Source: an uncultured Eudoraea sp. (GTDB lineage: Bacteria > Bacteroidota > Bacteroidia > Flavobacteriales > Flavobacteriaceae). Taken from it: DNA of 64,000 nt. Position numbers and translations under genes: made by a program. The notes below the pieces were generated by a model, which saw only the letters and a program-made list of their open reading frames with translations, searched no databases and had not been told where the DNA came from. The DNA is taken from assembly GCF_947490415.1 (NCBI RefSeq), contig NZ_CANLGX010000006.1:1-64000 (forward strand), written 5' to 3'. Below, piece by piece: positions 1 through 64,000 of this stretch; position 1 is the first letter of the stretch, and the number at the start of each line of letters is the position of its first letter.

Positions 1-254
1 TCACTTAATGTTACCGTAGTAGCCGAACTAACTGTACCCGTAACTAATAAAGTTGGTAAATTTCCCCCAATATCTTCGTCATCTGAGCTATTTGCCGTGG
101 AGAAACCGACTGTAACACTTTGCCCAAAGCCATTCATTACCAAAAGCAAGAAAAGCCCTAAAAAAGAAATGCCTTTTAAAAGCTTCTTACTATAATCCCC
201 GACTAAAAATTTATTTTTAAGGTTTACACCCATAATTATCATCATTGAATTCAT
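1..254 (-). CDS. Secreted protein, N-terminal fragment (cut by window edge)
   Basis: The frame opens at 254 (alternative in-frame ATGs at 245, 242 and 233) and runs off the left edge without a stop, so only about 84 residues are visible. They hold a basic start, a long hydrophobic stretch (LLKGISFLGLFLLLV) and a likely cleavage after MNGFGQ, so export is probable. The mature start (SVTVGFSTANSSDDEDIGG, then alternating small and hydrophobic residues) resembles the first strands of a Calx-beta or Ig-like repeat, as in many large flavobacterial surface proteins. That family call is an inference from a short stretch; the full protein is outside the window. Confidence 0.6.
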   Translation of the reverse strand, partial: MNSMMIIMGVNLKNKFLVGDYSKKLLKGISFLGLFLLLVMNGFGQSVTVGFSTANSSDDEDIGGNLPTLLVTGTVSSATTVTLS

Positions 255-391
255 TAAAATTCAAACCATAGCAGTTAAGGCAGGTTAGGCAAAATAGGGA
301 ACCAATATTACTAAAAATGTAGTCTTCTGACTAATAAAAGGGCTTAAAACTGACTTTTTAGGTTGAAATACAAAATCTAAAGGTTTTTCTC

Positions 392-1276
392 CTAAGATAC
401 TACCGCCGAAGTAGCTTCAGCTGAAGGTTCAATTTTTTTAACCAGCCCTTGTAATACCTTTCCGGGACCTACTTCTGTAAAAAGCGTCGCCCCATCTGCA
501 ACCATATGTCGTACACTTTGTGTCCACTTAACCGGGGCTGTAAGTTGAGAGATCAGGTTTTGTTTAATTTCATCTACATTTACAACAGCCGTAGTTGTAA
601 CATTCTGATAAATAGGACAGCTAGGTTTACTAAAATTCGTATTTTCTATGGCTGCTGCCAATTCTTCCCTGGCAGGTTCCATCAAAGGTGAATGAAATGC
701 CCCGCCTACAGGCAATACCAGAGCCCTTCGGGCACCTGCCTCTTTTAATGCCACACATGCATGATTTACTGCTTCCAGTTCACCCGAAATAACTAATTGC
801 CCGGGGCAATTATAGTTTGCCGGAACAACAATACCTTCTGTTGCCTCACAAATTTTCTCCACCACCTCATCCTCTAAACCTAATACAACAGCCATGGTAC
901 TGGGAATTAGCTCACAGGCTTTTTGCATAGCCTTTGCCCTTTGAGAAACTAATAACAAGCCATCTTCAAAGCTCAACGCGCCATTAGATACCAATGCAGA
1001 AAATTCACCTAATGAATGTCCGGCAACCATATCCGGCTTAAAATCTTTTCCCATCATTTTTCCCAAAACAACCGAGTGTAAAAAAATAGCGGGCTGCGTA
1101 ACTTTTGTCTGTTTTAAGTCCTCAGCAGAACCCTCAAACATAATATCGGTAATTTTAAACCCAAGTATGTCATTGGCTTTTTCAAATAATTCCTGAGCCA
1201 AAGGAGATTTTTCATACATATCAAGTCCCATTCCGGAAAACTGTGCCCCTTGCCCGGGGAAAATAAATGCATTCAT
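392..1276 (-). CDS. fabD: Malonyl-CoA:ACP transacylase FabD
   Basis: Moves malonyl from CoA to acyl carrier protein to supply type II fatty-acid elongation in the cytoplasm. The 294-residue protein starts with the family motif FPGQGAQ (6-12), has the nucleophile elbow GHSLGE (Ser about 88), an SQRA arginine near 113 that should bind the malonyl carboxylate, and the catalytic His in GGAFHSP (about 197). Length is normal for FabD. I start at the ATG at 1276; the frame could reach a TTG at 1285, but family members begin at MNAFIFPGQG. A -7-like box lies just upstream at 1299-1306. The gene follows the carbonic-anhydrase-like gene by about 50 bp on the same strand and has no other fatty-acid genes beside it. 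Confidence 0.95.
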   Translation of the reverse strand: MNAFIFPGQGAQFSGMGLDMYEKSPLAQELFEKANDILGFKITDIMFEGSAEDLKQTKVTQPAIFLHSVVLGKMMGKDFKPDMVAGHSLGEFSALVSNGALSFEDGLLLVSQRAKAMQKACELIPSTMAVVLGLEDEVVEKICEATEGIVVPANYNCPGQLVISGELEAVNHACVALKEAGARRALVLPVGGAFHSPLMEPAREELAAAIENTNFSKPSCPIYQNVTTTAVVNVDEIKQNLISQLTAPVKWTQSVRHMVADGATLFTEVGPGKVLQGLVKKIEPSAEATSAVVS

Positions 1277-1298
1277 TTTAATCAATTTTTTGGTTGAA

Positions 1299-1306
1299 CA
1301 AAAATA
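1299..1306 (-). promoter_or_regulatory. Candidate -7 box for fabD
   Basis: On the minus strand this reads TATTTTTG, an exact match to the Bacteroidetes -7 consensus TAnnTTTG, 22 bp before the fabD ATG. No TTG is found at the usual -33 distance, so it is only a partial promoter match. Confidence 0.4.
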
Positions 1307-1327
1307 ATGATAATTGAGTTCTAATTG

Positions 1328-1843
1328 CTAATTTTCTTTAAACCAACCTGAATATTTTACATAATTATTGGCAATCCTGTCTATTTCGCCTGAACTCAAT
1401 TCCACACTGATATCCTTGATCTTTTTTGCCGGCATTCCGGCAAAGACAGACCCTGCCGGCACATGGGTTCCCGCGGTAACCACGGCGCCGGCCGCAATAA
1501 TACTGTTGCTTTCTACCACACAACCGTCCATGACTATACTGCCCATCCCTATTAATACATTATCCTTTAGGGTGCAGCCATGCACCAAAGCATTATGACC
1601 TATTGAAACGTTGTTCCCTATGGTGGTGGCAAATTTTTGATAAGTGCCGTGAATAACAGCTCCATCCTGCACATTAACTTTGTTCCCCATGGTGATATAA
1701 TTCACATCACCCCTTACTACAGCGTTAAACCAAATACTGCATTGGTCTCCCATCGTGACTTCTCCCACAATGGTGGCATTTTCTGCGATAAAACAATCCT
1801 CCCCTATCTGTGGTGTTTTACCGTTAACTGTTTTAATGATCAT
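1328..1843 (-). CDS. Gamma carbonic anhydrase family protein (left-handed beta-helix)
   Basis: A 171-residue protein made of hexapeptide repeats ([IV]-G-x-x-x-x), which fold as a left-handed parallel beta-helix and form trimers. Three histidines at about 65 (VIHG), 83 (IGHN) and 88 (VHGC) fit the metal ligands of the gamma-carbonic-anhydrase/YrdA/PaaY group; the RGD in VVRGDVN is also typical. Family members bind zinc or similar metals, and only some have proven carbonic anhydrase activity, so substrate and role are open. Starts with ATG at 1843. It lies between fabD and a two-component pair, all on the minus strand. Confidence 0.85.
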   Translation of the reverse strand: MIIKTVNGKTPQIGEDCFIAENATIVGEVTMGDQCSIWFNAVVRGDVNYITMGNKVNVQDGAVIHGTYQKFATTIGNNVSIGHNALVHGCTLKDNVLIGMGSIVMDGCVVESNSIIAAGAVVTAGTHVPAGSVFAGMPAKKIKDISVELSSGEIDRIANNYVKYSGWFKEN

Positions 1844-1884
1844 AACAACTAGTAATTTATAGGTACCGGTTAAAGTCCGGAAAG

Positions 1885-2616
1885 TTATTCAAAATACGAT
1901 AATAATTGTTTCTTTCTGGAAGCGGAAACCAATAATTCTTTTCCGTTGGATACGATTACACTCCCCCCTTTACCTTTTCTATATTTTATCACCTCATTTA
2001 CATTTACGAGATAAGACTTATGGATGCGGGCAAAAGGGAAATCGGTAAGTGCCTCTTCAAAGTACTTTAATGTCTTGCTTACCAGTAATTTTTTGTTTTC
2101 CAGATAGATTTCTGTGTAATTATCATCGGCCTTGCAATAGAGGATCTCGGATATATTTAGTACCTGAAAGCCGTCTTGTTGAGGCAGTGTTATTTTACCT
2201 TCCGCCTTATTCAGTTTAGACTTAAGAATCCGGTCCTCCAATGCATTTTCCTTTTCTTTTATTTCAGTCACATAGGAAACTGATTTAATAAGGTCATCTA
2301 TATTTATGGGCTTCATTAGGTAATATGCAGCGTGATTGTTCAAGGCTTCCAAAGCATATGAATTATAGGCCGTAACAAATACGGTTTCGAAGGATCTTTC
2401 CGGCAATTGATCCAATAGATCAAAGGCATTTCCAAAAGGCATTTCCACATCCAGGAAAACAACATCCGGCTGTGTTTGAGCAAGTAGTTCTAAACCTTCC
2501 TTTACACTAGCCGCCTCACCCAGTACATCTACATTTTTACAATATTTTGCCAGGTAATTACGCAGAATTTCCCTGCTGCTGCTTTCATCCTCAATAATAA
2601 CTGCCTTTAGCATCAT
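1885..2616 (-). CDS. LytTR-family response regulator
   Basis: Cytoplasmic transcription regulator of 243 residues. The receiver domain (about 3-120) has the acidic pair in IIEDE, the phospho-acceptor Asp at about 56 (VVFLDVEMP) and the conserved Lys in MKPI (about 107). A LytTR DNA-binding domain follows (about 140-243), with the typical ILYCKADDNYTEIYL and ARIHKSYLVNV blocks. Its ATG overlaps the TGA of the upstream histidine kinase by 4 nt (ATGA), so the two are translationally coupled and should form one signalling pair. The target genes cannot be read from the sequence. Confidence 0.93.
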   Translation of the reverse strand: MMLKAVIIEDESSSREILRNYLAKYCKNVDVLGEAASVKEGLELLAQTQPDVVFLDVEMPFGNAFDLLDQLPERSFETVFVTAYNSYALEALNNHAAYYLMKPINIDDLIKSVSYVTEIKEKENALEDRILKSKLNKAEGKITLPQQDGFQVLNISEILYCKADDNYTEIYLENKKLLVSKTLKYFEEALTDFPFARIHKSYLVNVNEVIKYRKGKGGSVIVSNGKELLVSASRKKQLLSYFE

Positions 2617-4565
2617 ACCACCTTCCTTAAAGTTAAGATTACCCGCGTGCCCGTAGCATCTTCGTTCAGGTCCTGCACGGAAACCGACACTTTATCTTTA
2701 TACATCGTATTGAGAATACCGATCCTCTTTTTAATATTCCCCATCCCTTTAGAATTTTGGGTTTTTTGATTACTCGTTTTTAACTCCCGTGACCTTTTTC
2801 TTCCGATCCCGTTATCGGAAATGCGGATTTCAATTATATCCCTTCCTTTTTGGGTCAATTCAATACTCAAGGTTCCCTTCTCTTCCTTATATCTAAGTCC
2901 GTGCCAAATGGCATTTTCTATATAAGGCTGAAGCAACATGGGAGGGATTTGGAAAGCCTCTGTATCTATTTGTTCATCCAAATTTATGGTATAATCAAAC
3001 TTCTCCGGAAAACGCGAATGTTCTAATTTCACATAAAGTTCAATGAGTTCCAATTCCCTTGACAGTGAAATAAAATCTTCTTCCGAGTTTTCCAGTACGG
3101 CCCTCATTAAAGTTGAGAATTCGCTTAAATACCGATTAGCACTACGTTCATCATTTTTGGCTATAAAATTATTTACCGAATTCAGAGCGTTAAATATAAA
3201 GTGCGGATTCATTTGGGAACGCAAAGACTTTAAGGCTAATAAGTTATTAGCCAACTGCTGTTGTCTGTTACTCCTGTAAAAAAAGTAGGCAGCGAGAGCA
3301 GTAAGCAACATTCCCACTACAAGAGAATAAATTATCCATTTTTGCCTTCTGTTGCTTTCCAGGGCCAGTTGTTGCTCGGTTAATGCCAGATCGTATTTAC
3401 TTTGTGAAAGTTCCCTTTCTTTTTCCAGGCCCGTAATTCTACCCTGACTAGCGGCAATTTCTCTGCTAAATCTCGAGGCCTGAGAAATTTCCTGTTCTTT
3501 TCGAAGATAAAGTGTATCTACTATTGCTACATATTTCTGATAGGTTTCAAAGGCTTTCGAAAAATCACCTTTATCCCTGTATACCTCAGAAAGTTTACGC
3601 GTAGCATCCTTTTGAACAATAAGGTCATTTTCACTATCCGCTTCTTTTATACTCTCCTCCAAATAGGGTATGGCTTCATCGTACTTATCCTGAGCGGCAT
3701 AGGCATTTGCTATCTTGTAGTTAATCCGTTGAGCCGTAATAGAATCCTTTTCAGCTTTAGCTCCTGCAGATTTTGCTGCCATCCCCGGCAGTGCCTGCAA
3801 TTCATTCAGACTTTTTTTTCTCAATTTTATTTCATCCTCATACTGATTTTTTCTATTGTAGAAATCTGCCACCTTTTCTTTTTCCTGAATAGCCCGTTGG
3901 GGAGCCTGCTGACTTGAAAGCTCCAATGAATTACCGTAATAACTTTCCGCTTCTTCAAGCCTGTTATCCTGGGCATAGGCATCCGCAATTTTAGAATTTA
4001 AGTCGGGTATTTTTGGGCTAACCTGATTTTTAACCGCTACTTTTAAACCTTCTTCATAATAGGCGATCGCCTTATTAGTTTCATCAAATCCCTTATAGAC
4101 ATCCCCTAATAGTTCATATAACCCAATTTTTTGATAAGGCACCAGGCCTTTTACTTCCTCAAGAGGATGCAATACTGTTGCCGCATTTTCATACTCTTGT
4201 AATTGAAGATAGGCCTTGCCAAGCAATAAAGCAGTTTTGGAGGTTTTATAGGCTTCCTGAGCATCCTCAAAATTAGAAATAGCGAGATCGTATTGTTTAT
4301 GATATTGATACACCTCCCCCAAATAAGTGAGCGCCAAGGCAAGTTCCTTCTTCCCGGGATTTTTGCCAAGACTACCAATTGCCTGTGCGATAAAATCAAT
4401 GCTTTTTGCAATATTGGCTTTCTTATAAAATTGCGCTGAATCTAAATAAACCAGATAGGAAGTTTCCCCTGAATCTTCTGCCTTCTTTTGCGGCTGAGAA
4501 TAGCCTACAAAAAGAGCAAGATAAAAAGCCATAAACAGGTACCTCTTCTTTTGCATGATTTGCAT
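2613..4565 (-). CDS. TPR-containing LytS-type sensor histidine kinase
   Basis: A 650-residue kinase. Residues 1-23 look like a signal peptide, followed by TPR-like repeats (about 35-350: CPYQ-type helices such as ALALTYLGEVYQYHKQYDLA) that would sit in the periplasm, a coiled coil (about 350-400), one membrane helix (about 405-425) and a cytoplasmic kinase part. The phospho-accepting His lies in QMNPHFIFNALNS (about 455), which places it in the His_kinase/LytS family that pairs with LytTR regulators; the N-box (PYIENAIWHG) and a G-box (DNGIGRKR) of the ATPase domain follow. It is co-transcribed with the regulator gene downstream. The signal is unknown; TPR sensors of this type bind protein or peptide partners. 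Confidence 0.93.
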   Translation of the reverse strand: MQIMQKKRYLFMAFYLALFVGYSQPQKKAEDSGETSYLVYLDSAQFYKKANIAKSIDFIAQAIGSLGKNPGKKELALALTYLGEVYQYHKQYDLAISNFEDAQEAYKTSKTALLLGKAYLQLQEYENAATVLHPLEEVKGLVPYQKIGLYELLGDVYKGFDETNKAIAYYEEGLKVAVKNQVSPKIPDLNSKIADAYAQDNRLEEAESYYGNSLELSSQQAPQRAIQEKEKVADFYNRKNQYEDEIKLRKKSLNELQALPGMAAKSAGAKAEKDSITAQRINYKIANAYAAQDKYDEAIPYLEESIKEADSENDLIVQKDATRKLSEVYRDKGDFSKAFETYQKYVAIVDTLYLRKEQEISQASRFSREIAASQGRITGLEKERELSQSKYDLALTEQQLALESNRRQKWIIYSLVVGMLLTALAAYFFYRSNRQQQLANNLLALKSLRSQMNPHFIFNALNSVNNFIAKNDERSANRYLSEFSTLMRAVLENSEEDFISLSRELELIELYVKLEHSRFPEKFDYTINLDEQIDTEAFQIPPMLLQPYIENAIWHGLRYKEEKGTLSIELTQKGRDIIEIRISDNGIGRKRSRELKTSNQKTQNSKGMGNIKKRIGILNTMYKDKVSVSVQDLNEDATGTRVILTLRKVV

Positions 4566-4710
4566 TTATAAGGATAAACTTACTTGATTTATACGGTATT
4601 AAAAAATGCCCTCATTTCAAATCCTGGTCCGTTTATCCCTGAATAATAAGCTTTACGCAATCATTGTGCCGGTTCACTCAACCAGGGGGTCGTTTTGCTC
4701 ATTCCTTATT

Positions 4711-4739
4711 TTTTGAGAAAAAGTTCGGACCTACATTTA
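4711..4739 (+). promoter_or_regulatory. Possible promoter of the VWA gene
   Basis: TTTTG (4711-4715), a 16-bp gap and TACATTTA (4732-4739) resemble the Bacteroidetes promoter TTG-N17-23-TAnnTTTG with one mismatch in the -7 box and a spacer one base short. It lies 29 bp before the ATG at 4769. Confidence 0.35.
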
Positions 4740-4768
4740 GCTAATAATTATCATTAAAAAATTACATC

Positions 4769-5944
4769 ATGAAAAATTTAAAACACACTATTGGTCTTAT
4801 ATTTTTAACTCTGACTCTTGGCACGGCATTCGGTTATGCCCCACGAAACAAGGAGGAAATAAATAACTCCGGGATAGAAAAATTTTTAATTGACAAAAAA
4901 GGCAAGGACAACAACGCTGTAAAAATAGCACTACTGTTGGATACAAGTAATAGTATGGACGGGTTAATTAATCAGGCCAAAGCACAACTATGGGATATTG
5001 TGAATCAGTTCTCTTATGCAAAATGTGGTAATGGGCACAGGCCTAATCTTCAGATTGCACTATACCAATATGGAAATGACGGACTTTCTTCAAGGGAAGG
5101 CTATATTCAACAGGTTATCGGATTCAGCAGCGATCTGGATGAGATTTCTGAAAAGCTTTTTTCACTAAGCACCAATGGCGGAGAAGAATACTGTGGTGAA
5201 GTTATTCAAACCTCCCTACGTCAATTAGACTGGGGTAAAAATCCTGATAATTTAAAAATGATATTTATCGCAGGAAATGAGCCTTTTACTCAGGGGAAAC
5301 TTAATTACAGGGATGCCGTGACTAATGCCAGAGAAAAAGAGATCATTGTGAACACCATATTTTGCGGTAACTATCAGCAAGGTATTAACACGGATTGGAA
5401 AAAGGGAGCTACCCTCACCGGTGGAGAATATATGGCAATAGATCATAATAAACAGATTGTTCATATAAATACTCCCTATGATGATGTTATCATTAAACTA
5501 AATTCAAAATTGAACAGCACCTATATCTCCTATGGTGCCATGGGAAATAGAAAACTGGAATTACAGTCACAACAAGACAGCAACGCTATGGAGCTGGAAG
5601 AGGCTGTAGCCGTCAAGCGGGCAGTTAGTAAAAGTTCAGGGATGTATAAGAATTCGTCATGGGATTTGATAGATGCATCGGAGGAGGATGAATTTGATGT
5701 ATCAGCAATAAAAAAAGAGGCATTACCCAAAGCACTAAGAGATAAGTCGAAGGCAGAACTTACTTCATTCATAGGTAAGAAAAAGTCCGAAAGAAAAAGG
5801 ATTCAAAAAGAAATACAGGAACTAAATGCCAAACGGGAAATCTATATTAGCAAGCATGCCCAACAGGAAAAAGGAGAGCTTGAAAATGCAATGTTAAATG
5901 CCATAAAAAGACAGGCTGCAAGGAAAAGTTTTAAATGGGAATAA
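4769..5944 (+). CDS. Secreted VWA-domain protein
   Basis: 391 residues with an N-terminal signal peptide (about 1-23, ending FGYA) and a von Willebrand A domain (about 50-250). The metal-binding MIDAS motif DTSNS begins at Asp 58 (ALLLDTSNSM). The last 60 residues are rich in Lys, Glu and Arg and should form a coiled coil (KKKSERKRIQKEIQELNAK). VWA domains bind protein partners through a divalent metal; here the location should be the periplasm or outside. The gene stands alone between divergent and convergent neighbours, so context gives no function. No enzyme motif is visible. Confidence 0.8.
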   Translation: MKNLKHTIGLIFLTLTLGTAFGYAPRNKEEINNSGIEKFLIDKKGKDNNAVKIALLLDTSNSMDGLINQAKAQLWDIVNQFSYAKCGNGHRPNLQIALYQYGNDGLSSREGYIQQVIGFSSDLDEISEKLFSLSTNGGEEYCGEVIQTSLRQLDWGKNPDNLKMIFIAGNEPFTQGKLNYRDAVTNAREKEIIVNTIFCGNYQQGINTDWKKGATLTGGEYMAIDHNKQIVHINTPYDDVIIKLNSKLNSTYISYGAMGNRKLELQSQQDSNAMELEEAVAVKRAVSKSSGMYKNSSWDLIDASEEDEFDVSAIKKEALPKALRDKSKAELTSFIGKKKSERKRIQKEIQELNAKREIYISKHAQQEKGELENAMLNAIKRQAARKSFKWE

Positions 5945-5964
5945 ACTAAAGTTGTACTAATTAT

Positions 5965-6004
5965 TAAAAGTGGGTTTAGCAGAATACGTTGTTAAGCCCA
6001 TTTT
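5965..6004. terminator. Bidirectional terminator between convergent genes
   Basis: An inverted repeat of about 13 bp (AAAGTGGGTTTA against TAAGCCCATTTTT, two G-U pairs) is flanked by A and T runs. It sits between the ends of the VWA gene and the PorP-like gene, and can serve both strands. Confidence 0.6.
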
Positions 6005-6999
6005 TAATTTGCAGATGGACAGAAACAGTCGTATCTGTTTTCCCTGGCAGGTCCAAAGTCATAACCCAGGGTAATCTGGTGAAACCCTCCGTTATCTAAT
6101 CTAATATCTCCGGATTGGTAAGAATAATTATAGGAAAACATAAATCTGTTATAATTAATGCCCACGATTGGAGTAAACAATTGAAGTCTCTGTTCACCAA
6201 GAGTGCCATCAACCTGGAATTGGGCACCATCAAAACTTCTTCTGTATGAGAGACCTGCCCAAATAGTACCGAAGCCTAATTCTCTATAAACCTTGGCATT
6301 GATATCCACGGTTTTCTCTTCGGTAAATTCTGTTAATTGAAAAAGAACCGAAGGTTCAATCTTCCACAAGTTTTTACCAAAGATATAGCCAGCATTAATT
6401 AAATACCTTCTTAAATTATCAAATTCAATAGCTGTATAAAGGTCTCGTCCGGTACCCAAAAGATTTAAGACTGCGAAATTTGCATAGAATTCCATATAGT
6501 TATAGGACATGCCTAAATCTATATTAAAATAACCAACACTATTTTTTCCGCCCGTTATTATAGGATCAGGGATAACCGACCTGAATTCTGATTCATCAAG
6601 ACTACTTTGAATAAAACCTGCACTCAACCCGAATGACAACTGATTTAATATCCTGATTTCCGGTCCTAACTGCAAATGATGCGCATAAGTAAGTTTTGCT
6701 CCCGTTTGAGAGTGATAGCCATTGGCATCATTAAAAATGATAACCCCTACTCCGCTTGAACTCTCGGGAATCCTGTAATTTGCGCTAAGTGTCTGTAAAC
6801 TTGGAGCCTCATCCACACTAAACCATTGTTTTCTGGCCGTGAGTCTTATTTTACCACCCTCGCTAATACCTGCCATAGAGGGGAATACTAAATAGTAATT
6901 GTCGGCTAAATAATCAAAATACACAGGAACACCCTCCTGAGCGGTCAAAGAGCTGGAAAAAGCTACAGAGGCTAACAAAATCAACAGGAGTTTTTTCAT
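6004..6999 (-). CDS. PorP/SprF-family type IX secretion system outer-membrane protein
   Basis: 331 residues with a signal peptide (cleaved after SSLTAQ). The start EGVPVYFDYLADNYYLVFPSMAGI and the following TARKQW block match the PorP/SprF family (Bacteroidetes T9SS membrane proteins), in which an outer-membrane beta-barrel follows; the alternating aromatic and polar strands up to GFHQITLGYDFG fit a barrel. PorP/SprF paralogues usually sit next to the large adhesin they help to export or anchor. No such adhesin gene adjoins this one, so the client is unknown. A good promoter lies upstream (7033-7062). Confidence 0.88.
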   Translation of the reverse strand: MKKLLLILLASVAFSSSLTAQEGVPVYFDYLADNYYLVFPSMAGISEGGKIRLTARKQWFSVDEAPSLQTLSANYRIPESSSGVGVIIFNDANGYHSQTGAKLTYAHHLQLGPEIRILNQLSFGLSAGFIQSSLDESEFRSVIPDPIITGGKNSVGYFNIDLGMSYNYMEFYANFAVLNLLGTGRDLYTAIEFDNLRRYLINAGYIFGKNLWKIEPSVLFQLTEFTEEKTVDINAKVYRELGFGTIWAGLSYRRSFDGAQFQVDGTLGEQRLQLFTPIVGINYNRFMFSYNYSYQSGDIRLDNGGFHQITLGYDFGPARENRYDCFCPSAN

Positions 7000-7032
7000 T
7001 TAAGAATAGGGCGTGATTATTGAAGTTTAGGT

Positions 7033-7062
7033 CAAATATAAAGTATAACGGATGAAATACAA
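7033..7062 (-). promoter_or_regulatory. Promoter of the PorP-like gene
   Basis: On the minus strand TTG (7062-7060), a 19-bp spacer and TATATTTG (7040-7033) match the Bacteroidetes consensus TTG-N17-23-TAnnTTTG in all fixed positions. It lies 33 bp before the ATG at 6999. Confidence 0.65.
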
Positions 7063-7097
7063 CATTATTATATATGCGTAGGAAGGGAAAATGGTTG

Positions 7098-7105
7098 TAT
7101 TTTTG
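7098..7105 (+). promoter_or_regulatory. Candidate -7 box that decides the Nfu start
   Basis: TATTTTTG matches TAnnTTTG exactly and lies 15 bp before the ATG at 7121. An in-frame ATG at 7091 lies upstream of this box, so it would not be in a transcript from here. No -33 TTG is evident. Confidence 0.45.
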
Positions 7106-7120
7106 CAGAAAACAAATACC

Positions 7121-8023
7121 ATGAAAGAATACGTTATTACAGTAGTAGAAACCAATAACCCGGCCATTTTAAAATTTGAGGCTAATCATTTTCTAACCAA
7201 TGGTAGTAATTTCGAATTCAAGAATATAGATGATGCCAAAAATTCTCCGCTGGCTCAGCAATTATTTTACCTTCCATTTATAAAGACAGTATATATTTCG
7301 GGGAATTTCATAGCCCTGGAACGCTTTGACATTGTAGATTGGCCATCAGTTAAGGACGAGGTGGCACAACAGTTGGTTGAATATTTAAACGCCGGGGAAC
7401 CTATTGTTAATGAAGAAGAAGATAACAAGAAAGTAGCTGTTACCATATATGCCGAAATCACTCCAAATCCGGCCGTGATGAAATTCGTTGCAAATAGGAA
7501 AATAGTTCCTGCTATGTTTGAATTTAAAAATCTTGATGAAGCAAAAGGCTCTGACATGGCCAAAAAGTTATTTCATCTACCTTATGTTAAAGAGGTTTTT
7601 ATGGATGAAAACTATGTTTCCATAACGAAATACGATGCTGCAAGCTGGGATGAGATTACCATGGAGCTCCGGGAATTGATCCGGAATTTTATTGCCGATG
7701 GAAATGAAGTAGTCTCCAGTGAAGAAGTTGCTGTTAAATCTATAGCCACATCTAATCCAAATACAGAGAACGAAACAATAGATGATACCTCCCAGGAGAT
7801 CATTGACATTCTGGAAGAATATGTAAAACCAGCTGTTGCCAGCGATGGCGGAAATATACTTTTTCAGTCTTATGAGAAAGAGAGTAAAACAGTAAATGTT
7901 ATTCTCCAGGGTGCCTGTAGCGGATGTCCTTCTTCTACCTATACCCTGAAAAATGGTATTGAAACCATGTTAAAAAATATGATGGGAGATAAGGTGTCTG
8001 AAGTGGTTGCTTTAAACGGATAA
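7121..8023 (+). CDS. NifU/Nfu-family iron-sulfur carrier with duplicated N-domain
   Basis: About 300 residues. Two consecutive Nfu N-terminal domains are visible (about 1-90 and about 105-200): both carry NPA[IV][ML]KF, FEFKN[IL]D[ED]AK and a KLF/QLF-LP[FY][IV]K block. A NifU C-terminal domain follows (about 220-300) with GACSGCP, whose cysteines (about 266 and 269) bridge a 4Fe-4S cluster between two subunits. Nfu proteins accept clusters from the SUF/ISC machinery and pass them to target enzymes in the cytoplasm. The usual bacterial or mitochondrial protein has at most one N-domain. I prefer the ATG at 7121 over 7091 because a -7 box lies between them. Confidence 0.92.
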   Translation: MKEYVITVVETNNPAILKFEANHFLTNGSNFEFKNIDDAKNSPLAQQLFYLPFIKTVYISGNFIALERFDIVDWPSVKDEVAQQLVEYLNAGEPIVNEEEDNKKVAVTIYAEITPNPAVMKFVANRKIVPAMFEFKNLDEAKGSDMAKKLFHLPYVKEVFMDENYVSITKYDAASWDEITMELRELIRNFIADGNEVVSSEEVAVKSIATSNPNTENETIDDTSQEIIDILEEYVKPAVASDGGNILFQSYEKESKTVNVILQGACSGCPSSTYTLKNGIETMLKNMMGDKVSEVVALNG

Positions 8024-8091
8024 ATTCAGCTGAAGTTGTTGTTCCCTAGCTTTTAATTTGCTACCTTAACGTACAACTAAAAAGAAGTATT

Positions 8092-8292
8092 ATGTCAGTT
8101 TTAAAAGTTATTGAATTACTAGCAAACTCAAATGAAAGCTGGGAAGACGCTGCTAAAAATGCGGTTACTCATGCTTCCAAATCTGTTAATAATATACGTT
8201 CCGTATATGTAAGTGAACAAAGTGCTACTGTTAAAGATGGTAAAATAGACGACTATCGCGTAAATGTTAAAATCACTTTTGAAGTTAAGTAA
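8092..8292 (+). CDS. Dodecin-family flavin-binding protein
   Basis: 66 residues, the usual size for dodecin, which assembles into a hollow dodecamer that stores or buffers flavin. It shows the typical beginning VLKVIELLANS, the flavin-stacking Trp in SWEDAAKNAV, and the C-terminal strand DYRVNVKITFEVK. It follows the Nfu gene by 68 bp and ends just before a strong terminator, so it may be co-transcribed with it or have its own promoter. Confidence 0.92.
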   Translation: MSVLKVIELLANSNESWEDAAKNAVTHASKSVNNIRSVYVSEQSATVKDGKIDDYRVNVKITFEVK

Positions 8293-8310
8293 TGAGTCTG
8301 AAAAAAATTA

Positions 8311-8331
8311 AAAGCGCCTTTATGGCGCTTT
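8311..8331 (+). terminator. Rho-independent terminator after dodecin
   Basis: An 8-bp perfect stem (AAAGCGCC / GGCGCTTT) with loop TTTAT is followed by a T run, 19 bp after the dodecin stop codon. Confidence 0.85.
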
Positions 8332-8364
8332 TTTTATGCTCTTTAATTAGTAGTAACTTTGTCT

Positions 8365-10470
8365 ATGTCTAAGTTTAATTACACATTACTTTTAGTATTA
8401 ATTACCTTAAATGGCTGCTCTCAAAAAAAAGAAACCATGTCGTACAAACATACCAATGCCCTAATAAACGAAAGCAGCCCGTATCTGCTGCAACATGCTC
8501 ATAATCCTGTAAACTGGGAACCCTGGAGTACAACAGCCTTGGAAAAAGCCAAAGATGAAAATAAATTAGTGCTTATAAGTATAGGTTATGCTGCATGTCA
8601 TTGGTGCCATGTTATGGAAAAAGAATGCTTCGAAGATGAAGAAGTTGCAAATCTGATGAATGAAAATTTTGTCAATATAAAAATAGACAGGGAAGAACGC
8701 CCGGATATAGATCATCTTTATATGGATGCAGTTCAAATGATGACAGGAAGAGGTGGATGGCCATTAAACGTAGTCACCTTACCAGACGGGCGTCCGTTTT
8801 GGGGAGCGACTTATGTGAAGAAAGACGACTGGATGAAGGTTTTAAAAGAGCTCACCAGACTTTACAAGGAACAGCCCGATAAAATAAACGGATATGCTAA
8901 AGACCTCGCAGAAGGGATTAAGGCAATTAATCTTGTTGAAGTTGGCTCCAATTCTCAGATTTTAACTGAGGATCAATTAGATGATTCGGTTAAAAAATGG
9001 TCTCGCTATTTTGATCATAATTATGGGGGGTATAACCGGGCCCCTAAATTTATGATGCCCGGCAACTTGGATTTTTTATTGCATTATGGCACTACCAGAA
9101 AAGATGATGACATTTTGGAGTACGTCAATTTAACACTTACGAAAATGGCTTACGGAGGAATTTTTGATCATCTGGGGGGTGGTTTTTCAAGATACTCTGT
9201 TGACGGAAAATGGCATGTTCCCCATTTTGAAAAAATGCTTTATGACAACGGCCAATTAATAAGTCTATATTCCAAAGCATATGCCGTAACACAAAACCCT
9301 CTTTACAAGAAAGTGGTGGAAGAAACCATTGACTTTGTTACCTCAGAGCTTATGGACACTACCAAGGCTTTCTATGCTTCACTGGATGCCGATAGCCTAA
9401 ATGAAACCGGGGAATTAGAAGAAGGTGCATTTTATGTATGGCAGAAAGCAGAATTACAGACCCTTCTTGCCGATAAGTTTGAGTTGTTCAAAGACTATTA
9501 CAACATCAATGACTTTGGACTTTGGGAGCATGGTAACTACGTATTAATAAGGGATGAATCGGACGAGGCAATAGCTAAAAAACACAAACTTTCTGTTTCA
9601 GAATTGAATGTAGCTATTGCAGAATGTAAACAAATCTTAAACAAGGTCAGGGAAAAAAGAGAGCGCCCCAGATTAGATGATAAAATACTTTGTTCCTGGA
9701 ATGGATTAATGCTGAAAGGATTGACAGACGCCTACAGGTTTATCAAAAATGATGAATATATGGATCTGGCTTTAGAAAATGCCACATTTATTAAGGAAAC
9801 ATTTATAAAAAAAGATGGCAGCCTTTACCACAATCATAAAAACGGAAAAAGTACCATCAATGGTTATCTGGAAGATTATGCCTCGGTCATAGATGCCTTT
9901 ATAGGTCTCTATGAAATAACCTTTGAAGAAAATTGGCTTAATGAGGCAAAAGAGTTATCAGATTATTGCATTGCCAATTTTACAGATGACAGCAGTGGTT
10001 TATTTTTCTTCACTCCCAAACAAGATTCATTTATTATTAGGAGAACCATAGAAATGGCAGATAATGTGATACCATCTTCGAATTCTATTATGGCTAAAAA
10101 TCTATTTAAATTATCCCGTTTTTTTCCGGATATGAATTACGAAAAAATTGCACATCAAATGGTGGTGAATCTGCAGCAAAGTTTTGAGAAAGATACGGCC
10201 AGTTATGCCAATTGGCTTCATCTGGTATTGTATTTTCAAAATCCCTTTTATGAAATAAGTATAGTTGGGGAAGACTATTTGAAAACAGCTGGTAACATGC
10301 AGCAATCTTATTTACCCAACGCGGTGTTTGCTGGCGCTAAAGAAGAGAGCGAGTTATCACTAATTCAAAACAGATTTGTAGCAAATAGTACGCTTATTTA
10401 CCTCTGTGAACATGGTTCCTGCAAGTTACCAACCACCAATATTGAACATGTATTAAATCAACTTAAATAA
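8365..10470 (+). CDS. DUF255 thioredoxin-like lipoprotein (YyaL/SSP411 family)
   Basis: About 701 residues. The start is a lipoprotein signal ([14 protein letters not shown], lipobox Cys about 18). Then come the family blocks [15 protein letters not shown] and the thioredoxin-like CHWCHVM (first Cys about 77), a GGWPLNV block, and an (alpha/alpha)6-barrel-like C-terminal half with HFEKMLYDN. The family's reaction is not firmly known; a cellobiose-epimerase-like barrel fused to thioredoxin is the standard description. I choose the ATG at 8365; the frame also has TTG at 8359. A TAACTTTG box (8354-8361) ends only 3 bp before the ATG, so the transcript may be nearly leaderless, if that box is used. 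Confidence 0.85.
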
Positions 10471-10556
10471 GAATGCCTATTTCCATTACTTTTTCACCCC
10501 TTTTACTGGTAATATTTGATTTGTTTTAATAATATTGCCTTTCAAAAAAATAAGCT

Positions 10557-11378
10557 ATGCAAGATTTATCCAACTATGACAAACATGTAGAAAACGCCAT
10601 AAGCTGGTTTTGGGAGGTTTTTCCCGATATGATCACAGCTGTTATTATTTTAATAGCCGGTTTATGGTTTATTAAATTTATCAACCGCCTTACGCGCAAA
10701 TTTTTTGACAAAAAAGATTACGACCCTACGCTGGAATCTTTTCTTATGAATTTGATAAGTGTGGGCTTAAAGGTTGTTCTCTTTGTTGCGGTGATAACGC
10801 AGTTAGGCGTGGAATCTTCTTCACTACTCGCTGTTTTGGGGTCTGCCGGACTAGCGATTGGCCTCGCACTTCAGGGTTCTTTGGCCAACTTTGCGGGAGG
10901 AATATTAATCCTTTTATTCAAGCCTTTTAAAGTAGGAGATTTTATTTCCGCTCAGGGAGTAGATGGTACGGTCAAGGAAATTACCATTTTCACTACCAAG
11001 TTAAATACCTTTGGTAATCAGGTAGCAATTATCCCTAACGGACAACTCTCTAACAATAACATCATTAATTACAACGCAGAAGAAACCAGGAGGGACAAAA
11101 TTGATGTGGGTATTGGCTACGGCTCCAATATTAAAAAAGCTAAAGACATTTTATTGGAAATATGTGCGGAACAAACAACTATACTAAAAGAACCCGAGCC
11201 ACAGGTATTTGTCGGCGAATTAGCAGATAGTTCTGTAAATCTGACCTTGCGTTTCTGGGCTAAAAACGAAGACTTTTGGGCAGCTCATTTTTTTGTAATG
11301 GAAGAACTTAAAAGCAGATTTGATGAAGCCAATATCGAAATTCCATTTCCACAAAGAGTGGTGCATAACCCCAAGTAA
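10557..11378 (+). CDS. Small-conductance mechanosensitive channel (MscS family)
   Basis: 273 residues, close to E. coli MscS in size. Three membrane helices are visible (about 20-45, 65-85, 90-120). The third is the glycine/alanine-rich pore helix (LAVLGSAGLAIGLALQGSLANFAGG), followed by the cytoplasmic beta domain (FKVGDFISAQGVDGTVKEI) and an alpha/beta cage. Such channels open under membrane tension and release solutes on osmotic downshock. It is a lone gene between a DUF255 gene and convergent tsaB. Confidence 0.93.
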   Translation: MQDLSNYDKHVENAISWFWEVFPDMITAVIILIAGLWFIKFINRLTRKFFDKKDYDPTLESFLMNLISVGLKVVLFVAVITQLGVESSSLLAVLGSAGLAIGLALQGSLANFAGGILILLFKPFKVGDFISAQGVDGTVKEITIFTTKLNTFGNQVAIIPNGQLSNNNIINYNAEETRRDKIDVGIGYGSNIKKAKDILLEICAEQTTILKEPEPQVFVGELADSSVNLTLRFWAKNEDFWAAHFFVMEELKSRFDEANIEIPFPQRVVHNPK

Positions 11379-11422
11379 TATAAGGGGCCATTTTTGTAAG
11401 TCATTATTTCGTAGAAAGGTAT

Positions 11423-12094
11423 TTATTTCTTGCTTTGCTGAATAATAAAATCCTTTAAATAATCCGGTTCAAAATAAGCGGTGTTTTGAAAATTATTCGC
11501 CCTGAACTGCCTATAGGATAATTGACACATTTCTTTGGCTGAAGGTATTATGGAATCATCAAATACAAAATTCGGATGTTGCAATATTTCCCTGCATTTT
11601 ACTGCTCCACTTCCAATGATATATACCTTTCCCTGCGCCGCATATTGGGCAAACGAATCTGGCTTTACCTCCTCTACTTTAGTCTCCCTTAGCTTCTTAT
11701 AATTCGAATCATACACTGCGGAATACACCTCCATACGTCTGGCATCTAGAACAGGTATTATTACGCTATCCTTTAGTTTAATTTGAGAAGCCATACTCTC
11801 TAAAGTGGAAATTCCTATTAAAGGAAGGTCCAGGGCAAAACAAAGACCTTTTGCTGCGGAAACACCTATCCTCAAGCCCGTATAAGAACCCGGGCCCTTG
11901 CTTACCGCAATGGCATCGAGATCATTGGTTGATAGGGATGCCGCCTCCAGAGATTCCTTTATAAAAAAATGTAAATCTTCTGAATGGGAATAGGAACTAC
12001 TATTCAGTTCCTTTAGTGCAAGCATACGGCCATCTTCACCAATGCTTACAGAACAATTGGTGGTTGCCGTCTCAATATTTAAAATTAAAGCCAT
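11423..12094 (-). CDS. tsaB: tRNA threonylcarbamoyladenosine biosynthesis protein TsaB
   Basis: 223 residues, ASKHA fold: LNIETATTNCSVSIG at the start and GPGSYTGLRIG near 67 are diagnostic of TsaB. It acts as the platform in the TsaBDE complex that installs t6A at position 37 of ANN-decoding tRNAs; it lacks the metal-binding residues of TsaD. No other t6A gene is nearby. It lies just upstream of the tolC-like gene in the opposite sense of that cluster's end, separated by a terminator. Confidence 0.93.
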   Translation of the reverse strand: MALILNIETATTNCSVSIGEDGRMLALKELNSSSYSHSEDLHFFIKESLEAASLSTNDLDAIAVSKGPGSYTGLRIGVSAAKGLCFALDLPLIGISTLESMASQIKLKDSVIIPVLDARRMEVYSAVYDSNYKKLRETKVEEVKPDSFAQYAAQGKVYIIGSGAVKCREILQHPNFVFDDSIIPSAKEMCQLSYRQFRANNFQNTAYFEPDYLKDFIIQQSKK

Positions 12095-12118
12095 ATCTGA
12101 GGAGCAAATATAAAAAGA

Positions 12119-12145
12119 CCTGTTGGGGTTTAAACACTCAACAGG
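12119..12145 (-). terminator. Terminator of the ABC efflux cluster
   Basis: On the minus strand CCTGTTG ... CAACAGG forms a 7-bp stem with a 13-nt loop, followed by TCTTTTTATATTT. It lies 25 bp past the TolC-like stop codon and just before tsaB, and would end the pump transcript. Confidence 0.65.
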
Positions 12146-12169
12146 CCCAAACTAATTTAAAATTTATAT

Positions 12170-13510
12170 TTAATCAATTACAATAGGAAGTCCAAAGTAG
12201 AATTCCAATACTTTTATTCTAAAAGCGTAGTCGTATTTAGTTCGGATTACCTCTGCTTCTGCATTATCAACCCTTGCTTGCGACTGGCTATAATCAAATG
12301 AATTCATAATACCAACATCAAATCTTTCTTTGGAGTAGTCCAAAGCCAATACCCTCGCTTCCCGGGTTTTAAGAGCCGCGTCATAGGCTTTCGAGCTATT
12401 AATAACATCCACATAGGCCTGATTTATATTTGTTTCCAGATTCAGTTTATTCTGCTCCAGTTCCAATTCAGCCTTTTTGACATCTATTTGTGAGCGCTTA
12501 ATATTATTCCGTGTACTCCAGCCATTAAAGACGGGTATATTTATTTGTGCGCCAAAAGCGATACCATCATTAATCCAAAGTTGTTCTTTAAAGGGGATTA
12601 CCTGCCCGGTAATAGGATCCAAAAACTGATCCGAGTAACGGGTATTGTAATTAAAAAAAGCACTAAGTGTTGGATAAGCTGCTCCTTTGGCTATGGAAAG
12701 GTCTTTTTCGGCCAATTCGACATTGGTCTCGAAAAATTTGGTCTCATACCAATAACTTATGGCTTTATTAAAAATATCTTTTGGTGAATTTTTCAATATG
12801 TCCGCCGGAGGTACCTCAAATTCCGTATCCGAAATATCAAAATTTTCATAGTCCGTAATCTGAAGTAATTGGGCCAAATTAATACGTGATATGAGCACGT
12901 CATTTTCAGCATTTATAATTTGTTGTTCACGGGTTGCAGCAGTTGCCTCTATTTCCAATAAATCTCCTCGTGCAACAACGCCTGACTCAACTAATTCTCT
13001 GGTTCTTTTTAAATCCTGTTCCGTTACAGCATATAGTGCTTTAGCAACTTTGGCAGCTTCCTTATTGGACAAAATATTTAAATAATTTATGGCCACATTT
13101 AAACGAATATCGTTTACCAGGTCGTCTAAACGGTATTGATTTGCTATTGCATTAAGTTTAGCCCTGTTAAGCCTGTGTATGTTCCTAAGGCCATTAAATA
13201 GTACCGCTGATGAAGTAACACTCCCCGAAGAAGTAATTTGCGTGGTGTTAACCGGTTGATTATTAGTTGGATCAAAAGACAAACCAGTATTGCTCTGACC
13301 ATTTAAAGTCCCGTTTAAATTGGGAAGAAAGGCCCCAACGGCATCCGATTTATCTATAGTAGCATTCTCCAGATCCAGTTCGAATTGTTGGATGGAGAGG
13401 TTATTTTCTACCGCATAAGTAACGCATTCTTCAAGGGTCCATATCTTTTTCTGTGCTATTGCCATTCCTATAGCACATAAGAATAATAGTGCAGTTAGTT
13501 TAAATTTCAT
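12170..13510 (-). CDS. TolC-family outer-membrane efflux protein
   Basis: 446 residues with a signal peptide (ends IGMAIAQ) and two outer-membrane-efflux repeats, beginning WTLEECVTYAVENNLSIQQ, the classic TolC-family opening. It forms a trimeric outer-membrane and periplasmic tunnel. It is the last gene of the minus-strand pump cluster and follows adaptor B by 50 bp, so it is the exit duct for one or both permease modules. Confidence 0.93.
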   Translation of the reverse strand: MKFKLTALLFLCAIGMAIAQKKIWTLEECVTYAVENNLSIQQFELDLENATIDKSDAVGAFLPNLNGTLNGQSNTGLSFDPTNNQPVNTTQITSSGSVTSSAVLFNGLRNIHRLNRAKLNAIANQYRLDDLVNDIRLNVAINYLNILSNKEAAKVAKALYAVTEQDLKRTRELVESGVVARGDLLEIEATAATREQQIINAENDVLISRINLAQLLQITDYENFDISDTEFEVPPADILKNSPKDIFNKAISYWYETKFFETNVELAEKDLSIAKGAAYPTLSAFFNYNTRYSDQFLDPITGQVIPFKEQLWINDGIAFGAQINIPVFNGWSTRNNIKRSQIDVKKAELELEQNKLNLETNINQAYVDVINSSKAYDAALKTREARVLALDYSKERFDVGIMNSFDYSQSQARVDNAEAEVIRTKYDYAFRIKVLEFYFGLPIVID

Positions 13511-13560
13511 CTGTCGTTTTTTGATAATTATAATTGATTGACTATTCGTATTTAGGTTAA

Positions 13561-14700
13561 TTAATCTTCTTCTTCACTTTCCTCCTCTTCGTCTTCACCT
13601 TTTTTAATAGGTTCAGTTTTATTCCAGACTTTCACTTCATCTTCTTCAGTTAAGCCCGAGATAATTTCCACGTTAACGCCATCGGAAATTCCTATTTCAA
13701 CATTTTTGCGCTCAAATTTCTGATCGCCCACAGCTATTTCAACATAGGGTTCATCTGTTTCCTTATCAAATTGCAGGAGTGCTTCAGGTATTACCATAAC
13801 ACTGTCTTTTTTCTCAAGTACCAGTGATGCATTAGCACTATATCCGGCCCTGATCATAAAGTCGCCTTCAACGACCACATCACCTTCAATTTTAAATTGA
13901 ACGGCACCTGATTCTTCTATTCCTTTTGGCGCGATGAACTTTAACTTTGCTTCAAATTTTTGATCATCAATGGCTCCCAAACTAATTTCAAGGGGCATGC
14001 CTATCTCTAGTTTCCCTACTTCCCCTTCATCAACCTTTCCTTCAAAAATCATCTTGCCCAAGTCGGCAATGGTAGCGATGGTTGTCCCATCGTTAAAGTT
14101 ATTGCTCTGAATTACCTGATCTCCTTCCCTTACCGGAATTTCCAACAATGTGCCCGCAACCGTTGCCCTAATGTTGGTATTAGCACTTGAAGAACCTCCG
14201 GCAGAACCTCTTCTAATAATCTGATAATCTGCACGGGCATTGTCCAATTCCTGAACTGCCTGATCATATTGCAACTGCAAGGCATTAAAGTCCTGACTGG
14301 AAATAACCCCTTTATCAAAAAGGGCCTTATTCCTTTTGTATTCAATTTCTGTGTTATTCAGTGCAATCTCAGCATTCCTTACCCTTCCACGGGCCTGATT
14401 TAAGGATTGCTCATTGGGCACTACTTTAATTACGGCAATTAAATCGCCTGCTTTAACCTGGGCCCCTTCTTCCAGATAAATTGTTTCAATAATTCCGGAA
14501 ATTTGAGGTTTGATCTCAATCTCATCTTCCGGGATTACTTTACCTGTAGCAACCGTTTTCTTCTCAATATTTGAAATAAATGGCTTTTTAGTTTCGTATG
14601 TTATGGCTGATTTGCTATTGGATTTTATAAAAAAAGCAGCAGCCCACAATGCTCCGAGCCCTACAATCCCAATCAATACATATTTTACAATTTTATTCAT
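13561..14700 (-). CDS. Periplasmic adaptor subunit of ABC efflux pump (MacA-like), copy B
   Basis: 379 residues: an N-terminal membrane anchor (about 5-25), a lipoyl-like half (GKVIPEDEIEIKPQISGII), an alpha-helical hairpin (about 100-160), the second lipoyl half, and a beta-barrel. The tail is very acidic (EDEEEESEEED). Adaptors of this HlyD/MacA type link inner-membrane permeases to TolC. It is clearly paralogous to the adaptor at 18028-19140 (shared VATG...IKP.ISG..E.I..E.G and IKVVPN blocks), pointing to module duplication within this cluster. Confidence 0.92.
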   Translation of the reverse strand: MNKIVKYVLIGIVGLGALWAAAFFIKSNSKSAITYETKKPFISNIEKKTVATGKVIPEDEIEIKPQISGIIETIYLEEGAQVKAGDLIAVIKVVPNEQSLNQARGRVRNAEIALNNTEIEYKRNKALFDKGVISSQDFNALQLQYDQAVQELDNARADYQIIRRGSAGGSSSANTNIRATVAGTLLEIPVREGDQVIQSNNFNDGTTIATIADLGKMIFEGKVDEGEVGKLEIGMPLEISLGAIDDQKFEAKLKFIAPKGIEESGAVQFKIEGDVVVEGDFMIRAGYSANASLVLEKKDSVMVIPEALLQFDKETDEPYVEIAVGDQKFERKNVEIGISDGVNVEIISGLTEEDEVKVWNKTEPIKKGEDEEEESEEED

Positions 14701-14738
14701 CTTAATCTAATGTGTTAGTATATAGTTAATGGTTTTGT

Positions 14739-16010
14739 TTATTCTTCTCTTAACGCATCTATGGGCTTAATGCTCACTGCCCGCTGTGCAGGAATTGAAC
14801 CTATTAGTGTTCCCAATATTATCATAATAGCTAATGCTCCCAGGACATATGGTATAGGAACCGTTGGATTCGTATATGGAAAATTAACATCCTTGGTGAG
14901 GTTATTGATCAAACTTAAAACACCTGCCCCAAGTATAATACCTATAACCCCTGCAAACATGGTAAGAAATACAGATTCCAAAATAATCAGAGAACGCACT
15001 TCCCTAGGTGTTGCGCCTAAAGCCCGGCGAATTCCTAATTCCTTGGTTCGCTCTTTCACGGATATTAGCAGAATATTGCCAATTCCGATCACCCCGGCCA
15101 GGATGGTGGCTATCCCAACAATTAAGGATAAAAAGGTTATCCCATTGGCAAAGCCCATAATCTTACCAAATATTTCACCAAGATTAAAGGCTCCAAAAGC
15201 GCGTTCATCTTCTGGGTGAACCTTATGAATACTTCGTAAAACAGCTTTAATATCCTTTTCTACCTGAACAACATCGGCATCGTCATATGCCGCTATTGTG
15301 AAAAACTGAGCATCATTCCCTGTATTATAAAGTTTTTTGAAAGTTGTGAAGGGAATAAAGATGTCCCCGTCAGTACCAAATGGCGTAGTCTGCGTAAATT
15401 TATGTACTCCAACTACCTGGAAATAAATATTTTCAACCCTAATATAACCGCCTATTGGATCCTCATCTTTATCAAATAACTCCTGCTGGGTGCGATCACC
15501 AATAACACAAACTTTTCTCGCCTGAGCGATGTCTTCATCATTTATAAACCTTCCGTTATCATAAATTTTTTGTGTAGCAATCTTTGCTATTTCGGGAAAG
15601 TAGCCATACACCGCATAGCTATTGGATTTAATTCCCCGTACTGTCAAAGCGGATGCTCCTCCAAATGCTCCTCGTGTATTTACAGGTGCTATATATTGTA
15701 TTTCAGGAATTCGGTTTTTCAACACAATAGCATCCTGGACTTTTAGTCGTAACTGCCTGCCGGTCTTAAAACCTGCGTAGGGCATACTTGTACTTTGAGA
15801 CCAGGCCCAAATACTATTTTTGGCAACAGTTTCGAAGTTTTTTTCAAATCCGTTATCCATTCCTTTTGCGGCGCCAGCCAGAGCGATATAGATAAAAATA
15901 CCCCATAGCACTCCTATAACCGTAATTATAGTCCTGGTCTTATTTTTTCCGATAGATCCGAAAATTTCCTGCCAGGTATTTTTGTCAAAAAGAAATCGAA
16001 TACTATTCAT
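14739..16010 (-). CDS. MacB-like ABC transporter permease B2
   Basis: 423 residues with the MacB/FtsX topology: one N-terminal helix (about 25-47), a periplasmic MacB_PCD domain (about 50-280) and three C-terminal helices (FtsX domain, about 295-415). The coupling segment VKERTKELGIRRALGATPREV is well preserved and should contact the ATPase. The start overlaps the end of permease B1 by 8 bp, so the pair is translationally coupled. It has no fused ATPase, unlike E. coli MacB. Confidence 0.92.
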   Translation of the reverse strand: MNSIRFLFDKNTWQEIFGSIGKNKTRTIITVIGVLWGIFIYIALAGAAKGMDNGFEKNFETVAKNSIWAWSQSTSMPYAGFKTGRQLRLKVQDAIVLKNRIPEIQYIAPVNTRGAFGGASALTVRGIKSNSYAVYGYFPEIAKIATQKIYDNGRFINDEDIAQARKVCVIGDRTQQELFDKDEDPIGGYIRVENIYFQVVGVHKFTQTTPFGTDGDIFIPFTTFKKLYNTGNDAQFFTIAAYDDADVVQVEKDIKAVLRSIHKVHPEDERAFGAFNLGEIFGKIMGFANGITFLSLIVGIATILAGVIGIGNILLISVKERTKELGIRRALGATPREVRSLIILESVFLTMFAGVIGIILGAGVLSLINNLTKDVNFPYTNPTVPIPYVLGALAIMIILGTLIGSIPAQRAVSIKPIDALREE

Positions 16011-17235
16011 CTCGTAATGCTACTATAGGTTTAATACGGGCTGCCCTTTTAGCCGGAATATAGCCCGCAATTGCACCAAATATTATTAATATCAGGGTTG
16101 CAAATATTGCCACGCCAGTATTTATATATGGATTAGTAATGAAATAATCTTCAGCCAAACTTTCTCCTAAAGAGGTTAGCAATGCAATTCCAATTAGCAT
16201 CCCCGTAAAGCCTGATATTGTTGTAATAAACACCGATTCGAGCAGAATTGTACTGATTACTGCATTTGGCGTAGCGCCCAAGGCTTTTCGTATTCCCAAT
16301 TCCTTAGTGCGTTCCTTAACGACAAACACCATGATATTACTAATCCCAATAATTCCCGCAATTATAGTCCCAAAAGCCACAAACGCCACGATAATTTGCA
16401 GGACGCGCGCAAATTGTTGATTTTGCTCTAATTGATCTGCAACATTTCTGATAAAAATTCCATTTTGATCTTTCGGGCTTATGAATTTCTTGTCTTTGAA
16501 GAACTTATCCAGACTACTTTCGAAGGCCATGGCTCCCATATAACCCATTTCCGGTTTAAAGGCTACAACTATCTGGTCTATTTTATCAGTGTTTTTTTCA
16601 ATTAGCTGGAGCGTGGTATAAGGGACATATATGCCACGTTCTTCCCTATCGCCCCCATCGTCCTGAAAAACGCCAATGACTTTAAAAACACTTCCCCCAA
16701 TATCCAAATATTTACCTAGCGCATTTTTAGATCCAAATAAGTCCTGTTCCACTAAACGCCCAATCACTGCATACTTTGCCTTTTTCTTAATATCCTCCAC
16801 ATTTAAGTACCGGCCTTTCATTATAATTGTCTTCTCAGCAAATTGGTGGCCCCAATCTACACCGGTGGTTGTATAATTATCAGATTCTTCCTCGAATTTT
16901 ACCAACCTGTTTCTTGAAATTCTCGGGGTTACATATTCAAGGAACATCGGGAAATTCTTTTTAATATCGGCAAGGTCGCTATTTTCAAATTCAATTCGCC
17001 TCGATGATTTATACCCTTTATATGGGAGTGTCGTTTTTCCCGGAAACAGATAGAGTACATTGGTGGCGTCTTCCTGGAAAAATTTGTCAAAGGTGTTAAT
17101 TAGGCCGTTTCCCAGACCAAAAAGAGAAACAAAAATTAATATCCCCAGGGCCACTGTAAAACCTGAAAGGAAGGTTCTAAGTTTATTTTTTTGAATAGTT
17201 TCAAATATCTCGTTCCAGGTGTCTCGGTTAAACAT
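16003..17235 (-). CDS. MacB-like ABC transporter permease B1
   Basis: 410 residues, same fold as its partner: N-terminal helix (about 20-42), MacB_PCD periplasmic domain, FtsX C-terminal helices and the coupling motif VKERTKELGIRKALGATPNAV. It overlaps the ATPase gene upstream (8 bp) and permease B2 downstream (8 bp), so ATPase-B1-B2 form one tightly coupled unit, probably a heterodimeric permease. Confidence 0.92.
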   Translation of the reverse strand: MFNRDTWNEIFETIQKNKLRTFLSGFTVALGILIFVSLFGLGNGLINTFDKFFQEDATNVLYLFPGKTTLPYKGYKSSRRIEFENSDLADIKKNFPMFLEYVTPRISRNRLVKFEEESDNYTTTGVDWGHQFAEKTIIMKGRYLNVEDIKKKAKYAVIGRLVEQDLFGSKNALGKYLDIGGSVFKVIGVFQDDGGDREERGIYVPYTTLQLIEKNTDKIDQIVVAFKPEMGYMGAMAFESSLDKFFKDKKFISPKDQNGIFIRNVADQLEQNQQFARVLQIIVAFVAFGTIIAGIIGISNIMVFVVKERTKELGIRKALGATPNAVISTILLESVFITTISGFTGMLIGIALLTSLGESLAEDYFITNPYINTGVAIFATLILIIFGAIAGYIPAKRAARIKPIVALRDE

Positions 17236-17929
17236 GCGCTGATGCCCTTACTTGCTTTACTTTTTTATCTTCAACAATAACACCGTCTTTAAGGTAAACG
17301 ATTCGTTTACACATATGTGCTATATCATCTTCGTGAGTTACCACTAAAATGGTATTGCCCTGATCGTTAATTTTCTGAATTAAATCCATCACTTCATAGG
17401 AAGTAGTGCTATCTAAGGCTCCTGTAGGTTCATCTGCAAGAAGAACCTTTGGCTCTGACGCCATAGCCCTCGCGATGGCTACTCTTTGATTCTGACCTCC
17501 TGAAAGTTCACTGGGCAAATGATTAGCCCACTCCTTAAGGCCCACCTGGTCCAGGTATTTCAATGCCCTTTCCTGCCGTTCTTTTCTGGGAACTTTCTGG
17601 TAATATAAGGGCAAGGCTACATTTTCAAGGGCACTTTTATAATTGATTAGATTGAATGATTGAAAAACAAATCCTAAAAATTTATTCCGGTAATTGGCAG
17701 CTTTAGTCTCATTGAGGTTTTTTATTGGCACACCATCCAGGGTGTATTCGCCGGAATCGGCCACATCCAGCATCCCAAGAATATTCAAAAGGGTAGATTT
17801 TCCCGAACCGGATGAGCCCATAATTGCAACTAATTCTCCTTCTTCAACAGTAAAATTTATACCCTTTAAAACATGCAGGACATTGCTCCCCATCTTATAG
17901 GATTTGTGCAAATCTTTTATTTCAATCAT
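17228..17929 (-). CDS. ABC transporter ATP-binding protein (MacB/LolD type)
   Basis: 233 residues with Walker A GSSGSGKST (about 38-46), Q-loop FVFQSFNLI, signature LSGGQNQR, Walker B VLLADEPTGALD and H-loop VTHEDD. It belongs to the LolD/MacB/FtsE clade that powers mechanotransmission permeases. It is the only ATPase in a cluster with four permeases. A 98-bp gap separates it from the upstream adaptor A gene; I find no exact -7 box there. Confidence 0.95.
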   Translation of the reverse strand: MIEIKDLHKSYKMGSNVLHVLKGINFTVEEGELVAIMGSSGSGKSTLLNILGMLDVADSGEYTLDGVPIKNLNETKAANYRNKFLGFVFQSFNLINYKSALENVALPLYYQKVPRKERQERALKYLDQVGLKEWANHLPSELSGGQNQRVAIARAMASEPKVLLADEPTGALDSTTSYEVMDLIQKINDQGNTILVVTHEDDIAHMCKRIVYLKDGVIVEDKKVKQVRASAHV

Positions 17930-18027
17930 GGTTAGTGTCTTAAGAGTTAAACTAATTCAAATCCGACAATAGGACAGACAAGTTGTTAAAATGTTACAAA
18001 TAATCTACAAAATATTTTGTTAAAAAG

Positions 18028-19140
18028 CTATCCTTCAAACTCATCGGGTTTCACTTCATTCCATACTTTTATTTCATCTTCTTTATCCAAACCAGACTTC
18101 ACTTCTACATAAATTCCATCGCTAATCCCCAATTCTATATCCCTTCTTTCAAATTGCTGATCCCCGGTAGCAATTTCCAGAAATGGTTTTTTGGTTTCCG
18201 GGTCAAATTGAACCAACGCTTCTTTTATAGAAAGAACACTATCTGCTCTGTCCAGTATTATAGATGCATTAGCACTAAGACCTGCCCGAATAAAGACTGA
18301 ATCCTGTTTCTTCAGGGTTCCTTTAATTTCGAATTGAATAGCTCCATTTTCCTCATTACCCTTAGGAGCGATATAATCCAAAATAGCATCAAAAGTTACA
18401 TTTTCTAGAGCTCCAACAGTAATTTCCAATGGCAGGTCCTCCTTTATTTTTCCCACCTCAGATTCATCCACCTTTCCTTCAAATATCATTTTATCAACAT
18501 CTGCAATAGCTGCAATGGTGGTCCCCTCATTAAAATTATTACTTTCAATCACCTGGTTACCTACTTCTACAGGTACTTCCAAGACCATTCCGGTTACAGT
18601 AGACCTGATCAAGGTGTTTGCGGAATTACCATAACCTTTAGTAGTTCCTGTTTTAACAATATCATATCTTTTATTTGCTGCACTATAGGATTGCTTTGCC
18701 TGGTCATAGCTTACCTGTGCTCGTTCCAGGTCTACTTTTGAGATTACCCCTTTGCTAAAAAGACTGCTTTGCCTATCAAAATTTCGCCTTTGGTCATTCA
18801 AAGCAATTTTAGCCTCATCAATACTATTTTTGGCATCATTAAGTGCATTAAGGTTGGGCACTACTTTTATTTTTGCCAGTAAGTCCCCAGATTTTACAAA
18901 ATCTCCTCCCTCGACAAAAATTTCCTCAATAACCCCTGAAATATTGGGTTTTATAAGGACTTCTTCCAGAGGTAGTATACTGCCGGTAGCCACTGTTTTT
19001 TTGATAATGGTCTGGGTAGAAGGTTTCTCGGTTTCATATACTATTGGATCCTGTTCATTCTTTTGATAGAGGTAATACATAGATCCTCCGAAAGCCACAA
19101 AAATGACAATTAGAATGATAATGGTTACTGACTTTTTCAT
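18028..19140 (-). CDS. Periplasmic adaptor subunit of ABC efflux pump (MacA-like), copy A
   Basis: 370 residues with an N-terminal anchor (about 5-27), split lipoyl domain (GSILPLEEVLIKPNISGVIEE), alpha-hairpin and beta-barrel. It is a paralogue of the copy at 13561-14700, of nearly the same length and with matching blocks throughout. It follows permease A2 by 32 bp. With the two permeases upstream it makes up a full adaptor-permease module without its own ATPase or TolC. Confidence 0.92.
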   Translation of the reverse strand: MKKSVTIIILIVIFVAFGGSMYYLYQKNEQDPIVYETEKPSTQTIIKKTVATGSILPLEEVLIKPNISGVIEEIFVEGGDFVKSGDLLAKIKVVPNLNALNDAKNSIDEAKIALNDQRRNFDRQSSLFSKGVISKVDLERAQVSYDQAKQSYSAANKRYDIVKTGTTKGYGNSANTLIRSTVTGMVLEVPVEVGNQVIESNNFNEGTTIAAIADVDKMIFEGKVDESEVGKIKEDLPLEITVGALENVTFDAILDYIAPKGNEENGAIQFEIKGTLKKQDSVFIRAGLSANASIILDRADSVLSIKEALVQFDPETKKPFLEIATGDQQFERRDIELGISDGIYVEVKSGLDKEDEIKVWNEVKPDEFEG

Positions 19141-19172
19141 TTTTTATAGTTTAAATGATTGATGTTTCAAAT

Positions 19173-20432
19173 TTATTCTGTTCGTAAAGCATCTATTGGC
19201 TTTACTTTTATAGCACTTTGAGCGGGAATAAAACCTGCAAGTAATCCTGACAATACCAGAATGAGTAGTGCCACGGTAACTACACCTAAGCTCACACTGG
19301 GATTCAGAAACATATCCACAGGGCCGTTAGCATCTAATAAGGCATTAACACCATAAATAAATAGTGCTCCAATGATAATTCCTGTCATACCTGATATAAT
19401 TGTAAGAAAGATTGACTCTAAAAGAATCTGCTTTTTAATAGACCAGGGATCTTCACCTAATGCCCTGCGTATTCCTATTTCCTTGGTCCTCTCCTTAACC
19501 ACAATCAGCATAATATTGCTCACACCGATTATTCCGGATAATAAGACTAAAATCCCTACGAAATAGGCGATAAAACTCATTGCCCCGAATAAGCTTTCTA
19601 CTCTGTTATACTGTTCATAGAGATCAAAATAACCAACTGCCCTTGTGTCTTCAGGATGTATTTTGTGTTTGGTTTTCATTAAATTAACAATATCTTCTTT
19701 TATACTGGAAATAGACGTTCCATCATGGGCGGTAATAGCCATCCAACCTACGTCATTGCCCATATTAAATGCCTGCGAAAAAGAAGTAAATGGTACATAT
19801 ATTTCCTTTTGTGCCTCTTCCCCATCTCCATCATTACTCTTCTTCTTATAGGTACCCACTACCATAAAATTTACCCCCTGAATCTTTATATAGCTCCCTA
19901 TTACTTCTTCTCCTTTATCGTACAACTCATTTCTAACTCCGGCCCCAATAATTGCTATTTTCCGTTTTTCCAGAATATCATTCTGATTTATAAAACGTCC
20001 TTCGGTAATGGTCATGGGGTCCTGGTTGATTATCTCAGGATAGTCACCATATATGTTATATGCCCCGGTATTTAGCCCTCTTACCACATTATTGTCGTTC
20101 CCAAAGCCCCTTAATTGATTTCTGGGTGATATAAACCGTAGATTGGGTATATTATCACTTATACTCTTTACATCTTCTACCTTAAATCGAAATCTTCTTC
20201 CAATAGGTAAGCCCATGTGTGCTTTAGTTGTACTGCGCGTCCACATAAACATAGAATTTGTAGCAATATCTCCAAAATCTGCTTTTATACCATTTTCAAG
20301 GCCCTTTCCTGCAGAAAGTAAAATAATTAATATGAGTATGCCCCAGAAAACACCAAAAGCGGTAAGCAAAGTTCTGAACCAATTAGTGGTCAGTACTTCT
20401 AAAATCTCTTTCCATCGATCTCTGTTAAACAT
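19173..20432 (-). CDS. MacB-like ABC transporter permease A2
   Basis: 419 residues: N-terminal helix (about 20-42), MacB_PCD domain, three FtsX helices and the coupling segment VKERTKEIGIRRALGEDPWSI. Begins 13 bp after the stop of permease A1, so the pair is likely co-translated. No ATPase domain is fused and none is encoded directly beside this pair. Confidence 0.92.
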   Translation of the reverse strand: MFNRDRWKEILEVLTTNWFRTLLTAFGVFWGILILIILLSAGKGLENGIKADFGDIATNSMFMWTRSTTKAHMGLPIGRRFRFKVEDVKSISDNIPNLRFISPRNQLRGFGNDNNVVRGLNTGAYNIYGDYPEIINQDPMTITEGRFINQNDILEKRKIAIIGAGVRNELYDKGEEVIGSYIKIQGVNFMVVGTYKKKSNDGDGEEAQKEIYVPFTSFSQAFNMGNDVGWMAITAHDGTSISSIKEDIVNLMKTKHKIHPEDTRAVGYFDLYEQYNRVESLFGAMSFIAYFVGILVLLSGIIGVSNIMLIVVKERTKEIGIRRALGEDPWSIKKQILLESIFLTIISGMTGIIIGALFIYGVNALLDANGPVDMFLNPSVSLGVVTVALLILVLSGLLAGFIPAQSAIKVKPIDALRTE

Positions 20433-20445
20433 ATTCTCAAATAAA

Positions 20446-21690
20446 TTATTCGTCTCTTAAGGCATCGATAGTATGAATACTTGCCGCCCTCCATGCAGGG
20501 AAAAATCCAGCAACTGCTCCGGCAAAAATCAGAACGAAAACTGTAGAAATGGCAACATTAAAATTAACCGAAGGGTTTAGGATGTAATCCACTTCTATAT
20601 ATGGCCCTACTATTTCCAAAAGCCCCATGCTAAAAATAAGTCCTGCAAAACCGGAAATGGCTGTTACAAAAATAGATTCATGCAAAATCATTCCTACAAT
20701 CGACCAGGGTTTTGCTCCCAAGGCTTTTCGAATTCCTATTTCTCTTGTTCTTTCCTTAACAACAATCAACATAATGTTGCTTACACCCACAACCCCGGCA
20801 ATAATTGTACAGATCCCTACAAACCAGAAAAAGAACTTAATATTTCCAGTGAGACTATAATAGCGCTTCGCTTCCTCCAATGCACTCCATACCTGTATTG
20901 CGCCTGTATCTTCTGGGGACACTGTATGAACCTTCTGAAGGTGTGCCTGTAAATTTTCCTTAAAAGCTATAGCCTGAACCACAGCCTCGTCAAAATTTTC
21001 CATCATTGGCATTGTGTAGCTCATATTATTAATCCGGTCTCCCCCATTAAATACTCGCTGTGCTGTAGTTACTGGGATATAAATACGCTCTTCTTCCCGA
21101 TCTTCCCTCTCGGAATAGATCCCAACAATTTTAAATAATACACCAGATATATTTATGTACTCACCCAAAGGGGTTTCAACGTCCTTAAATACATCGTGCT
21201 TAATTTTATTTCCTATAATGGCGACCTTAGCCGTATTTACTTCATCCTGGTAATTTAAAAATCTCCCTTCAGACATTTTTGCATTTTCAATAAACTGAAA
21301 ATCGTAGGAAACGCCCTGTATTCCATAAACCAAGGCCTCTTTTCCGTAATTTACCGTGACATTCCGCACAAATACCCTAGGCGATTTGTATTCAATTTCA
21401 TCTCCAAACAAGGCCAGGGAAGATGCATAATTTTCATTTTTCAGTTGGATACTCCTACCCGGATTAAGTCCTTTAAATTCTTTAGACGTAACTCCTGGCC
21501 AAACCCATACACTGGTGGCAGAATCTTCTTCAAATTCATGGGCAATACCGTTACGCATCCCCTGACCAAAACCTAGTAAAATTACAAGTATAAAAATTCC
21601 AGAGGCAACAGAAAGACCAGTAAGGAAGGTCCGTAATTTGTTTTTACGGATAGTATCGAATATTTCCTGCCATCTTTCGAGATCGAACAT
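20446..21690 (-). CDS. MacB-like ABC transporter permease A1
   Basis: 414 residues, MacB_PCD plus FtsX architecture, with the coupling segment VKERTREIGIRKALGAKPWSI. It is the first gene of the eight-gene minus-strand pump cluster. About 110 bp separate it from the next gene upstream; I see no exact TAnnTTTG box in that gap. Confidence 0.92.
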   Translation of the reverse strand: MFDLERWQEIFDTIRKNKLRTFLTGLSVASGIFILVILLGFGQGMRNGIAHEFEEDSATSVWVWPGVTSKEFKGLNPGRSIQLKNENYASSLALFGDEIEYKSPRVFVRNVTVNYGKEALVYGIQGVSYDFQFIENAKMSEGRFLNYQDEVNTAKVAIIGNKIKHDVFKDVETPLGEYINISGVLFKIVGIYSEREDREEERIYIPVTTAQRVFNGGDRINNMSYTMPMMENFDEAVVQAIAFKENLQAHLQKVHTVSPEDTGAIQVWSALEEAKRYYSLTGNIKFFFWFVGICTIIAGVVGVSNIMLIVVKERTREIGIRKALGAKPWSIVGMILHESIFVTAISGFAGLIFSMGLLEIVGPYIEVDYILNPSVNFNVAISTVFVLIFAGAVAGFFPAWRAASIHTIDALRDE

Positions 21691-21801
21691 GGAGTTGGAT
21701 GATTAACGATTGGTGTTATAACTACTACTAAATAAGACTTTCAGAAACCGGAATTGTTACAGTAGGATTTGTAAAATAGTGTTAAAGTTGAGCCTTTAAT
21801 C

Positions 21802-22014
21802 TTATGACCTCATTTTCCTGTAAACAAAGTAAAAAAGAACACCTAGTAAAATGTACGGAAGCGCCATTAAATATACAATCCCATTATTAATTCCTTCAGC
21901 CATAGAATTGTCGTCCTGACTTTCAAGAACTGCCCTGCACATTGCACATTGAGCTGTTGATAGCCTTGGCAGTACAAAGAATAAAACTACGAGTAAAAGA
22001 CCTTTAATTTTCAA
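21802..22014 (-). CDS. Small CxxC membrane protein, oxidase-linked, unknown function
   Basis: 70 residues: a signal peptide or first helix (LLLVVLFFVLPRLSTAQ), then QCAMCRA, an acidic stretch, a second membrane helix (VYLMALPYILLGVLFYFVY) and a basic end. The CxxC directly after the export signal would face the periplasm and could bind copper or do thiol exchange. It closes the oxidase-assembly cluster, after DUF420 and SCO, which favours a role in oxidase biogenesis; that is inference. The only start that keeps the signal is TTG at 22014. Confidence 0.7.
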   Translation of the reverse strand: MKIKGLLLVVLFFVLPRLSTAQCAMCRAVLESQDDNSMAEGINNGIVYLMALPYILLGVLFYFVYRKMRS

Positions 22015-22056
22015 TCTACTATTTTTTTATAAATGGTATTGATAAAATACAAACTT

Positions 22057-22596
22057 TTAATATTCATAATATGGTGAAATCATTAAATAAACAATAACTC
22101 CTGTAACGGCCACATATAACCAGATAGGGAATGTAATTCTGGCAAGTTGACGGTGGCGTTCAAAATCTTTTAAGTACGCCCGGGCATAAGTCTTAAGAAC
22201 AAGCGGTATAATGACAATGGATAAAATTATATGCGAAACAAGTATAAAATAGTAAACATACCTTATTACACCTACTCCTCCATATGATGTGGAATCTGCG
22301 GTCATATGATAAGCAATATACATGAGTAAGAAAAGCAAAGACAGGATAATACAAGCACTCATAATATTCTGATGCAAAACTCTTTTACCATTCTTAATGG
22401 CCCAAACAGCATAAATAAGTAAGACTGCTGTAAGTCCATTAATCGCTGCGTAAATAGGAGGCAGAAATCCTAAAGGTTCAGAATTTGGAATTTTTACGCC
22501 AAATAAAACAGCTACTACCAAAGGAACCAAAATTGATATTATGGTAATTATCCTGTTAAACTTCCGTTCCTTTATTGTTTTGTTTAGTTTATTCAC
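22057..22596 (-). CDS. DUF420 membrane protein
   Basis: 179 residues with five predicted membrane helices and family-typical histidines (MSACIILSLLFLLMYIAYH, SHIILSIVIIPLV, FERHRQLARITFPIWLYVAVTG). DUF420 proteins are regularly encoded with cytochrome oxidase genes and are related to oxidase-assembly membrane proteins; the biochemical role is not settled. It starts at a GTG that overlaps the SCO stop codon by 8 bp, so it is translated together with SCO. Confidence 0.85.
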   Translation of the reverse strand: MNKLNKTIKERKFNRIITIISILVPLVVAVLFGVKIPNSEPLGFLPPIYAAINGLTAVLLIYAVWAIKNGKRVLHQNIMSACIILSLLFLLMYIAYHMTADSTSYGGVGVIRYVYYFILVSHIILSIVIIPLVLKTYARAYLKDFERHRQLARITFPIWLYVAVTGVIVYLMISPYYEY

Positions 22597-23314
22597 TTAG
22601 AAGTTTTTTTATGTCTTCCTTTAAAATACTAATCTCTTCTTTTTCTCCTTCATTATTTTCTCCCTGAGATTCGCTTATTGTTCCCCGGTAATAAATAATT
22701 GGGTTTCCAAAATCATCAGTTCTTGAGCGGAGATATCCATTTTTATCAACCAGTGCAAATAAACCAGAATGTTCAAATCCGCCGGGGACTCCCGAATTTT
22801 CCGCAGCAAAAATATTAAACCCAATATTTGCAAGGTCATAGATTTCTTGTCGGTCCCCCGTCATTAGATGCCAATCCATATCATTTATGCCATATTTTTC
22901 AGCATACTCTTTCAACACCCTTGGTGTATCGTATTCCGGGTTAATTGTAAATGAGGCTACACCAAAATTATCAAAATCCCTGAATTCTTCCTGAATTTCA
23001 ACCAGATTAGTATTCATAACAGGACAAATTGAAGGACATGTTGTGAAAAAAAACTCAACTATATACACCTTTCCTTCGTAGTCTTTTTGTGAAATTAACA
23101 GACTATCCTGATTTAGAAATGAAAAAGCCGGAACCTTTCTTTTCTCATTATTCAAATAGATAAAACCAAGTGTTTCACCATTGTCAGCAAGATTCATGCG
23201 ATCATGTTGCGTGATAGTCCCTGTCTTTATGCGTTCAATGATTTTAGGTATAAAAATGATACCAAAAACCAGGACAACCAGTGAGACCCAGACATACGTG
23301 TATTTATTTTTCAT
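22589..23314 (-). CDS. SCO1/SenC family copper chaperone
   Basis: 241 residues with an N-terminal anchor (about 5-24) and a thioredoxin fold. The copper site is complete: CPSIC (CxxxC) in FFFTTCPSICPVM and the distal His in GGFEHSGLF. SCO proteins deliver copper to, or reduce, the CuA site of oxidase subunit II. The start overlaps the stop of the upstream gene by one base (TAATG), and the DUF420 gene overlaps downstream. Confidence 0.93.
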   Translation of the reverse strand: MKNKYTYVWVSLVVLVFGIIFIPKIIERIKTGTITQHDRMNLADNGETLGFIYLNNEKRKVPAFSFLNQDSLLISQKDYEGKVYIVEFFFTTCPSICPVMNTNLVEIQEEFRDFDNFGVASFTINPEYDTPRVLKEYAEKYGINDMDWHLMTGDRQEIYDLANIGFNIFAAENSGVPGGFEHSGLFALVDKNGYLRSRTDDFGNPIIYYRGTISESQGENNEGEKEEISILKEDIKKLLSE

Positions 23315-23946
23315 TAGTTTGTTCTATCTGCATTGTTCTTCTTAAGGGCCAAACGGTATTCCGCTAAAATGATTTTGACGTCATCCTCCATTTTGTTGTT
23401 AAGCTCTGCAACAGAAGTGGCCTTAAAGCCATATTTGGTAGTCTCCTCTTCATCGTCTGTTCTACCCCTGAGGTTTTTCTTCTTGTCAATTATAAAAACA
23501 TAATGGGTTCCCAAGTTTTCATCAAGACTAAGATTTGTCTTTAGTGAATTGAAAACCGCCCTGATTTCTTCATCTGTAATAAATACAAATTTCCAGTTCT
23601 TAATATCCGCTAAATTTCCAAGTTCCAACTTTAATTCCTCAATCTTATCCTCAGTTCCCATGGGCATAATCATTACCATTTGAAAATCATTAAACTCATA
23701 GAACGGCTTGTAGATTTTTTGATTCAGATTAAATGCGTTGCCCTTTTTAAGTTCTACATTATTTCCCAAAAAACCCAAAATAGTAATCTTATCCTCGAAG
23801 GTAACTTTATCTGTATTTTCAGGAATATCTAATACCCCTTCAGTCAGTATAGGGAGTTTTCCAAAATTGTTTACCCCTGAGGCAAAAAATAAATAGGCAA
23901 CCAGTGGCAAGATAAAAAGTACCACTAAGACGAATGTCTTTTTCAT
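23314..23946 (-). CDS. SCO-like membrane-anchored protein lacking the copper-site residues
   Basis: 210 residues with an N-terminal helix (about 4-23). Blocks line up with the SCO protein next door: DKITILGFLGNN against GKVYIVEFFFTT, and THYVFIIDKKKNLRGRTDD against SGLFALVDKNGYLRSRTDD. At the position of CxxxC there is no cysteine (the whole protein has none), and the copper-binding His is not in the aligned HSG position. I infer a thioredoxin-fold pseudo-SCO, perhaps a structural partner in oxidase assembly. The gene has a -7 box and terminator just upstream, so it may begin the SCO transcription unit. Confidence 0.7.
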   Translation of the reverse strand: MKKTFVLVVLFILPLVAYLFFASGVNNFGKLPILTEGVLDIPENTDKVTFEDKITILGFLGNNVELKKGNAFNLNQKIYKPFYEFNDFQMVMIMPMGTEDKIEELKLELGNLADIKNWKFVFITDEEIRAVFNSLKTNLSLDENLGTHYVFIIDKKKNLRGRTDDEEETTKYGFKATSVAELNNKMEDDVKIILAEYRLALKKNNADRTN

Positions 23947-23967
23947 TGGTTATTTATTTAGACATTA

Positions 23968-23975
23968 CAAAAATA
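23968..23975 (-). promoter_or_regulatory. Candidate -7 box for the SCO sub-operon
   Basis: Minus strand TATTTTTG matches TAnnTTTG exactly, 21 bp before the ATG at 23946 and directly after a terminator hairpin. No -33 TTG is evident, and part of the box is the T run of that terminator. Confidence 0.35.
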
Positions 23976-23977
23976 AA

Positions 23978-24001
23978 AAAGACGGCTGTTATACCGTCTT
24001 T
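23978..24001 (-). terminator. Terminator after oxidase subunit IV
   Basis: On the minus strand AAAGACGG / CCGTCTTT forms an 8-bp stem with an 8-nt loop, followed by TTTTATTTTTG. It lies 20 bp past the subunit IV stop and would separate it from the SCO group, at least in part. Confidence 0.75.
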
Positions 24002-24020
24002 AAGTGCTGTTAATTCCTTG

Positions 24021-24404
24021 TTAGAAATTCCAAGTTACGTAGCCGTCTTTAAAGACATTATAAATATAATCTGCTTCGAACAAGAGTATAAAAATAAGGT
24101 AGGCTACCAAAAAAATTGGTGTCCATACAATAGCCCTTCGCAAGGAACTTTTCTCATCACGCAAATGCATAAAATCCCATGCAATATAGTAAGCCTTCAC
24201 CAGGGTTAGGATTATAAAAATCCAGTTAAGCAGTTTCATCCCCAAAAAAGTATTAACTACCAGAACATGCGGTTTAGATATCCCTAGCGCTACTTCTATT
24301 CCGGTAACAATCGTCAGGAAAATCAATACACCCCAAATTTTTTGAGTGTTGGATTTAAATTTTATTAGTCCTCTAAAAATCTCCAGCTTGTGCGCGTGTG
24401 CCAT
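24021..24404 (-). CDS. ctaF: Cytochrome c oxidase subunit IV (prokaryotic type)
   Basis: 127 residues with three membrane helices, including IFLTIVTGIEVALGI and the ILTLVKAYYIAWDFMHLRDEKSSL block typical of the prokaryotic COX4 family. It is a small accessory subunit of the heme-copper oxidase in the inner membrane. It follows the 326-residue subunit III gene by 51 bp and ends with a terminator. Confidence 0.88.
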   Translation of the reverse strand: MAHAHKLEIFRGLIKFKSNTQKIWGVLIFLTIVTGIEVALGISKPHVLVVNTFLGMKLLNWIFIILTLVKAYYIAWDFMHLRDEKSSLRRAIVWTPIFLVAYLIFILLFEADYIYNVFKDGYVTWNF

Positions 24405-24455
24405 TTTAAATAGTATTATATTAAATATGATATTCTTTTAGTACTTCTTTTTTTA

Positions 24456-25430
24456 TTAAACCAGATAGAAAAAGGTGAAAACAAATACCCAGACCAAATC
24501 TACAAAATGCCAATAAAGCCCCACTTTTTCAACCATTTCATAGTGACCTCTTCTCTCATAGGTACCCAGGATAATATTAAAGAAAATTATGATATTGATA
24601 ATTACACCTGAAAATACGTGGAACCCGTGAAAGCCTGTAATAAAGAAAAAGAAATCAGCAAAAAGTCGACTCCCATATTCGTTCCTTATTAAATTGGCTC
24701 CTTCAACCACTAATTTTGCATCCTTGATTTTTGTCAATGATTCTTCCCTGGTCAAAAGAGTTTTTTCTCCTTCCTCATTTATGGTTTCCGTTCTGATCAG
24801 GATGTTGGGATTCGATTTTAATCCTTCTACAACTTCATTTACACTATAAGTTGGAAGTGCTTCACCCTGGTAAAACCATACTCCATTTCTACTTTCGTGA
24901 TCAACGCGTTCAGATGGCAATGTCTTCGCAAAATCTGATAGTGCAGCCCTTTCACCGGAGTCTGCCTTTACAAACTGCAAAATTCTTCCACCTCTTGTTT
25001 CTATCGCGCCATAATCACCCTTTATAAATGTAGCCCATTCCCATGCCTGTGAGCCCACAAAGATAGCTCCTCCGATAATGGTAAGGAACATATATATAAT
25101 GGCCTTATTCTTCATCATCTTGTGACCAGCATCAACTGCAAGTACCATAGTTACCGATGACATAATTAAGATAAATGTCATAAATGCAACATAGTACATT
25201 GGGAAATTTCCATGAAAAAATGGAACGTGAGTAAATACCTCATCAGCTATTGGCCAAGTTTCAATAAACTTAAACCTAGAAAAACCATAAGAGGCTAAAA
25301 ATCCTGAAAACGTCAAAGCATCGGAAACTATAAAGAACCACATCATTAGCTTTCCATAACTTGCTCCTAAAGGTCGGTTTCCGCCTCCCCAAACGCTTTC
25401 TTCTGTACTCGTTGTTACCGTAGAATCCAT
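24456..25430 (-). CDS. Cytochrome c oxidase subunit III, long form
   Basis: About 324 residues. N- and C-terminal parts are standard subunit III (SYGKLMMWFFIVSDALTFSG; FITGFHGFHVFSGVIINII; VGLYWHFVDLVWVFVFTFFYL). Between helices, from about 145 to 250, lies a soluble insertion of about 100 residues (from GDYGAIETRGG to NEYGSRLFADFF) that normal subunits III lack. I start at ATG 25430; the frame reaches TTG 25436. It is the second of two subunit III genes in this cluster. A -7 box (TAAATTTG) lies upstream. Confidence 0.9.
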   Translation of the reverse strand: MDSTVTTSTEESVWGGGNRPLGASYGKLMMWFFIVSDALTFSGFLASYGFSRFKFIETWPIADEVFTHVPFFHGNFPMYYVAFMTFILIMSSVTMVLAVDAGHKMMKNKAIIYMFLTIIGGAIFVGSQAWEWATFIKGDYGAIETRGGRILQFVKADSGERAALSDFAKTLPSERVDHESRNGVWFYQGEALPTYSVNEVVEGLKSNPNILIRTETINEEGEKTLLTREESLTKIKDAKLVVEGANLIRNEYGSRLFADFFFFITGFHGFHVFSGVIINIIIFFNIILGTYERRGHYEMVEKVGLYWHFVDLVWVFVFTFFYLV

Positions 25431-25461
25431 AAACAAATATATCGTGTTATAAGAATAATGG

Positions 25462-25469
25462 CAAATTTA
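25462..25469 (-). promoter_or_regulatory. Candidate -7 box for long subunit III
   Basis: Minus strand TAAATTTG matches TAnnTTTG, 31 bp before the ATG at 25430. The nearest TTG upstream is 25 bp away, slightly beyond the usual 17-23. Confidence 0.4.
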
Positions 25470-25529
25470 CATTTTTTTCAACTATAGAAAAGCCCAATTA
25501 TGATACAAATCAAATTTTGTATTCATTTA

Positions 25530-26111
25530 TTATCCAAAGAAATAAAAAAACAGTATTAGATAGACCCATAACAGATCTAAAAAATGCCAAAAAGTCGCCC
25601 CCAGTTCAACTCCCAACATGTTCGTATTGGAGTAATTATTCTTAATGTTATTATACAATACTACCAAAAGTGAAATTAGTCCTGCAATGACATGAACAAT
25701 GTGCACAGTTGCAATTAAAAAAATGTAGGACATTGTAATATTGCTGGTAGGACCCGTAAAATAATAACCCTGGTTAATCAGCTGTGAAAATCCAGAGAAC
25801 TGAATAAAAATAAATGCAATACCCAATACTAGTGTAAGCAGCAACCATTTGGTACCCAGGCTTGCATTATTTGATTTAATCGCTTTACTTGCCAGGATAT
25901 AAGTGCCGCTACTTAGTATGATAATCAGAGTACTATATAAAAATGCCGATGGTAGTTCAAATTCTTTAAGCCAATCTGGACGAGAACTACTTACAATATA
26001 GGCGCTGGTCCATCCCGCAAATCCCATAAGCAAACTTGCTATTCCAAACCACAGCATCATTTTCTTCGCCCTGGCATTCTTTTCTTTACTTGTCCCTTGT
26101 GTAAGATCCAT
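25530..26111 (-). CDS. Cytochrome c oxidase subunit III, short form
   Basis: 193 residues with five membrane helices and the family blocks MLWFGIASLLMGFAGWTSAYI, TVHIVHVIAGLISLLVV and GATFWHFLDLLWVYLILFFYF. It is a complete short subunit III of the heme-copper oxidase. The start lies 5 bp after the stop of ctaB, so they share a transcript. The two subunit III paralogues may be partners in one enzyme (a split or doubled subunit III) or serve different oxidases. Confidence 0.9.
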   Translation of the reverse strand: MDLTQGTSKEKNARAKKMMLWFGIASLLMGFAGWTSAYIVSSSRPDWLKEFELPSAFLYSTLIIILSSGTYILASKAIKSNNASLGTKWLLLTLVLGIAFIFIQFSGFSQLINQGYYFTGPTSNITMSYIFLIATVHIVHVIAGLISLLVVLYNNIKNNYSNTNMLGVELGATFWHFLDLLWVYLILFFYFFG

Positions 26112-26116
26112 ATGAA

Positions 26117-27016
26117 TTATAAAAATTTATCAATAACATAAACCAATTGCATAAGAGTGATATAGCTTACACTAATTAACATGAGTTTCCTGGCCGATTT
26201 ATTATCTCTTTTTTCAAATAATCTAAAGCCAAAAAACAACATTACTAATCCCATAATAAGGATTATTAAAGCAGCCGGAATAGATAAATGTAATCTCCCG
26301 GTTATTCCAAAAACCGGAATTACGGAGATAATTATCATCCAAATTGTATACATTATTATCTGAATTGCGGTACCCTTATCTTTTTTCCCGGTAGGCAACA
26401 TTTTAAATCCTCCTTTTTGATAATCTTCATCCAGCATCCAGGCTAACGCCCAAAAGTGAGGGAATTGCCAGAAAAACTGGATCATGAAAAGTGTTCCCGG
26501 TTCTATTCCGAAATTATTCGTGGCAGCTACCCAGCCGAGCATAAACGGAATTGCTCCCGGAATTGCGCCAACAAAAACTGATAGCGGAGTTTTTGTTTTC
26601 AAAGGAGTATAAACACTCGTATAAAGGAATATTGAAATAGCCCCAAACATAGCCGTTTTAGGGTTGAGGATATATAGGCTAACCACGCCTAAAATTGTCA
26701 TAATTATAGCCAGGGTCATGGATTTATTACTAGACATTCTACCCGCAGGAATGGGTCTGTTCCTTGTTCTGTTCATCAAAGCATCAAGGTCTTTTTCTAT
26801 AACCTGATTAAATGCATTTGACGCACCTACCATGCAGTAACCTCCAAATGCCAACAGAAGAAGTGACAAGGGATTTACCTCATAGGCCCCTAAAAGATAG
26901 CCGGCCAAAGATGAAAAGACAACGCTGAGTGCGAGTCTCGATTTGGTAATCTCCTTAAAATCAGCAAAAGTCAATACGCTTTTTGTATTGTTTGCCGTTC
27001 CAACGACCGTCTTCAT
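26117..27016 (-). CDS. ctaB: Protoheme IX farnesyltransferase (heme O synthase)
   Basis: 299 residues, UbiA family with about nine membrane helices. The prenyl-diphosphate site NAFNQVIEKDLDALMNRTRNRPIP (Asp-rich motif N-x-x-x-D-x-x-x-D) and the second Asp-rich loop (WMLDEDYQKGGFKMLP) are both present. It farnesylates heme B to heme O, the precursor of heme A for the oxidase encoded in this window. It is the first gene of the assembly cluster. Confidence 0.95.
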   Translation of the reverse strand: MKTVVGTANNTKSVLTFADFKEITKSRLALSVVFSSLAGYLLGAYEVNPLSLLLLAFGGYCMVGASNAFNQVIEKDLDALMNRTRNRPIPAGRMSSNKSMTLAIIMTILGVVSLYILNPKTAMFGAISIFLYTSVYTPLKTKTPLSVFVGAIPGAIPFMLGWVAATNNFGIEPGTLFMIQFFWQFPHFWALAWMLDEDYQKGGFKMLPTGKKDKGTAIQIIMYTIWMIIISVIPVFGITGRLHLSIPAALIILIMGLVMLFFGFRLFEKRDNKSARKLMLISVSYITLMQLVYVIDKFL

Positions 27017-27157
27017 TTGAAATCCTTAATCTATTGAATGCGAAGTAAAATGTTCGCTTTTATGCGGTGGCAAAGATAAGGCCCATTACATTTTCCTGCA
27101 ACGAAATACGTTTGTTTATGCTATCTTTAAAGTATACACTAATAAATATAGGAATCT

Positions 27158-28066
27158 ATGAATATTTATAAAACTAAAGTTATGTTTCTGGTCTTTATCT
27201 CAACCATTTGCATTTCATTGTCATCTGCGCAAGACCAGGAAGTGGTTATTGGCATTGATAAGCTTTCGGATGAAGTTTATATGCTTACAGGGCAAGGTGG
27301 CAACATAGGTGTCTACATCGGTCAAAAGAATGTCTTTATGATCGATGACCAATTTGATCGGTTAAGCGAGAAAATAAAAAAAGCTATTGAATCGCTGACC
27401 GATAAGCCCATTGCATTTCTCTTTAACACACATATGCACGGTGACCATACCGGAGGAAACGCGAATTTCAATAATGACCTTACCACACTTGTAGCACACG
27501 ACAATGTCCGGAAACGGGTTATGGCCAATCAGCAAAAAGAATTAGATGATAAAAAAATTACCAAAGAGTATTACAATAAAATGCTGCCCGAAGTTACCTT
27601 TTCGGAGGATATTACATTTCATGACGGAGAAGAAACGATCATGGCTTTTCATGTTCATAATGCCCACACAGATGGCGATGCCATGGTCTATTTTGTTAAT
27701 AATGACGTTATACATTTGGGTGACACTTATTTTGCCGGGAGGTATCCCTATATTGATTTGAATAGTGGTGGTAGTTTACAGGGTTTTATTGATGCTCATA
27801 AAAAAGTGCTCATGGTAATAGGTGAAGAGACAAAAATTATTCCTGGTCATGGCGGGCCTTCCACAAAAAAAGAGCTGGAAATTTATGTTGCCATGTTAGA
27901 AGATGTAAAGACTGGTATTCTGGCTGCTATTGAAGCAGGAAAAAGCCTTGAAGAAGTAAAAACCGACACCAGCATTAGTGCGGCCTATGATAACACTCAT
28001 GGTAATGGCTTTATTAAACCAGAAGTCATGCGCGAGACCTTCTATAAAAGTTTAAAGGGCGAATAA
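27158..28066 (+). CDS. Secreted MBL-fold metallo-hydrolase
   Basis: 302 residues with a signal peptide (cleaved after LSSAQ). The metallo-beta-lactamase motif HMHGDHTGG (about 92-100), the downstream HNAHTDGD, LGDTYF and PGHGG blocks give a full set of ligands for two metal ions. It is a periplasmic hydrolase of the MBL superfamily; substrate unknown. Gene order does not help: it diverges from ctaB and converges with tonB. The family includes lactonases and beta-lactamase-like enzymes, so resistance should not be assumed. Confidence 0.88.
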   Translation: MNIYKTKVMFLVFISTICISLSSAQDQEVVIGIDKLSDEVYMLTGQGGNIGVYIGQKNVFMIDDQFDRLSEKIKKAIESLTDKPIAFLFNTHMHGDHTGGNANFNNDLTTLVAHDNVRKRVMANQQKELDDKKITKEYYNKMLPEVTFSEDITFHDGEETIMAFHVHNAHTDGDAMVYFVNNDVIHLGDTYFAGRYPYIDLNSGGSLQGFIDAHKKVLMVIGEETKIIPGHGGPSTKKELEIYVAMLEDVKTGILAAIEAGKSLEEVKTDTSISAAYDNTHGNGFIKPEVMRETFYKSLKGE

Positions 28067-28080
28067 TTTGGAACAGAAAA

Positions 28081-28108
28081 AAACCCTGCCGTTGTCTGGT
28101 CAGGGTTT
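28081..28108. terminator. Bidirectional terminator between MBL and tonB genes
   Basis: AAACCCTG / CAGGGTTT, an 8-bp perfect stem with a 12-nt loop, has A runs on the left and T or A runs on the right. It lies between two convergent genes. Confidence 0.8.
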
Positions 28109-28131
28109 AAAAATATTTATAGTTTTTGAGC

Positions 28132-28836
28132 TTATTGTAATTTAAAGGTAATTGGAATACTAAAAGGTACCCTAACCGCTCTTCCTCTCTGCTTGCCAGG
28201 AGTCATTCTGGGAAGTTTTTCAATAATTCGCAATGCTTCTGCTTCCAGGTTTTTATCCGGACCTCTGTATCTAATATTTCCAATGCTTCCATCTTTCTGA
28301 ATCGTAAACATTACATTTACTCTTCCCTGAACACCCATTTCCTGAGCAATTTCTGGATAACGGAAATTTTTACGGATATGTTTTTGCATCATTTCATTAA
28401 AACATGCTCTTTTATCGCTGGCTCCTTCACAACCAGGAAATACAGGCACATCTTCAATTACCGCAAATGGAACATCTACATCTTCTTCCATTTCTTCAAC
28501 ATCAACATCCTCAACTTCAATAACCTCTTCTTCCTGACTAGTCTCTGTTGATTCAATAACAGTTTCTTCTACTTCTTCCTCATCCTCTACGACTTCAATT
28601 ACTTCAGGAGCAGCTGGTGGTGGAGGTGGTGGAGGTGTTTTGATCTGTTCTGTCATGGGAACTTCCTCATCCAAATTATCCTCAACATTTAAAGAAATGT
28701 CATATTCATTGGATTTATCGTAAGTTTTCCACTCAAATGCACCCCAAACAATTAACATAACAAAGGCCAAACCTAAAACAAAATAGAGTCCACTATTGTT
28801 TCTTAAATCGGCTTTTGGATTCTTTTTTAGTTCCAT
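28132..28836 (-). CDS. TonB-family energy transducer
   Basis: 234 residues: a single N-terminal membrane helix (about 17-35), a proline stretch (KTPPPPPPPAAPE), a long acidic linker of Glu, Asp and Val (about 75-120), and a TonB C-terminal domain (about 150-234) with FRYPEIAQEMGVQGRVNVMF. TonB couples the proton gradient to outer-membrane transporters. No exbB/exbD is nearby. It is the last gene after gcvH and vanZ. Confidence 0.92.
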   Translation of the reverse strand: MELKKNPKADLRNNSGLYFVLGLAFVMLIVWGAFEWKTYDKSNEYDISLNVEDNLDEEVPMTEQIKTPPPPPPPAAPEVIEVVEDEEEVEETVIESTETSQEEEVIEVEDVDVEEMEEDVDVPFAVIEDVPVFPGCEGASDKRACFNEMMQKHIRKNFRYPEIAQEMGVQGRVNVMFTIQKDGSIGNIRYRGPDKNLEAEALRIIEKLPRMTPGKQRGRAVRVPFSIPITFKLQ

Positions 28837-28889
28837 CTTCTAAAATTTTAATATTCGCTAATTTAACTATTAATTTGATTAAAAAGCAA

Positions 28890-29291
28890 TTAATCTTTCC
28901 ATTTTAACTGCGTTTTACCCGAAAAAAGTATAATTATAAAAACTGCACCAAAAAAAGCACCAAGGCTATTCGCCAGAACATCATATAATTCACCACTTCT
29001 GTTCTCGGTAAATGTATCTTGAATTACTTCAATAATTATACCATAAATAATAACGCTCAGCGCAGTAATTATAATAGCCCGGGACAGCTTAAATTGGCCC
29101 TTTGTGCGTTCTCTAATTAACAGTATTCCCAGGATTGCAGCAACAAAATAGAAAAAGAAATGAATCAATTTATCCAGGTGAGGGATGTTTATCCCCTCCG
29201 TGTCTATGTCTTCAAATGAGGATAGGCTGAGTATAGTAATAATTAAAATCCAGCAGATAAAGCCAATAGTAAACCCATAACGTTTAAACAC
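28890..29291 (-). CDS. VanZ-like membrane protein
   Basis: About 133 residues with four membrane helices and the VanZ-family signatures [12 protein letters not shown] and a C-terminal [12 protein letters not shown]. Function is unclear; VanZ itself gives low teicoplanin resistance, but the family is broad and usually uncharacterised. I start at a GTG (29291) that overlaps the gcvH stop by 8 bp. A longer reading from GTG 29318 would overlap gcvH by 35 bp, which is less likely. Confidence 0.8.
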
Positions 29292-29664
29292 CAATAAGCT
29301 CCTTATAATCTGCTTCACTCATAAGACCGTCAATCTCCGAGGCATCATTTATCTTTACTTTAATCATCCAGCCATCACCATAGGGATCTGAATTTACTTT
29401 CTCCGGTTCATCCTCCAGCAATTCGTTAAATTCAATGATCTCCCCGCTAAGTGGCAGAAAAAGATCAGAAACTGTCTTTACGGCCTCGACAGTACCAAAA
29501 ACCTCATCCTTATCTAAAGTTTCATCCAGTGTCTCTACTTCAACATAAACTATATCACCAAGTTCCCCCTGTGCAAAATCTGTAATGCCAACGGTAGCGA
29601 TATCCCCATCAATCCTTATCCATTCGTGATCTTTGGTATATTTTAATTCGGATGGTATATTCAT
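29284..29664 (-). CDS. gcvH: Glycine cleavage system H protein
   Basis: 126 residues, the standard size. The lipoyl-carrying Lys sits in VEAVKTVSD (about 64), after the ELGDIVYVE block; the end shows DGWMIKVKI. The H protein shuttles the aminomethyl group between the P, T and L proteins, whose genes are not in this window. It is encoded between sprA and vanZ and has its own promoter. Confidence 0.95.
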
Positions 29665-29687
29665 TTTAATTTATTTTGTTATGCCCG

Positions 29688-29718
29688 CAAATGTAGTAGA
29701 TAATCTGTTGGTTTTCAA
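29688..29718 (-). promoter_or_regulatory. Promoter of gcvH-vanZ-tonB
   Basis: Minus strand TTG (29718-29716), 20-bp spacer and TACATTTG (29695-29688) match the Bacteroidetes promoter TTG-N17-23-TAnnTTTG in every fixed position. It lies 23 bp before the gcvH ATG. Confidence 0.65.
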
Positions 29719-29770
29719 AAAAAATAGACAGGATAAGAGGTTAAATCCTCTATTGTGCGGATAACATATA

Positions 29771-29795
29771 AAAACAATATCCTAAATAAATATTG
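29771..29795 (-). terminator. Weak AT-rich terminator after sprA
   Basis: On the minus strand CAATAT ... ATATTG (6-bp stem, 9-nt loop) is followed by TTTTTATATG. Between it and the sprA stop is a second perfect inverted repeat (29802-29819, CGTTTATT / AATAAACG). Both are AT-rich, so strength is doubtful. Confidence 0.4.
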
Positions 29796-29831
29796 TAAGG
29801 ACGTTTATTCTAATAAACGGCTAAAACAACT

Positions 29832-32800
29832 TTAGTTTCCGAAATTATATCGAATGGTAAACCCGGTATTGATTGTAGTTTGAGGAAATGCAGTAGAAAC
29901 AGCGAACTTCGAGAATGAATAATCAAAGAAGAATAAAGCGTTCAGGTTTTTACTTAGGGCATAGTCTGCTGTAAATTTAGTAGACAATAAATTCTGCCCA
30001 GCAGTTATCTGATTGTTATCCAAGCTGAGATTTCTAATAATGGTAAGATTATCTCTTAGAGTAAAATCTGCCTTAAGGTTTAAATCGCCTTTTAGTCGTT
30101 GCTTCTGCCCTCCAATATTTGTTACAAATTTTACATCCTTAAAACGATATCCCAGCCCAAGGGTATAATCCTGGCCATTAATCTCTGTAAGTAAGTTATT
30201 GTCGAAGCTAAAAGAATACGCTCTGTCCGTACCTATTTCTGCCAAAATACTCAGCGAACTTTGCATTTCAAAATCCACTCTAATTAAAGGATTAAACTGG
30301 TCTGTAAGGACAACATTATTAATAATATTCTCCGGAAGATAATCCTGTGTTTCCGGATTAATGGGCGGAAGATTATCATTGACAAGCTGAGATCTTTCCA
30401 GATTAGTTTGAAAAGTATTTATACTGTAGGCAGATCGGTAACCATGGCTCAATGAAAAACGTTTGAACATCTTTTTAAAGGATTTAATCCGCATTAACCC
30501 GGTATATTTAATATTCCAATTTGGTACGGGAATATCTCTAAAAGCATCTAAATTAACCCTATTTACATCCTGACCGGTGTAGGCTGCAAAGAAAGCCGGT
30601 AGAATTACGTCCTGACTTGTTGGGCCATATCTTAAAGGATATCCATTCTCATCCAGGCCTTCATCCGGACTCGACCTGTCTGAGAATAACCTTTCTGAAA
30701 CAACAAGCCTGTTATTTTTGAAAGTTTCAAAATTCTTTGATTCAAATTCATCACTTTTACTAAATGATGTACCAATCATTATTGTGGATATACTGAAGTT
30801 TCCAAAAGTGTTAGGTGTTTGCGGGATATACTCTCCCGCGTCGATCTCATAATTCTCCTGTAAACTGCTGGAAAATTGCCTGTCTGCCAATAAATCAATA
30901 GTCAAATCCCGAACGGGTTGCGCCGTAGCGGTAATGTTCAGCTGTTTGTTTGTACGCTTTATAAATTGTTCGTTAAATTCATTATAAGGGGTAAGCCAGC
31001 CATTACGTGCTGCTTCAAAACGCACATCTTTCTGGCTTCCGAAGACAAAACCTAAAGTTGGCCTTGTGGTTCCAATAAATCCGATAGACTGGGTATATCC
31101 GGGTAAAACCGTACCGTTATTCTCTCTGTAATTGACGTTAATACGTTTTACCATTGTTACTATATCAATAACCGTGTTGAATCCGGCACTACTCTTCTTT
31201 TTGGGCTTTTTCTCCCCGGCAGCAGGATTTCCGGCTTTATCGCGGCGAACAGGAGTATCCCCAACCTCCCCTTTGCCGCTCCTCCTTTTAAGACCTATTT
31301 GATCATAAAGTCGTTGCATGCTCAGTGCAGTGGTAATCGTATGTGTATTGGCATTTTGAATAGTGTTAATAACAGCATTGGGATCTCCAAGGGCTTCCTG
31401 TACCACTTCATTTAGAGCGTCGCCACCTCGTTGCCAATCAAAATTACTGGTGTAAGTATATTGCGCATTGATAAAATCAAGGATAGGTATCTTGTTTAGT
31501 GGAATATCATAATTTAACTGAAACTGCTGGGCATGCCTGTTGGGTTCTCCGATATCAAAGAAGCCATTCCAAATATTCAGGTCCTGGTTAATATCTGAAT
31601 CAGGGTTGCCATCTTCTTCAAAATAGTTTCTTACAATATTATTGTTGGAGGCCGTGATATTCAGGCGCAATGATTTGGATAAACTATAATTTAGCGCATA
31701 TTGCCAATTAAAAAGATAGTTTCTTTGCTGGAGCAATGGTAATGCAAGTTTTTCTACACCAGCTTCCAGTACATCCCTAAAACGTTGCTGGTTGAATTGA
31801 CGATTGTAATCTGACTGAACTGAAAAACTGGTCGGCAACAGATTAAAATTTATGTCTTTCAACCATTTTAAGTAACTCCCTGTAAATAAGGAATCCTTTT
31901 TTTCAAAAGGTGCGACCGAAACAGGGTTAAAATTATGGTTGTAAACAAAACCTGTCTTTATATTCTGATCCTTTAAACTCGCAACTTCAAAATCCCTGTG
32001 ATCTGTCTGGTTATAAGAGTAATTAAAAGTAAAATTTTCAATATCATAAATATGGGGTTTAGCTTCAGGACCCCTATTTTTGCGTACACCAATAAAGTTT
32101 ATACTTGTTCTCTTTGTATAGTCTTCTGACTGCTCTCTAATTTCGTCCTGTTCGGCCTGCGTAGCGGCCGCATCTATCCTGTCCTCAAGTTTTAAATCGT
32201 CATAGACAGGATCAAATTCGGGTGTTATTAATTGCTCTGAAATTCCATAATTAAAAGGAATTTGAACATTCCATTTTTTAGGCAGAAGTTGTCCGACAGA
32301 TACATTCGTGACTACATCGTAGGCTACTGCGTCCTCTCTGGAACGTTCATTTGGCCTTTGATCTACTGAACCAAATCCCGGAGTGCTTTTACCTCCCGTG
32401 GCAGTGACATTAGCAAAATCAGCTATGTTAGCATCAACGGCGGCAAGTGCTGCCCAACCCCCATTATTATCCAAACCTGCCATACGTAATTCGTTAAACC
32501 AAACTTCACCGCGAGCGGGAAGATTATCAATATTTTTAACTCCCAACATAGCGCTTCGCAGCGTACCTATAGAAGGGTTTCCCCTGATTCCAATTCGGAT
32601 CTGCCCCAATACCCTGGGAGCAAATTCATCAACCGAAACAACTTCCCCATCAATTATTTCATAAAAACTAATTTCATTTAGGGTTTGGTCAGCAATACCT
32701 TGTGATTTAACTTTCGTGAGGTCGCTTAGAGCAATATCCAATTCATTTATTTCCGGCCAAATTTCTTCCGGAGTTGTAGAACCAAAAGGAGTAAACTTTA

Positions 32801-35800
32801 AAGGGACTTCTATCTGATAAAAATTTTCAGAGAAATCTGTACCTATCCTTAGAAATGCGACCAACGGTACATCATCATCCAGATAATCAGAATTCACAAT
32901 CTTTTCAGCATGTAAAAACATTTTTAACTTCTTGTATTGTCGGATATCAATATTTACATTTTTAAAGACACCTCGGGAGTCCTGAGGCTCAAGATTCTCG
33001 ACTTTGAATGATAACGACTGTTCATTCTGACGAATGATAGTGTTATTATTATTTAATTGTTCTCTTAGCACTCCCGGAGGTAAAACATAAGGAATAGGCG
33101 TTCTGGAATTATTCTCTTCTATGTTTACAGTATTAACATCAACTATAGTAGCATCATCCGTTGGATCATCGTTATTTGATGACAGGGATTTTAAATAATT
33201 TCTCCAATCGATACGTACAAGATCCAGGGTAGCAAATCGCAAAACCACATCATCTGTAAAGCCCGTAAGATACATCCGCATAAAACTAATAGATCTAAAA
33301 TCTGTTACTCCTCCTACTGCATCCGTAAAATCACTTAATGGAATTTTGTACTGAATCCATCTGCGGTTTAGTGTAGTTCCATTTGGCAACTCTGGCGTTG
33401 ATCCTTCACTGATATCAGTAACATAGAGATCGTTAATAGTGGTGTTAGGTTTAATAGGAATACGATACTCAAAATAGCTGTTAATAGTATTCATTGTAAG
33501 GTCACGGTTAACGTCTTCCACGTCGGGCAAAGTTGTGGACCCCCGATCGGTATTTGTTACGGTAACAGGTGAATTTCCCTGTGGATTATTAAAGTCAAGG
33601 TAACGTTCTAAAATGCCCCCATCTCTGTTCAAATAGTATTGGAAGTTATCGAGAGCGGGATCTTCAGCGGGACCATTGTACCCTTGTGCAGCTTCCAGAC
33701 TATCATCAAGGCCATCAAAACCAATATCCTGCAGAGAACGGTTAGTTTCGCTGGCATCAAAAGCATAAACAAGAGATTGGGTAGCTGGAACCACGCCCCA
33801 ATCGGTTGCTGTGGTCAGATCATTGCTGTCTAGTCCCGGTAAACCGTTTTCATATTGTTTTCTTCCATCATCCAGAATATCCTCAGAGATATTCCCTAAA
33901 TTAATAACCAATTCACCCGGACCGGTAGCTATACCATCTACATATGGATCCATAACCCAGAACTGAACAAACTCAACATTCGATTGCTCAAAATTTGTAC
34001 TGCTCAAAGAACGCATCATTCCCGCCCATTTTTGATTTGGCTGGAGGCCATCAAAATTTGAGCTTGCATTATATGGTCCTTTTTCACCCGGATAATAGGC
34101 CATATCGAACGTATTCTGAACGGTAGTTTGACCCTGGGCGATATCTACCTGTGGAAATACTTCATCTATAAAAACTCTACGGGTCTCATTTGTAGATATA
34201 TCATTATCATTAATACCAGAAGGACGTTGATTCGTATAAAATATAGGATCTATCGTATACCAGGCCATTTTTGCTCTTTCAAAACCTGTTTCCAAATCCT
34301 GCTCACCATCAATTCTAAACTCTTCCGGTGTGCTGGCCAATGACCAGCCTAATGAAGAACGGATATCTATTAGTGCCTGGGCTCCTTCAAAATCATCTAA
34401 ATAAGTTGTAGTTTCTCCCTGAAAGTCTGCATTTTTAGGAGAGTTAGGGTTGAGGTATGCGGCTTCAGCACGAACAGATACATTTGAGGCAACATCTGTA
34501 TCTATATTAGGTAATTTATTTACCAACCTGGTTAAAAAAGGAACTTCGGTGGAAAAATTAGCATTAAGACCAAAGATGCTATTGTTTACCGGCTCCACTC
34601 CATAATTAGACTTTTGGGTAAGAGGCCTTTCATTTAAGTTTTGAAAAGTTCCGCCTAAAATAAAATTCTTGGTGAATTGATGTTCAATATTAAAACCAGT
34701 AAATCTCCTGGTTTGCTGACCGAAAATCGCATTGTTCTCTACAGAGATATTTATTGGTGTATTTGAAGCCTGCAAACTGGGATCTAATATCTGAACTGTT
34801 CCTGCCTGATAATTTACCGTATAATCTATTCCTTCCTGCAATTGCCGGCCACCCGCAGTTACTCGTACTGATCCTCTGGGAACATTAAAGGCACCTATAG
34901 GGATACCGCTTGATCCTTCCGATTTATAACGTCCTTTTAGCTTAAATCTGTTTTTCTCAGCATCTTGTAAAGATGCCGCTTTAGTTAGGGCATACATATT
35001 TCTGAAAACATATTTTTGTTGGTTTTCATTATATCCCTGATCATTATCAACATCATAAGTACCACCCCCTAATACATCAAACAGAAACTCCCCAAAAGGT
35101 TCAACTTTTGTGAAAAGTAAGAGGCCGTTTTGAGTGTTGACGGTAATCCCGGGAACAAAATCGAAGAAACCATCTCCACCACTCTGAACGTCATTAAAAG
35201 TATTAAGGCGATCCAGATTAAAAACATCCAGAAGAATTCTATCCTGCAAAGCCCCATCAGGAGAATTTTCATCGGGCCATCCGGAACCCGGACCTTCAAC
35301 CACCGGTAAAATATAATTTCTTGGGGTCGGATCTGAATATAAGATATTGAACCTAAAATCTTCCTGACTTAATTGAAAAGCACCCGTGGCATATATGTTT
35401 TTCATCATCAGGTCCCAGATAGGGTCATTCACATTGGTAATATTACTTTTTAGCAATTTCAAAACAAGTGTATTGTTATTAATTTGCGGAACTTCGACAC
35501 CTGGGGTAACCGTTGTAGCATCAATTCCGCCATTCGCAAATTCACCAACCTGAAATATTTCGCCATTGTAGGTATACTGAAAGGCTACAGCGAGTACTTC
35601 ATCATTACTTAAGCGTTGGTTCAAAGAAATATATCCCAATTGAGAATCAAACTGGAAGTCCCTTCCCGTTTCAAGTTTTCTGGCGTTTTCCAAAATAGCA
35701 TAATCAAATCCCTGATTTACCTGATATCCAGTATTTATGTCAAAACCATCATCAACCGTAGCAATATCCCTTATGTTCGAGTTTAGCACCCCTCCATTAT

Positions 35801-37019
35801 CAATTAACAGCGGATCATAGTCATTCGCATTATTTCTGGGTAAATCCTGGTTGGAACCTGAGGTATTAAAAAACCCTGCCGGTTCACCATTTGCCAATCC
35901 AATCCTTGTTTTTTCCTTAAGCGCCTCGCCTAAATCCTGGATGGCTACTATGTTTCTTACATTAAGTGTTTGCTGACCCCTGTTTGTGACCCAAACTTCA
36001 AGACGTGTAATTTGAACCTGACTTTTGATAAAAGGATAATTGGTTAAAGCCCCATCATACTGATCCCTAAAATATTGAGCTAAAAAAAAGTGCTTATCCT
36101 CATCGTAATCCAGAGCAGACAATTCAAAATCATTCAAGGTGCCGCCACCCTGAGCTACTACTGAACTATTTTGAGATTGCTGCTCAGAGAAAACCGCAGT
36201 TACACTGGTCCTGCCAAACTGCAATTGAGTTTTTACACCAAAAAGGCTTTGTGCTCCTCTAATCAGAGAGCTGTTTAGAGGGAAACTTACGTTACCAACC
36301 TCTATTTTTCTTATAATATCGTCTTCTGTGGGTGTGTAATCTAATTTTATTAAATTCTGAAAGTCGAAAGTAGCTTCAGTATCATAATTAGCAGTTACCT
36401 GCAGACGCTCACCAATTTTTCCCAGCAAGCTTAAACTAATACGCTGGTCAAAATCAAATGAGAGATTGGTACGGTTTCTTGGAGAAAGTGCCGGATTATC
36501 ATTTTTTTGCCAAATTACACCAAGGTCCATGGCAACAGATCCCTGAGGTATTACTTCGATAGTATTCCCCCCAAATATGGTTTCAAAAAATCCGCTATTC
36601 ACGTAGAAATTAGGAAGCAGGTTTTTTCGAGCTTCTTCGGAACCTGCTTTTTTTCCTGAGAAGGCATCTATTTTCTCCTTAAAATAGGACTTCATGTTTT
36701 CTTGTTGTACCAGATCCAAATACTGTTCAGGTGTAAGTATTATGGGATAGCTAATATCAAAATCTCCCACCATTTCAGAATAGATATATCTGTCAAGCTT
36801 GGGATCATAAGTATATTTGGAAACAATGCTATTAGGGTTCTCCAGTAAAATTCTCCCCAAGGCAAATCCTGTCTGAACAGAATCTATCTGTACAGAATCG
36901 GTTTCCTGTTCATTAGTTTCCTGAGCCCGTATTGTATTTATAACTCCAAGAAAAATGAAGGAAAGTAAAAAAAGCTTAAATGAATATGATTTAAGAATTG
37001 ATTTTGCCCCTGTTTTCAA
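29832..37019 (-). CDS. sprA: SprA, outer-membrane translocon of the type IX secretion system
   Basis: 2395 residues, the size typical of SprA/Sov. It has a signal peptide (about 1-32, ending TIRAQ) and long runs of beta-strands; the end (TTINTGFTIRYNFGN) is a typical outer-membrane barrel terminus with aromatic residues. SprA forms a giant single-chain barrel through which T9SS cargo with C-terminal signals crosses the outer membrane; in gliding species it also exports adhesins. The start is a TTG six bases after the ruvA stop, with no better ATG near, so it is read on the maeB-ruvA-sprA transcript. The order ruvA-sprA-gcvH is common in Flavobacteriia. Confidence 0.97.
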   Translation of the reverse strand: MKTGAKSILKSYSFKLFLLSFIFLGVINTIRAQETNEQETDSVQIDSVQTGFALGRILLENPNSIVSKYTYDPKLDRYIYSEMVGDFDISYPIILTPEQYLDLVQQENMKSYFKEKIDAFSGKKAGSEEARKNLLPNFYVNSGFFETIFGGNTIEVIPQGSVAMDLGVIWQKNDNPALSPRNRTNLSFDFDQRISLSLLGKIGERLQVTANYDTEATFDFQNLIKLDYTPTEDDIIRKIEVGNVSFPLNSSLIRGAQSLFGVKTQLQFGRTSVTAVFSEQQSQNSSVVAQGGGTLNDFELSALDYDEDKHFFLAQYFRDQYDGALTNYPFIKSQVQITRLEVWVTNRGQQTLNVRNIVAIQDLGEALKEKTRIGLANGEPAGFFNTSGSNQDLPRNNANDYDPLLIDNGGVLNSNIRDIATVDDGFDINTGYQVNQGFDYAILENARKLETGRDFQFDSQLGYISLNQRLSNDEVLAVAFQYTYNGEIFQVGEFANGGIDATTVTPGVEVPQINNNTLVLKLLKSNITNVNDPIWDLMMKNIYATGAFQLSQEDFRFNILYSDPTPRNYILPVVEGPGSGWPDENSPDGALQDRILLDVFNLDRLNTFNDVQSGGDGFFDFVPGITVNTQNGLLLFTKVEPFGEFLFDVLGGGTYDVDNDQGYNENQQKYVFRNMYALTKAASLQDAEKNRFKLKGRYKSEGSSGIPIGAFNVPRGSVRVTAGGRQLQEGIDYTVNYQAGTVQILDPSLQASNTPINISVENNAIFGQQTRRFTGFNIEHQFTKNFILGGTFQNLNERPLTQKSNYGVEPVNNSIFGLNANFSTEVPFLTRLVNKLPNIDTDVASNVSVRAEAAYLNPNSPKNADFQGETTTYLDDFEGAQALIDIRSSLGWSLASTPEEFRIDGEQDLETGFERAKMAWYTIDPIFYTNQRPSGINDNDISTNETRRVFIDEVFPQVDIAQGQTTVQNTFDMAYYPGEKGPYNASSNFDGLQPNQKWAGMMRSLSSTNFEQSNVEFVQFWVMDPYVDGIATGPGELVINLGNISEDILDDGRKQYENGLPGLDSNDLTTATDWGVVPATQSLVYAFDASETNRSLQDIGFDGLDDSLEAAQGYNGPAEDPALDNFQYYLNRDGGILERYLDFNNPQGNSPVTVTNTDRGSTTLPDVEDVNRDLTMNTINSYFEYRIPIKPNTTINDLYVTDISEGSTPELPNGTTLNRRWIQYKIPLSDFTDAVGGVTDFRSISFMRMYLTGFTDDVVLRFATLDLVRIDWRNYLKSLSSNNDDPTDDATIVDVNTVNIEENNSRTPIPYVLPPGVLREQLNNNNTIIRQNEQSLSFKVENLEPQDSRGVFKNVNIDIRQYKKLKMFLHAEKIVNSDYLDDDVPLVAFLRIGTDFSENFYQIEVPLKFTPFGSTTPEEIWPEINELDIALSDLTKVKSQGIADQTLNEISFYEIIDGEVVSVDEFAPRVLGQIRIGIRGNPSIGTLRSAMLGVKNIDNLPARGEVWFNELRMAGLDNNGGWAALAAVDANIADFANVTATGGKSTPGFGSVDQRPNERSREDAVAYDVVTNVSVGQLLPKKWNVQIPFNYGISEQLITPEFDPVYDDLKLEDRIDAAATQAEQDEIREQSEDYTKRTSINFIGVRKNRGPEAKPHIYDIENFTFNYSYNQTDHRDFEVASLKDQNIKTGFVYNHNFNPVSVAPFEKKDSLFTGSYLKWLKDINFNLLPTSFSVQSDYNRQFNQQRFRDVLEAGVEKLALPLLQQRNYLFNWQYALNYSLSKSLRLNITASNNNIVRNYFEEDGNPDSDINQDLNIWNGFFDIGEPNRHAQQFQLNYDIPLNKIPILDFINAQYTYTSNFDWQRGGDALNEVVQEALGDPNAVINTIQNANTHTITTALSMQRLYDQIGLKRRSGKGEVGDTPVRRDKAGNPAAGEKKPKKKSSAGFNTVIDIVTMVKRINVNYRENNGTVLPGYTQSIGFIGTTRPTLGFVFGSQKDVRFEAARNGWLTPYNEFNEQFIKRTNKQLNITATAQPVRDLTIDLLADRQFSSSLQENYEIDAGEYIPQTPNTFGNFSISTIMIGTSFSKSDEFESKNFETFKNNRLVVSERLFSDRSSPDEGLDENGYPLRYGPTSQDVILPAFFAAYTGQDVNRVNLDAFRDIPVPNWNIKYTGLMRIKSFKKMFKRFSLSHGYRSAYSINTFQTNLERSQLVNDNLPPINPETQDYLPENIINNVVLTDQFNPLIRVDFEMQSSLSILAEIGTDRAYSFSFDNNLLTEINGQDYTLGLGYRFKDVKFVTNIGGQKQRLKGDLNLKADFTLRDNLTIIRNLSLDNNQITAGQNLLSTKFTADYALSKNLNALFFFDYSFSKFAVSTAFPQTTINTGFTIRYNFGN

Positions 37020-37025
37020 ACTTAT

Positions 37026-37607
37026 TTACAAATTTTTAAGCGCTTGTTTTATAATGTCCTCTACGCTTAGAGTAGGGTCCTGGGATAAAACCTTGTCTAC
37101 AGCCTTTTCTGACTGCCTTCGGGCAAACCCGAGAACCTCTAAAGCAGATAACGCTTCTTCTTTATTTGTATTGTTTAAATTTGGTGAAACTTCGTCAATA
37201 TTATAGATTTTTAAAACCTTGTCTTTTAGGTCTAAAATAACGCGTTGGGCTGTTTTTGCACCTATACCCTTAACCGCCTGAATTGTAGGAACATCCCCAC
37301 ATGCAATTGCATTTTTAATCTGTAAGGGTGTTAGTGAAGAAAGCATGGTTCTTGCAATATTTGATCCGATTCCAGAAACAGACAGTAATAATCTGAATAT
37401 TTCTCTTTCAGAGTTTTCTGCAAAACCATAAAGGGTATGCGAATCTTCCTTTACCTGTAAGTGCGTGTAAAGTTGAATATTTTCAGAATCTGTGATTTTT
37501 GAAAAAGTATGAAGTGAAATATTTACGAAATAACCAACTCCGGCACATTCTATTACCACATAAGTGGGATTCTTTTCTACAAGCCTGCCTTTTAAATGGG
37601 TAATCAT
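37026..37607 (-). CDS. ruvA: Holliday junction branch migration protein RuvA
   Basis: 193 residues. The OB-fold N-domain starts MITHLKGRLVEKNPTYVVIECAG, the helix-hairpin-helix pair includes LLSVSGIGSNIARTML and IQAVKGIGAKTAQRVILDL, and a C-terminal domain III (about 145-193) binds RuvB. RuvA tetramers grip the four-way junction while RuvB drives migration. ruvB is also in this window (44589-45611) but 7 kb away in a separate unit. Confidence 0.96.
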   Translation of the reverse strand: MITHLKGRLVEKNPTYVVIECAGVGYFVNISLHTFSKITDSENIQLYTHLQVKEDSHTLYGFAENSEREIFRLLLSVSGIGSNIARTMLSSLTPLQIKNAIACGDVPTIQAVKGIGAKTAQRVILDLKDKVLKIYNIDEVSPNLNNTNKEEALSALEVLGFARRQSEKAVDKVLSQDPTLSVEDIIKQALKNL

Positions 37608-37634
37608 TCGTACTTTATTTGTTGATGAAATGGT

Positions 37635-39947
37635 TTATTGATCCGTCTCGTTACTTAATCCCATTTTGACTTTCCGCCTTTTCTCTCGCTCCTGAGCATC
37701 TATAACTGCCACGGCAGTCATATTTACCATCTCCTCAACACTAGCCCCCAATTGCAAAACGTGAACCGCTTTTCTTAGGCCCAGCATAATTGGACCAATT
37801 GAATCCGCAGCATGAAGTTCTTTAAGCAGTTTATAAGTAATATTTGCAGATTCAAGATTAGGGAAAATTAATGTATTCACTTTTTTCCCTCCCAGCATGG
37901 AAAAAGGGAACTGACTTTTTCGAAGTTTTTTGCTGAGCGCAAAATCAGTTTGTATTTCGCCATCCACTATTAATTCTGGACTTCTTGAGTGTAGAATCTT
38001 GACCGCTTCCCTTACCTTAATTGCATGTGGATGGTTGGAAGAACCAAAATTAGAATACGATAGAAGTGCCAAAACTGGATCAAAACCAAAGGCCATACCC
38101 AGATTGGCTGTCATCTGAGTTATCTCTGCCAATTCTTCTGCAGTAGGATCAATATTTATTGAGGTATCTGCAAGAATTAAAGGACCTCTTTGGGTAATCA
38201 TAATATGGGCCGTTGCCGCCTTTGAAACATTATTTGCTTTTCCTATGACTTCAAAAATTGGCTTCACCACATTTGCATATGCCCTTGAATGCCCTGAAAT
38301 CATTCCATCTGCATCTCCTTCAAGGACCATCATTGCCCCATAATAATTACGCTCCCTCATTTTAGTGCTCGCACCATATAAGGTAACTCCGTTCCTTTTT
38401 CTTGCTTCGAAAAACTTAGCTGCGTAACTTTTTCTTTTCGCTTCAGAAGATTCGTCCTTAGGATCAATAATTAGCACATCTGCATCAAACTCTAATTCAT
38501 TTTTCAATTCAAGGATGACCTCTTTGTTTCCCAACAAGATAGGGATAGCTATACCCTCCTCATGGGCAATTTGAGCAGTTTTCAGCACATCAATATGATT
38601 CGCTTCGGCAAAAACAATCCTTTTTGGATTTCTCTTGGCTCTACTCATCAACAGGCGCATCACCTTATTATCATCTCCGGATCGTTTTAGAAGTTCTTCC
38701 CTATACCTGTTCCAGTCTTCTATAGGGGCCTTGGCAACACCACTCTCCATGGCTGCTTTTGCTACCGCAGGTGGTATTTCGGCTATGAGTCTTGGATCAA
38801 AAGGTTTTGGAATTATATAATCCTTGCCAAAAGTTAATCTGGTTTCGCCATAAGCAATATTTACCTGTTCAGGGACTGGTTGCTTGGTCAATTCAGACAA
38901 TGCCTTTACAGCCGCCATTTTCATGGCTTCGTTAATTTTGGTTGCCCTGACATCCAGTGCCCCTCGAAATATAAATGGAAAACCCAACACATTATTTACC
39001 TGATTGGGGTGATCGGATCTACCGGTAGCCATAATAACATCATCTCTGGTGCTGCAGGCCAAGTCATATTTTATCTCAGGATCAGGATTTGCCATAGCAA
39101 AGACTATTGGGTCTTTTGCCATAGATTTAAGCATTGCCGGAGTCAGGATATCGGCAATTGAAAGGCCGATAAATACGTCTGCATCAATTATGGCTTCCTC
39201 CAAAGTGTTTATCTTCCGCTTTGTGGCAAACTCGAGTTTTTCTTTGGAAAGATTCTCTGCATCCTGGCGAATTACACCTTTGCTATCTAACATTACGATA
39301 TTCTCTGATACAGCTCCAAAGGCTTTATAAAGTCTTGTACATGAAACCGCTGCAGCCCCTGCTCCACTAACAACGATTTTTACTTTTTCAATTTTTTTAT
39401 TTGCTATCTCCAATGCATTTAACAATGCTGCAGATGAAATTATAGCCGTTCCGTGCTGATCGTCATGCATCACAGGAATATCAAGCTCTTCCTTTAATCT
39501 TCTTTCAATTTCAAAAGCTTCAGGAGCTTTAATATCCTCCAGATTTATTCCCCCAAAAGTGGGTGCAATAATCTTTACGGTTTCAACAAACTTGTCGACA
39601 TCTTTAGTGTCAAGTTCTATGTCAATACCATCTATATCCGCAAAAATTTTAAATAGTAAACTTTTGCCCTCCATAACTGGTTTGGAAGCCTCCGGGCCAA
39701 TATCTCCAAGTCCCAGGACAGCAGTACCATTGGTAATAATAGCTACTATATTTCCCTTGGCAGTGTATTTATATACATTTTCCTTATCCTTTTTAATTTC
39801 CAGACAAGGCTCGGCTACGCCGGGAGAATATGCAAGAGCCAAATCTCGTTGAGTGGCGTAGGGCTTCGTAGGAACAACTTTAATTTTACCCGGTGTAGGT
39901 TTGGCATGATAGATCAGTGCCTCTCTTCTTTTTTTCTCGTCGGCCAT
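37635..39947 (-). CDS. maeB: NADP-dependent malic enzyme with phosphotransacetylase-like domain
   Basis: 770 residues in two parts. Residues 1-430 are malic enzyme: ITNGTAVLGLGDIGPEASKPVMEGK, the metal-binding HDDQHGTAI, and the Rossmann motif VVSGAGAAAVSC. Residues 440-770 are a phosphotransacetylase-like domain, believed to be regulatory in MaeB (acetyl-CoA sensing) rather than catalytic. It converts malate to pyruvate, CO2 and NADPH. It is the first gene of the maeB-ruvA-sprA unit (27 and 6 bp gaps). NAD or NADP preference is taken from the family. Confidence 0.95.
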   Translation of the reverse strand: MADEKKRREALIYHAKPTPGKIKVVPTKPYATQRDLALAYSPGVAEPCLEIKKDKENVYKYTAKGNIVAIITNGTAVLGLGDIGPEASKPVMEGKSLLFKIFADIDGIDIELDTKDVDKFVETVKIIAPTFGGINLEDIKAPEAFEIERRLKEELDIPVMHDDQHGTAIISSAALLNALEIANKKIEKVKIVVSGAGAAAVSCTRLYKAFGAVSENIVMLDSKGVIRQDAENLSKEKLEFATKRKINTLEEAIIDADVFIGLSIADILTPAMLKSMAKDPIVFAMANPDPEIKYDLACSTRDDVIMATGRSDHPNQVNNVLGFPFIFRGALDVRATKINEAMKMAAVKALSELTKQPVPEQVNIAYGETRLTFGKDYIIPKPFDPRLIAEIPPAVAKAAMESGVAKAPIEDWNRYREELLKRSGDDNKVMRLLMSRAKRNPKRIVFAEANHIDVLKTAQIAHEEGIAIPILLGNKEVILELKNELEFDADVLIIDPKDESSEAKRKSYAAKFFEARKRNGVTLYGASTKMRERNYYGAMMVLEGDADGMISGHSRAYANVVKPIFEVIGKANNVSKAATAHIMITQRGPLILADTSINIDPTAEELAEITQMTANLGMAFGFDPVLALLSYSNFGSSNHPHAIKVREAVKILHSRSPELIVDGEIQTDFALSKKLRKSQFPFSMLGGKKVNTLIFPNLESANITYKLLKELHAADSIGPIMLGLRKAVHVLQLGASVEEMVNMTAVAVIDAQEREKRRKVKMGLSNETDQ

Positions 39948-39964
39948 GAATACATTTTGAATCT

Positions 39965-39972
39965 CAAATTTA
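39965..39972 (-). promoter_or_regulatory. Candidate -7 box for maeB-ruvA-sprA
   Basis: Minus strand TAAATTTG matches TAnnTTTG, 17 bp before the maeB ATG. No -33 TTG is found at the usual distance. Confidence 0.4.
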
Positions 39973-40146
39973 AGAGTATTTCTTGGGATACGAACATATC
40001 TTTGAATACAATTAAAATTACATCAATCTTTGGATAATTCTTTTGGAACCTTCATTAATTTTTGCAGAAATAAAGAAAATTCTCATAATGCACTATCCAT
40101 CTATAGAAGTTATGGGATAATTGAGTTTTCCTTTTTCGGTATTACC

Positions 40147-41463
40147 CTATGCCTGGGATTTTTCCGCGGTCACATTTAAGCGCATGGCCAATATCGCGGC
40201 AATAATAAAGAACCCTCCGGCAAAAAGAATCGCATTGATTGCATTGCCCCCCAACAAATATTTGTAAATCGGGCCAAACGTTAAGGTTTCAATTCCCATA
40301 GGTATCACAATCATCATATTCAAAATTCCCATATAAACCCCTCTCCGTTCTTGAGGAACCACTTTTGAAACCATGGTATAAGGTATACCCATCATGGCGG
40401 CCCATCCAATTCCGAATAAAACCATAGGCGCTAAAACCAGTAGGGAATTCTCTATAAATGGTATTACGAAGAGTGCCAAGCCGGTACCTACTAGACTAAA
40501 AGCGTATATTTTTTTACCTCCATATTTTAAGGTAAGCGGTACTAGGGCAAGCGCAACTACCATTGTAACTATATTATAGGTCAAACTCATTTGAGCGGAC
40601 TGCGATGCAGCTTCCGAAATACCATAACCCATTGTTTTCATAAACAGTGGGGTAATGTATTGAAAATAGACAAAAAGAGCGTACCATTGAAACAAATACA
40701 CCGCGCTTATCTTCCACATAAACGATGGCATTTCTCTTATAGCACTTGCTATTTCTGCAAAAGGCTTGGCAATACGCGCACCAATCGGTTGGCTCTTATC
40801 ATGATTGATTTCTTCTAATTCCTCTGCGGAAGGAGGAATTTCCGGAGTCTTTAGAACAGACCATAAAACAGTAGTTATAGAAAGGACACCTCCTACATAG
40901 AAAGAATAATACATCCAGGTAGGAACAACATCTGTGCCTTCAACAACCTCAGCACCAAATATCTTTTGAAATAAAACTATAGAACCCATAGCCAATAAGA
41001 TACCAGCCCCTACAAATAAACTTTGCATTTGATACCCTAGGCTCAACTGCTTTTCAGGTAATTTATCCCCTACAAAGGCACGATAAGGTTCCATAGCCAT
41101 ATTATTGCCAACATCCAAAATCCATAAAAGGCCTACGGCAAACCAAAGTACTGGACTAGACGGAAAAACAAATAAACACATACTTCCGATTAGCGCACCT
41201 ATTAAAAAATAAGGCTTACGTCTTCCCCATTTTGGAGACCAGGTTTTATCTGACATTGCTCCGATAATAGGCTGCACGATCAGACCCGTAACTGGACCCG
41301 CGATATTTAAAATAGGAAGCATTTCTTCAGAAGCTCCTAAAAATAAAAACAAAGGATTTATAGCAGTTTGTTGTAGTCCAAAACTATACTGGATTCCAAG
41401 AAACCCAACATTCATGTTGAAAATCTGCCAAAAACTTAAGGTCGGCTTTTTAATTATACTCAT
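40147..41463 (-). CDS. MFS transporter, SLC45/GPH-like (probable sugar uptake)
   Basis: 438 residues, twelve membrane helices. The opening SFWQIFNMNVGFLGIQYSFGLQQ and the loop 2-3 motif DKTWSPKWGRRKPYFLIGA are typical of the SLC45-like group, which includes bacterial maltose and sucrose-type proton symporters. Substrate is inferred from the family only; no glycoside hydrolase or sugar regulator adjoins. A perfect 10-bp inverted repeat lies upstream at 41591-41613. Confidence 0.85.
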   Translation of the reverse strand: MSIIKKPTLSFWQIFNMNVGFLGIQYSFGLQQTAINPLFLFLGASEEMLPILNIAGPVTGLIVQPIIGAMSDKTWSPKWGRRKPYFLIGALIGSMCLFVFPSSPVLWFAVGLLWILDVGNNMAMEPYRAFVGDKLPEKQLSLGYQMQSLFVGAGILLAMGSIVLFQKIFGAEVVEGTDVVPTWMYYSFYVGGVLSITTVLWSVLKTPEIPPSAEELEEINHDKSQPIGARIAKPFAEIASAIREMPSFMWKISAVYLFQWYALFVYFQYITPLFMKTMGYGISEAASQSAQMSLTYNIVTMVVALALVPLTLKYGGKKIYAFSLVGTGLALFVIPFIENSLLVLAPMVLFGIGWAAMMGIPYTMVSKVVPQERRGVYMGILNMMIVIPMGIETLTFGPIYKYLLGGNAINAILFAGGFFIIAAILAMRLNVTAEKSQA

Positions 41464-41590
41464 GATAAAGGTGGTTTGGTCGCTTATTCTGCCTCACAAT
41501 ATAGTATATTAAATGGTTTGGCAACTGAAACTTAACACTTAAAACAAATCGAAAATTACCGAAAACGTTGTAGTTGGCCCTTGGCCCATA

Positions 41591-41613
41591 AATGAAGTTA
41601 CACTAACTTCATT
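41591..41613. promoter_or_regulatory. Perfect 10-bp inverted repeat upstream of the MFS gene
   Basis: AATGAAGTTA, loop CAC, TAACTTCATT. It lies 18 bp past the queG stop codon and about 130 bp before the MFS start codon. There is no T run on either side, so it is a weak terminator; it could equally be an operator for a dimeric regulator of the transporter. Confidence 0.4.
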
Positions 41614-41630
41614 ACACTACCACCCTTTGC

Positions 41631-42554
41631 CTATTTGAGGAATTTGATATTTCGCTCCAAGCCGGAATACTTGGTTCGCTTCACTGCGGATTTTTGAAAT
41701 ACTTTTTTAAAAACGTCTTCCGTGATTTCTTCCCAATCCTTTTTGGTCATAGACAAAAGTTTCGGATGCGGATTAAATAGCGGTTCGCGGTGAGCTTTGG
41801 AAAACCTGTTCCAGGGACATACATCCTGACAAACATCACAACCAAAGATCCAGTCATCAAACTTATCTTTTACAGAGGTTGGAATTTCATTCTTAAGCTC
41901 TATGGTAAAATAAGAAATACATTTGCTGCCATCCACCACATAAGGTTCCACAATGGCTTCTGTTGGGCAGGCATCTATACAGGCCGTACAGCTGCCACAA
42001 TGATCCGTAACCGGGGAGTCGTATTCCAGTTCCAGATCTACAATCAGCTCCGCAATAAAGTAAAAGGAACCTATTTGTTGGGTGAGAAGATTAGAATGTT
42101 TCCCCATCCAACCCAGGCCACTTTTGGCTGCCCAAGCCTTGTCTAGCACAGGGGCGGAATCTACAAAGGCCCTGCCATGTACTTCTCCAATTTCTTCCGA
42201 GATGAATTCCTGAAGTTGTCTTAATTTGGATTTGATAACATGATGGTAATCTTGGCCATAGGCGTACTTGGAGACTTTATAGGTGTCTTCGTTTTGAATT
42301 TCCTGAGGATAATAATTCAGTAAGAGTGAAATAACAGATTTGGCCCCATCTACCAACAAGCGGGGATCCAGGCGCTTGTCAAAGTGGTTCTCCATATACC
42401 GCATCTCCCCATGCATATTGTTCTTCAGCCACTTCTCTAACCGAGGTGCCTCTTCCTCTAAAAATTCTGCTTTAGAAAACCCACAAGACAAAAAACCGAG
42501 GCGTTTGGCTTCGGTTTTTATGAGCTGAGCATTCTTATTTTTTGTGCTAAACAA
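41631..42554 (-). CDS. queG: Epoxyqueuosine reductase QueG
   Basis: 307 residues. The DUF1730 N-domain is followed by two 4Fe-4S motifs, [16 protein letters not shown] and [11 protein letters not shown], and the cobalamin-linked block [26 protein letters not shown]. It reduces epoxyqueuosine to queuosine in the wobble position of GUN tRNAs with B12 as cofactor. An in-frame stop lies three codons upstream of TTG 42554 and no ATG precedes the conserved start, so TTG is the likely initiation codon. Length is a little under the E. coli enzyme, which has a longer HEAT-like tail. Confidence 0.95.
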
Positions 42555-42675
42555 AGTATTTTAAGCTTTTAAGGGATAATACCTGCGATGGCTTCAAGCT
42601 AAGATACAATTTATCCTATTGAAAATTAACTAGCTGTTGCCGGGCGGATTATGGTTGCAATTTCATTTCTCATAC

Positions 42676-42726
42676 TTACAGTAAACCCTCATTTTTTACA
42701 TATTCCATAATCTCTTCTTTATCTAA
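42676..42726 (-). other. Short open frame, possible gene remnant
   Basis: Between the P450 stop and queG a short minus-strand frame reads LDKEEIMEYVKNEGLL and a stop, directly after an upstream TAG. The composition looks like true protein (a helix with a GLL end), so it may be the tail of a decayed gene, but 16 residues are too few to identify. Confidence 0.2.
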
Positions 42727-42745
42727 CTAAATACGATTTTAATTA

Positions 42746-44080
42746 TCATACAATTGATCGTTCTTCAAAAAAGAGAGGGACTGTTATGGGTTTCAATGAG
42801 ATCAGGGGGTTAACTTCAACAGTATTAAGATCTGTACTAATTTGAAATTTCTTAATGACTTGGGCTATGGCGATGATCATCTCATACATGGCAAAATTAT
42901 TCCCCACGCACATTCTGGGACCAGCACCAAAAGGATAATAATAATTAGAATAGTCTCTTTTTAATGCGGTATCAAAACGGTCCGGATTAAATTTCTCAGG
43001 GGCTTCCCAAAAAGCAGATGACCTGTGCAATTCGTAAATAGACATTAAAACCAAGGTGTCTTTGGGAAAGCTTTGCCCCTGAACCACATCATCCGCTATA
43101 GCAGTCCTATCAATGACATATGCCGGCGGATATAGTCTTAAGGCCTCCTCTATACACTGTTTCGTATAGGTTAATTGAGACAGACACTGCATCAGGTCAT
43201 CAGCTTCCAGATCTATATTTTCAACTTCCTTTAAAACTTTATTCTGAATGGTCGGGTGTTTAGCCAACAGAAATAATGTAAAACTAAGCGCATTTGCCGT
43301 GGTCTCATGGCCCGCGGTAAACAGAATAAGGACTTCATCTATTAACTGATGCCTGGGCATATGTGTACCATCTTCATAGGTAGCATTTAAAAGCATGTCC
43401 AGCAAATCATCCTTATCTTCCTTAGAAGCCAGGCGTTCTTCGATAATATTATTTAAAATATTCCTTCCCTGTTCGGCGAGGTTCAGATGCTTTTTTATTT
43501 CACCACTTATATTAAACCACCACTTAAGGTAAGGTTGCCTCATTTCTTTAATTAACATCTTCTGATTGCGCTCGGTAAAATCCTGTAGTCGTTGCATGTC
43601 TTTTTGAATATCTGACCGACTAAAAAGGGCTTGTGCGACCACCTGGAATGCCAAATCGCCCATTAAAGGAAAAACATCCTGAGAAGTGCCGGGTTTAATT
43701 CTTTTTAATTCAGCATCAATAGCCTGTTTCATGATGCTCAATAAACCTTGGAGCTTCTTCTTGTGAAATGCAGGTTGTACCATCCGCCGGTGTACGCGCC
43801 AGTGTTCTCCATTAGAAGTAAGAATTCCGTGTCCAATATATTTGGCTAAATCGACTGTTTGAAGTTCTGATTTCTGATACTTCTTATGCTGTTTTTGAAG
43901 TATATGTCTAATTATGGTAGCATCCCGAGTGAAAATTACAGCTTTCCTAAACCCAATTTTGACCCTGAAAATATCGCCATATTTTTCAAAATTCGCCCTG
44001 TGAAAAGGCAAGGGGTTTTTAAGAATTGTTTTTCTGTTTTTAAAAACGTCGAATTGAGAGATGGTATGGAGGTCTTTCAT
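42746..44080 (-). CDS. Cytochrome P450
   Basis: About 444 residues from the ATG at 44080. The I-helix motif AGHETTANA, the ExxR motif EEALR with LYPPAY, the PERF-like region PEKFNPDRF, and the heme loop FGAGPRMCVGNNFA with its Cys ligand are complete, so it should be an active monooxygenase. It resembles the soluble CYP102/CYP4-like class in bacteria; substrate and redox partner unknown. The frame extends to an ATG at 44119, but those 13 codons are the 25-bp repeat plus linker (44093-44117), not conserved P450 sequence. The repeat ends 12 bp before the true start. Confidence 0.92.
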   Translation of the reverse strand: MKDLHTISQFDVFKNRKTILKNPLPFHRANFEKYGDIFRVKIGFRKAVIFTRDATIIRHILQKQHKKYQKSELQTVDLAKYIGHGILTSNGEHWRVHRRMVQPAFHKKKLQGLLSIMKQAIDAELKRIKPGTSQDVFPLMGDLAFQVVAQALFSRSDIQKDMQRLQDFTERNQKMLIKEMRQPYLKWWFNISGEIKKHLNLAEQGRNILNNIIEERLASKEDKDDLLDMLLNATYEDGTHMPRHQLIDEVLILFTAGHETTANALSFTLFLLAKHPTIQNKVLKEVENIDLEADDLMQCLSQLTYTKQCIEEALRLYPPAYVIDRTAIADDVVQGQSFPKDTLVLMSIYELHRSSAFWEAPEKFNPDRFDTALKRDYSNYYYPFGAGPRMCVGNNFAMYEMIIAIAQVIKKFQISTDLNTVEVNPLISLKPITVPLFFEERSIV

Positions 44081-44092
44081 TGATAAGCTATC

Positions 44093-44117
44093 TGTCAGGC
44101 TGAGCGCAGTCGAAGCC
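44093..44117 (-). repeat. Inverted copy of 25-bp repeat, left side of GIY-YIG cassette
   Basis: On the minus strand it begins GGCTTCGACTGCGCTC and ends AGCCTGACA. It is the perfect reverse complement (25 of 25) of the copy at 44551-44575. Each copy holds a short GGCT/AGCC stem around a 12-nt loop. It starts 2 bp past the GIY-YIG stop codon and lies inside the extended P450 frame. Confidence 0.9.
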
Positions 44118-44118
44118 A

Positions 44119-44439
44119 TTAATTGTAACGGTCGTGGTATTTATAATGTGTTGCATTCCTACACTCGGACAGAATTTGAAGCAATTGATCATCACCACGA
44201 ATCAAAGCTTCTTTTTTTCTTCTAGTCCAGCCCTTTATTTTTTTTTCAAAGTAGATAGCTTGCAATACATCACTAAATTCCTGATAAAATTCAAGTTCAA
44301 GAGGTCTTCTATTATAAGTATAGCTATCTTTTTTACATCCCGATTGATGTTGTTCTATTCGTTTGTCAAGGTCATTTGTAATTCCTGTATAATAGGATTG
44401 ATCTGAACATTTTAATATATAAACGTAATAACTATACAT
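44119..44439 (-). CDS. Small GIY-YIG nuclease-domain protein
   Basis: 106 residues, essentially one GIY-YIG domain: YYVYILKCSDQSYYTGITND carries the two strands (YVY and YTG), then the helix LDKRIEQHQSG with its Arg, the hydrophobic YNRRPLELEF, and Glu in YFEKKIKGW (metal-binding position). This is the UPF0213/YhbQ-like group of single-domain enzymes; bacterial members are often uncharacterised. The gene is framed by inverted copies of the 25-bp repeat, with three copies upstream and one directly after the stop codon. That arrangement suggests a mobile cassette or a nuclease linked to the repeats; this is inference. Confidence 0.85.
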   Translation of the reverse strand: MYSYYVYILKCSDQSYYTGITNDLDKRIEQHQSGCKKDSYTYNRRPLELEFYQEFSDVLQAIYFEKKIKGWTRRKKEALIRGDDQLLQILSECRNATHYKYHDRYN

Positions 44440-44454
44440 TTTCTGTTATGGTTG

Positions 44455-44575
44455 AGCTTCGGCTGCGCTCAGCCTGACTTATTGGAATCTTTAATTATTT
44501 TAGGCTTCGGCTGCGCTCAGCCTGACTTATTGGAATCTTTAATTATTTTAGGCTTCGACTGCGCTCAGCCTGACA
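44455..44575. repeat. 48-bp tandem array, 2.5 units, with three 24-25-bp repeat cores
   Basis: Three cores start at 44455, 44503 and 44551 (plus strand GCTTCGGCTGCGCTCAGC or GCTTCGACTGCGCTCAGC), separated by two identical 24-bp AT-rich spacers (44479-44502 and 44527-44550). The outer core (44551-44575) matches the inverted copy at 44093-44117 exactly; the inner two differ by a G for A, and the innermost also in its first base. The array fills most of the 149-bp gap between the GIY-YIG start and ruvB. Confidence 0.92.
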
Positions 44576-44588
44576 TACTATAAATAAA

Positions 44589-45611
44589 CTAAAACAAACC
44601 GGGTTGTGTGCCTCCTTTTGTTCTGCCCAAATGGGTATATGCCAGTTCTGTTACTTCTCTCCCCCTTGGTGTGCGCATAATGAATCCCTGCTGGATTAAA
44701 AAAGGCTCGTAAACCTCTTCAATTGTTTCCGCACTTTCTGAAACGGCTGTAGCCAATGTAGTAATGCCTACAGGCCCGCCCTTAAATTTATCGATTATGG
44801 TAGTTAATATTTTATTATCCATTTCATCCAATCCGTGAGTATCTACATTAAGGGCTTTTAATCCATATCTGGATATGTCCATATCAATATTACCATCTCC
44901 TTTTATCTGAGCAAAATCCCTTACCCTTCTTAACAAGGCATTGCTTATTCTTGGTGTTCCCCTGCTTCTTCCCGCAATTTCAATTGCTGCATCATCTGTA
45001 ATAGGAACTTTTAGAATCTCTGCACTTCGCAATACTATAGTGGATAGTAGTTCAGTTCTGTAATACTCAAGTCTGCTGGTTATTCCAAATCTCGCCCGCA
45101 TAGGAGCCGTTAACAATCCCGAGCGTGTGGTGGCACCAATTAGTGTAAAGGGGTTCAAATTTATCTGCACCGACCTGGCGTTTGGGCCGGTCTCAATCAT
45201 GATATCAATTTTGTAATCTTCCATAGCTGAGTACAAATACTCTTCAACTACAGGACTTAATCTGTGAATTTCATCAATGAACAATACATCGCGTTCATCC
45301 AGATTGGTTAGTAATCCTGCAAGATCGCCGGGTTTGTCTAAAACTGGTCCTGAAGTAATTTTTATTCCAACCCCCAATTCATTGGCAAGAATATGTGCCA
45401 GTGTAGTTTTTCCTAAACCAGGCGGGCCATGAAATAAGGTATGATCCAAGGCTTCATTGCGCTGGTTGGCCGCCTGCACAAATATCTTGAGATTTTCTAA
45501 TACCTGCTCCTGACCCGTAAAATCATCAAAAGTTATGGGTCTTAGTACACGTTCAATATCCAATTCCTCTTGTGAAAATGAAGAGCCTGTTGGATCAAGA
45601 TTATCGTTCAT
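44589..45611 (-). CDS. ruvB: Holliday junction branch migration ATPase RuvB
   Basis: 340 residues from ATG 45611. Walker [14 protein letters not shown], Walker B in [10 protein letters not shown], sensor 1 [18 protein letters not shown], and the winged-helix end ([18 protein letters not shown]) are all present. RuvB hexamers pump DNA through RuvA-bound junctions. A longer frame from 45635 is unlikely because MNDNLDPTG is the normal type of start. Upstream of it is the divergent pckA; downstream is the repeat array. Confidence 0.96.
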
Positions 45612-45810
45612 ATTTTCAAAGATACTAAAAAACAAAAGGGGTAAATATCACAAAATGTTCTTACTTTTTTATAATGTCGCAATTCCCGGCAACTATATGA
45701 TATTCGTCATCTTTTTTGCGAAAATTTATTGTATTCTTTGCATAGAATTTATGAATTATCACTAAATTATCGAGAGTTAGAAAAGTACAATCACCAAAAA
45801 CAAAATATTA

Positions 45811-47415
45811 ATGAAAACATCATTTAATCTTCAAAAATACGGGATAGAAACGGAGCAGGTATATAGGAATAGTAGTGTTCCTGTGCTTTATGAATTAGGA
45901 TTGCGATTAGAAAAGGGAACGGCTATTTCCAGTGTAGGCGCACTGATGACTTACTCTGGCGAGAAAACAGGTCGTAGCCCAAAGGATAAAAGAATCGTTA
46001 GACATCCCGATTCTGAAAATAATATTGACTGGGGGCCTATCAATATAGGTTTAGATGAACATACCTTTATGGTAAATCATGAACGCGCATTAGATTTCTT
46101 AAATATTTGTGATCACCTTTTCGTAGTTGATGCTTATGCCGGTTGGGATCCAAAATACAGGCTTAAAGTTCGAATTATATGCACAAGAGCCTATCATGCT
46201 CTGTTTATGCAGAATATGTTAATCATGCCAACAGCAGAAGAATTGGAAAATTTTGGAGAACCGGATTATGTTGTTCTTAACGCAGGTGGGTTTCCGGCTA
46301 ACAGGTATACATCAGAAATGACTTCTAAGACCAGTGTAGATCTGAATTTGGAACGCAAAGAAATCGTCATTCTCGGAACGCAGTATGCCGGTGAAATGAA
46401 GAAAGGTATTTTCTCCGTTATGAATTATTTAATGCCACTAGAAAATGTATTGCCCATGCACTGTTCTGCAAATGTGGGCGAAAAGGATGACGTAACTATT
46501 TTGTTTGGTTTATCAGGAACAGGAAAGACCACTTTAAGTGCTGATCCTAAACGCAGGTTAATTGGAGACGACGAGCACTGCTGGACAGACAAGGGTACAT
46601 TTAATATTGAAGGAGGATGCTATGCTAAAGCCATAAATCTTTCACCCGAGAAAGAACCGGATATATATAATGCCATTAAGTTTGGTACAGTTCTGGAAAA
46701 TGTGGTCTATGATAAATTCACAAGGGAAGTAGATTACACAGATACCTCTATAACACAAAATACAAGAGCCTCTTATCCGATTGAATATATAGATAATGTA
46801 CAAATACCTTGTGTAGCAGGTCATCCGGAAAATATAATATTCCTTACCTGTGATGCTTTTGGTGTATTGCCTCCGGTAAGTAAACTAACTCCTGAACAGG
46901 CCAGTTATCACTTTATTTCAGGATATACTGCAAAGGTAGCCGGTACTGAAATGGGTGTAACAGAACCACAGGCAACATTCAGTGCTTGTTTTGGAGCAGC
47001 ATTTATGATGTGGCACCCAAATAAATATGCTGAATTACTGGCAGAAAAAATAAAAGAACATAAAGCTACGGCCTGGTTGGTTAATACCGGATGGACCGGT
47101 GGAGCACATGGTGTAGGTTCAAGGATGAGCCTGAAGTATACCCGTGCAATGATTGATGCAATACACCATCATGATTTTGACAATGTTGAATTTACAACAG
47201 ATGAGGAATTTGGTTTTCAAATTCCACTTAGCTGCCCGAATGTACCTTCTGAAATTCTCATACCAAAGAATACCTGGGAAGATAAGGAGCAATATCAGGA
47301 AGTTAAGAAGAAACTTGTAGGGCTTTTTAATGAAAATTTTAAAAAGTTTGCAGCTAACGTAAACGCCAAGATTGTGGAGGCAGGGCCAAGCGTAGACCAT
47401 GCCTTGCAGTCCTGA
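45811..47415 (+). CDS. pckA: Phosphoenolpyruvate carboxykinase (ATP)
   Basis: 534 residues, usual length. The ATP-binding loop [16 protein letters not shown], the metal motif IGDDEHCW, the RTGRSPKDK-like stretch ([11 protein letters not shown]) and the adenine-binding region near the C-terminus are present. It makes phosphoenolpyruvate from oxaloacetate and ATP, the first step of gluconeogenesis. It is monocistronic, ended by a strong terminator. A loose promoter (TTTTTTG at 45712-45718 and TATTCTTTG at 45732-45740) has an off-consensus spacer. Confidence 0.96.
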
Positions 47416-47432
47416 CAAGTTTGAGTTTAGTT

Positions 47433-47465
47433 AAAACCCCCATCGCCTCGGGCCATGGGGGTTTT
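47433..47465 (+). terminator. Rho-independent terminator after pckA
   Basis: AAAACCCCCAT / ATGGGGGTTTT, an 11-bp perfect stem with an 11-nt loop, then a T run. It begins 18 bp past the pckA stop. Confidence 0.9.
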
Positions 47466-47490
47466 TTTTGTTTACAGTTTATTCTAAAAA

Positions 47491-48315
47491 CTAATCTTCC
47501 CTCTTATATAACTCTGAAGTATTCAGAAATTCATTCAAAATTATCACTGGGTTACCCCACAAATAAGTCTTGGCCGAACCGGCTGAAGAGAGCTCAATAC
47601 TTTTATAGGCGTATAACCTTGCTTTGGTTGTTTCTTCAAGACGCGCGTTAATGACTGCACTTTCCATTTTTTCTGCCTTGAGGTCGCTGCTTCCAGATAA
47701 TTTTATATTCAACGTATCTGCAGTTCCTTCAACCACCGCGGAGGCATTATTATGCATTTCGATACTACTTTTACCTGTTATAGAATAAATGTTAAGATTT
47801 ATTTTATCCTTTAATATAAGATTTAAAGAATCTGACTGCAGGTTAAGATCCCCGGAACTGCTTCCTTCCATCTCTATATGGACAATTGAAGCCTTGCCAT
47901 TTAATTCAAGTTTGGAAGAACCAAATATGCTGATATCAAGTTTATCGGCATTAATCAAATCTTTTGTAACAACCTTCCCTTGATGTAGAACTATACTCTC
48001 CAACTCATTGTAGTTAACCGTTATATCAAGTTGTTTTTTGGCTGTAATCTTGTAAAACGATCTTATAATAAGCGTGCTGTCTACTACATCAAATCTTAAA
48101 ATATCTATCAAATTATCATCTGCAGAAATAGAATATCCGGGAATAGTGGTCTCTTTTAAAAAGATTTCAAGATCATCCTTAACTTCAATGGCATTAAAGA
48201 ATGGCAGATCTTCGTTAACGTCCACGATGGATTTATTGCCTTTAATTTTAGGTTTTCGCTGGGCACTAACCGCTAAAGTGGTGAATGCTAAAAAAAATAG
48301 AATAAAGTTCTTCAC
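47491..48315 (-). CDS. GIN-domain (DUF2807) exported protein
   Basis: 274 residues with a signal peptide (LFFLAFTTLAVSAQ) and a repetitive beta-solenoid body with short strands (LDISIFGSSKLELNGKASIVHIEMEGSSSGDLNLQ), which is typical of the putative auto-transporter adhesin head GIN domain (DUF2807). Bacteroidetes have many; role unproven, perhaps surface adhesion. The start is a GTG at 48315, since no ATG precedes the signal peptide. Convergent with pckA. Confidence 0.82.
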   Translation of the reverse strand: MKNFILFFLAFTTLAVSAQRKPKIKGNKSIVDVNEDLPFFNAIEVKDDLEIFLKETTIPGYSISADDNLIDILRFDVVDSTLIIRSFYKITAKKQLDITVNYNELESIVLHQGKVVTKDLINADKLDISIFGSSKLELNGKASIVHIEMEGSSSGDLNLQSDSLNLILKDKINLNIYSITGKSSIEMHNNASAVVEGTADTLNIKLSGSSDLKAEKMESAVINARLEETTKARLYAYKSIELSSAGSAKTYLWGNPVIILNEFLNTSELYKRED

Positions 48316-48409
48316 GATAACGAATTTAATAATTATTCCCGCTAAAAATAAGTCAAGCTAATTATTTTATAAAAGGCTTATACATAATCCTCCAATACTA
48401 ATATAAAAA

Positions 48410-48429
48410 AGCCCATCAAAAGATGGGCT
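48410..48429 (-). terminator. Terminator of the ACIII-oxidase operon
   Basis: On the minus strand AGCCCATC / GATGGGCT, an 8-bp stem with TTTT loop, followed by TTTTTATATT. It lies 28 bp past the subunit I stop codon, at the end of the long respiratory operon. Confidence 0.88.
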
Positions 48430-48456
48430 ATATTATATGAACTAACAATTTTCTCT

Positions 48457-50277
48457 TTAATGATTCAATTCTTCTTCATCCTGCTGAAGCGGAATGTTTT
48501 GAGGCACAAAATCCTGACCAGGGATTACATATTCTCCATTATCCTGAGTTTTACTGTAATCATAAGCCCATCTATGTACTTCTGGAATCTTACCTTCCCA
48601 GTTTCCGTGGAAGTGCTCAATTGGTGCAGTCCATTCCAGTGTATTAGATTTCCATGGATTCTGTTCAGTAGGTTTCCCATAAAAAATACTACTGATAAAA
48701 TTATATAAGAAAACTAATTGAGCCAGACCGGCTATCAGTGCAAAAACAGTAATAAGAACATTTACATCCGTTAATTCATCGAACATAGGGAATGCGGTGT
48801 TTTCATAATAACGCCTTGGTACCCCTGCCATTCCAACAAAGTGCATGGGAAAGAACACGCCATATGCACAAATCGCCGTAATCCAAAAGTGTACATAGCC
48901 CAAGTTCTTATTCATCATTCTTTTGAACATTTTGGGGAACCAGTGATAGACTCCGGCAAATAATCCATATAAGGCCGAAATACCCATTACCAGATGAAAG
49001 TGAGCAACTACAAAATACGTATCGTGAACATTGATATCCAATGTGCTATCGCCAAGAATAATCCCTGTCAAACCTCCGGTAATAAATGTTGACACTAATC
49101 CTATTGAGAATAGCATTGCAGGATTAAGTTGCAAATTACCTTTCCACAATGTGGTTATATAATTAAATGCTTTAACCGCAGATGGGATTGCTATCAAAAG
49201 GGTAGTAAACGTAAATACGGATCCAAGGAATGGATTCATTCCCGAAATAAACATATGATGTCCCCATACAATTGTAGATAAAAATGCAATTGCTAAAATT
49301 GATGCCACCATAGCTCTATAACCAAATATTGGTTTACGGGCATTCGTGGACATAACTTCAGAAGTAATTCCAAGAGCAGGTAAGAGCACTATGTATACTT
49401 CAGGGTGCCCTAAAAACCAAAACAAGTGCTCAAATAATACAGGAGATCCTCCCTGATAATGTAAGACTTCACCCTGAATAAAAATATCCGATAAAAAGAA
49501 AGATGTTCCAAAACTTCTGTCCATTATCAAGAGTAAGGCTGCAGATAGTAATACAGGGAAAGAAATTACTCCAATTATTGCGGTAACGAAAAACGCCCAT
49601 ATGGTTAAAGGAAGCCTTGTCATAGACATCCCTTTGGTTCTTAGATTGATTACTGTAACAATGTAGTTCAATGACCCTAATAAGGAAGAGGCAATAAAGA
49701 TAGCCATAGAAACCAACCAAAGTGTCATTCCCATTCCAGATCCAGGCTGAGCCATAGGCAATGCACTAAGAGGAGGGTAGATAGTCCATCCTGCAGCTGC
49801 AGGTCCTGCCTCCACAAAAAGTGAAATAATCATGATTACACTGGACACAAAGAACATCCAATATGATAACATATTCAGGAAACCTGAGGCCATATCCCTT
49901 GCGCCAATTTGCAACGGTATTAGAAGATTACTAAAAGTACCACTCAAACCGGCTGTTAGAACAAAGAATACCATTATAGTACCGTGTATAGTAACCAATG
50001 CCAGGTACATATCTGCATCCAAAACACCTCCGGGAGCCCAACCTCCTAATAAAGTCTCGAAAATAGGAAATGATTCACCGGGCCAGGCTAATTGCATTCT
50101 GAATATAAGAGACATTGCAATACCAATAAAACCCATAATCAAACCAGTAATAAGATACTGTTTTGAAATCATCTTATGATCCTGACTAAAAATATACTTT
50201 GTTACAAATGTCTCTTTATGATGATGTACGTGATCATCTGCGTGATCATCAACGTGGGCATGTGCAGTAACAGACAT
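48457..50277 (-). CDS. ctaD: Cytochrome c oxidase subunit I
   Basis: 606 residues, twelve membrane helices. The CuB/heme a3 site includes FWFLGHPEVYIVLLP (with the cross-linking Tyr) and VWGHHMF, and the heme ligands HDTYFVVAHFHLVMG. The N-terminus is His-rich (AHAHVDDHADDHVHHH, about 5-20). It reduces oxygen to water and pumps protons. The K-channel and D-channel residues were not checked one by one. Last gene of the operon; 44 bp after ctaC. Confidence 0.97.
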   Translation of the reverse strand: MSVTAHAHVDDHADDHVHHHKETFVTKYIFSQDHKMISKQYLITGLIMGFIGIAMSLIFRMQLAWPGESFPIFETLLGGWAPGGVLDADMYLALVTIHGTIMVFFVLTAGLSGTFSNLLIPLQIGARDMASGFLNMLSYWMFFVSSVIMIISLFVEAGPAAAGWTIYPPLSALPMAQPGSGMGMTLWLVSMAIFIASSLLGSLNYIVTVINLRTKGMSMTRLPLTIWAFFVTAIIGVISFPVLLSAALLLIMDRSFGTSFFLSDIFIQGEVLHYQGGSPVLFEHLFWFLGHPEVYIVLLPALGITSEVMSTNARKPIFGYRAMVASILAIAFLSTIVWGHHMFISGMNPFLGSVFTFTTLLIAIPSAVKAFNYITTLWKGNLQLNPAMLFSIGLVSTFITGGLTGIILGDSTLDINVHDTYFVVAHFHLVMGISALYGLFAGVYHWFPKMFKRMMNKNLGYVHFWITAICAYGVFFPMHFVGMAGVPRRYYENTAFPMFDELTDVNVLITVFALIAGLAQLVFLYNFISSIFYGKPTEQNPWKSNTLEWTAPIEHFHGNWEGKIPEVHRWAYDYSKTQDNGEYVIPGQDFVPQNIPLQQDEEELNH

Positions 50278-50321
50278 AATCGAATTTTTTTTATATTAAT
50301 TTTACTTCTTTATAGCTTTAT

Positions 50322-51380
50322 TTATTGCATTGATGCCATAGTCTGACTAAAAGTCTGCTGACTTTCCATCCATGCATTATAATCTTCCTCGCTTTCTACT
50401 ATAATCTTCATCTGCATATTATAGTGCGATTTACCACAAATTTTATTACACAGCAGGATATAATCAAATTCCCATGGATCCGAGTTGTCTTCTCCATTAG
50501 CTGCGCGTTCTGCTCTGATTTCGTTTGTCCTTTTTACCTTATCTACCACATCCTGATTCATCCTCATCTCCTCAGTAGTTATGGTTGGTGTAAAAGAAAA
50601 CTCAGTGGTCATTCCAGGTACGCAATTCATCTGAGCTCTGAAATGAGGCATATAGGCGGAATGCAATACATCCTGTGAACGCATTTTAAAATTTACCTTT
50701 CTACCAACAGGGAGATGCAATTCTTTTACAATAACGTCATCAGAAGCATTAGGGTCAGATTCATCCAATCCTAAAACATTTGCCTTATCAATATCAATCA
50801 TTCTAACATTGGCACCTCCTAATACATTGTCTGCCCCACCATATCTTGCCGTCCAATTGAATTGTTGAGCGTAAAGTTCAACGATTAGTGGGTCATCCTC
50901 GTCATTGATATCCATTATGTTGGTCCAGGTATATAAACCCCACAAGATTAATCCGGCCAAAACGATCACTGGTATTATCGTCCAAATGAATTCCAACCTG
51001 TCATTATCTGCAAAGAATAAGGCCTTTTTCCCTTTTTCCCCGCGATATTTAAACCCAAAATAATGCAATAAAGCCTGAGTAATGGTTTGAACAAAAAAGA
51101 TGATAATAAATGAAACAAGCAATAGGTAATCATAATCCCCCCCATGGGCTGAAGCAGCTTCAGGCAATAATACTTTCGTGTATTTATAAAAACTAAATAT
51201 GGTAATCCCATAAATAAATATCAAAAAAGCAAACAACAAGTAACCATTATACTTGTTATCCTTATCGGTTGCCACTTGTGAATCTACTGTCTTTAGTTTG
51301 GACAATTCAAAGATTTTGGTCATTTGCCAAATTGCAATTGCCACTAGTACTAAAACAATTAAGATCAATAATGTAGTCAT
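50322..51380 (-). CDS. ctaC: Cytochrome c oxidase subunit II
   Basis: 352 residues. Three hydrophobic segments at the N-terminal side (one leading helix, then about 45-70 and 85-115), then a cupredoxin domain. The CuA centre shows a His in HSAYMPHF and LLCNKICGKSHYNMQM, giving C-x3-C-x3-H-x2-M as required. It takes electrons from cytochrome c, probably ActE or ActA, and passes them to subunit I. No cytochrome c domain is fused, unlike caa3 enzymes with a fused tail. Gaps of 30 and 44 bp to its neighbours. Confidence 0.95.
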   Translation of the reverse strand: MTTLLILIVLVLVAIAIWQMTKIFELSKLKTVDSQVATDKDNKYNGYLLFAFLIFIYGITIFSFYKYTKVLLPEAASAHGGDYDYLLLVSFIIIFFVQTITQALLHYFGFKYRGEKGKKALFFADNDRLEFIWTIIPVIVLAGLILWGLYTWTNIMDINDEDDPLIVELYAQQFNWTARYGGADNVLGGANVRMIDIDKANVLGLDESDPNASDDVIVKELHLPVGRKVNFKMRSQDVLHSAYMPHFRAQMNCVPGMTTEFSFTPTITTEEMRMNQDVVDKVKRTNEIRAERAANGEDNSDPWEFDYILLCNKICGKSHYNMQMKIIVESEEDYNAWMESQQTFSQTMASMQ

Positions 51381-51410
51381 TGTATGTATTGAAATTATAC
51401 TTTAAAATTA

Positions 51411-52730
51411 CTAATAATGAAAATGCCTGCTTTCCTCTATAAAAGGATTTCGGGTAGGTTGCAAGGGCGCATGGGTTAATGCTCTGAACACCCAGAAAAT
51501 AAATGCTCCTGCGAAAAAGAGGATAGCGCCCAATTCAGGAATCCCAATATACCATTGGTCGCCCACCGTTGCCGGCATTATCATATTAAATATATCTAAA
51601 TAATGTCCTGCAAGTAACACGATACCCGTCATAATCACAAACCAATTCACTCTTTTAAAATCACTATTCATTAGCAGTAACAATGGAAACACAAAATTCA
51701 TTACTACCATACCAAAAAACGGCAGATTATAGTCTTCAATTCTCGTAACAAAATAAGTGACTTCTTCAGGAATATTTGCATACCATATTAACATAAACTG
51801 ACCAAACCAAAGGTAGGTCCAGAATATACTAAAGCCAAACATGAATTTAGCCAAGTCATGAATATGACTATCATTAACATCCGGTAAATATCCTTTAGAT
51901 TTGAGGTAGATGGTTACCATAGCAATTACAGTTATCCCAGAAACGATCATACTCGCAAAAACATACCATCCAAATAGCGTACTGAACCAGTGCGGATCAA
52001 CACTCATTATCCAATCCCAGGACATAATGGATTCTGAAATAAGATAAAACACCAGGAAAGCAGCAGAGAATCTGAAGTTCTTTTTAAAATTGGAATTATC
52101 ATCCGCATTATCCTGCGCAATAGAAAGTTTTCGCGATATTTCACGATAACCAATCCATCCTCCAAGGAAAATTGCAGCTCTTATGAGAAAGAAAGTAGGA
52201 TTAAGATACCCCGCTTTATTTTGCAGCAATTTATCATGAGCCACAACATCAGCATCCATCCATGTAAACATATGATTAAAATGTAATACAGATAGTACCA
52301 GAATAACAAATACTATTATCCCTCCCGGAACAAGGTATGCTGTGATTCCTTCCATTACCCTGAATAGCATAGGTGACCAGCCAGCTTGCGATGCCCTTTG
52401 AATTCCATAAAACGCAAGAACCCCTAAGGCAATCATAAAGAAAAAGAAAGCTGCCACATATAAGGCAGACCAAGGTCTGTTCTGTAGTTGATGCAGCAAG
52501 TGCTCATCATGAGCTGCACTGTGATCAGTGGCCTCTCCATGATCGGAGGCTATTGCATGTGATGCTTCCTCCCCATGTGAATCTCCGTGACCGTCATCAT
52601 GCGCGGCAACCATAGCTTTGGCTTCCTCTACCGTACCAGGTGCGGATACAAAGCCAATGCCAATTCCCAATACCCCAACGGCCATGAGAATTAAAGAAGT
52701 TATTTTTAGTCTGTTTGAAAACGTGTACAT
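51411..52730 (-). CDS. actF: Alternative complex III subunit ActF (NrfD-like membrane protein)
   Basis: 439 residues, about ten membrane helices, NrfD-like quinol:cytochrome c oxidoreductase subunit (WDWIMSVDPHWFSTLFGWYVFA is diagnostic). After the first helix it carries a His-rich, acidic segment (about 44-75: HDDGHGDSHGEE, SDHGEATDHSAAHDEH) that would be outside the membrane and may bind metal. ActF contributes to the quinol site and likely proton path, along with ActC. It precedes ctaC by 30 bp. Confidence 0.94.
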   Translation of the reverse strand: MYTFSNRLKITSLILMAVGVLGIGIGFVSAPGTVEEAKAMVAAHDDGHGDSHGEEASHAIASDHGEATDHSAAHDEHLLHQLQNRPWSALYVAAFFFFMIALGVLAFYGIQRASQAGWSPMLFRVMEGITAYLVPGGIIVFVILVLSVLHFNHMFTWMDADVVAHDKLLQNKAGYLNPTFFLIRAAIFLGGWIGYREISRKLSIAQDNADDNSNFKKNFRFSAAFLVFYLISESIMSWDWIMSVDPHWFSTLFGWYVFASMIVSGITVIAMVTIYLKSKGYLPDVNDSHIHDLAKFMFGFSIFWTYLWFGQFMLIWYANIPEEVTYFVTRIEDYNLPFFGMVVMNFVFPLLLLMNSDFKRVNWFVIMTGIVLLAGHYLDIFNMIMPATVGDQWYIGIPELGAILFFAGAFIFWVFRALTHAPLQPTRNPFIEESRHFHY

Positions 52731-52746
52731 ATTAAAGGTCTATGTA

Positions 52747-53307
52747 TTATTTTGTTAAGTCTTGTTTCAATTGCATTACGTACTCCGACACCTGCCAACG
52801 TTCTTCATAATCAAGTTGTCCCGCATATGATCCCATGGAATTTAACCCATAATAAATCGTGTGATAGGTACTTCCAACACTAATATTCCTCGCAGCATCA
52901 TCATAGCTGGGTACACCTAGTATTTTTTCTCTTTTTACAAGAGTTCCCTGTCCTTTACCCTGATTGCCATGGCAAATGCCACAATATATAGTATATAGTT
53001 CCTTACCCTTTGCAAGATTAACTTCCCTTTGCAAAGAATCCAACGGACTATTTTGCAATCTTGCCATTTCCTTACCCTCCAGATCATTAGCAAACTCATA
53101 AGGCAACCATCCTCTGTGAATGGTATTTTCCGGCGGGGTCATAGCTTCAGATCCACTTGGAAGAAAATCAACCTGCTGATAAGTCTCATAACCTATCGGT
53201 TCATACATATTTGGCATATATTGATAGTTTGGAGTCTTGTTATCTGCACAGGCAGAAACAAAACCAATTACTACCAGAATCATTACTATTTTTATAAAAC
53301 GCTTCAT
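52747..53307 (-). CDS. actE: Alternative complex III cytochrome c subunit ActE
   Basis: 186 residues with a lipoprotein signal (VIGFVSACADN, lipobox Cys about 20) and one heme site, CGICHGNQGKGQG (about 109). The axial Met probably lies near NSMGSYAGQL. It is a lipid-anchored monoheme cytochrome that passes electrons from ActA to oxidase subunit II. Gap to actD is 3 bp, so it is tightly coupled. Confidence 0.93.
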   Translation of the reverse strand: MKRFIKIVMILVVIGFVSACADNKTPNYQYMPNMYEPIGYETYQQVDFLPSGSEAMTPPENTIHRGWLPYEFANDLEGKEMARLQNSPLDSLQREVNLAKGKELYTIYCGICHGNQGKGQGTLVKREKILGVPSYDDAARNISVGSTYHTIYYGLNSMGSYAGQLDYEERWQVSEYVMQLKQDLTK

Positions 53308-53310
53308 TAT

Positions 53311-53841
53311 CTAATGACTGTTTTTAATAATGTTCAACTCTACAGCTCCCGTATCTAACAATAAATCTTTTAATTCAGACTCATTGTTATGTACTTCAAT
53401 TTCCATAATAAAATGCGCATCTGTTGTTCGCACATCAGGATTCTCTGCCTTTTTAAATGGCCATAGCCTACTGCGCAAATAAAATGTGATCACCATTAAA
53501 TGTGCAGCGAAAAACACCGTTAATTCGAACATAATGGGTACAAAGGCAGGCATGTTTTCTATATAGCTAAAGCTGGGTTTCCCCCCAATATCCATTGGCC
53601 AGGCGTCAATCATTATGTATTTCATCATAACAATCGAAACAATTAATCCCAAACAGCCATACATAAAGGATGTAATTGCTATTCTGGTTGGAGCCAAGCC
53701 CATTGCTTTGTCCAAACCATGCACAGGAAACGGACAATAGACCTCCTCTATATGATGTTTTTCAGCTTTAACCTTTTTAACGGCGTGCATCAATACATCA
53801 TCATCATCATAGTATGCGTGGATAACAGTAGTAGCTGCCAT
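53311..53841 (-). CDS. actD: Alternative complex III subunit ActD (DUF3341)
   Basis: 176 residues, DUF3341. Two membrane helices (about 55-75 and 95-125), with an N-terminal soluble part (IHAYYDDDDVLMHAVKKVK) and VYCPFPVHGLDKAMGL, typical of the family. It is a structural subunit of ACIII without cofactors. It begins 2 bp after actC. Confidence 0.92.
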   Translation of the reverse strand: MAATTVIHAYYDDDDVLMHAVKKVKAEKHHIEEVYCPFPVHGLDKAMGLAPTRIAITSFMYGCLGLIVSIVMMKYIMIDAWPMDIGGKPSFSYIENMPAFVPIMFELTVFFAAHLMVITFYLRSRLWPFKKAENPDVRTTDAHFIMEIEVHNNESELKDLLLDTGAVELNIIKNSH

Positions 53842-53843
53842 AA

Positions 53844-55577
53844 TTATTTATCGTTGTTTAAAAACATTCTTGCCTGTCCTGCCCAATCATCTCTCTGTGC
53901 TCTGCCAGGGAATGCACCTGTAAGGGAATCAAGCAAATCATATTCTTTTTGGGTCATTTTACTCACTTGTAAAAAGCTGAAAATTCCCAATTTGTTTAGG
54001 GTCTTTTCCATTAAAGGACCAATCCCCTTTACTTTCTTAAGATCGTCTGGATCCTGAGTTCCCGAATCAAAACTACCTAGTGCACTAAGTAAACTTTCTC
54101 CTTGATTTGATTCTGAAGAGACTTCAGCCTCCGGATTATTATTAATAATGGTTTCTCTTACAATACCATTTTTACTTATTGTATATAATGGTTTACCTGC
54201 ATCTCGAAGGGCTTTATAACGGGCTCCTGACGATTTTAATATTGATTTTACCTCAGCCTGTGCAATTACCGGGAAGGTTCTTGAATATAGTAAAAAGAGT
54301 ACAAAGAAGAATCCTATTGTTCCTATGAAAATTCCAATATCTACAAAAGTTGGTGAGAACATGGTCCATGAAGAGGGCAAATAATCACGATGTAATGAGG
54401 TAACTATGATCACAAATCTTTCAAACCACATACCTACATTTACTACAATAGAAATAATAAATGAAATTACTATACTGGTCCTGATTTTCTTGAACCACAT
54501 AATTTGTGGTGAAACAACATTACAGCTCATCATTAAAAGATAGGCCCACCAATACGGTCCTGTTGCTCTGTTTAGAAAAGCATATTGTTCGTATTCCACT
54601 CCCGAATACCAGGCAATAAAAAGCTCTGTGATATAAGCACATCCTACAATAGAGCCAGTAATCATGATCACTATATTCATCAGTTCAATATGCTGAACCG
54701 TAATATAATCCTCAAGATGACTTACTTTTCTCATGATAATTAACAGCGTTTGAACCATGGCAAACCCTGAGAAAATAGCCCCGGCAACAAAGTAAGGCGG
54801 GAAAATGGTGGTATGCCATCCCGGAATAACTGAAGTGGCAAAATCAAAAGATACTATGGTATGTACTGAAAGTACCAGCGGTGTTGCCAAACCAGCGAGA
54901 ACAAGGGAAACTTCTTCAAAACGTTGCCAATCCTTTGCACGACCTGTCCACCCGAAGCTTACCAGACCGTAAATTTTCTTTTGAAAAGGCTTAACGGCCC
55001 TATCCCGGATCATACCGAAATCAGGAAGTAATCCTGTCCACCAGAAAACCAATGAAACAGACAAATACGTTGATATCGCAAAAACATCCCATAACAGGGG
55101 AGAGTTAAAATTAACCCATAGTGAACCAAATTGGTTAGGAATAGGCACCACCCAATATGCCAACCAAGGTCTACCCATATGAATTATTGGAAACAAACCC
55201 GCCTGGATTACAGAAAATATGGTCATGGCCTCCGCAGATCGGTTAATCGCCATTCTCCATTTTTGTCGGAATAATAATAGAACCGCAGAAATCAGGGTTC
55301 CTGCATGACCAATACCAACCCACCAAACAAAGTTTGTAATATCCCACGCCCAGTTTACTGTTTTATTCAGTCCCCAGGTTCCAATACCTGTAGAAATTGT
55401 ATAAATTATAGCACCTACGCCCCAAAGGAGTGCTGCCAATGCAATGGAAAAAACAATCCACCACTGTGTGTTAGCCCGTCCTTCAACCGGAGCTGCAATA
55501 TCTACCGATACATCATGGTAGCCTTTGTCCCCAAGGACTAAGGGTTTACGTATTGGTGCTTCGTAATGCGACGCCAT
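53844..55577 (-). CDS. actC: Alternative complex III subunit ActC with C-terminal helix-hairpin-helix tail
   Basis: 577 residues. Residues 1-440 are an NrfD/PsrC-like membrane protein with about ten helices (WWVGIGHAGTLISAVLLLFRQ; FVIIVTSLHRDYLPSSW), the probable quinol-oxidising part. The remaining 130 residues are soluble and end in a helix-hairpin-helix-like domain (DLKKVKGIGPLMEKTLNKLGIFSFLQVSKMTQ, about 515-577). Standard ActC lacks such a tail; similar HhH segments appear as tails in other proteins and DNA-linked proteins. The tail would face the cytoplasm or periplasm depending on helix number; its role is unknown. Confidence 0.93.
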   Translation of the reverse strand: MASHYEAPIRKPLVLGDKGYHDVSVDIAAPVEGRANTQWWIVFSIALAALLWGVGAIIYTISTGIGTWGLNKTVNWAWDITNFVWWVGIGHAGTLISAVLLLFRQKWRMAINRSAEAMTIFSVIQAGLFPIIHMGRPWLAYWVVPIPNQFGSLWVNFNSPLLWDVFAISTYLSVSLVFWWTGLLPDFGMIRDRAVKPFQKKIYGLVSFGWTGRAKDWQRFEEVSLVLAGLATPLVLSVHTIVSFDFATSVIPGWHTTIFPPYFVAGAIFSGFAMVQTLLIIMRKVSHLEDYITVQHIELMNIVIMITGSIVGCAYITELFIAWYSGVEYEQYAFLNRATGPYWWAYLLMMSCNVVSPQIMWFKKIRTSIVISFIISIVVNVGMWFERFVIIVTSLHRDYLPSSWTMFSPTFVDIGIFIGTIGFFFVLFLLYSRTFPVIAQAEVKSILKSSGARYKALRDAGKPLYTISKNGIVRETIINNNPEAEVSSESNQGESLLSALGSFDSGTQDPDDLKKVKGIGPLMEKTLNKLGIFSFLQVSKMTQKEYDLLDSLTGAFPGRAQRDDWAGQARMFLNNDK

Positions 55578-55612
55578 ATAGTTCTATTATAGTTGTATTC
55601 TTTCTTTATTGA

Positions 55613-58600
55613 TTATGCTTCATTTGTGTTTCTCACTTTTACCTGATAAAACACATTCGGTTTTGTTCCTACACTCTCTAATAAGTGGTACATCCTGTCA
55701 TCTTTCTTTAATTCTGTTACTTGGCTTTCTTCATCATTTGAATCCCCAAACACTATTGCCCCATTGCTACAAGCATTGGAACAAGCAGTCTGAAACTCGC
55801 CATCTACAATTACTCTTCCTTCACGTTTTGCATCAAGAATGGTCTTTTGGGTCATTTGTATACAAAGAGAACACTTCTCAATTACCCCTCTCGAACGTAC
55901 GGTAACATCAGGGTTAATTACCATTTTACCAAGATCGTTATTGAAATGGTAATCAAATTCTTCATTATTATTTAAAAGGAACCAGTTAAACCTCCTCACT
56001 TTATAAGGACAGTTGTTGGCACAATATCTGGTACCCACACATCGGTTATAAGCCATATGATTCTGGCCCTGACGACTATGTGAAGTTGCCGCTACCGGAC
56101 ATACGGTCTCGCAAGGTGCATGGTTACAATGCTGACACATGACAGGTTGAAATGCAACCTGTGGATTGACTGCCGCCTGCTCCATTTCTTCAAAGCCCGA
56201 CTTTGTCTGTGAAGCTCCTGAAAATTCATCTTTTTTGGTATTGTCCTGATCAAAAGTATCTTCTGAGGAATAATATCTGTCTATTCGCAACCAATGCATA
56301 TCTCTCGATTTGCGAACCTCTTCTTTACCAACAACAGGCACATTATTCTCTGCGTGACAAGCAATAACACAAGCACCACAACCTGTACAGGCGTTCAAAT
56401 CTATAGACATATTAAAATGATGCCCTATAGACCTGTCAAAACTATCCCAAAGATCAACCGTTGTAGCAGGAACTTCCTGATGGTTCAATGATACCTGAGG
56501 TACATGATTCCACTCCGAATGATCTTTTGTATTAAATATCTCTAAGGTGGTCTCTTTTATGATATCACCTCTGCCCATAAGGGTATTATGAAGCTGAATA
56601 CATGCAAACTCATGCATTCCTGTTGCCTTTTCAAGAGTGACATTTTGAATGCTATTAAATCCCTGATATAGAGCATATGCATTAACCCCGGTCTGCATTT
56701 CAGTTTTCATACCTACCTGCCTGCCATAACCAAATGATAGACCCACAGTACCAGCTGCCTGACCTGGCTGAATGAGTACGGGAACATTTTCAAGTGCCAC
56801 GCCGTTAACCGTAAGTTTGGCATAACTTCCGTTCAAGCCGCCATTAGCCACATTTTCATTTATAAGTCCTAATGAGGAGGCATCTGCTCTGGATACGGTA
56901 ACATAATTATCCCATGAGACCCTGCTAATGGGGTCCGGAAATTCCTGCAACCAAGGATTATTGGCTTGCTTACCGTCACCCATTCCAATTTTTGGATAAA
57001 GGATCAGTTCCATTCCATCGGCCGATGCATTGGCCAGCGAACTTACCGCTGAAGAAATTGGAGCTATAGCTGTATTAGCTTCGGATTGTTGTTCCATTGT
57101 CTGATTACCAGACCTATTATTTGTAGCAGAAGTTCCTCCTTCAGTGTTTGATTCCAATACAAAAACACCATCATGAAGTGCTTTATTCCAAGAAGCATCT
57201 CCCAGAATACCGGAATTCCATGTCTCTTTAATGTAGTCGTAATAACTTAAATCACTACCCATCCATTGAAGGAGTGATTGCTGAAATTGCCTGGTGTCAA
57301 AAAGTTCCTTTATGGTAGGCTGTATCAGGCTGTAATATCCTTTTACAAGTTCAGCGTCCCCCCAGGATTCTAAAAAGTGGTTAGCTGCCGCTGTAAATTC
57401 TGTAATTTCCGTAGTCTCATTCCAATTTGTAGAGAAAGTGACCGATAAATCTACTTTTGCAACACCTTCAGAAAACTCAGTAGCATTAGGGAGCGTATAC
57501 ATAGGATTAACACCATCCATGATTAAAGCGCCCACTTTTCCGGAATTCATATCCTGAATGAGCTTATTAACAGCCTGGCTATTTCCCTGTCTGATATATC
57601 TTGGCACACTTGGGCTATAAGCAATACTGCCCAACATTTCATTTATTGACAAAGTAACTGCCTGAGCGTTTACATCATCCAATCCTGTTACGACAACTGC
57701 TTTATTTCCAGCCTTCCTTATTTCAGCAGCAACATCGTCAACCGCTTTGCTGATATTCTCGCTAAGATCAACATTAACCGAACTATTATTTAGTTTTCCA
57801 AATAAACTAGCGAGTGCCTTTTTCTGCTCCGACGGTTTAATTGCAATTCGCTTATCTGCATTTGCTCCGGTAAGAGACATATTGGATTCAAACTGAATAT
57901 GCCTGGACATTTTACCCTTTTTGGGAATTCGCCCTTTGGAATAGCCACTGTCATAACCTCCACCTTGCCAATCGGCCAGGAAATCTGCACCAAAAGAAAC
58001 AATGATATCAGCTTTTTCAAAATCATATGTCGGTAATGCCCTTTCTCCAAATTTAGCTTCAAATGCAGTTAAAGCCGCATCTTCGCTTATGGCATCATAG
58101 GCAATGTGATTTACATTCCCGTAAACTTCCTTAAACTCACTTATCAATTTTGAGGTAGATGGACTTGCATAAGTCTGAGTGAGCAATACTATTTGTTTCT
58201 CTGAGCCTTTTAATGCTTCCAGCTTATTTTTTACTGAAGTGTCTATTGCAGTCCACTCCGCAGGTTCTCCATTTGCTAATGGACCCTGTAATCTCGTGCT
58301 GTCATATAAAGAAAGAACAGATGCTTGTATTCTGGCATTGCTATTACCATTGGTTTTTGCATCCTTATTATTTTCCACTTTAATTGGTCTGCCTTCACGT
58401 GTTTTTATCAGTATACTGGCAAAATCATAGCCATCAGCTATAGTGGTCGCATAATAATTTGCGATACCCGGTATTATTTGTTCAGGCTTAATAACATAAG
58501 GTATAGACTTTCTCACCGGACCTTCACAAGCTGCCAAAGAAGCTGCAGCGGTGCTAAATCCCACATATTTTAGAAAATCGCGCCTATTTGTTGTACTGGC

Positions 58601-58735
58601 AGACAAATTCTCCTTATCTCCTAAAAATTCATCAACTGGTATTTCTTCCGGAAATTCGTTTTGTCGCAGCGTCTCCACAATGGAATCGTTGGGATTTAAC
58701 TCCGCTTCGCTTTTCCAATACTTTTTTGATGCCAT
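55613..58735 (-). CDS. actB: Alternative complex III iron-sulfur/molybdopterin-like subunit ActB
   Basis: 1040 residues. It starts with a Tat-like signal (TNRRDFLKYVGFSTAAASLAAC) ending in a lipobox-like Cys. The B1 part (about 80-720) resembles a molybdopterin oxidoreductase, but in ACIII it holds no molybdenum. The B2 part (about 760-1000) has four Fe-S motifs: CTGCGACVIACHAEN, CQHCNHAPCETVC, CVGTRYCANNCPY and CSLCIQMTQ with CSNACSNGA. It carries electrons from the quinol subunits to ActA. 34 bp after actA and 35 bp before actC. Confidence 0.96.
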   Translation of the reverse strand: MASKKYWKSEAELNPNDSIVETLRQNEFPEEIPVDEFLGDKENLSASTTNRRDFLKYVGFSTAAASLAACEGPVRKSIPYVIKPEQIIPGIANYYATTIADGYDFASILIKTREGRPIKVENNKDAKTNGNSNARIQASVLSLYDSTRLQGPLANGEPAEWTAIDTSVKNKLEALKGSEKQIVLLTQTYASPSTSKLISEFKEVYGNVNHIAYDAISEDAALTAFEAKFGERALPTYDFEKADIIVSFGADFLADWQGGGYDSGYSKGRIPKKGKMSRHIQFESNMSLTGANADKRIAIKPSEQKKALASLFGKLNNSSVNVDLSENISKAVDDVAAEIRKAGNKAVVVTGLDDVNAQAVTLSINEMLGSIAYSPSVPRYIRQGNSQAVNKLIQDMNSGKVGALIMDGVNPMYTLPNATEFSEGVAKVDLSVTFSTNWNETTEITEFTAAANHFLESWGDAELVKGYYSLIQPTIKELFDTRQFQQSLLQWMGSDLSYYDYIKETWNSGILGDASWNKALHDGVFVLESNTEGGTSATNNRSGNQTMEQQSEANTAIAPISSAVSSLANASADGMELILYPKIGMGDGKQANNPWLQEFPDPISRVSWDNYVTVSRADASSLGLINENVANGGLNGSYAKLTVNGVALENVPVLIQPGQAAGTVGLSFGYGRQVGMKTEMQTGVNAYALYQGFNSIQNVTLEKATGMHEFACIQLHNTLMGRGDIIKETTLEIFNTKDHSEWNHVPQVSLNHQEVPATTVDLWDSFDRSIGHHFNMSIDLNACTGCGACVIACHAENNVPVVGKEEVRKSRDMHWLRIDRYYSSEDTFDQDNTKKDEFSGASQTKSGFEEMEQAAVNPQVAFQPVMCQHCNHAPCETVCPVAATSHSRQGQNHMAYNRCVGTRYCANNCPYKVRRFNWFLLNNNEEFDYHFNNDLGKMVINPDVTVRSRGVIEKCSLCIQMTQKTILDAKREGRVIVDGEFQTACSNACSNGAIVFGDSNDEESQVTELKKDDRMYHLLESVGTKPNVFYQVKVRNTNEA

Positions 58736-58768
58736 ATTATATATCTGTAATTAGATGCTTATTTTTTT

Positions 58769-60157
58769 CTAATAGTGACACTTGCCACATTCCAAACCGC
58801 CCATTTGAGCAGCGGTAAGATTTTCAACGCCATATTTTTTGGATAATTCTTCATGTATTTTGGCATAGTAAGCGTTATCCTCTACCTTAACATTTGTTTC
58901 TCTATGGCAATTAATACACCATCCCATTGTCAATGACGAATATTGGTACATGATTTCCATTTCCTCTACGGGGCCATGACAGGTTTGACATTCAATACCT
59001 GCAACGGAAACGTGTTGCGAGTGATTAAAGTAAGCTAAGTCCGGAAGATTATGAATCCTAACCCATTCTACTGGCTGACTCTCACCTGTATATTTTTGAT
59101 TCTCTTCATCCCAACCAACAGCTTTATACAACTTCTTAATTTCCCCGGTATAAAATTCATTAGTATACCCGTTAGCCAAATCTTCAGGACTTGGACCTTC
59201 AGGGTTCCCTTTGTATTCATAAATGGATTTATGACAATTCATACATACATTTAAAGAGGGGATTCCTGAATGTTTAGATACCCTAGCCGATGAATGACAA
59301 TATTTACATTCAATTTTGTTATCTCCAGCATGCACCTTATGCGAGTAATGGATGGGTTGAATTGGCGCGTAACCCTGGTCTATACCCACCTGCATCATCC
59401 AACCATATGCAAAATATGCACTCGCCAATAACAGGAAAATGGAAGATACGAGTACCAGGAATTGGTTATGTGCAAATGCCTTCCATAATGGAGTTCGTTT
59501 AACAGCTTTATCTTTTTCCATTACAACTCCGTTAGCCTCGGCTATGCGTTGCAAAGTATTGTTGACTAAAAACAGCATCATCACCAGTAAGGCAAAAACC
59601 ATTACAAGTGCTCCCAAAATAATTTCATTGGTAATCCCCGAAGAATCACCCCCTCCCTCGCTTGCAGCCGTTGTTGCAGCCGCTGCAACCGGTGCTGGAG
59701 GTGTAGCAGCAGTATAAGCCAAAATATTATCAATATCTGCATTTGAAAGCGTAGGAAAAGCAGTCATCGCAGCCTGATTGTATTCGGCATACACCTTATT
59801 TGCATATGCATCCCCGGAACTAATCATACCGGCGCTATTCTTAATCCAGGTATATAACCATTCCCTGTCCAATCCTTCATCTTCAGCGAGTCTGGTTTCG
59901 ACATTAGCTAATGCCGGCCCCGTCATTTTTCGATTTAACGCATGACAAGCCGCACAATTCTGATTAAATAATTGTTTCCCTTTCGCAGCATCGCCAGAGT
60001 CTGAACCAGCCTGCTCAGCGGCAACTTCAGTAGCGGCTGCAGCATTTTGTTCCGGGCTTTCTTCCTGGGCAAAAAGAGAATTTGAAAAGAGTAGATAAAC
60101 TACTAAAGCAAAAGCAAAAAGTTTAGAAATCTGATGGCGGTACAAAACCTTTTTCAT
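58769..60157 (-). CDS. actA: Alternative complex III multiheme cytochrome ActA with fused cytochrome c domain
   Basis: 462 residues with six CxxCH motifs. The first, CAACH (about 70), belongs to a class I cytochrome c domain at the N-terminus (QLFNQNCAACHALNRKMTGPALANVE). Then comes an Ala/Thr-rich linker, two membrane helices (about 178-200 and 228-250) and a cytochrome c3-like block with CKYCH, CMNCH, CQTCH, CINCH and CGKCH (the last next to the C-terminus). Typical ActA is pentaheme; here the extra cytochrome domain gives six. First gene of the act-cta operon. A -7 box lies at 60245-60252. Confidence 0.94.
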   Translation of the reverse strand: MKKVLYRHQISKLFAFALVVYLLFSNSLFAQEESPEQNAAAATEVAAEQAGSDSGDAAKGKQLFNQNCAACHALNRKMTGPALANVETRLAEDEGLDREWLYTWIKNSAGMISSGDAYANKVYAEYNQAAMTAFPTLSNADIDNILAYTAATPPAPVAAAATTAASEGGGDSSGITNEIILGALVMVFALLVMMLFLVNNTLQRIAEANGVVMEKDKAVKRTPLWKAFAHNQFLVLVSSIFLLLASAYFAYGWMMQVGIDQGYAPIQPIHYSHKVHAGDNKIECKYCHSSARVSKHSGIPSLNVCMNCHKSIYEYKGNPEGPSPEDLANGYTNEFYTGEIKKLYKAVGWDEENQKYTGESQPVEWVRIHNLPDLAYFNHSQHVSVAGIECQTCHGPVEEMEIMYQYSSLTMGWCINCHRETNVKVEDNAYYAKIHEELSKKYGVENLTAAQMGGLECGKCHY

Positions 60158-60244
60158 ATTTAAAATATTTCTATCTTAATTCTGGCACGATAATTACTAC
60201 TATAATAAGTCAAAAAGGTAATTTATCGCCGCTCAAATTGACGA

Positions 60245-60252
60245 CAAAAATA
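60245..60252 (-). promoter_or_regulatory. Candidate -7 box for the ACIII-oxidase operon
   Basis: Minus strand TATTTTTG matches TAnnTTTG exactly, 87 bp before the actA ATG, implying a leader of about 80 nt. No -33 TTG lies within 17-23 bp. Confidence 0.4.
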
Positions 60253-60330
60253 AGACTTTGACTTTATTTGAGAAATGTTAAGGGTTTTATAATTTATAAT
60301 TTATATTGATTCTAAATAAGCATGAAAACT

Positions 60331-60359
60331 TTTGTTTAACCTTCAATAAATTACTTTTG
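60331..60359 (+). promoter_or_regulatory. Promoter of the SPOR-protein gene
   Basis: TTTG (60331-60334), 17-bp spacer and TACTTTTG (60352-60359) match TTG-N17-23-TAnnTTTG. It lies 33 bp before the ATG at 60393 and rules against the upstream in-frame ATG at 60306. Confidence 0.65.
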
Positions 60360-60392
60360 CATTTTATGTTTGATCTCTTTAAAATTAATATC

Positions 60393-60764
60393 ATGAAAAA
60401 AGCAATCCTATCAGTCATACTAGGTGGATTCATTACTTGCGGAATGGCACAAAGCGGGAAAATAAACATTGAACAAGACGCTAATATTACCCGCCTTCTG
60501 GAAGTATATAAAATTAGTAATTCAAAATCTAATTTCTTTACAATTCAGGTTGGCTTTGGCTCTTATTCCAAGGCAGAGGAACTTAAACAGCAGGTAGATA
60601 TTGATTTTCCCGACTTAAAATCAAAAATAATTTTTGATTCTCCTACGTACAGAGTTCAGATTGGTCAGTTTAAATCTAAATTGGATGCGGAACGCAAATT
60701 TAAAGAGGTTCGCATAAAATATCCTGAATCGCTTTTATTAAAACCAGAAAAAACGACCAAATAG
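60393..60764 (+). CDS. Small exported SPOR-domain protein
   Basis: 123 residues: signal peptide (MKKAILSVILGGFITCGMAQ) and a C-terminal SPOR domain (about 45-118, FTIQVGFGSYSKAEELKQQV ... YRVQIGQFKSKLDAERKF). SPOR domains bind denuded peptidoglycan glycan strands, often at division sites. It is almost only a SPOR domain with a short spacer and has no membrane anchor, so it should be periplasmic. Its last codons form the first arm of the terminator. Confidence 0.88.
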   Translation: MKKAILSVILGGFITCGMAQSGKINIEQDANITRLLEVYKISNSKSNFFTIQVGFGSYSKAEELKQQVDIDFPDLKSKIIFDSPTYRVQIGQFKSKLDAERKFKEVRIKYPESLLLKPEKTTK

Positions 60765-60772
60765 GTCGTTTT
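60750..60772. terminator. Bidirectional terminator overlapping the SPOR-gene stop
   Basis: AAAACGACC / GGTCGTTTT with a 5-nt loop, flanked by T runs on both strands. The first arm and loop contain the last codons and the stop codon of the SPOR gene; the other strand serves infB. Confidence 0.8.
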
Positions 60773-60851
60773 TTATTTTATTGTCATCTAAGTCTATCTG
60801 AGGACTACTATTTCGTTTCGCGGTACTTCCAAAATTTTTCCAAATTTCAGA

Positions 60852-63545
60852 TCAAAGCTTTTTCTTTACCGCAACTTCCTGGAAGGCCTCCACAATATCC
60901 CCTTCTTTTATATCATTATAATTCTTAACCTGAAGTCCACAATCATAGCCCTTGGCCACTTCTTTAACATCATCCTTAAACCTTTTTAAAGATGATAGTT
61001 CTCCAGTAAAAATTACCACACCATCCCTAATAAGACGAATACTCGAGTTTCTAAAGATTTTTCCAGTGGTTACCATACAGCCGGCGATTGTGCCTACTTT
61101 AGATATTTTAAAGGTCTCTCTAATTTCAGCCGTACCCGTAATCTCTTCTTTCATCACCGGAGACAGCATGCCTTCCATTGCATCCTTAAGATCATTAATG
61201 GCATCATAAATAATAGAATACATCCTAATATCGATCTCCTCTTTATCCGCAATATCCCGGGCATTGCCCATTGGCCTAACATTAAACCCAATAACAATGG
61301 CATCAGATGCCGAAGCCAATAATACATCAGATTCTGTGATTGCACCTACTCCTTTATGAATAATATTGACTTGTATTTCATCGGTTGACAATTTCTGGAA
61401 GGAATCCGTTAAAGCCTCTACAGAACCATCCACGTCACCTTTTAGAATAATATTCAACTCTTTAAATTCGCCTAATGCGATTCGTCTGCCAATTTCATCG
61501 AGCGTAATATGCCGTTGTGTCCTTACAGATTGTTCGCGTTGTAACTGACTCCTTTTGGAAGCAATTTGTTTTGCTTCTTTTTCATCTTCAAGCACATTGA
61601 ATTTATCCCCGGCCTGAGGCGCACCGTCTAATCCCAAAATTGAAATTGGTGTAGATGGACCCGCTTTTTTAACAATCTTGCCACGTTCATCCTGCATTGC
61701 CTTAATCTTGCCACTGCATGTTCCCGCCAAAACGTAATCACCTATTTCCAAAGTACCTCCCTGCACCAAAATAGTGGAGACATATCCTCTTCCTTTATCA
61801 AGAAATGCCTCTACCACAGTACCAGAAGCTAATCTGTCGGGATTAGCTTTTAATTCCAAAAGTTCTGCTTCTAAAAGTACTTTTTCTAAAAGTTCCTTTA
61901 CCCCATCTCCGGTTTTTGCCGAGATATCATGAGATTGAATTTTTCCGCCCCAATCCTCTACAAGTAAATTCATAGCGGCCAAACCTTCTTTAATCTTTTC
62001 AGGATTTGCTGTAGGTCTGTCTATTTTATTAATCGCAAAAACTATAGGAACTCCAGCGGCCTGTGCGTGACTAATGGCTTCCTTGGTTTGAGGCATAATA
62101 TCATCATCTGCAGCAATTACAATTATGGCAATATCCGTTACCTGTGCTCCCCGTGCACGCATAGCAGTAAATGCTTCGTGACCCGGTGTATCTAAAAAGG
62201 TAATTCTTTGCCCCCCAGATAAGGTAACGCCATAAGCACCTATATGCTGTGTAATTCCTCCACTCTCCCCTGCAATTACGTTTTCCTCACGAATGTAATC
62301 CAATAATGAGGTTTTACCATGATCTACATGACCCATTACAGTAACAATAGGGGCCCTGGGCTTTAAATCCTCTGGTGCATCTACTTCTTCCTCAATCGAT
62401 TCTTCAAGGTCTGCCGTAATAAATTCAACTTCATAACCAAATTCTTCTGCAACAATAGAGAGAGTTTCAGCATCCAGTCTTTGATTCATGGTAACCATAA
62501 TCCCAAGAGACATACAAGCAGAGATTATCTCAGTAGAAGCAACATCCATCATCGTAGCAACTTCTCCAACAGTCACAAATTCAGTAACCTTAAGTATTTT
62601 GCTTTCCAACTCTTGTTGTTCCAGATCCTTCTCCGTCTGTTGTCTGTGCTGGTCTCTCTTATCTCTCCTATATTTTGCTCCTTTTCCTTTTTTGGATTTA
62701 CCCTGAAGTTTTTCAAGAGTCTCACGCACTTGTTTTTGTACTTCTTCTTCCGTTGGCTCAGCCTTTGGAGTAGAGGCAAAACGCTGTCCCTTTTTAACAG
62801 TAGTTCTCGCTCTGCCAGCACCTGGCGCACCATTATTACTAATAATCCTCTTCCTTCTTTTTGGCTTTGCTGTTTCGGAAGGTGCCTTTACAGGTTCTTT
62901 CTTTTTCTTAGGCTTATCAAACTTAGAGAGATCAATTTTATCTCCCATAATTTTAGGCCCGGAAAGCTTTTTATACTTTGTGGCAATAGAGCTGGGCTCC
63001 TCTGGCTTTTCCTCCTCCGGAGCTTTCTCCTCAACCTTCTTTATCTCTGGTGCGGTTTCAGGTTTTATTTCCTCTTTTACTTCTTTAACTGGTACTTCTT
63101 CCTTTACCTCAGCAATTACCTCTTCCTTTGGGGCTGGTTTCTCTTCAACCTTCTTAGGTTCAGGCTTAACTTTCTTCTTGGGGGTTAGATCAATTTTACC
63201 TACTTGTTTCGGTCCGGAAAGTTCAACCCTTGCCTTCACTACTTCCCTTGAAGCAGCTCTTTTTTCTCTTTCCAGTCTTTTTTCTTCCTGCTCCTGCTCC
63301 AGCTGCAGTCTTATAGCTTCTTTTTCCTTTCGTTTCTCCTCACCAACTTCCTGGGATGCAACTTTCTTGCTCATATCCGTCTGGAATTCGTCTAAAAGAA
63401 CCTGATGTATGTCTTCAGAAATCTTTGTGGTAGGTCTTGCCTCCACCTTGTGTCCTTTAGACGCAAGATATTCCACCGCTCTATCCAAAGAAATGTTAAG
63501 TTCTCTCAAGACTTTATTAAGCCTTATTGTTGCATTGTCTGCCAT
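60852..63545 (-). CDS. infB: Translation initiation factor IF-2
   Basis: 897 residues. An N-terminal helix domain ([21 protein letters not shown]), a long charged linker rich in Lys, Glu and Pro (about 60-300), a second IF2_N-like segment (about 310-370), the GTPase with G1 GHVDHGKT, G2-region [20 protein letters not shown], then domains II-IV. It brings initiator tRNA to the 30S subunit. It follows nusA by 42 bp, as in the common nusA-infB operon. Confidence 0.97.
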
Positions 63546-63587
63546 AAATACTGTTTACTCTCTACTTTTAAGTTGCTAATATATAGC

Positions 63588-64000
63588 TTAATCTTCAAAT
63601 TCTTCTTTCAGGATACGCACAACGTCTGAAATAGTTTCCTCTTCCAGGTCGGTACGTTTTACCAAATCGTCTATATCCTGCTCCAGAACACTTCTGGCAG
63701 TATCAAGACCTATCTTTTTAAGTTCTTCAATTACCCAGCCTTCAATTTCATCAGAGAATTCTGTAAGTTCCACATCTTCCTCCACGCCTTCACGGAATAC
63801 ATCTATCTCATAACCCGTAAGTTGACCAGCAAGACGTATATTATGACCACCTCTTCCAATGGCCTTTGAAACTTCCTCGGGCCTTAGGTAAACTTGTGCG
63901 GTCTTTTTTTCATCGTTTAAGGTCACGGTAGAAACACGTGCGGGACTAAGGGCACGGGTAACCATTAACTGAGGATTATTTGTCCAGTTAATCACATCTA
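63588..64000 (-). CDS. nusA: Transcription factor NusA, C-terminal part (cut by window edge)
   Basis: About 137 residues are visible and the frame continues past the right edge. It shows the second KH domain (LRPEEVSKAIGRGGHNIRLAGQLTGYEIDV, with the GRGG loop) preceded by VINWTNNPQLMVTRALSPA. The acidic tail ends KEEFED. The GTG codon at 63995 that could open the visible frame is internal, not the start. NusA tunes pausing, termination and antitermination, and heads the operon with infB. Confidence 0.93.
   Translation of the reverse strand, partial: DVINWTNNPQLMVTRALSPARVSTVTLNDEKKTAQVYLRPEEVSKAIGRGGHNIRLAGQLTGYEIDVFREGVEEDVELTEFSDEIEGWVIEELKKIGLDTARSVLEQDIDDLVKRTDLEEETISDVVRILKEEFED

Follow-up and report, generated by a model that had tools for sequence, protein, structure and literature searches.

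Between ruvB and a cytochrome P450 gene of the window (the whole 64,000-nt stretch of uncultured Eudoraea sp. DNA analysed here) lies a small GIY-YIG nuclease gene framed by inverted repeats, which raises the question of whether nuclease and repeats together form a mobile cassette comparable to REP sequences and their RAYT transposases. We consider it probable (roughly 70%) that this cassette is a selfish element of the REP type in which a GIY-YIG nuclease takes the place of the tyrosine transposase. The locus comprises the following features:

44093-44575: GIY-YIG cassette of 483 bp, with one gene and four copies of a 25-nt repeat
44093..44117, plus strand: REP-like hairpin 3' of the gene; tag TGTCA at 44093-44097 and pointing away from the gene, loop GAGCGCAGTCGA at 44102-44113, stem formed by 44098-44101 and 44114-44117
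44119..44439, minus strand: small GIY-YIG nuclease, 106 aa, assigned to the REP-associated clade (PF01541, E=4.6e-19; protein tree)
44455..44479, minus strand: REP-like hairpin on the 5' side, nearest the start codon (gap 15 nt), tag AGTCA
44456..44551, no strand: two identical 48-nt direct repeats, each a hairpin plus an AT-rich spacer
44503..44527, minus strand: REP-like hairpin on the 5' side, in the second copy of the 48-nt tandem unit
44551..44575, minus strand: outermost REP-like hairpin on the 5' side, matching 44093-44117 as a perfect reverse complement
44589..45635, minus strand: ruvB, upstream flank of the cassette (PF05496, E=1.7e-77)
42746..44119, minus strand: cytochrome P450 ORF, downstream flank (PF00067, E=7.1e-92 for 42746-44080)

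A sequence-only reading of the window had described the two outermost copies as exact reverse complements (25 of 25 positions) bounding the GIY-YIG ORF and nothing else but further repeat copies, of which there are two, and this description was accurate. So was the 2-bp spacing it claimed between left copy and stop codon, as the ORF including its stop ends at 44119 and the repeat at 44117. Three hairpins lie 5' of the gene at 48-nt spacing and one lies 3'; the same spacing was seen at homologue loci L018, L019, L020 and L022, and alignment showed that the copy number of the 48-nt unit differs among congeners. Beyond the two flanking genes, queG is next after the P450 gene. The P450 start is likelier at the Met at 44080, the mechanical ORF start falling within the hairpin. 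Between 44080 and 44119 the mechanical ORF reads MASTALSLTDSLS ahead of this Met, and automatic annotation may mis-call the start here.

Alignment of the flanks of homologue loci resolved the flavobacterial repeat into TGTCA - N4 - GAGCGCAGTCGA - N'4, that is, a constant TGTCA tag and a constant 12-nt loop combined with a covarying 4-bp stem. Among 263 flavobacterial copies the tag was TGTCA in 192, TGTCT in 19, TGTCC in 7 and TGTCG in 4, and the loop was exact in 204. All four stem pairs were present in 241 of these copies with G-T allowed (32 different stems), and with Watson-Crick pairs only 212 were fully paired (19 stems). For 100 distinct copies, 92% of stem cells were paired vs 58.1% in shuffles, and the covariation score was 0.943 vs 0.302, falling to 0.13-0.18 when the partner was slid by 1-3 columns. 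This covariation strongly supports folding of each copy as a single strand. We rejected the notion that the 25-bp arms are terminal inverted repeats pairing with each other, because at a given locus the stem of the left copy often differs from that of the right, each being complementary within itself. Folding energy was dropped as support for the window hairpin, since the prediction for the 25-mer alone (-2.1 kcal/mol) was not better than shuffles (z=0.26). Hairpin 44455..44479 was predicted at -5.3 kcal/mol as DNA, via a different pairing, and two proteobacterial REPs at -9.9 and -9.7 kcal/mol. Against R1, a covariance model of the hairpin, 44093..44117 scored 42.3 bits, joint best among the matches listed.

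The 16-nt core (up to three mismatches) occurs four times in the window, vs 0.09 expected from shuffles. The genome-wide count proposed in the sequence-only reading gave the same four copies only, at a single place and all in the cassette, across 3,894,028 bases (16-mer with no mismatch, or 22-mer with up to three); reversed-pattern controls over the same genome gave no match. A high-copy REP in this genome is thereby ruled out. The earlier statement that such cores recur in flavobacteria proved sound, as GAGCGCAGTCGAAG was present in 121 of 299 family genomes. It was found in 28 of the 31 genomes with a homologue at E<1e-39 vs 93 of the 268 others (Fisher p=1.7e-9, with genomes binned by E-value exponent rather than by exact threshold); the three homologue-bearing genomes without the core were G171, G254 and G285. 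The 93 genomes that hold the core without a close homologue count against a partnership of nuclease and hairpin.

At the level of individual loci the association is close. A core copy lay within 600 bp of the gene in 77 of the best 80 of 247 homologues, nearly all from records titled as flavobacteria or other Bacteroidota (the misses were L074, L088 and L094), and so the earlier question of whether the repeat also bounds other GIY-YIG genes is answered affirmatively for these homologues; nine of the 80 loci also had a core copy farther off in the fetched locus. In scans designed after inspection of the aligned flanks, the 12-nt loop pattern had a copy within 800 bp of 80 of 81 genes (the 80 plus that of the window, L074 being the miss), at a density of 2.14/kb within 800 bp vs 0.036/kb in the remaining 612 kb of the loci (about 60-fold). 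Copies with outward tags flank the gene on both sides in 66 of the 81 flavobacterial genes, at a median of 21 nt upstream of the start and 16 nt beyond the end of the protein match. At one locus (L127, G299:C1:3868000-3872000) an array of alternating inverted hairpins, with 25 loop matches in 4 kb, surrounds a single GIY-YIG gene. By eye, six loci (L028, L032, L042, L049, L086 and L097) carry a second inverted repeat or hairpin inside a hairpin loop, and in such nested hairpins near a GIY-YIG gene the loop looks as if it were an insertion target.

The window protein is under purifying selection, with dN/dS of 0.04-0.27 against its five closest homologues (L018-L022). In an alignment of 81 rows, Y4, Y17, G19, H31 and E65 are 100% and R27 97% conserved among rows with a residue at that position (77-81 of 81); we take these to be the catalytic residues of the GIY-YIG motif. 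The solved relatives by sequence are two UPF0213 proteins (PDB 1zg2 and 1ywl; E=6.4e-15 for BH0048, 1zg2), a group of small GIY-YIG proteins to which YhbQ and YazA are related. The window protein shares their single-domain fold by sequence; to our knowledge no REP flanks have been reported for UPF0213 proteins. NCBIfam and PHROGs gave no family for the window protein.

A tree of 66 small GIY-YIG proteins showed a two-way split (support 95/82), in which a REP clade of 51 rows held all 42 REP-flanked proteins and 9 unlabelled ones, and a tRNA clade of 15 rows held all 13 tRNA-linked proteins and 2 unlabelled ones; labels came from genomic context, those of L248 and L250 from one hairpin each. 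The tree took 18 of the 81 flavobacterial rows and omitted seven duplicate or broken rows, and its inner order is unsure because alignment columns are few and several branches long.

Four of the five other small GIY-YIG genes of the window's own genome lie at tRNA or tmRNA genes (L010, C2:220641; L011, C1:785672; L014, C1:1095535; L015, C7:124858), and we rejected these genes as further REP cassettes. Members of the tRNA clade in other genomes (L231, L233, L235, L240, L245, L247, L251, L258, L259) have the same kind of neighbour, the adjoining genes of the clade being those for tmRNA and tRNA-Met, -Asn, -Pro, -Ser, -Leu and -Asp. At several of the loci inspected the RNA gene recurs as an additional, partial copy beyond the GIY-YIG gene, which would fit an element that homes into tRNA genes. 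Three tandem GIY-YIG genes joined to repeated tRNA-Pro fragments were found at L231/L244/L257 (G443:C1:1733881-1734727). In the window's own genome, L012 (C8:4722-4931) is a GIY-YIG frame with a stop codon between exact 34-bp direct repeats 495 bp apart, the repeat resembling a terminator hairpin. With the sister clade at tRNA and tmRNA genes, a single nuclease fold may have given rise to two kinds of selfish lineage, one hairpin-bound and the other tRNA-bound. Free-standing GIY-YIG homing endonucleases, such as the phage Seg enzymes, are likewise small mobile genes set between others, a likeness that applies especially to the tRNA-linked clade; we know of no such enzyme with flanking tagged hairpins.

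Since R1 was built from the scanned copies, only its matches outside those loci are independent. Of 296 Bacteroidota genomes, 88 had the hairpin by this model, and their counts often reached the limit of 26 scored candidates. From 14 Bacteroidota genomes of other families, chosen for having hairpins, 30 of 89 GIY-YIG matches were examined and assigned by the protein tree (L244 and L257 being placed with L231, whose array they share). R1 matches accompanied 9 of 12 REP-clade genes, 1 of 13 tRNA-clade genes (L245, weakly) and none of five loci without a small-family match, whereas tRNA genes were present in none of the 12, 11 of the 13 (three of these loci overlapping in one tandem array) and none of the five, respectively. 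The R1 scan detected no hairpins at REP-clade members L237, L249 and L253. Genomes G322 and G583 held at least 26 and 25 R1-scored hairpins (at a scoring ceiling of 26), and their GIY-YIG proteins at E<=1e-6 were long ones only, with no small gene. In G322 (L260-L271) the tagged hairpins are dispersed, mostly as inverted pairs, and often adjoin a CGTCATTGCGAGG-type repeat of similar architecture. TGTC hairpins also accompany GIY-YIG genes on Spirosoma and Planktothrix plasmids; on Planktothrix agardhii plasmid p1 (L288), the gene and three such hairpins lie between an MmeI-type restriction gene and DISARM drmA.

The window repeat recalls a described class. In the survey by Di Nocera et al. (2013, PMC3733652), CGTC REPs have the tag CGTC, often TGTC or CCTC, a stem of 8-9 bp beginning AT, a loop of 4-5 and mostly a CCA tail, form dimers commonly, occur mainly in alpha-proteobacteria and also in Bacteroidetes, and are apparently without a dedicated transposase. 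The short hairpin of the window and of flavobacteria shares with them a terminal, unpaired TGTC-type tag at one end, but in flavobacteria the tag reads TGTCA, the stem has 4 bp and lacks the leading AT pair, and the loop is a constant 12 nt. With its GGCT/AGCC stem, 12-nt loop, no AT pair and no CCA, the window form misses the stem, loop and tail definition, and so we regard the window repeats as a variant and not a member of the class. Whereas CGTC REPs have many dispersed copies, the window's own genome has its four at one place, although the hairpin is dispersed in other genomes. G. forsetii is also a flavobacterium. It is named among the carriers of CGTC REPs in that survey (PMC3733652).

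Canonical CGTC REPs surround small GIY-YIG genes in rhizobia, Azospirillum, Aeromonas, Photobacterium and Neisseria. In fifteen 10-kb proteobacterial loci (14 of 33 records from one homologue search and one plasmid-search record), 13 had CGTC REPs and 10 had them on both sides of the gene, with 49 copies within 500 bp (3.27/kb) vs 26 elsewhere (0.19/kb), and three scrambled tag sets over the same loci gave no match. The scan was designed after inspection of L284 and L286, present in this set as L303 and L302; with both removed, REPs were present in 11 of 13 loci and on both sides in 8, with 39 near copies vs 22 far. Left out of the set were near-identical strains of Rhizobium, Shinella and Sinorhizobium, one further Neisseria record, the Planktothrix and Spirosoma records already inspected, and six from Sphingobium, which are probably similar to REP-less L301. 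The proteobacterial copies fit the described CGTC form, with a stem of 8-9 bp beginning AT, a loop of 4-5 and mostly a CCA tail; their tags (CGTC, CCTC or TGTC) were fixed by the scan design. No hairpins were found by the CGTC scan at REP-clade L299 and L301. Ten of 61 plasmid records were fetched, and hairpins were found in six (by eye in L280 and L282); among these ten, REP-clade loci L281, L283, L285 and L289 had none. At five loci an outward-tagged REP copy starts 50 bp ahead of the gene, an arrangement close to that of the window, in which 15 nt separate the nearest copy from the start codon. In Neisseria gonorrhoeae (NZ_CP119140.1, L304), eleven CGTC-1 (dRS3-type) REPs lie within 500 bp of the small GIY-YIG gene, with a further eight elsewhere in the 10-kb locus.

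The pairing of this small GIY-YIG clade with tagged hairpins is thus real, widespread and undescribed in the literature searched. The string 'GIY' is absent from the main text of PMC3733652, PMC12306157, PMC6006769, PMC8266576 and PMC5082802. Among the matches listed for REP, RAYT, REPIN, dRS3 and flavobacterial repeats, in a library with few subscription papers or preprints, no title or opening of an abstract describes the pairing, and GIY-YIG goes unmentioned in the 20 listed of 67 papers on REP and dRS3.

The evidence that cassettes come and go consists of their presence or absence at corresponding sites. The sequence-only reading had raised the possibility that related genomes lack the segment, and corresponding segments are indeed missing at the same site in Gelidibacter-type and Algibacter-type genomes, and likewise in Azospirillum. 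In the Gelidibacter-type genus (nine genomes), the gap between P450 and queG is occupied in G217, G320, G021 and G316, the right hairpin of G316 being decayed, and lacks both gene and hairpins in G315, G317, G318 and G319; G314 was left out of these classes, as its queG matches lie on two contigs. One site in the Algibacter-type genus is occupied in 3 of 10 genomes, and the other 7 have both flanks and no gene match within the sequence fetched; in three of them the spacer measures about 120 bp. At a second Algibacter-type site, G237 and G313 are occupied and the flanks are contiguous in G309. In Azospirillum lipoferum a hairpin pair, the gene and another hairpin pair lie between sufB and sufC; all of this insert is absent from A. 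ramasamyi, A. oryzae and strain B510, with flanks 95-97% identical, and B510 has a different inverted repeat at the empty site. Several gene neighbourhoods harbour the cassette among the 80 loci, and from genus to genus these often lie a single gene apart.

Within the window's own genus, the gap between ruvB and P450 holds the cassette in G000, G001, G004, G006, G007 and G009, and in G008 the cassette is at a contig end. Cassette and P450 gene are both absent from G002, where ruvB adjoins queG, and G003 gave no match. In G005 (L118, C451, ~11380) the cassette is deleted from inside the left hairpin to inside a right hairpin, with CTGA microhomology. We rejected G005 as a pre-insertion empty site and read it as an internal deletion because the junction retains hairpin pieces from both sides.

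The earlier remark that no target-site duplication is evident extends to the empty sites: neither a duplication nor clean element ends were visible in the three occupied/empty comparisons, which are not a strict negative on either because the empty-site spacers have diverged too far. G316 shows a possible 4-bp duplication, but the signal was too weak to be used. Since no tagged hairpin is present at the Gelidibacter-type and Azospirillum empty junctions, the gene and its hairpins appear to be gained or lost as a unit.

This presence/absence polymorphism is compatible with a homing endonuclease gene, and it might be that such a gene cuts existing REP hairpins and inserts between them, the hairpins spreading by other means. 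Outward tags on both sides do resemble a REP pair into which a gene has been set, hairpin-rich genomes without a small GIY-YIG gene exist, as do the nested hairpins described above, and the sister clade at tRNA and tmRNA genes, with its partial RNA-gene copies, behaves like a homing element. However, with all four copies of the window's genome inside the cassette there are no other hairpins to land on, and the Gelidibacter-type and Azospirillum empty junctions lack the tagged hairpin such an insertion presupposes. We therefore regard this explanation as unlikely.

It is less probable still, and in our view distinctly doubtful, that the hairpins are retained for expression of the gene, as 5'-UTR and terminator structures, and play no part in mobility. 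The similar distances to start and end of the gene would suit such a role, and REPs are known to act on mRNA (PMC5082802). Yet a constant tag and loop with a changing stem would be needless for a terminator, the hairpins are dispersed in many genomes, two of which lack a small GIY-YIG gene, long arrays occur, as at L127, and gene and hairpins are missing together at empty sites. That a Y1 (RAYT-like) transposase encoded elsewhere moves the hairpins, which merely hitch-hike around GIY-YIG genes, is very improbable: RAYT is the known partner of GTAG REPs (PMC3733652 and PMC8266576) and Y1 matches were found in G117, G443 and G388, but no Y1_Tnp at E<=1e-5 was found in the other five of eight genomes searched (the window's own genome G000, G123, G299 and the hairpin-rich G322 and G583, which lack a small GIY-YIG gene), and the 2013 survey found no tyrosine transposase gene with flanking CGTC REPs (PMC3733652).

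A REP-type element with a GIY-YIG nuclease is the reading we prefer. Several results speak against it: the hairpin-rich genomes G322 and G583 have no small GIY-YIG gene, the scans used found no hairpins at nine REP-clade members, the empty sites show no target duplication, the window hairpin on its own has a weak predicted fold, and the window repeats depart from CGTC REPs in stem and loop dimensions and in dispersion. The model of a nuclease acting on short hairpins in analogy to REP and RAYT, put forward from the window alone, gains support from the combination of tag, covarying stem and constant loop, and from the CGTC REPs at proteobacterial members. As in GTAG REP/RAYT REPtrons, a single small nuclease gene lies between inverted tagged hairpins, and gene-less dispersed copies, hairpin pairs and arrays occur. 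Unlike in REPtrons, the enzyme is GIY-YIG (PF01541) and not an HUH tyrosine transposase (Y1_Tnp, PF01797), for which the window's own genome gave no match, and the tag is TGTC or CGTC rather than GTAG. The best reading is that the cassette works like REP/RAYT but is not a member, being a GIY-YIG analogue.

In the mechanism we propose, the nuclease gene would be carried between tagged hairpins whose tags face outward. TnpA-REP recognises single-stranded REP and, in E. coli, depends critically on the GTAG tag (PMC8266576). By analogy, the GIY-YIG enzyme would most likely recognise and bind the tag and hairpin in single-stranded form, as available on the lagging strand or within a cruciform, and cut near the tag, and it may thereby move or maintain the hairpins. 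GIY-YIG enzymes hydrolyse DNA and are not known to rejoin it. The enzyme would thus be expected not to religate, and copying would depend on a host step, in which repair or recombination might copy the hairpin, or hairpin, gene and hairpin, to further intergenic sites. By-products would be hairpin arrays, tandem or inverted, and dispersed hairpins without a gene, and the hairpin ending about 20 nt before the start codon may serve autoregulation.

The recurrence of the pairing in distant bacteria makes this nuclease family a strong candidate for a missing REP partner enzyme. We lean towards the broader view that small GIY-YIG nucleases are the dedicated, missing enzymes of a CGTC/TGTC REP superfamily in Bacteroidota, Proteobacteria and Cyanobacteria (one Planktothrix locus), a second, independent nuclease-REP symbiosis with a sister clade at tRNA and tmRNA genes. 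REPs are among the common bacterial repeats, and while the GTAG type has RAYT, the CGTC type was left without an enzyme in 2013. If our reading is true, an abundant family whose sole annotation is 'GIY-YIG nuclease family protein' would gain a testable function, the origin of many intergenic hairpins, including those of the Neisseria dRS3 type, would become testable with one small protein and an oligonucleotide, and an unrelated enzyme class would have evolved the same lifestyle as RAYT.
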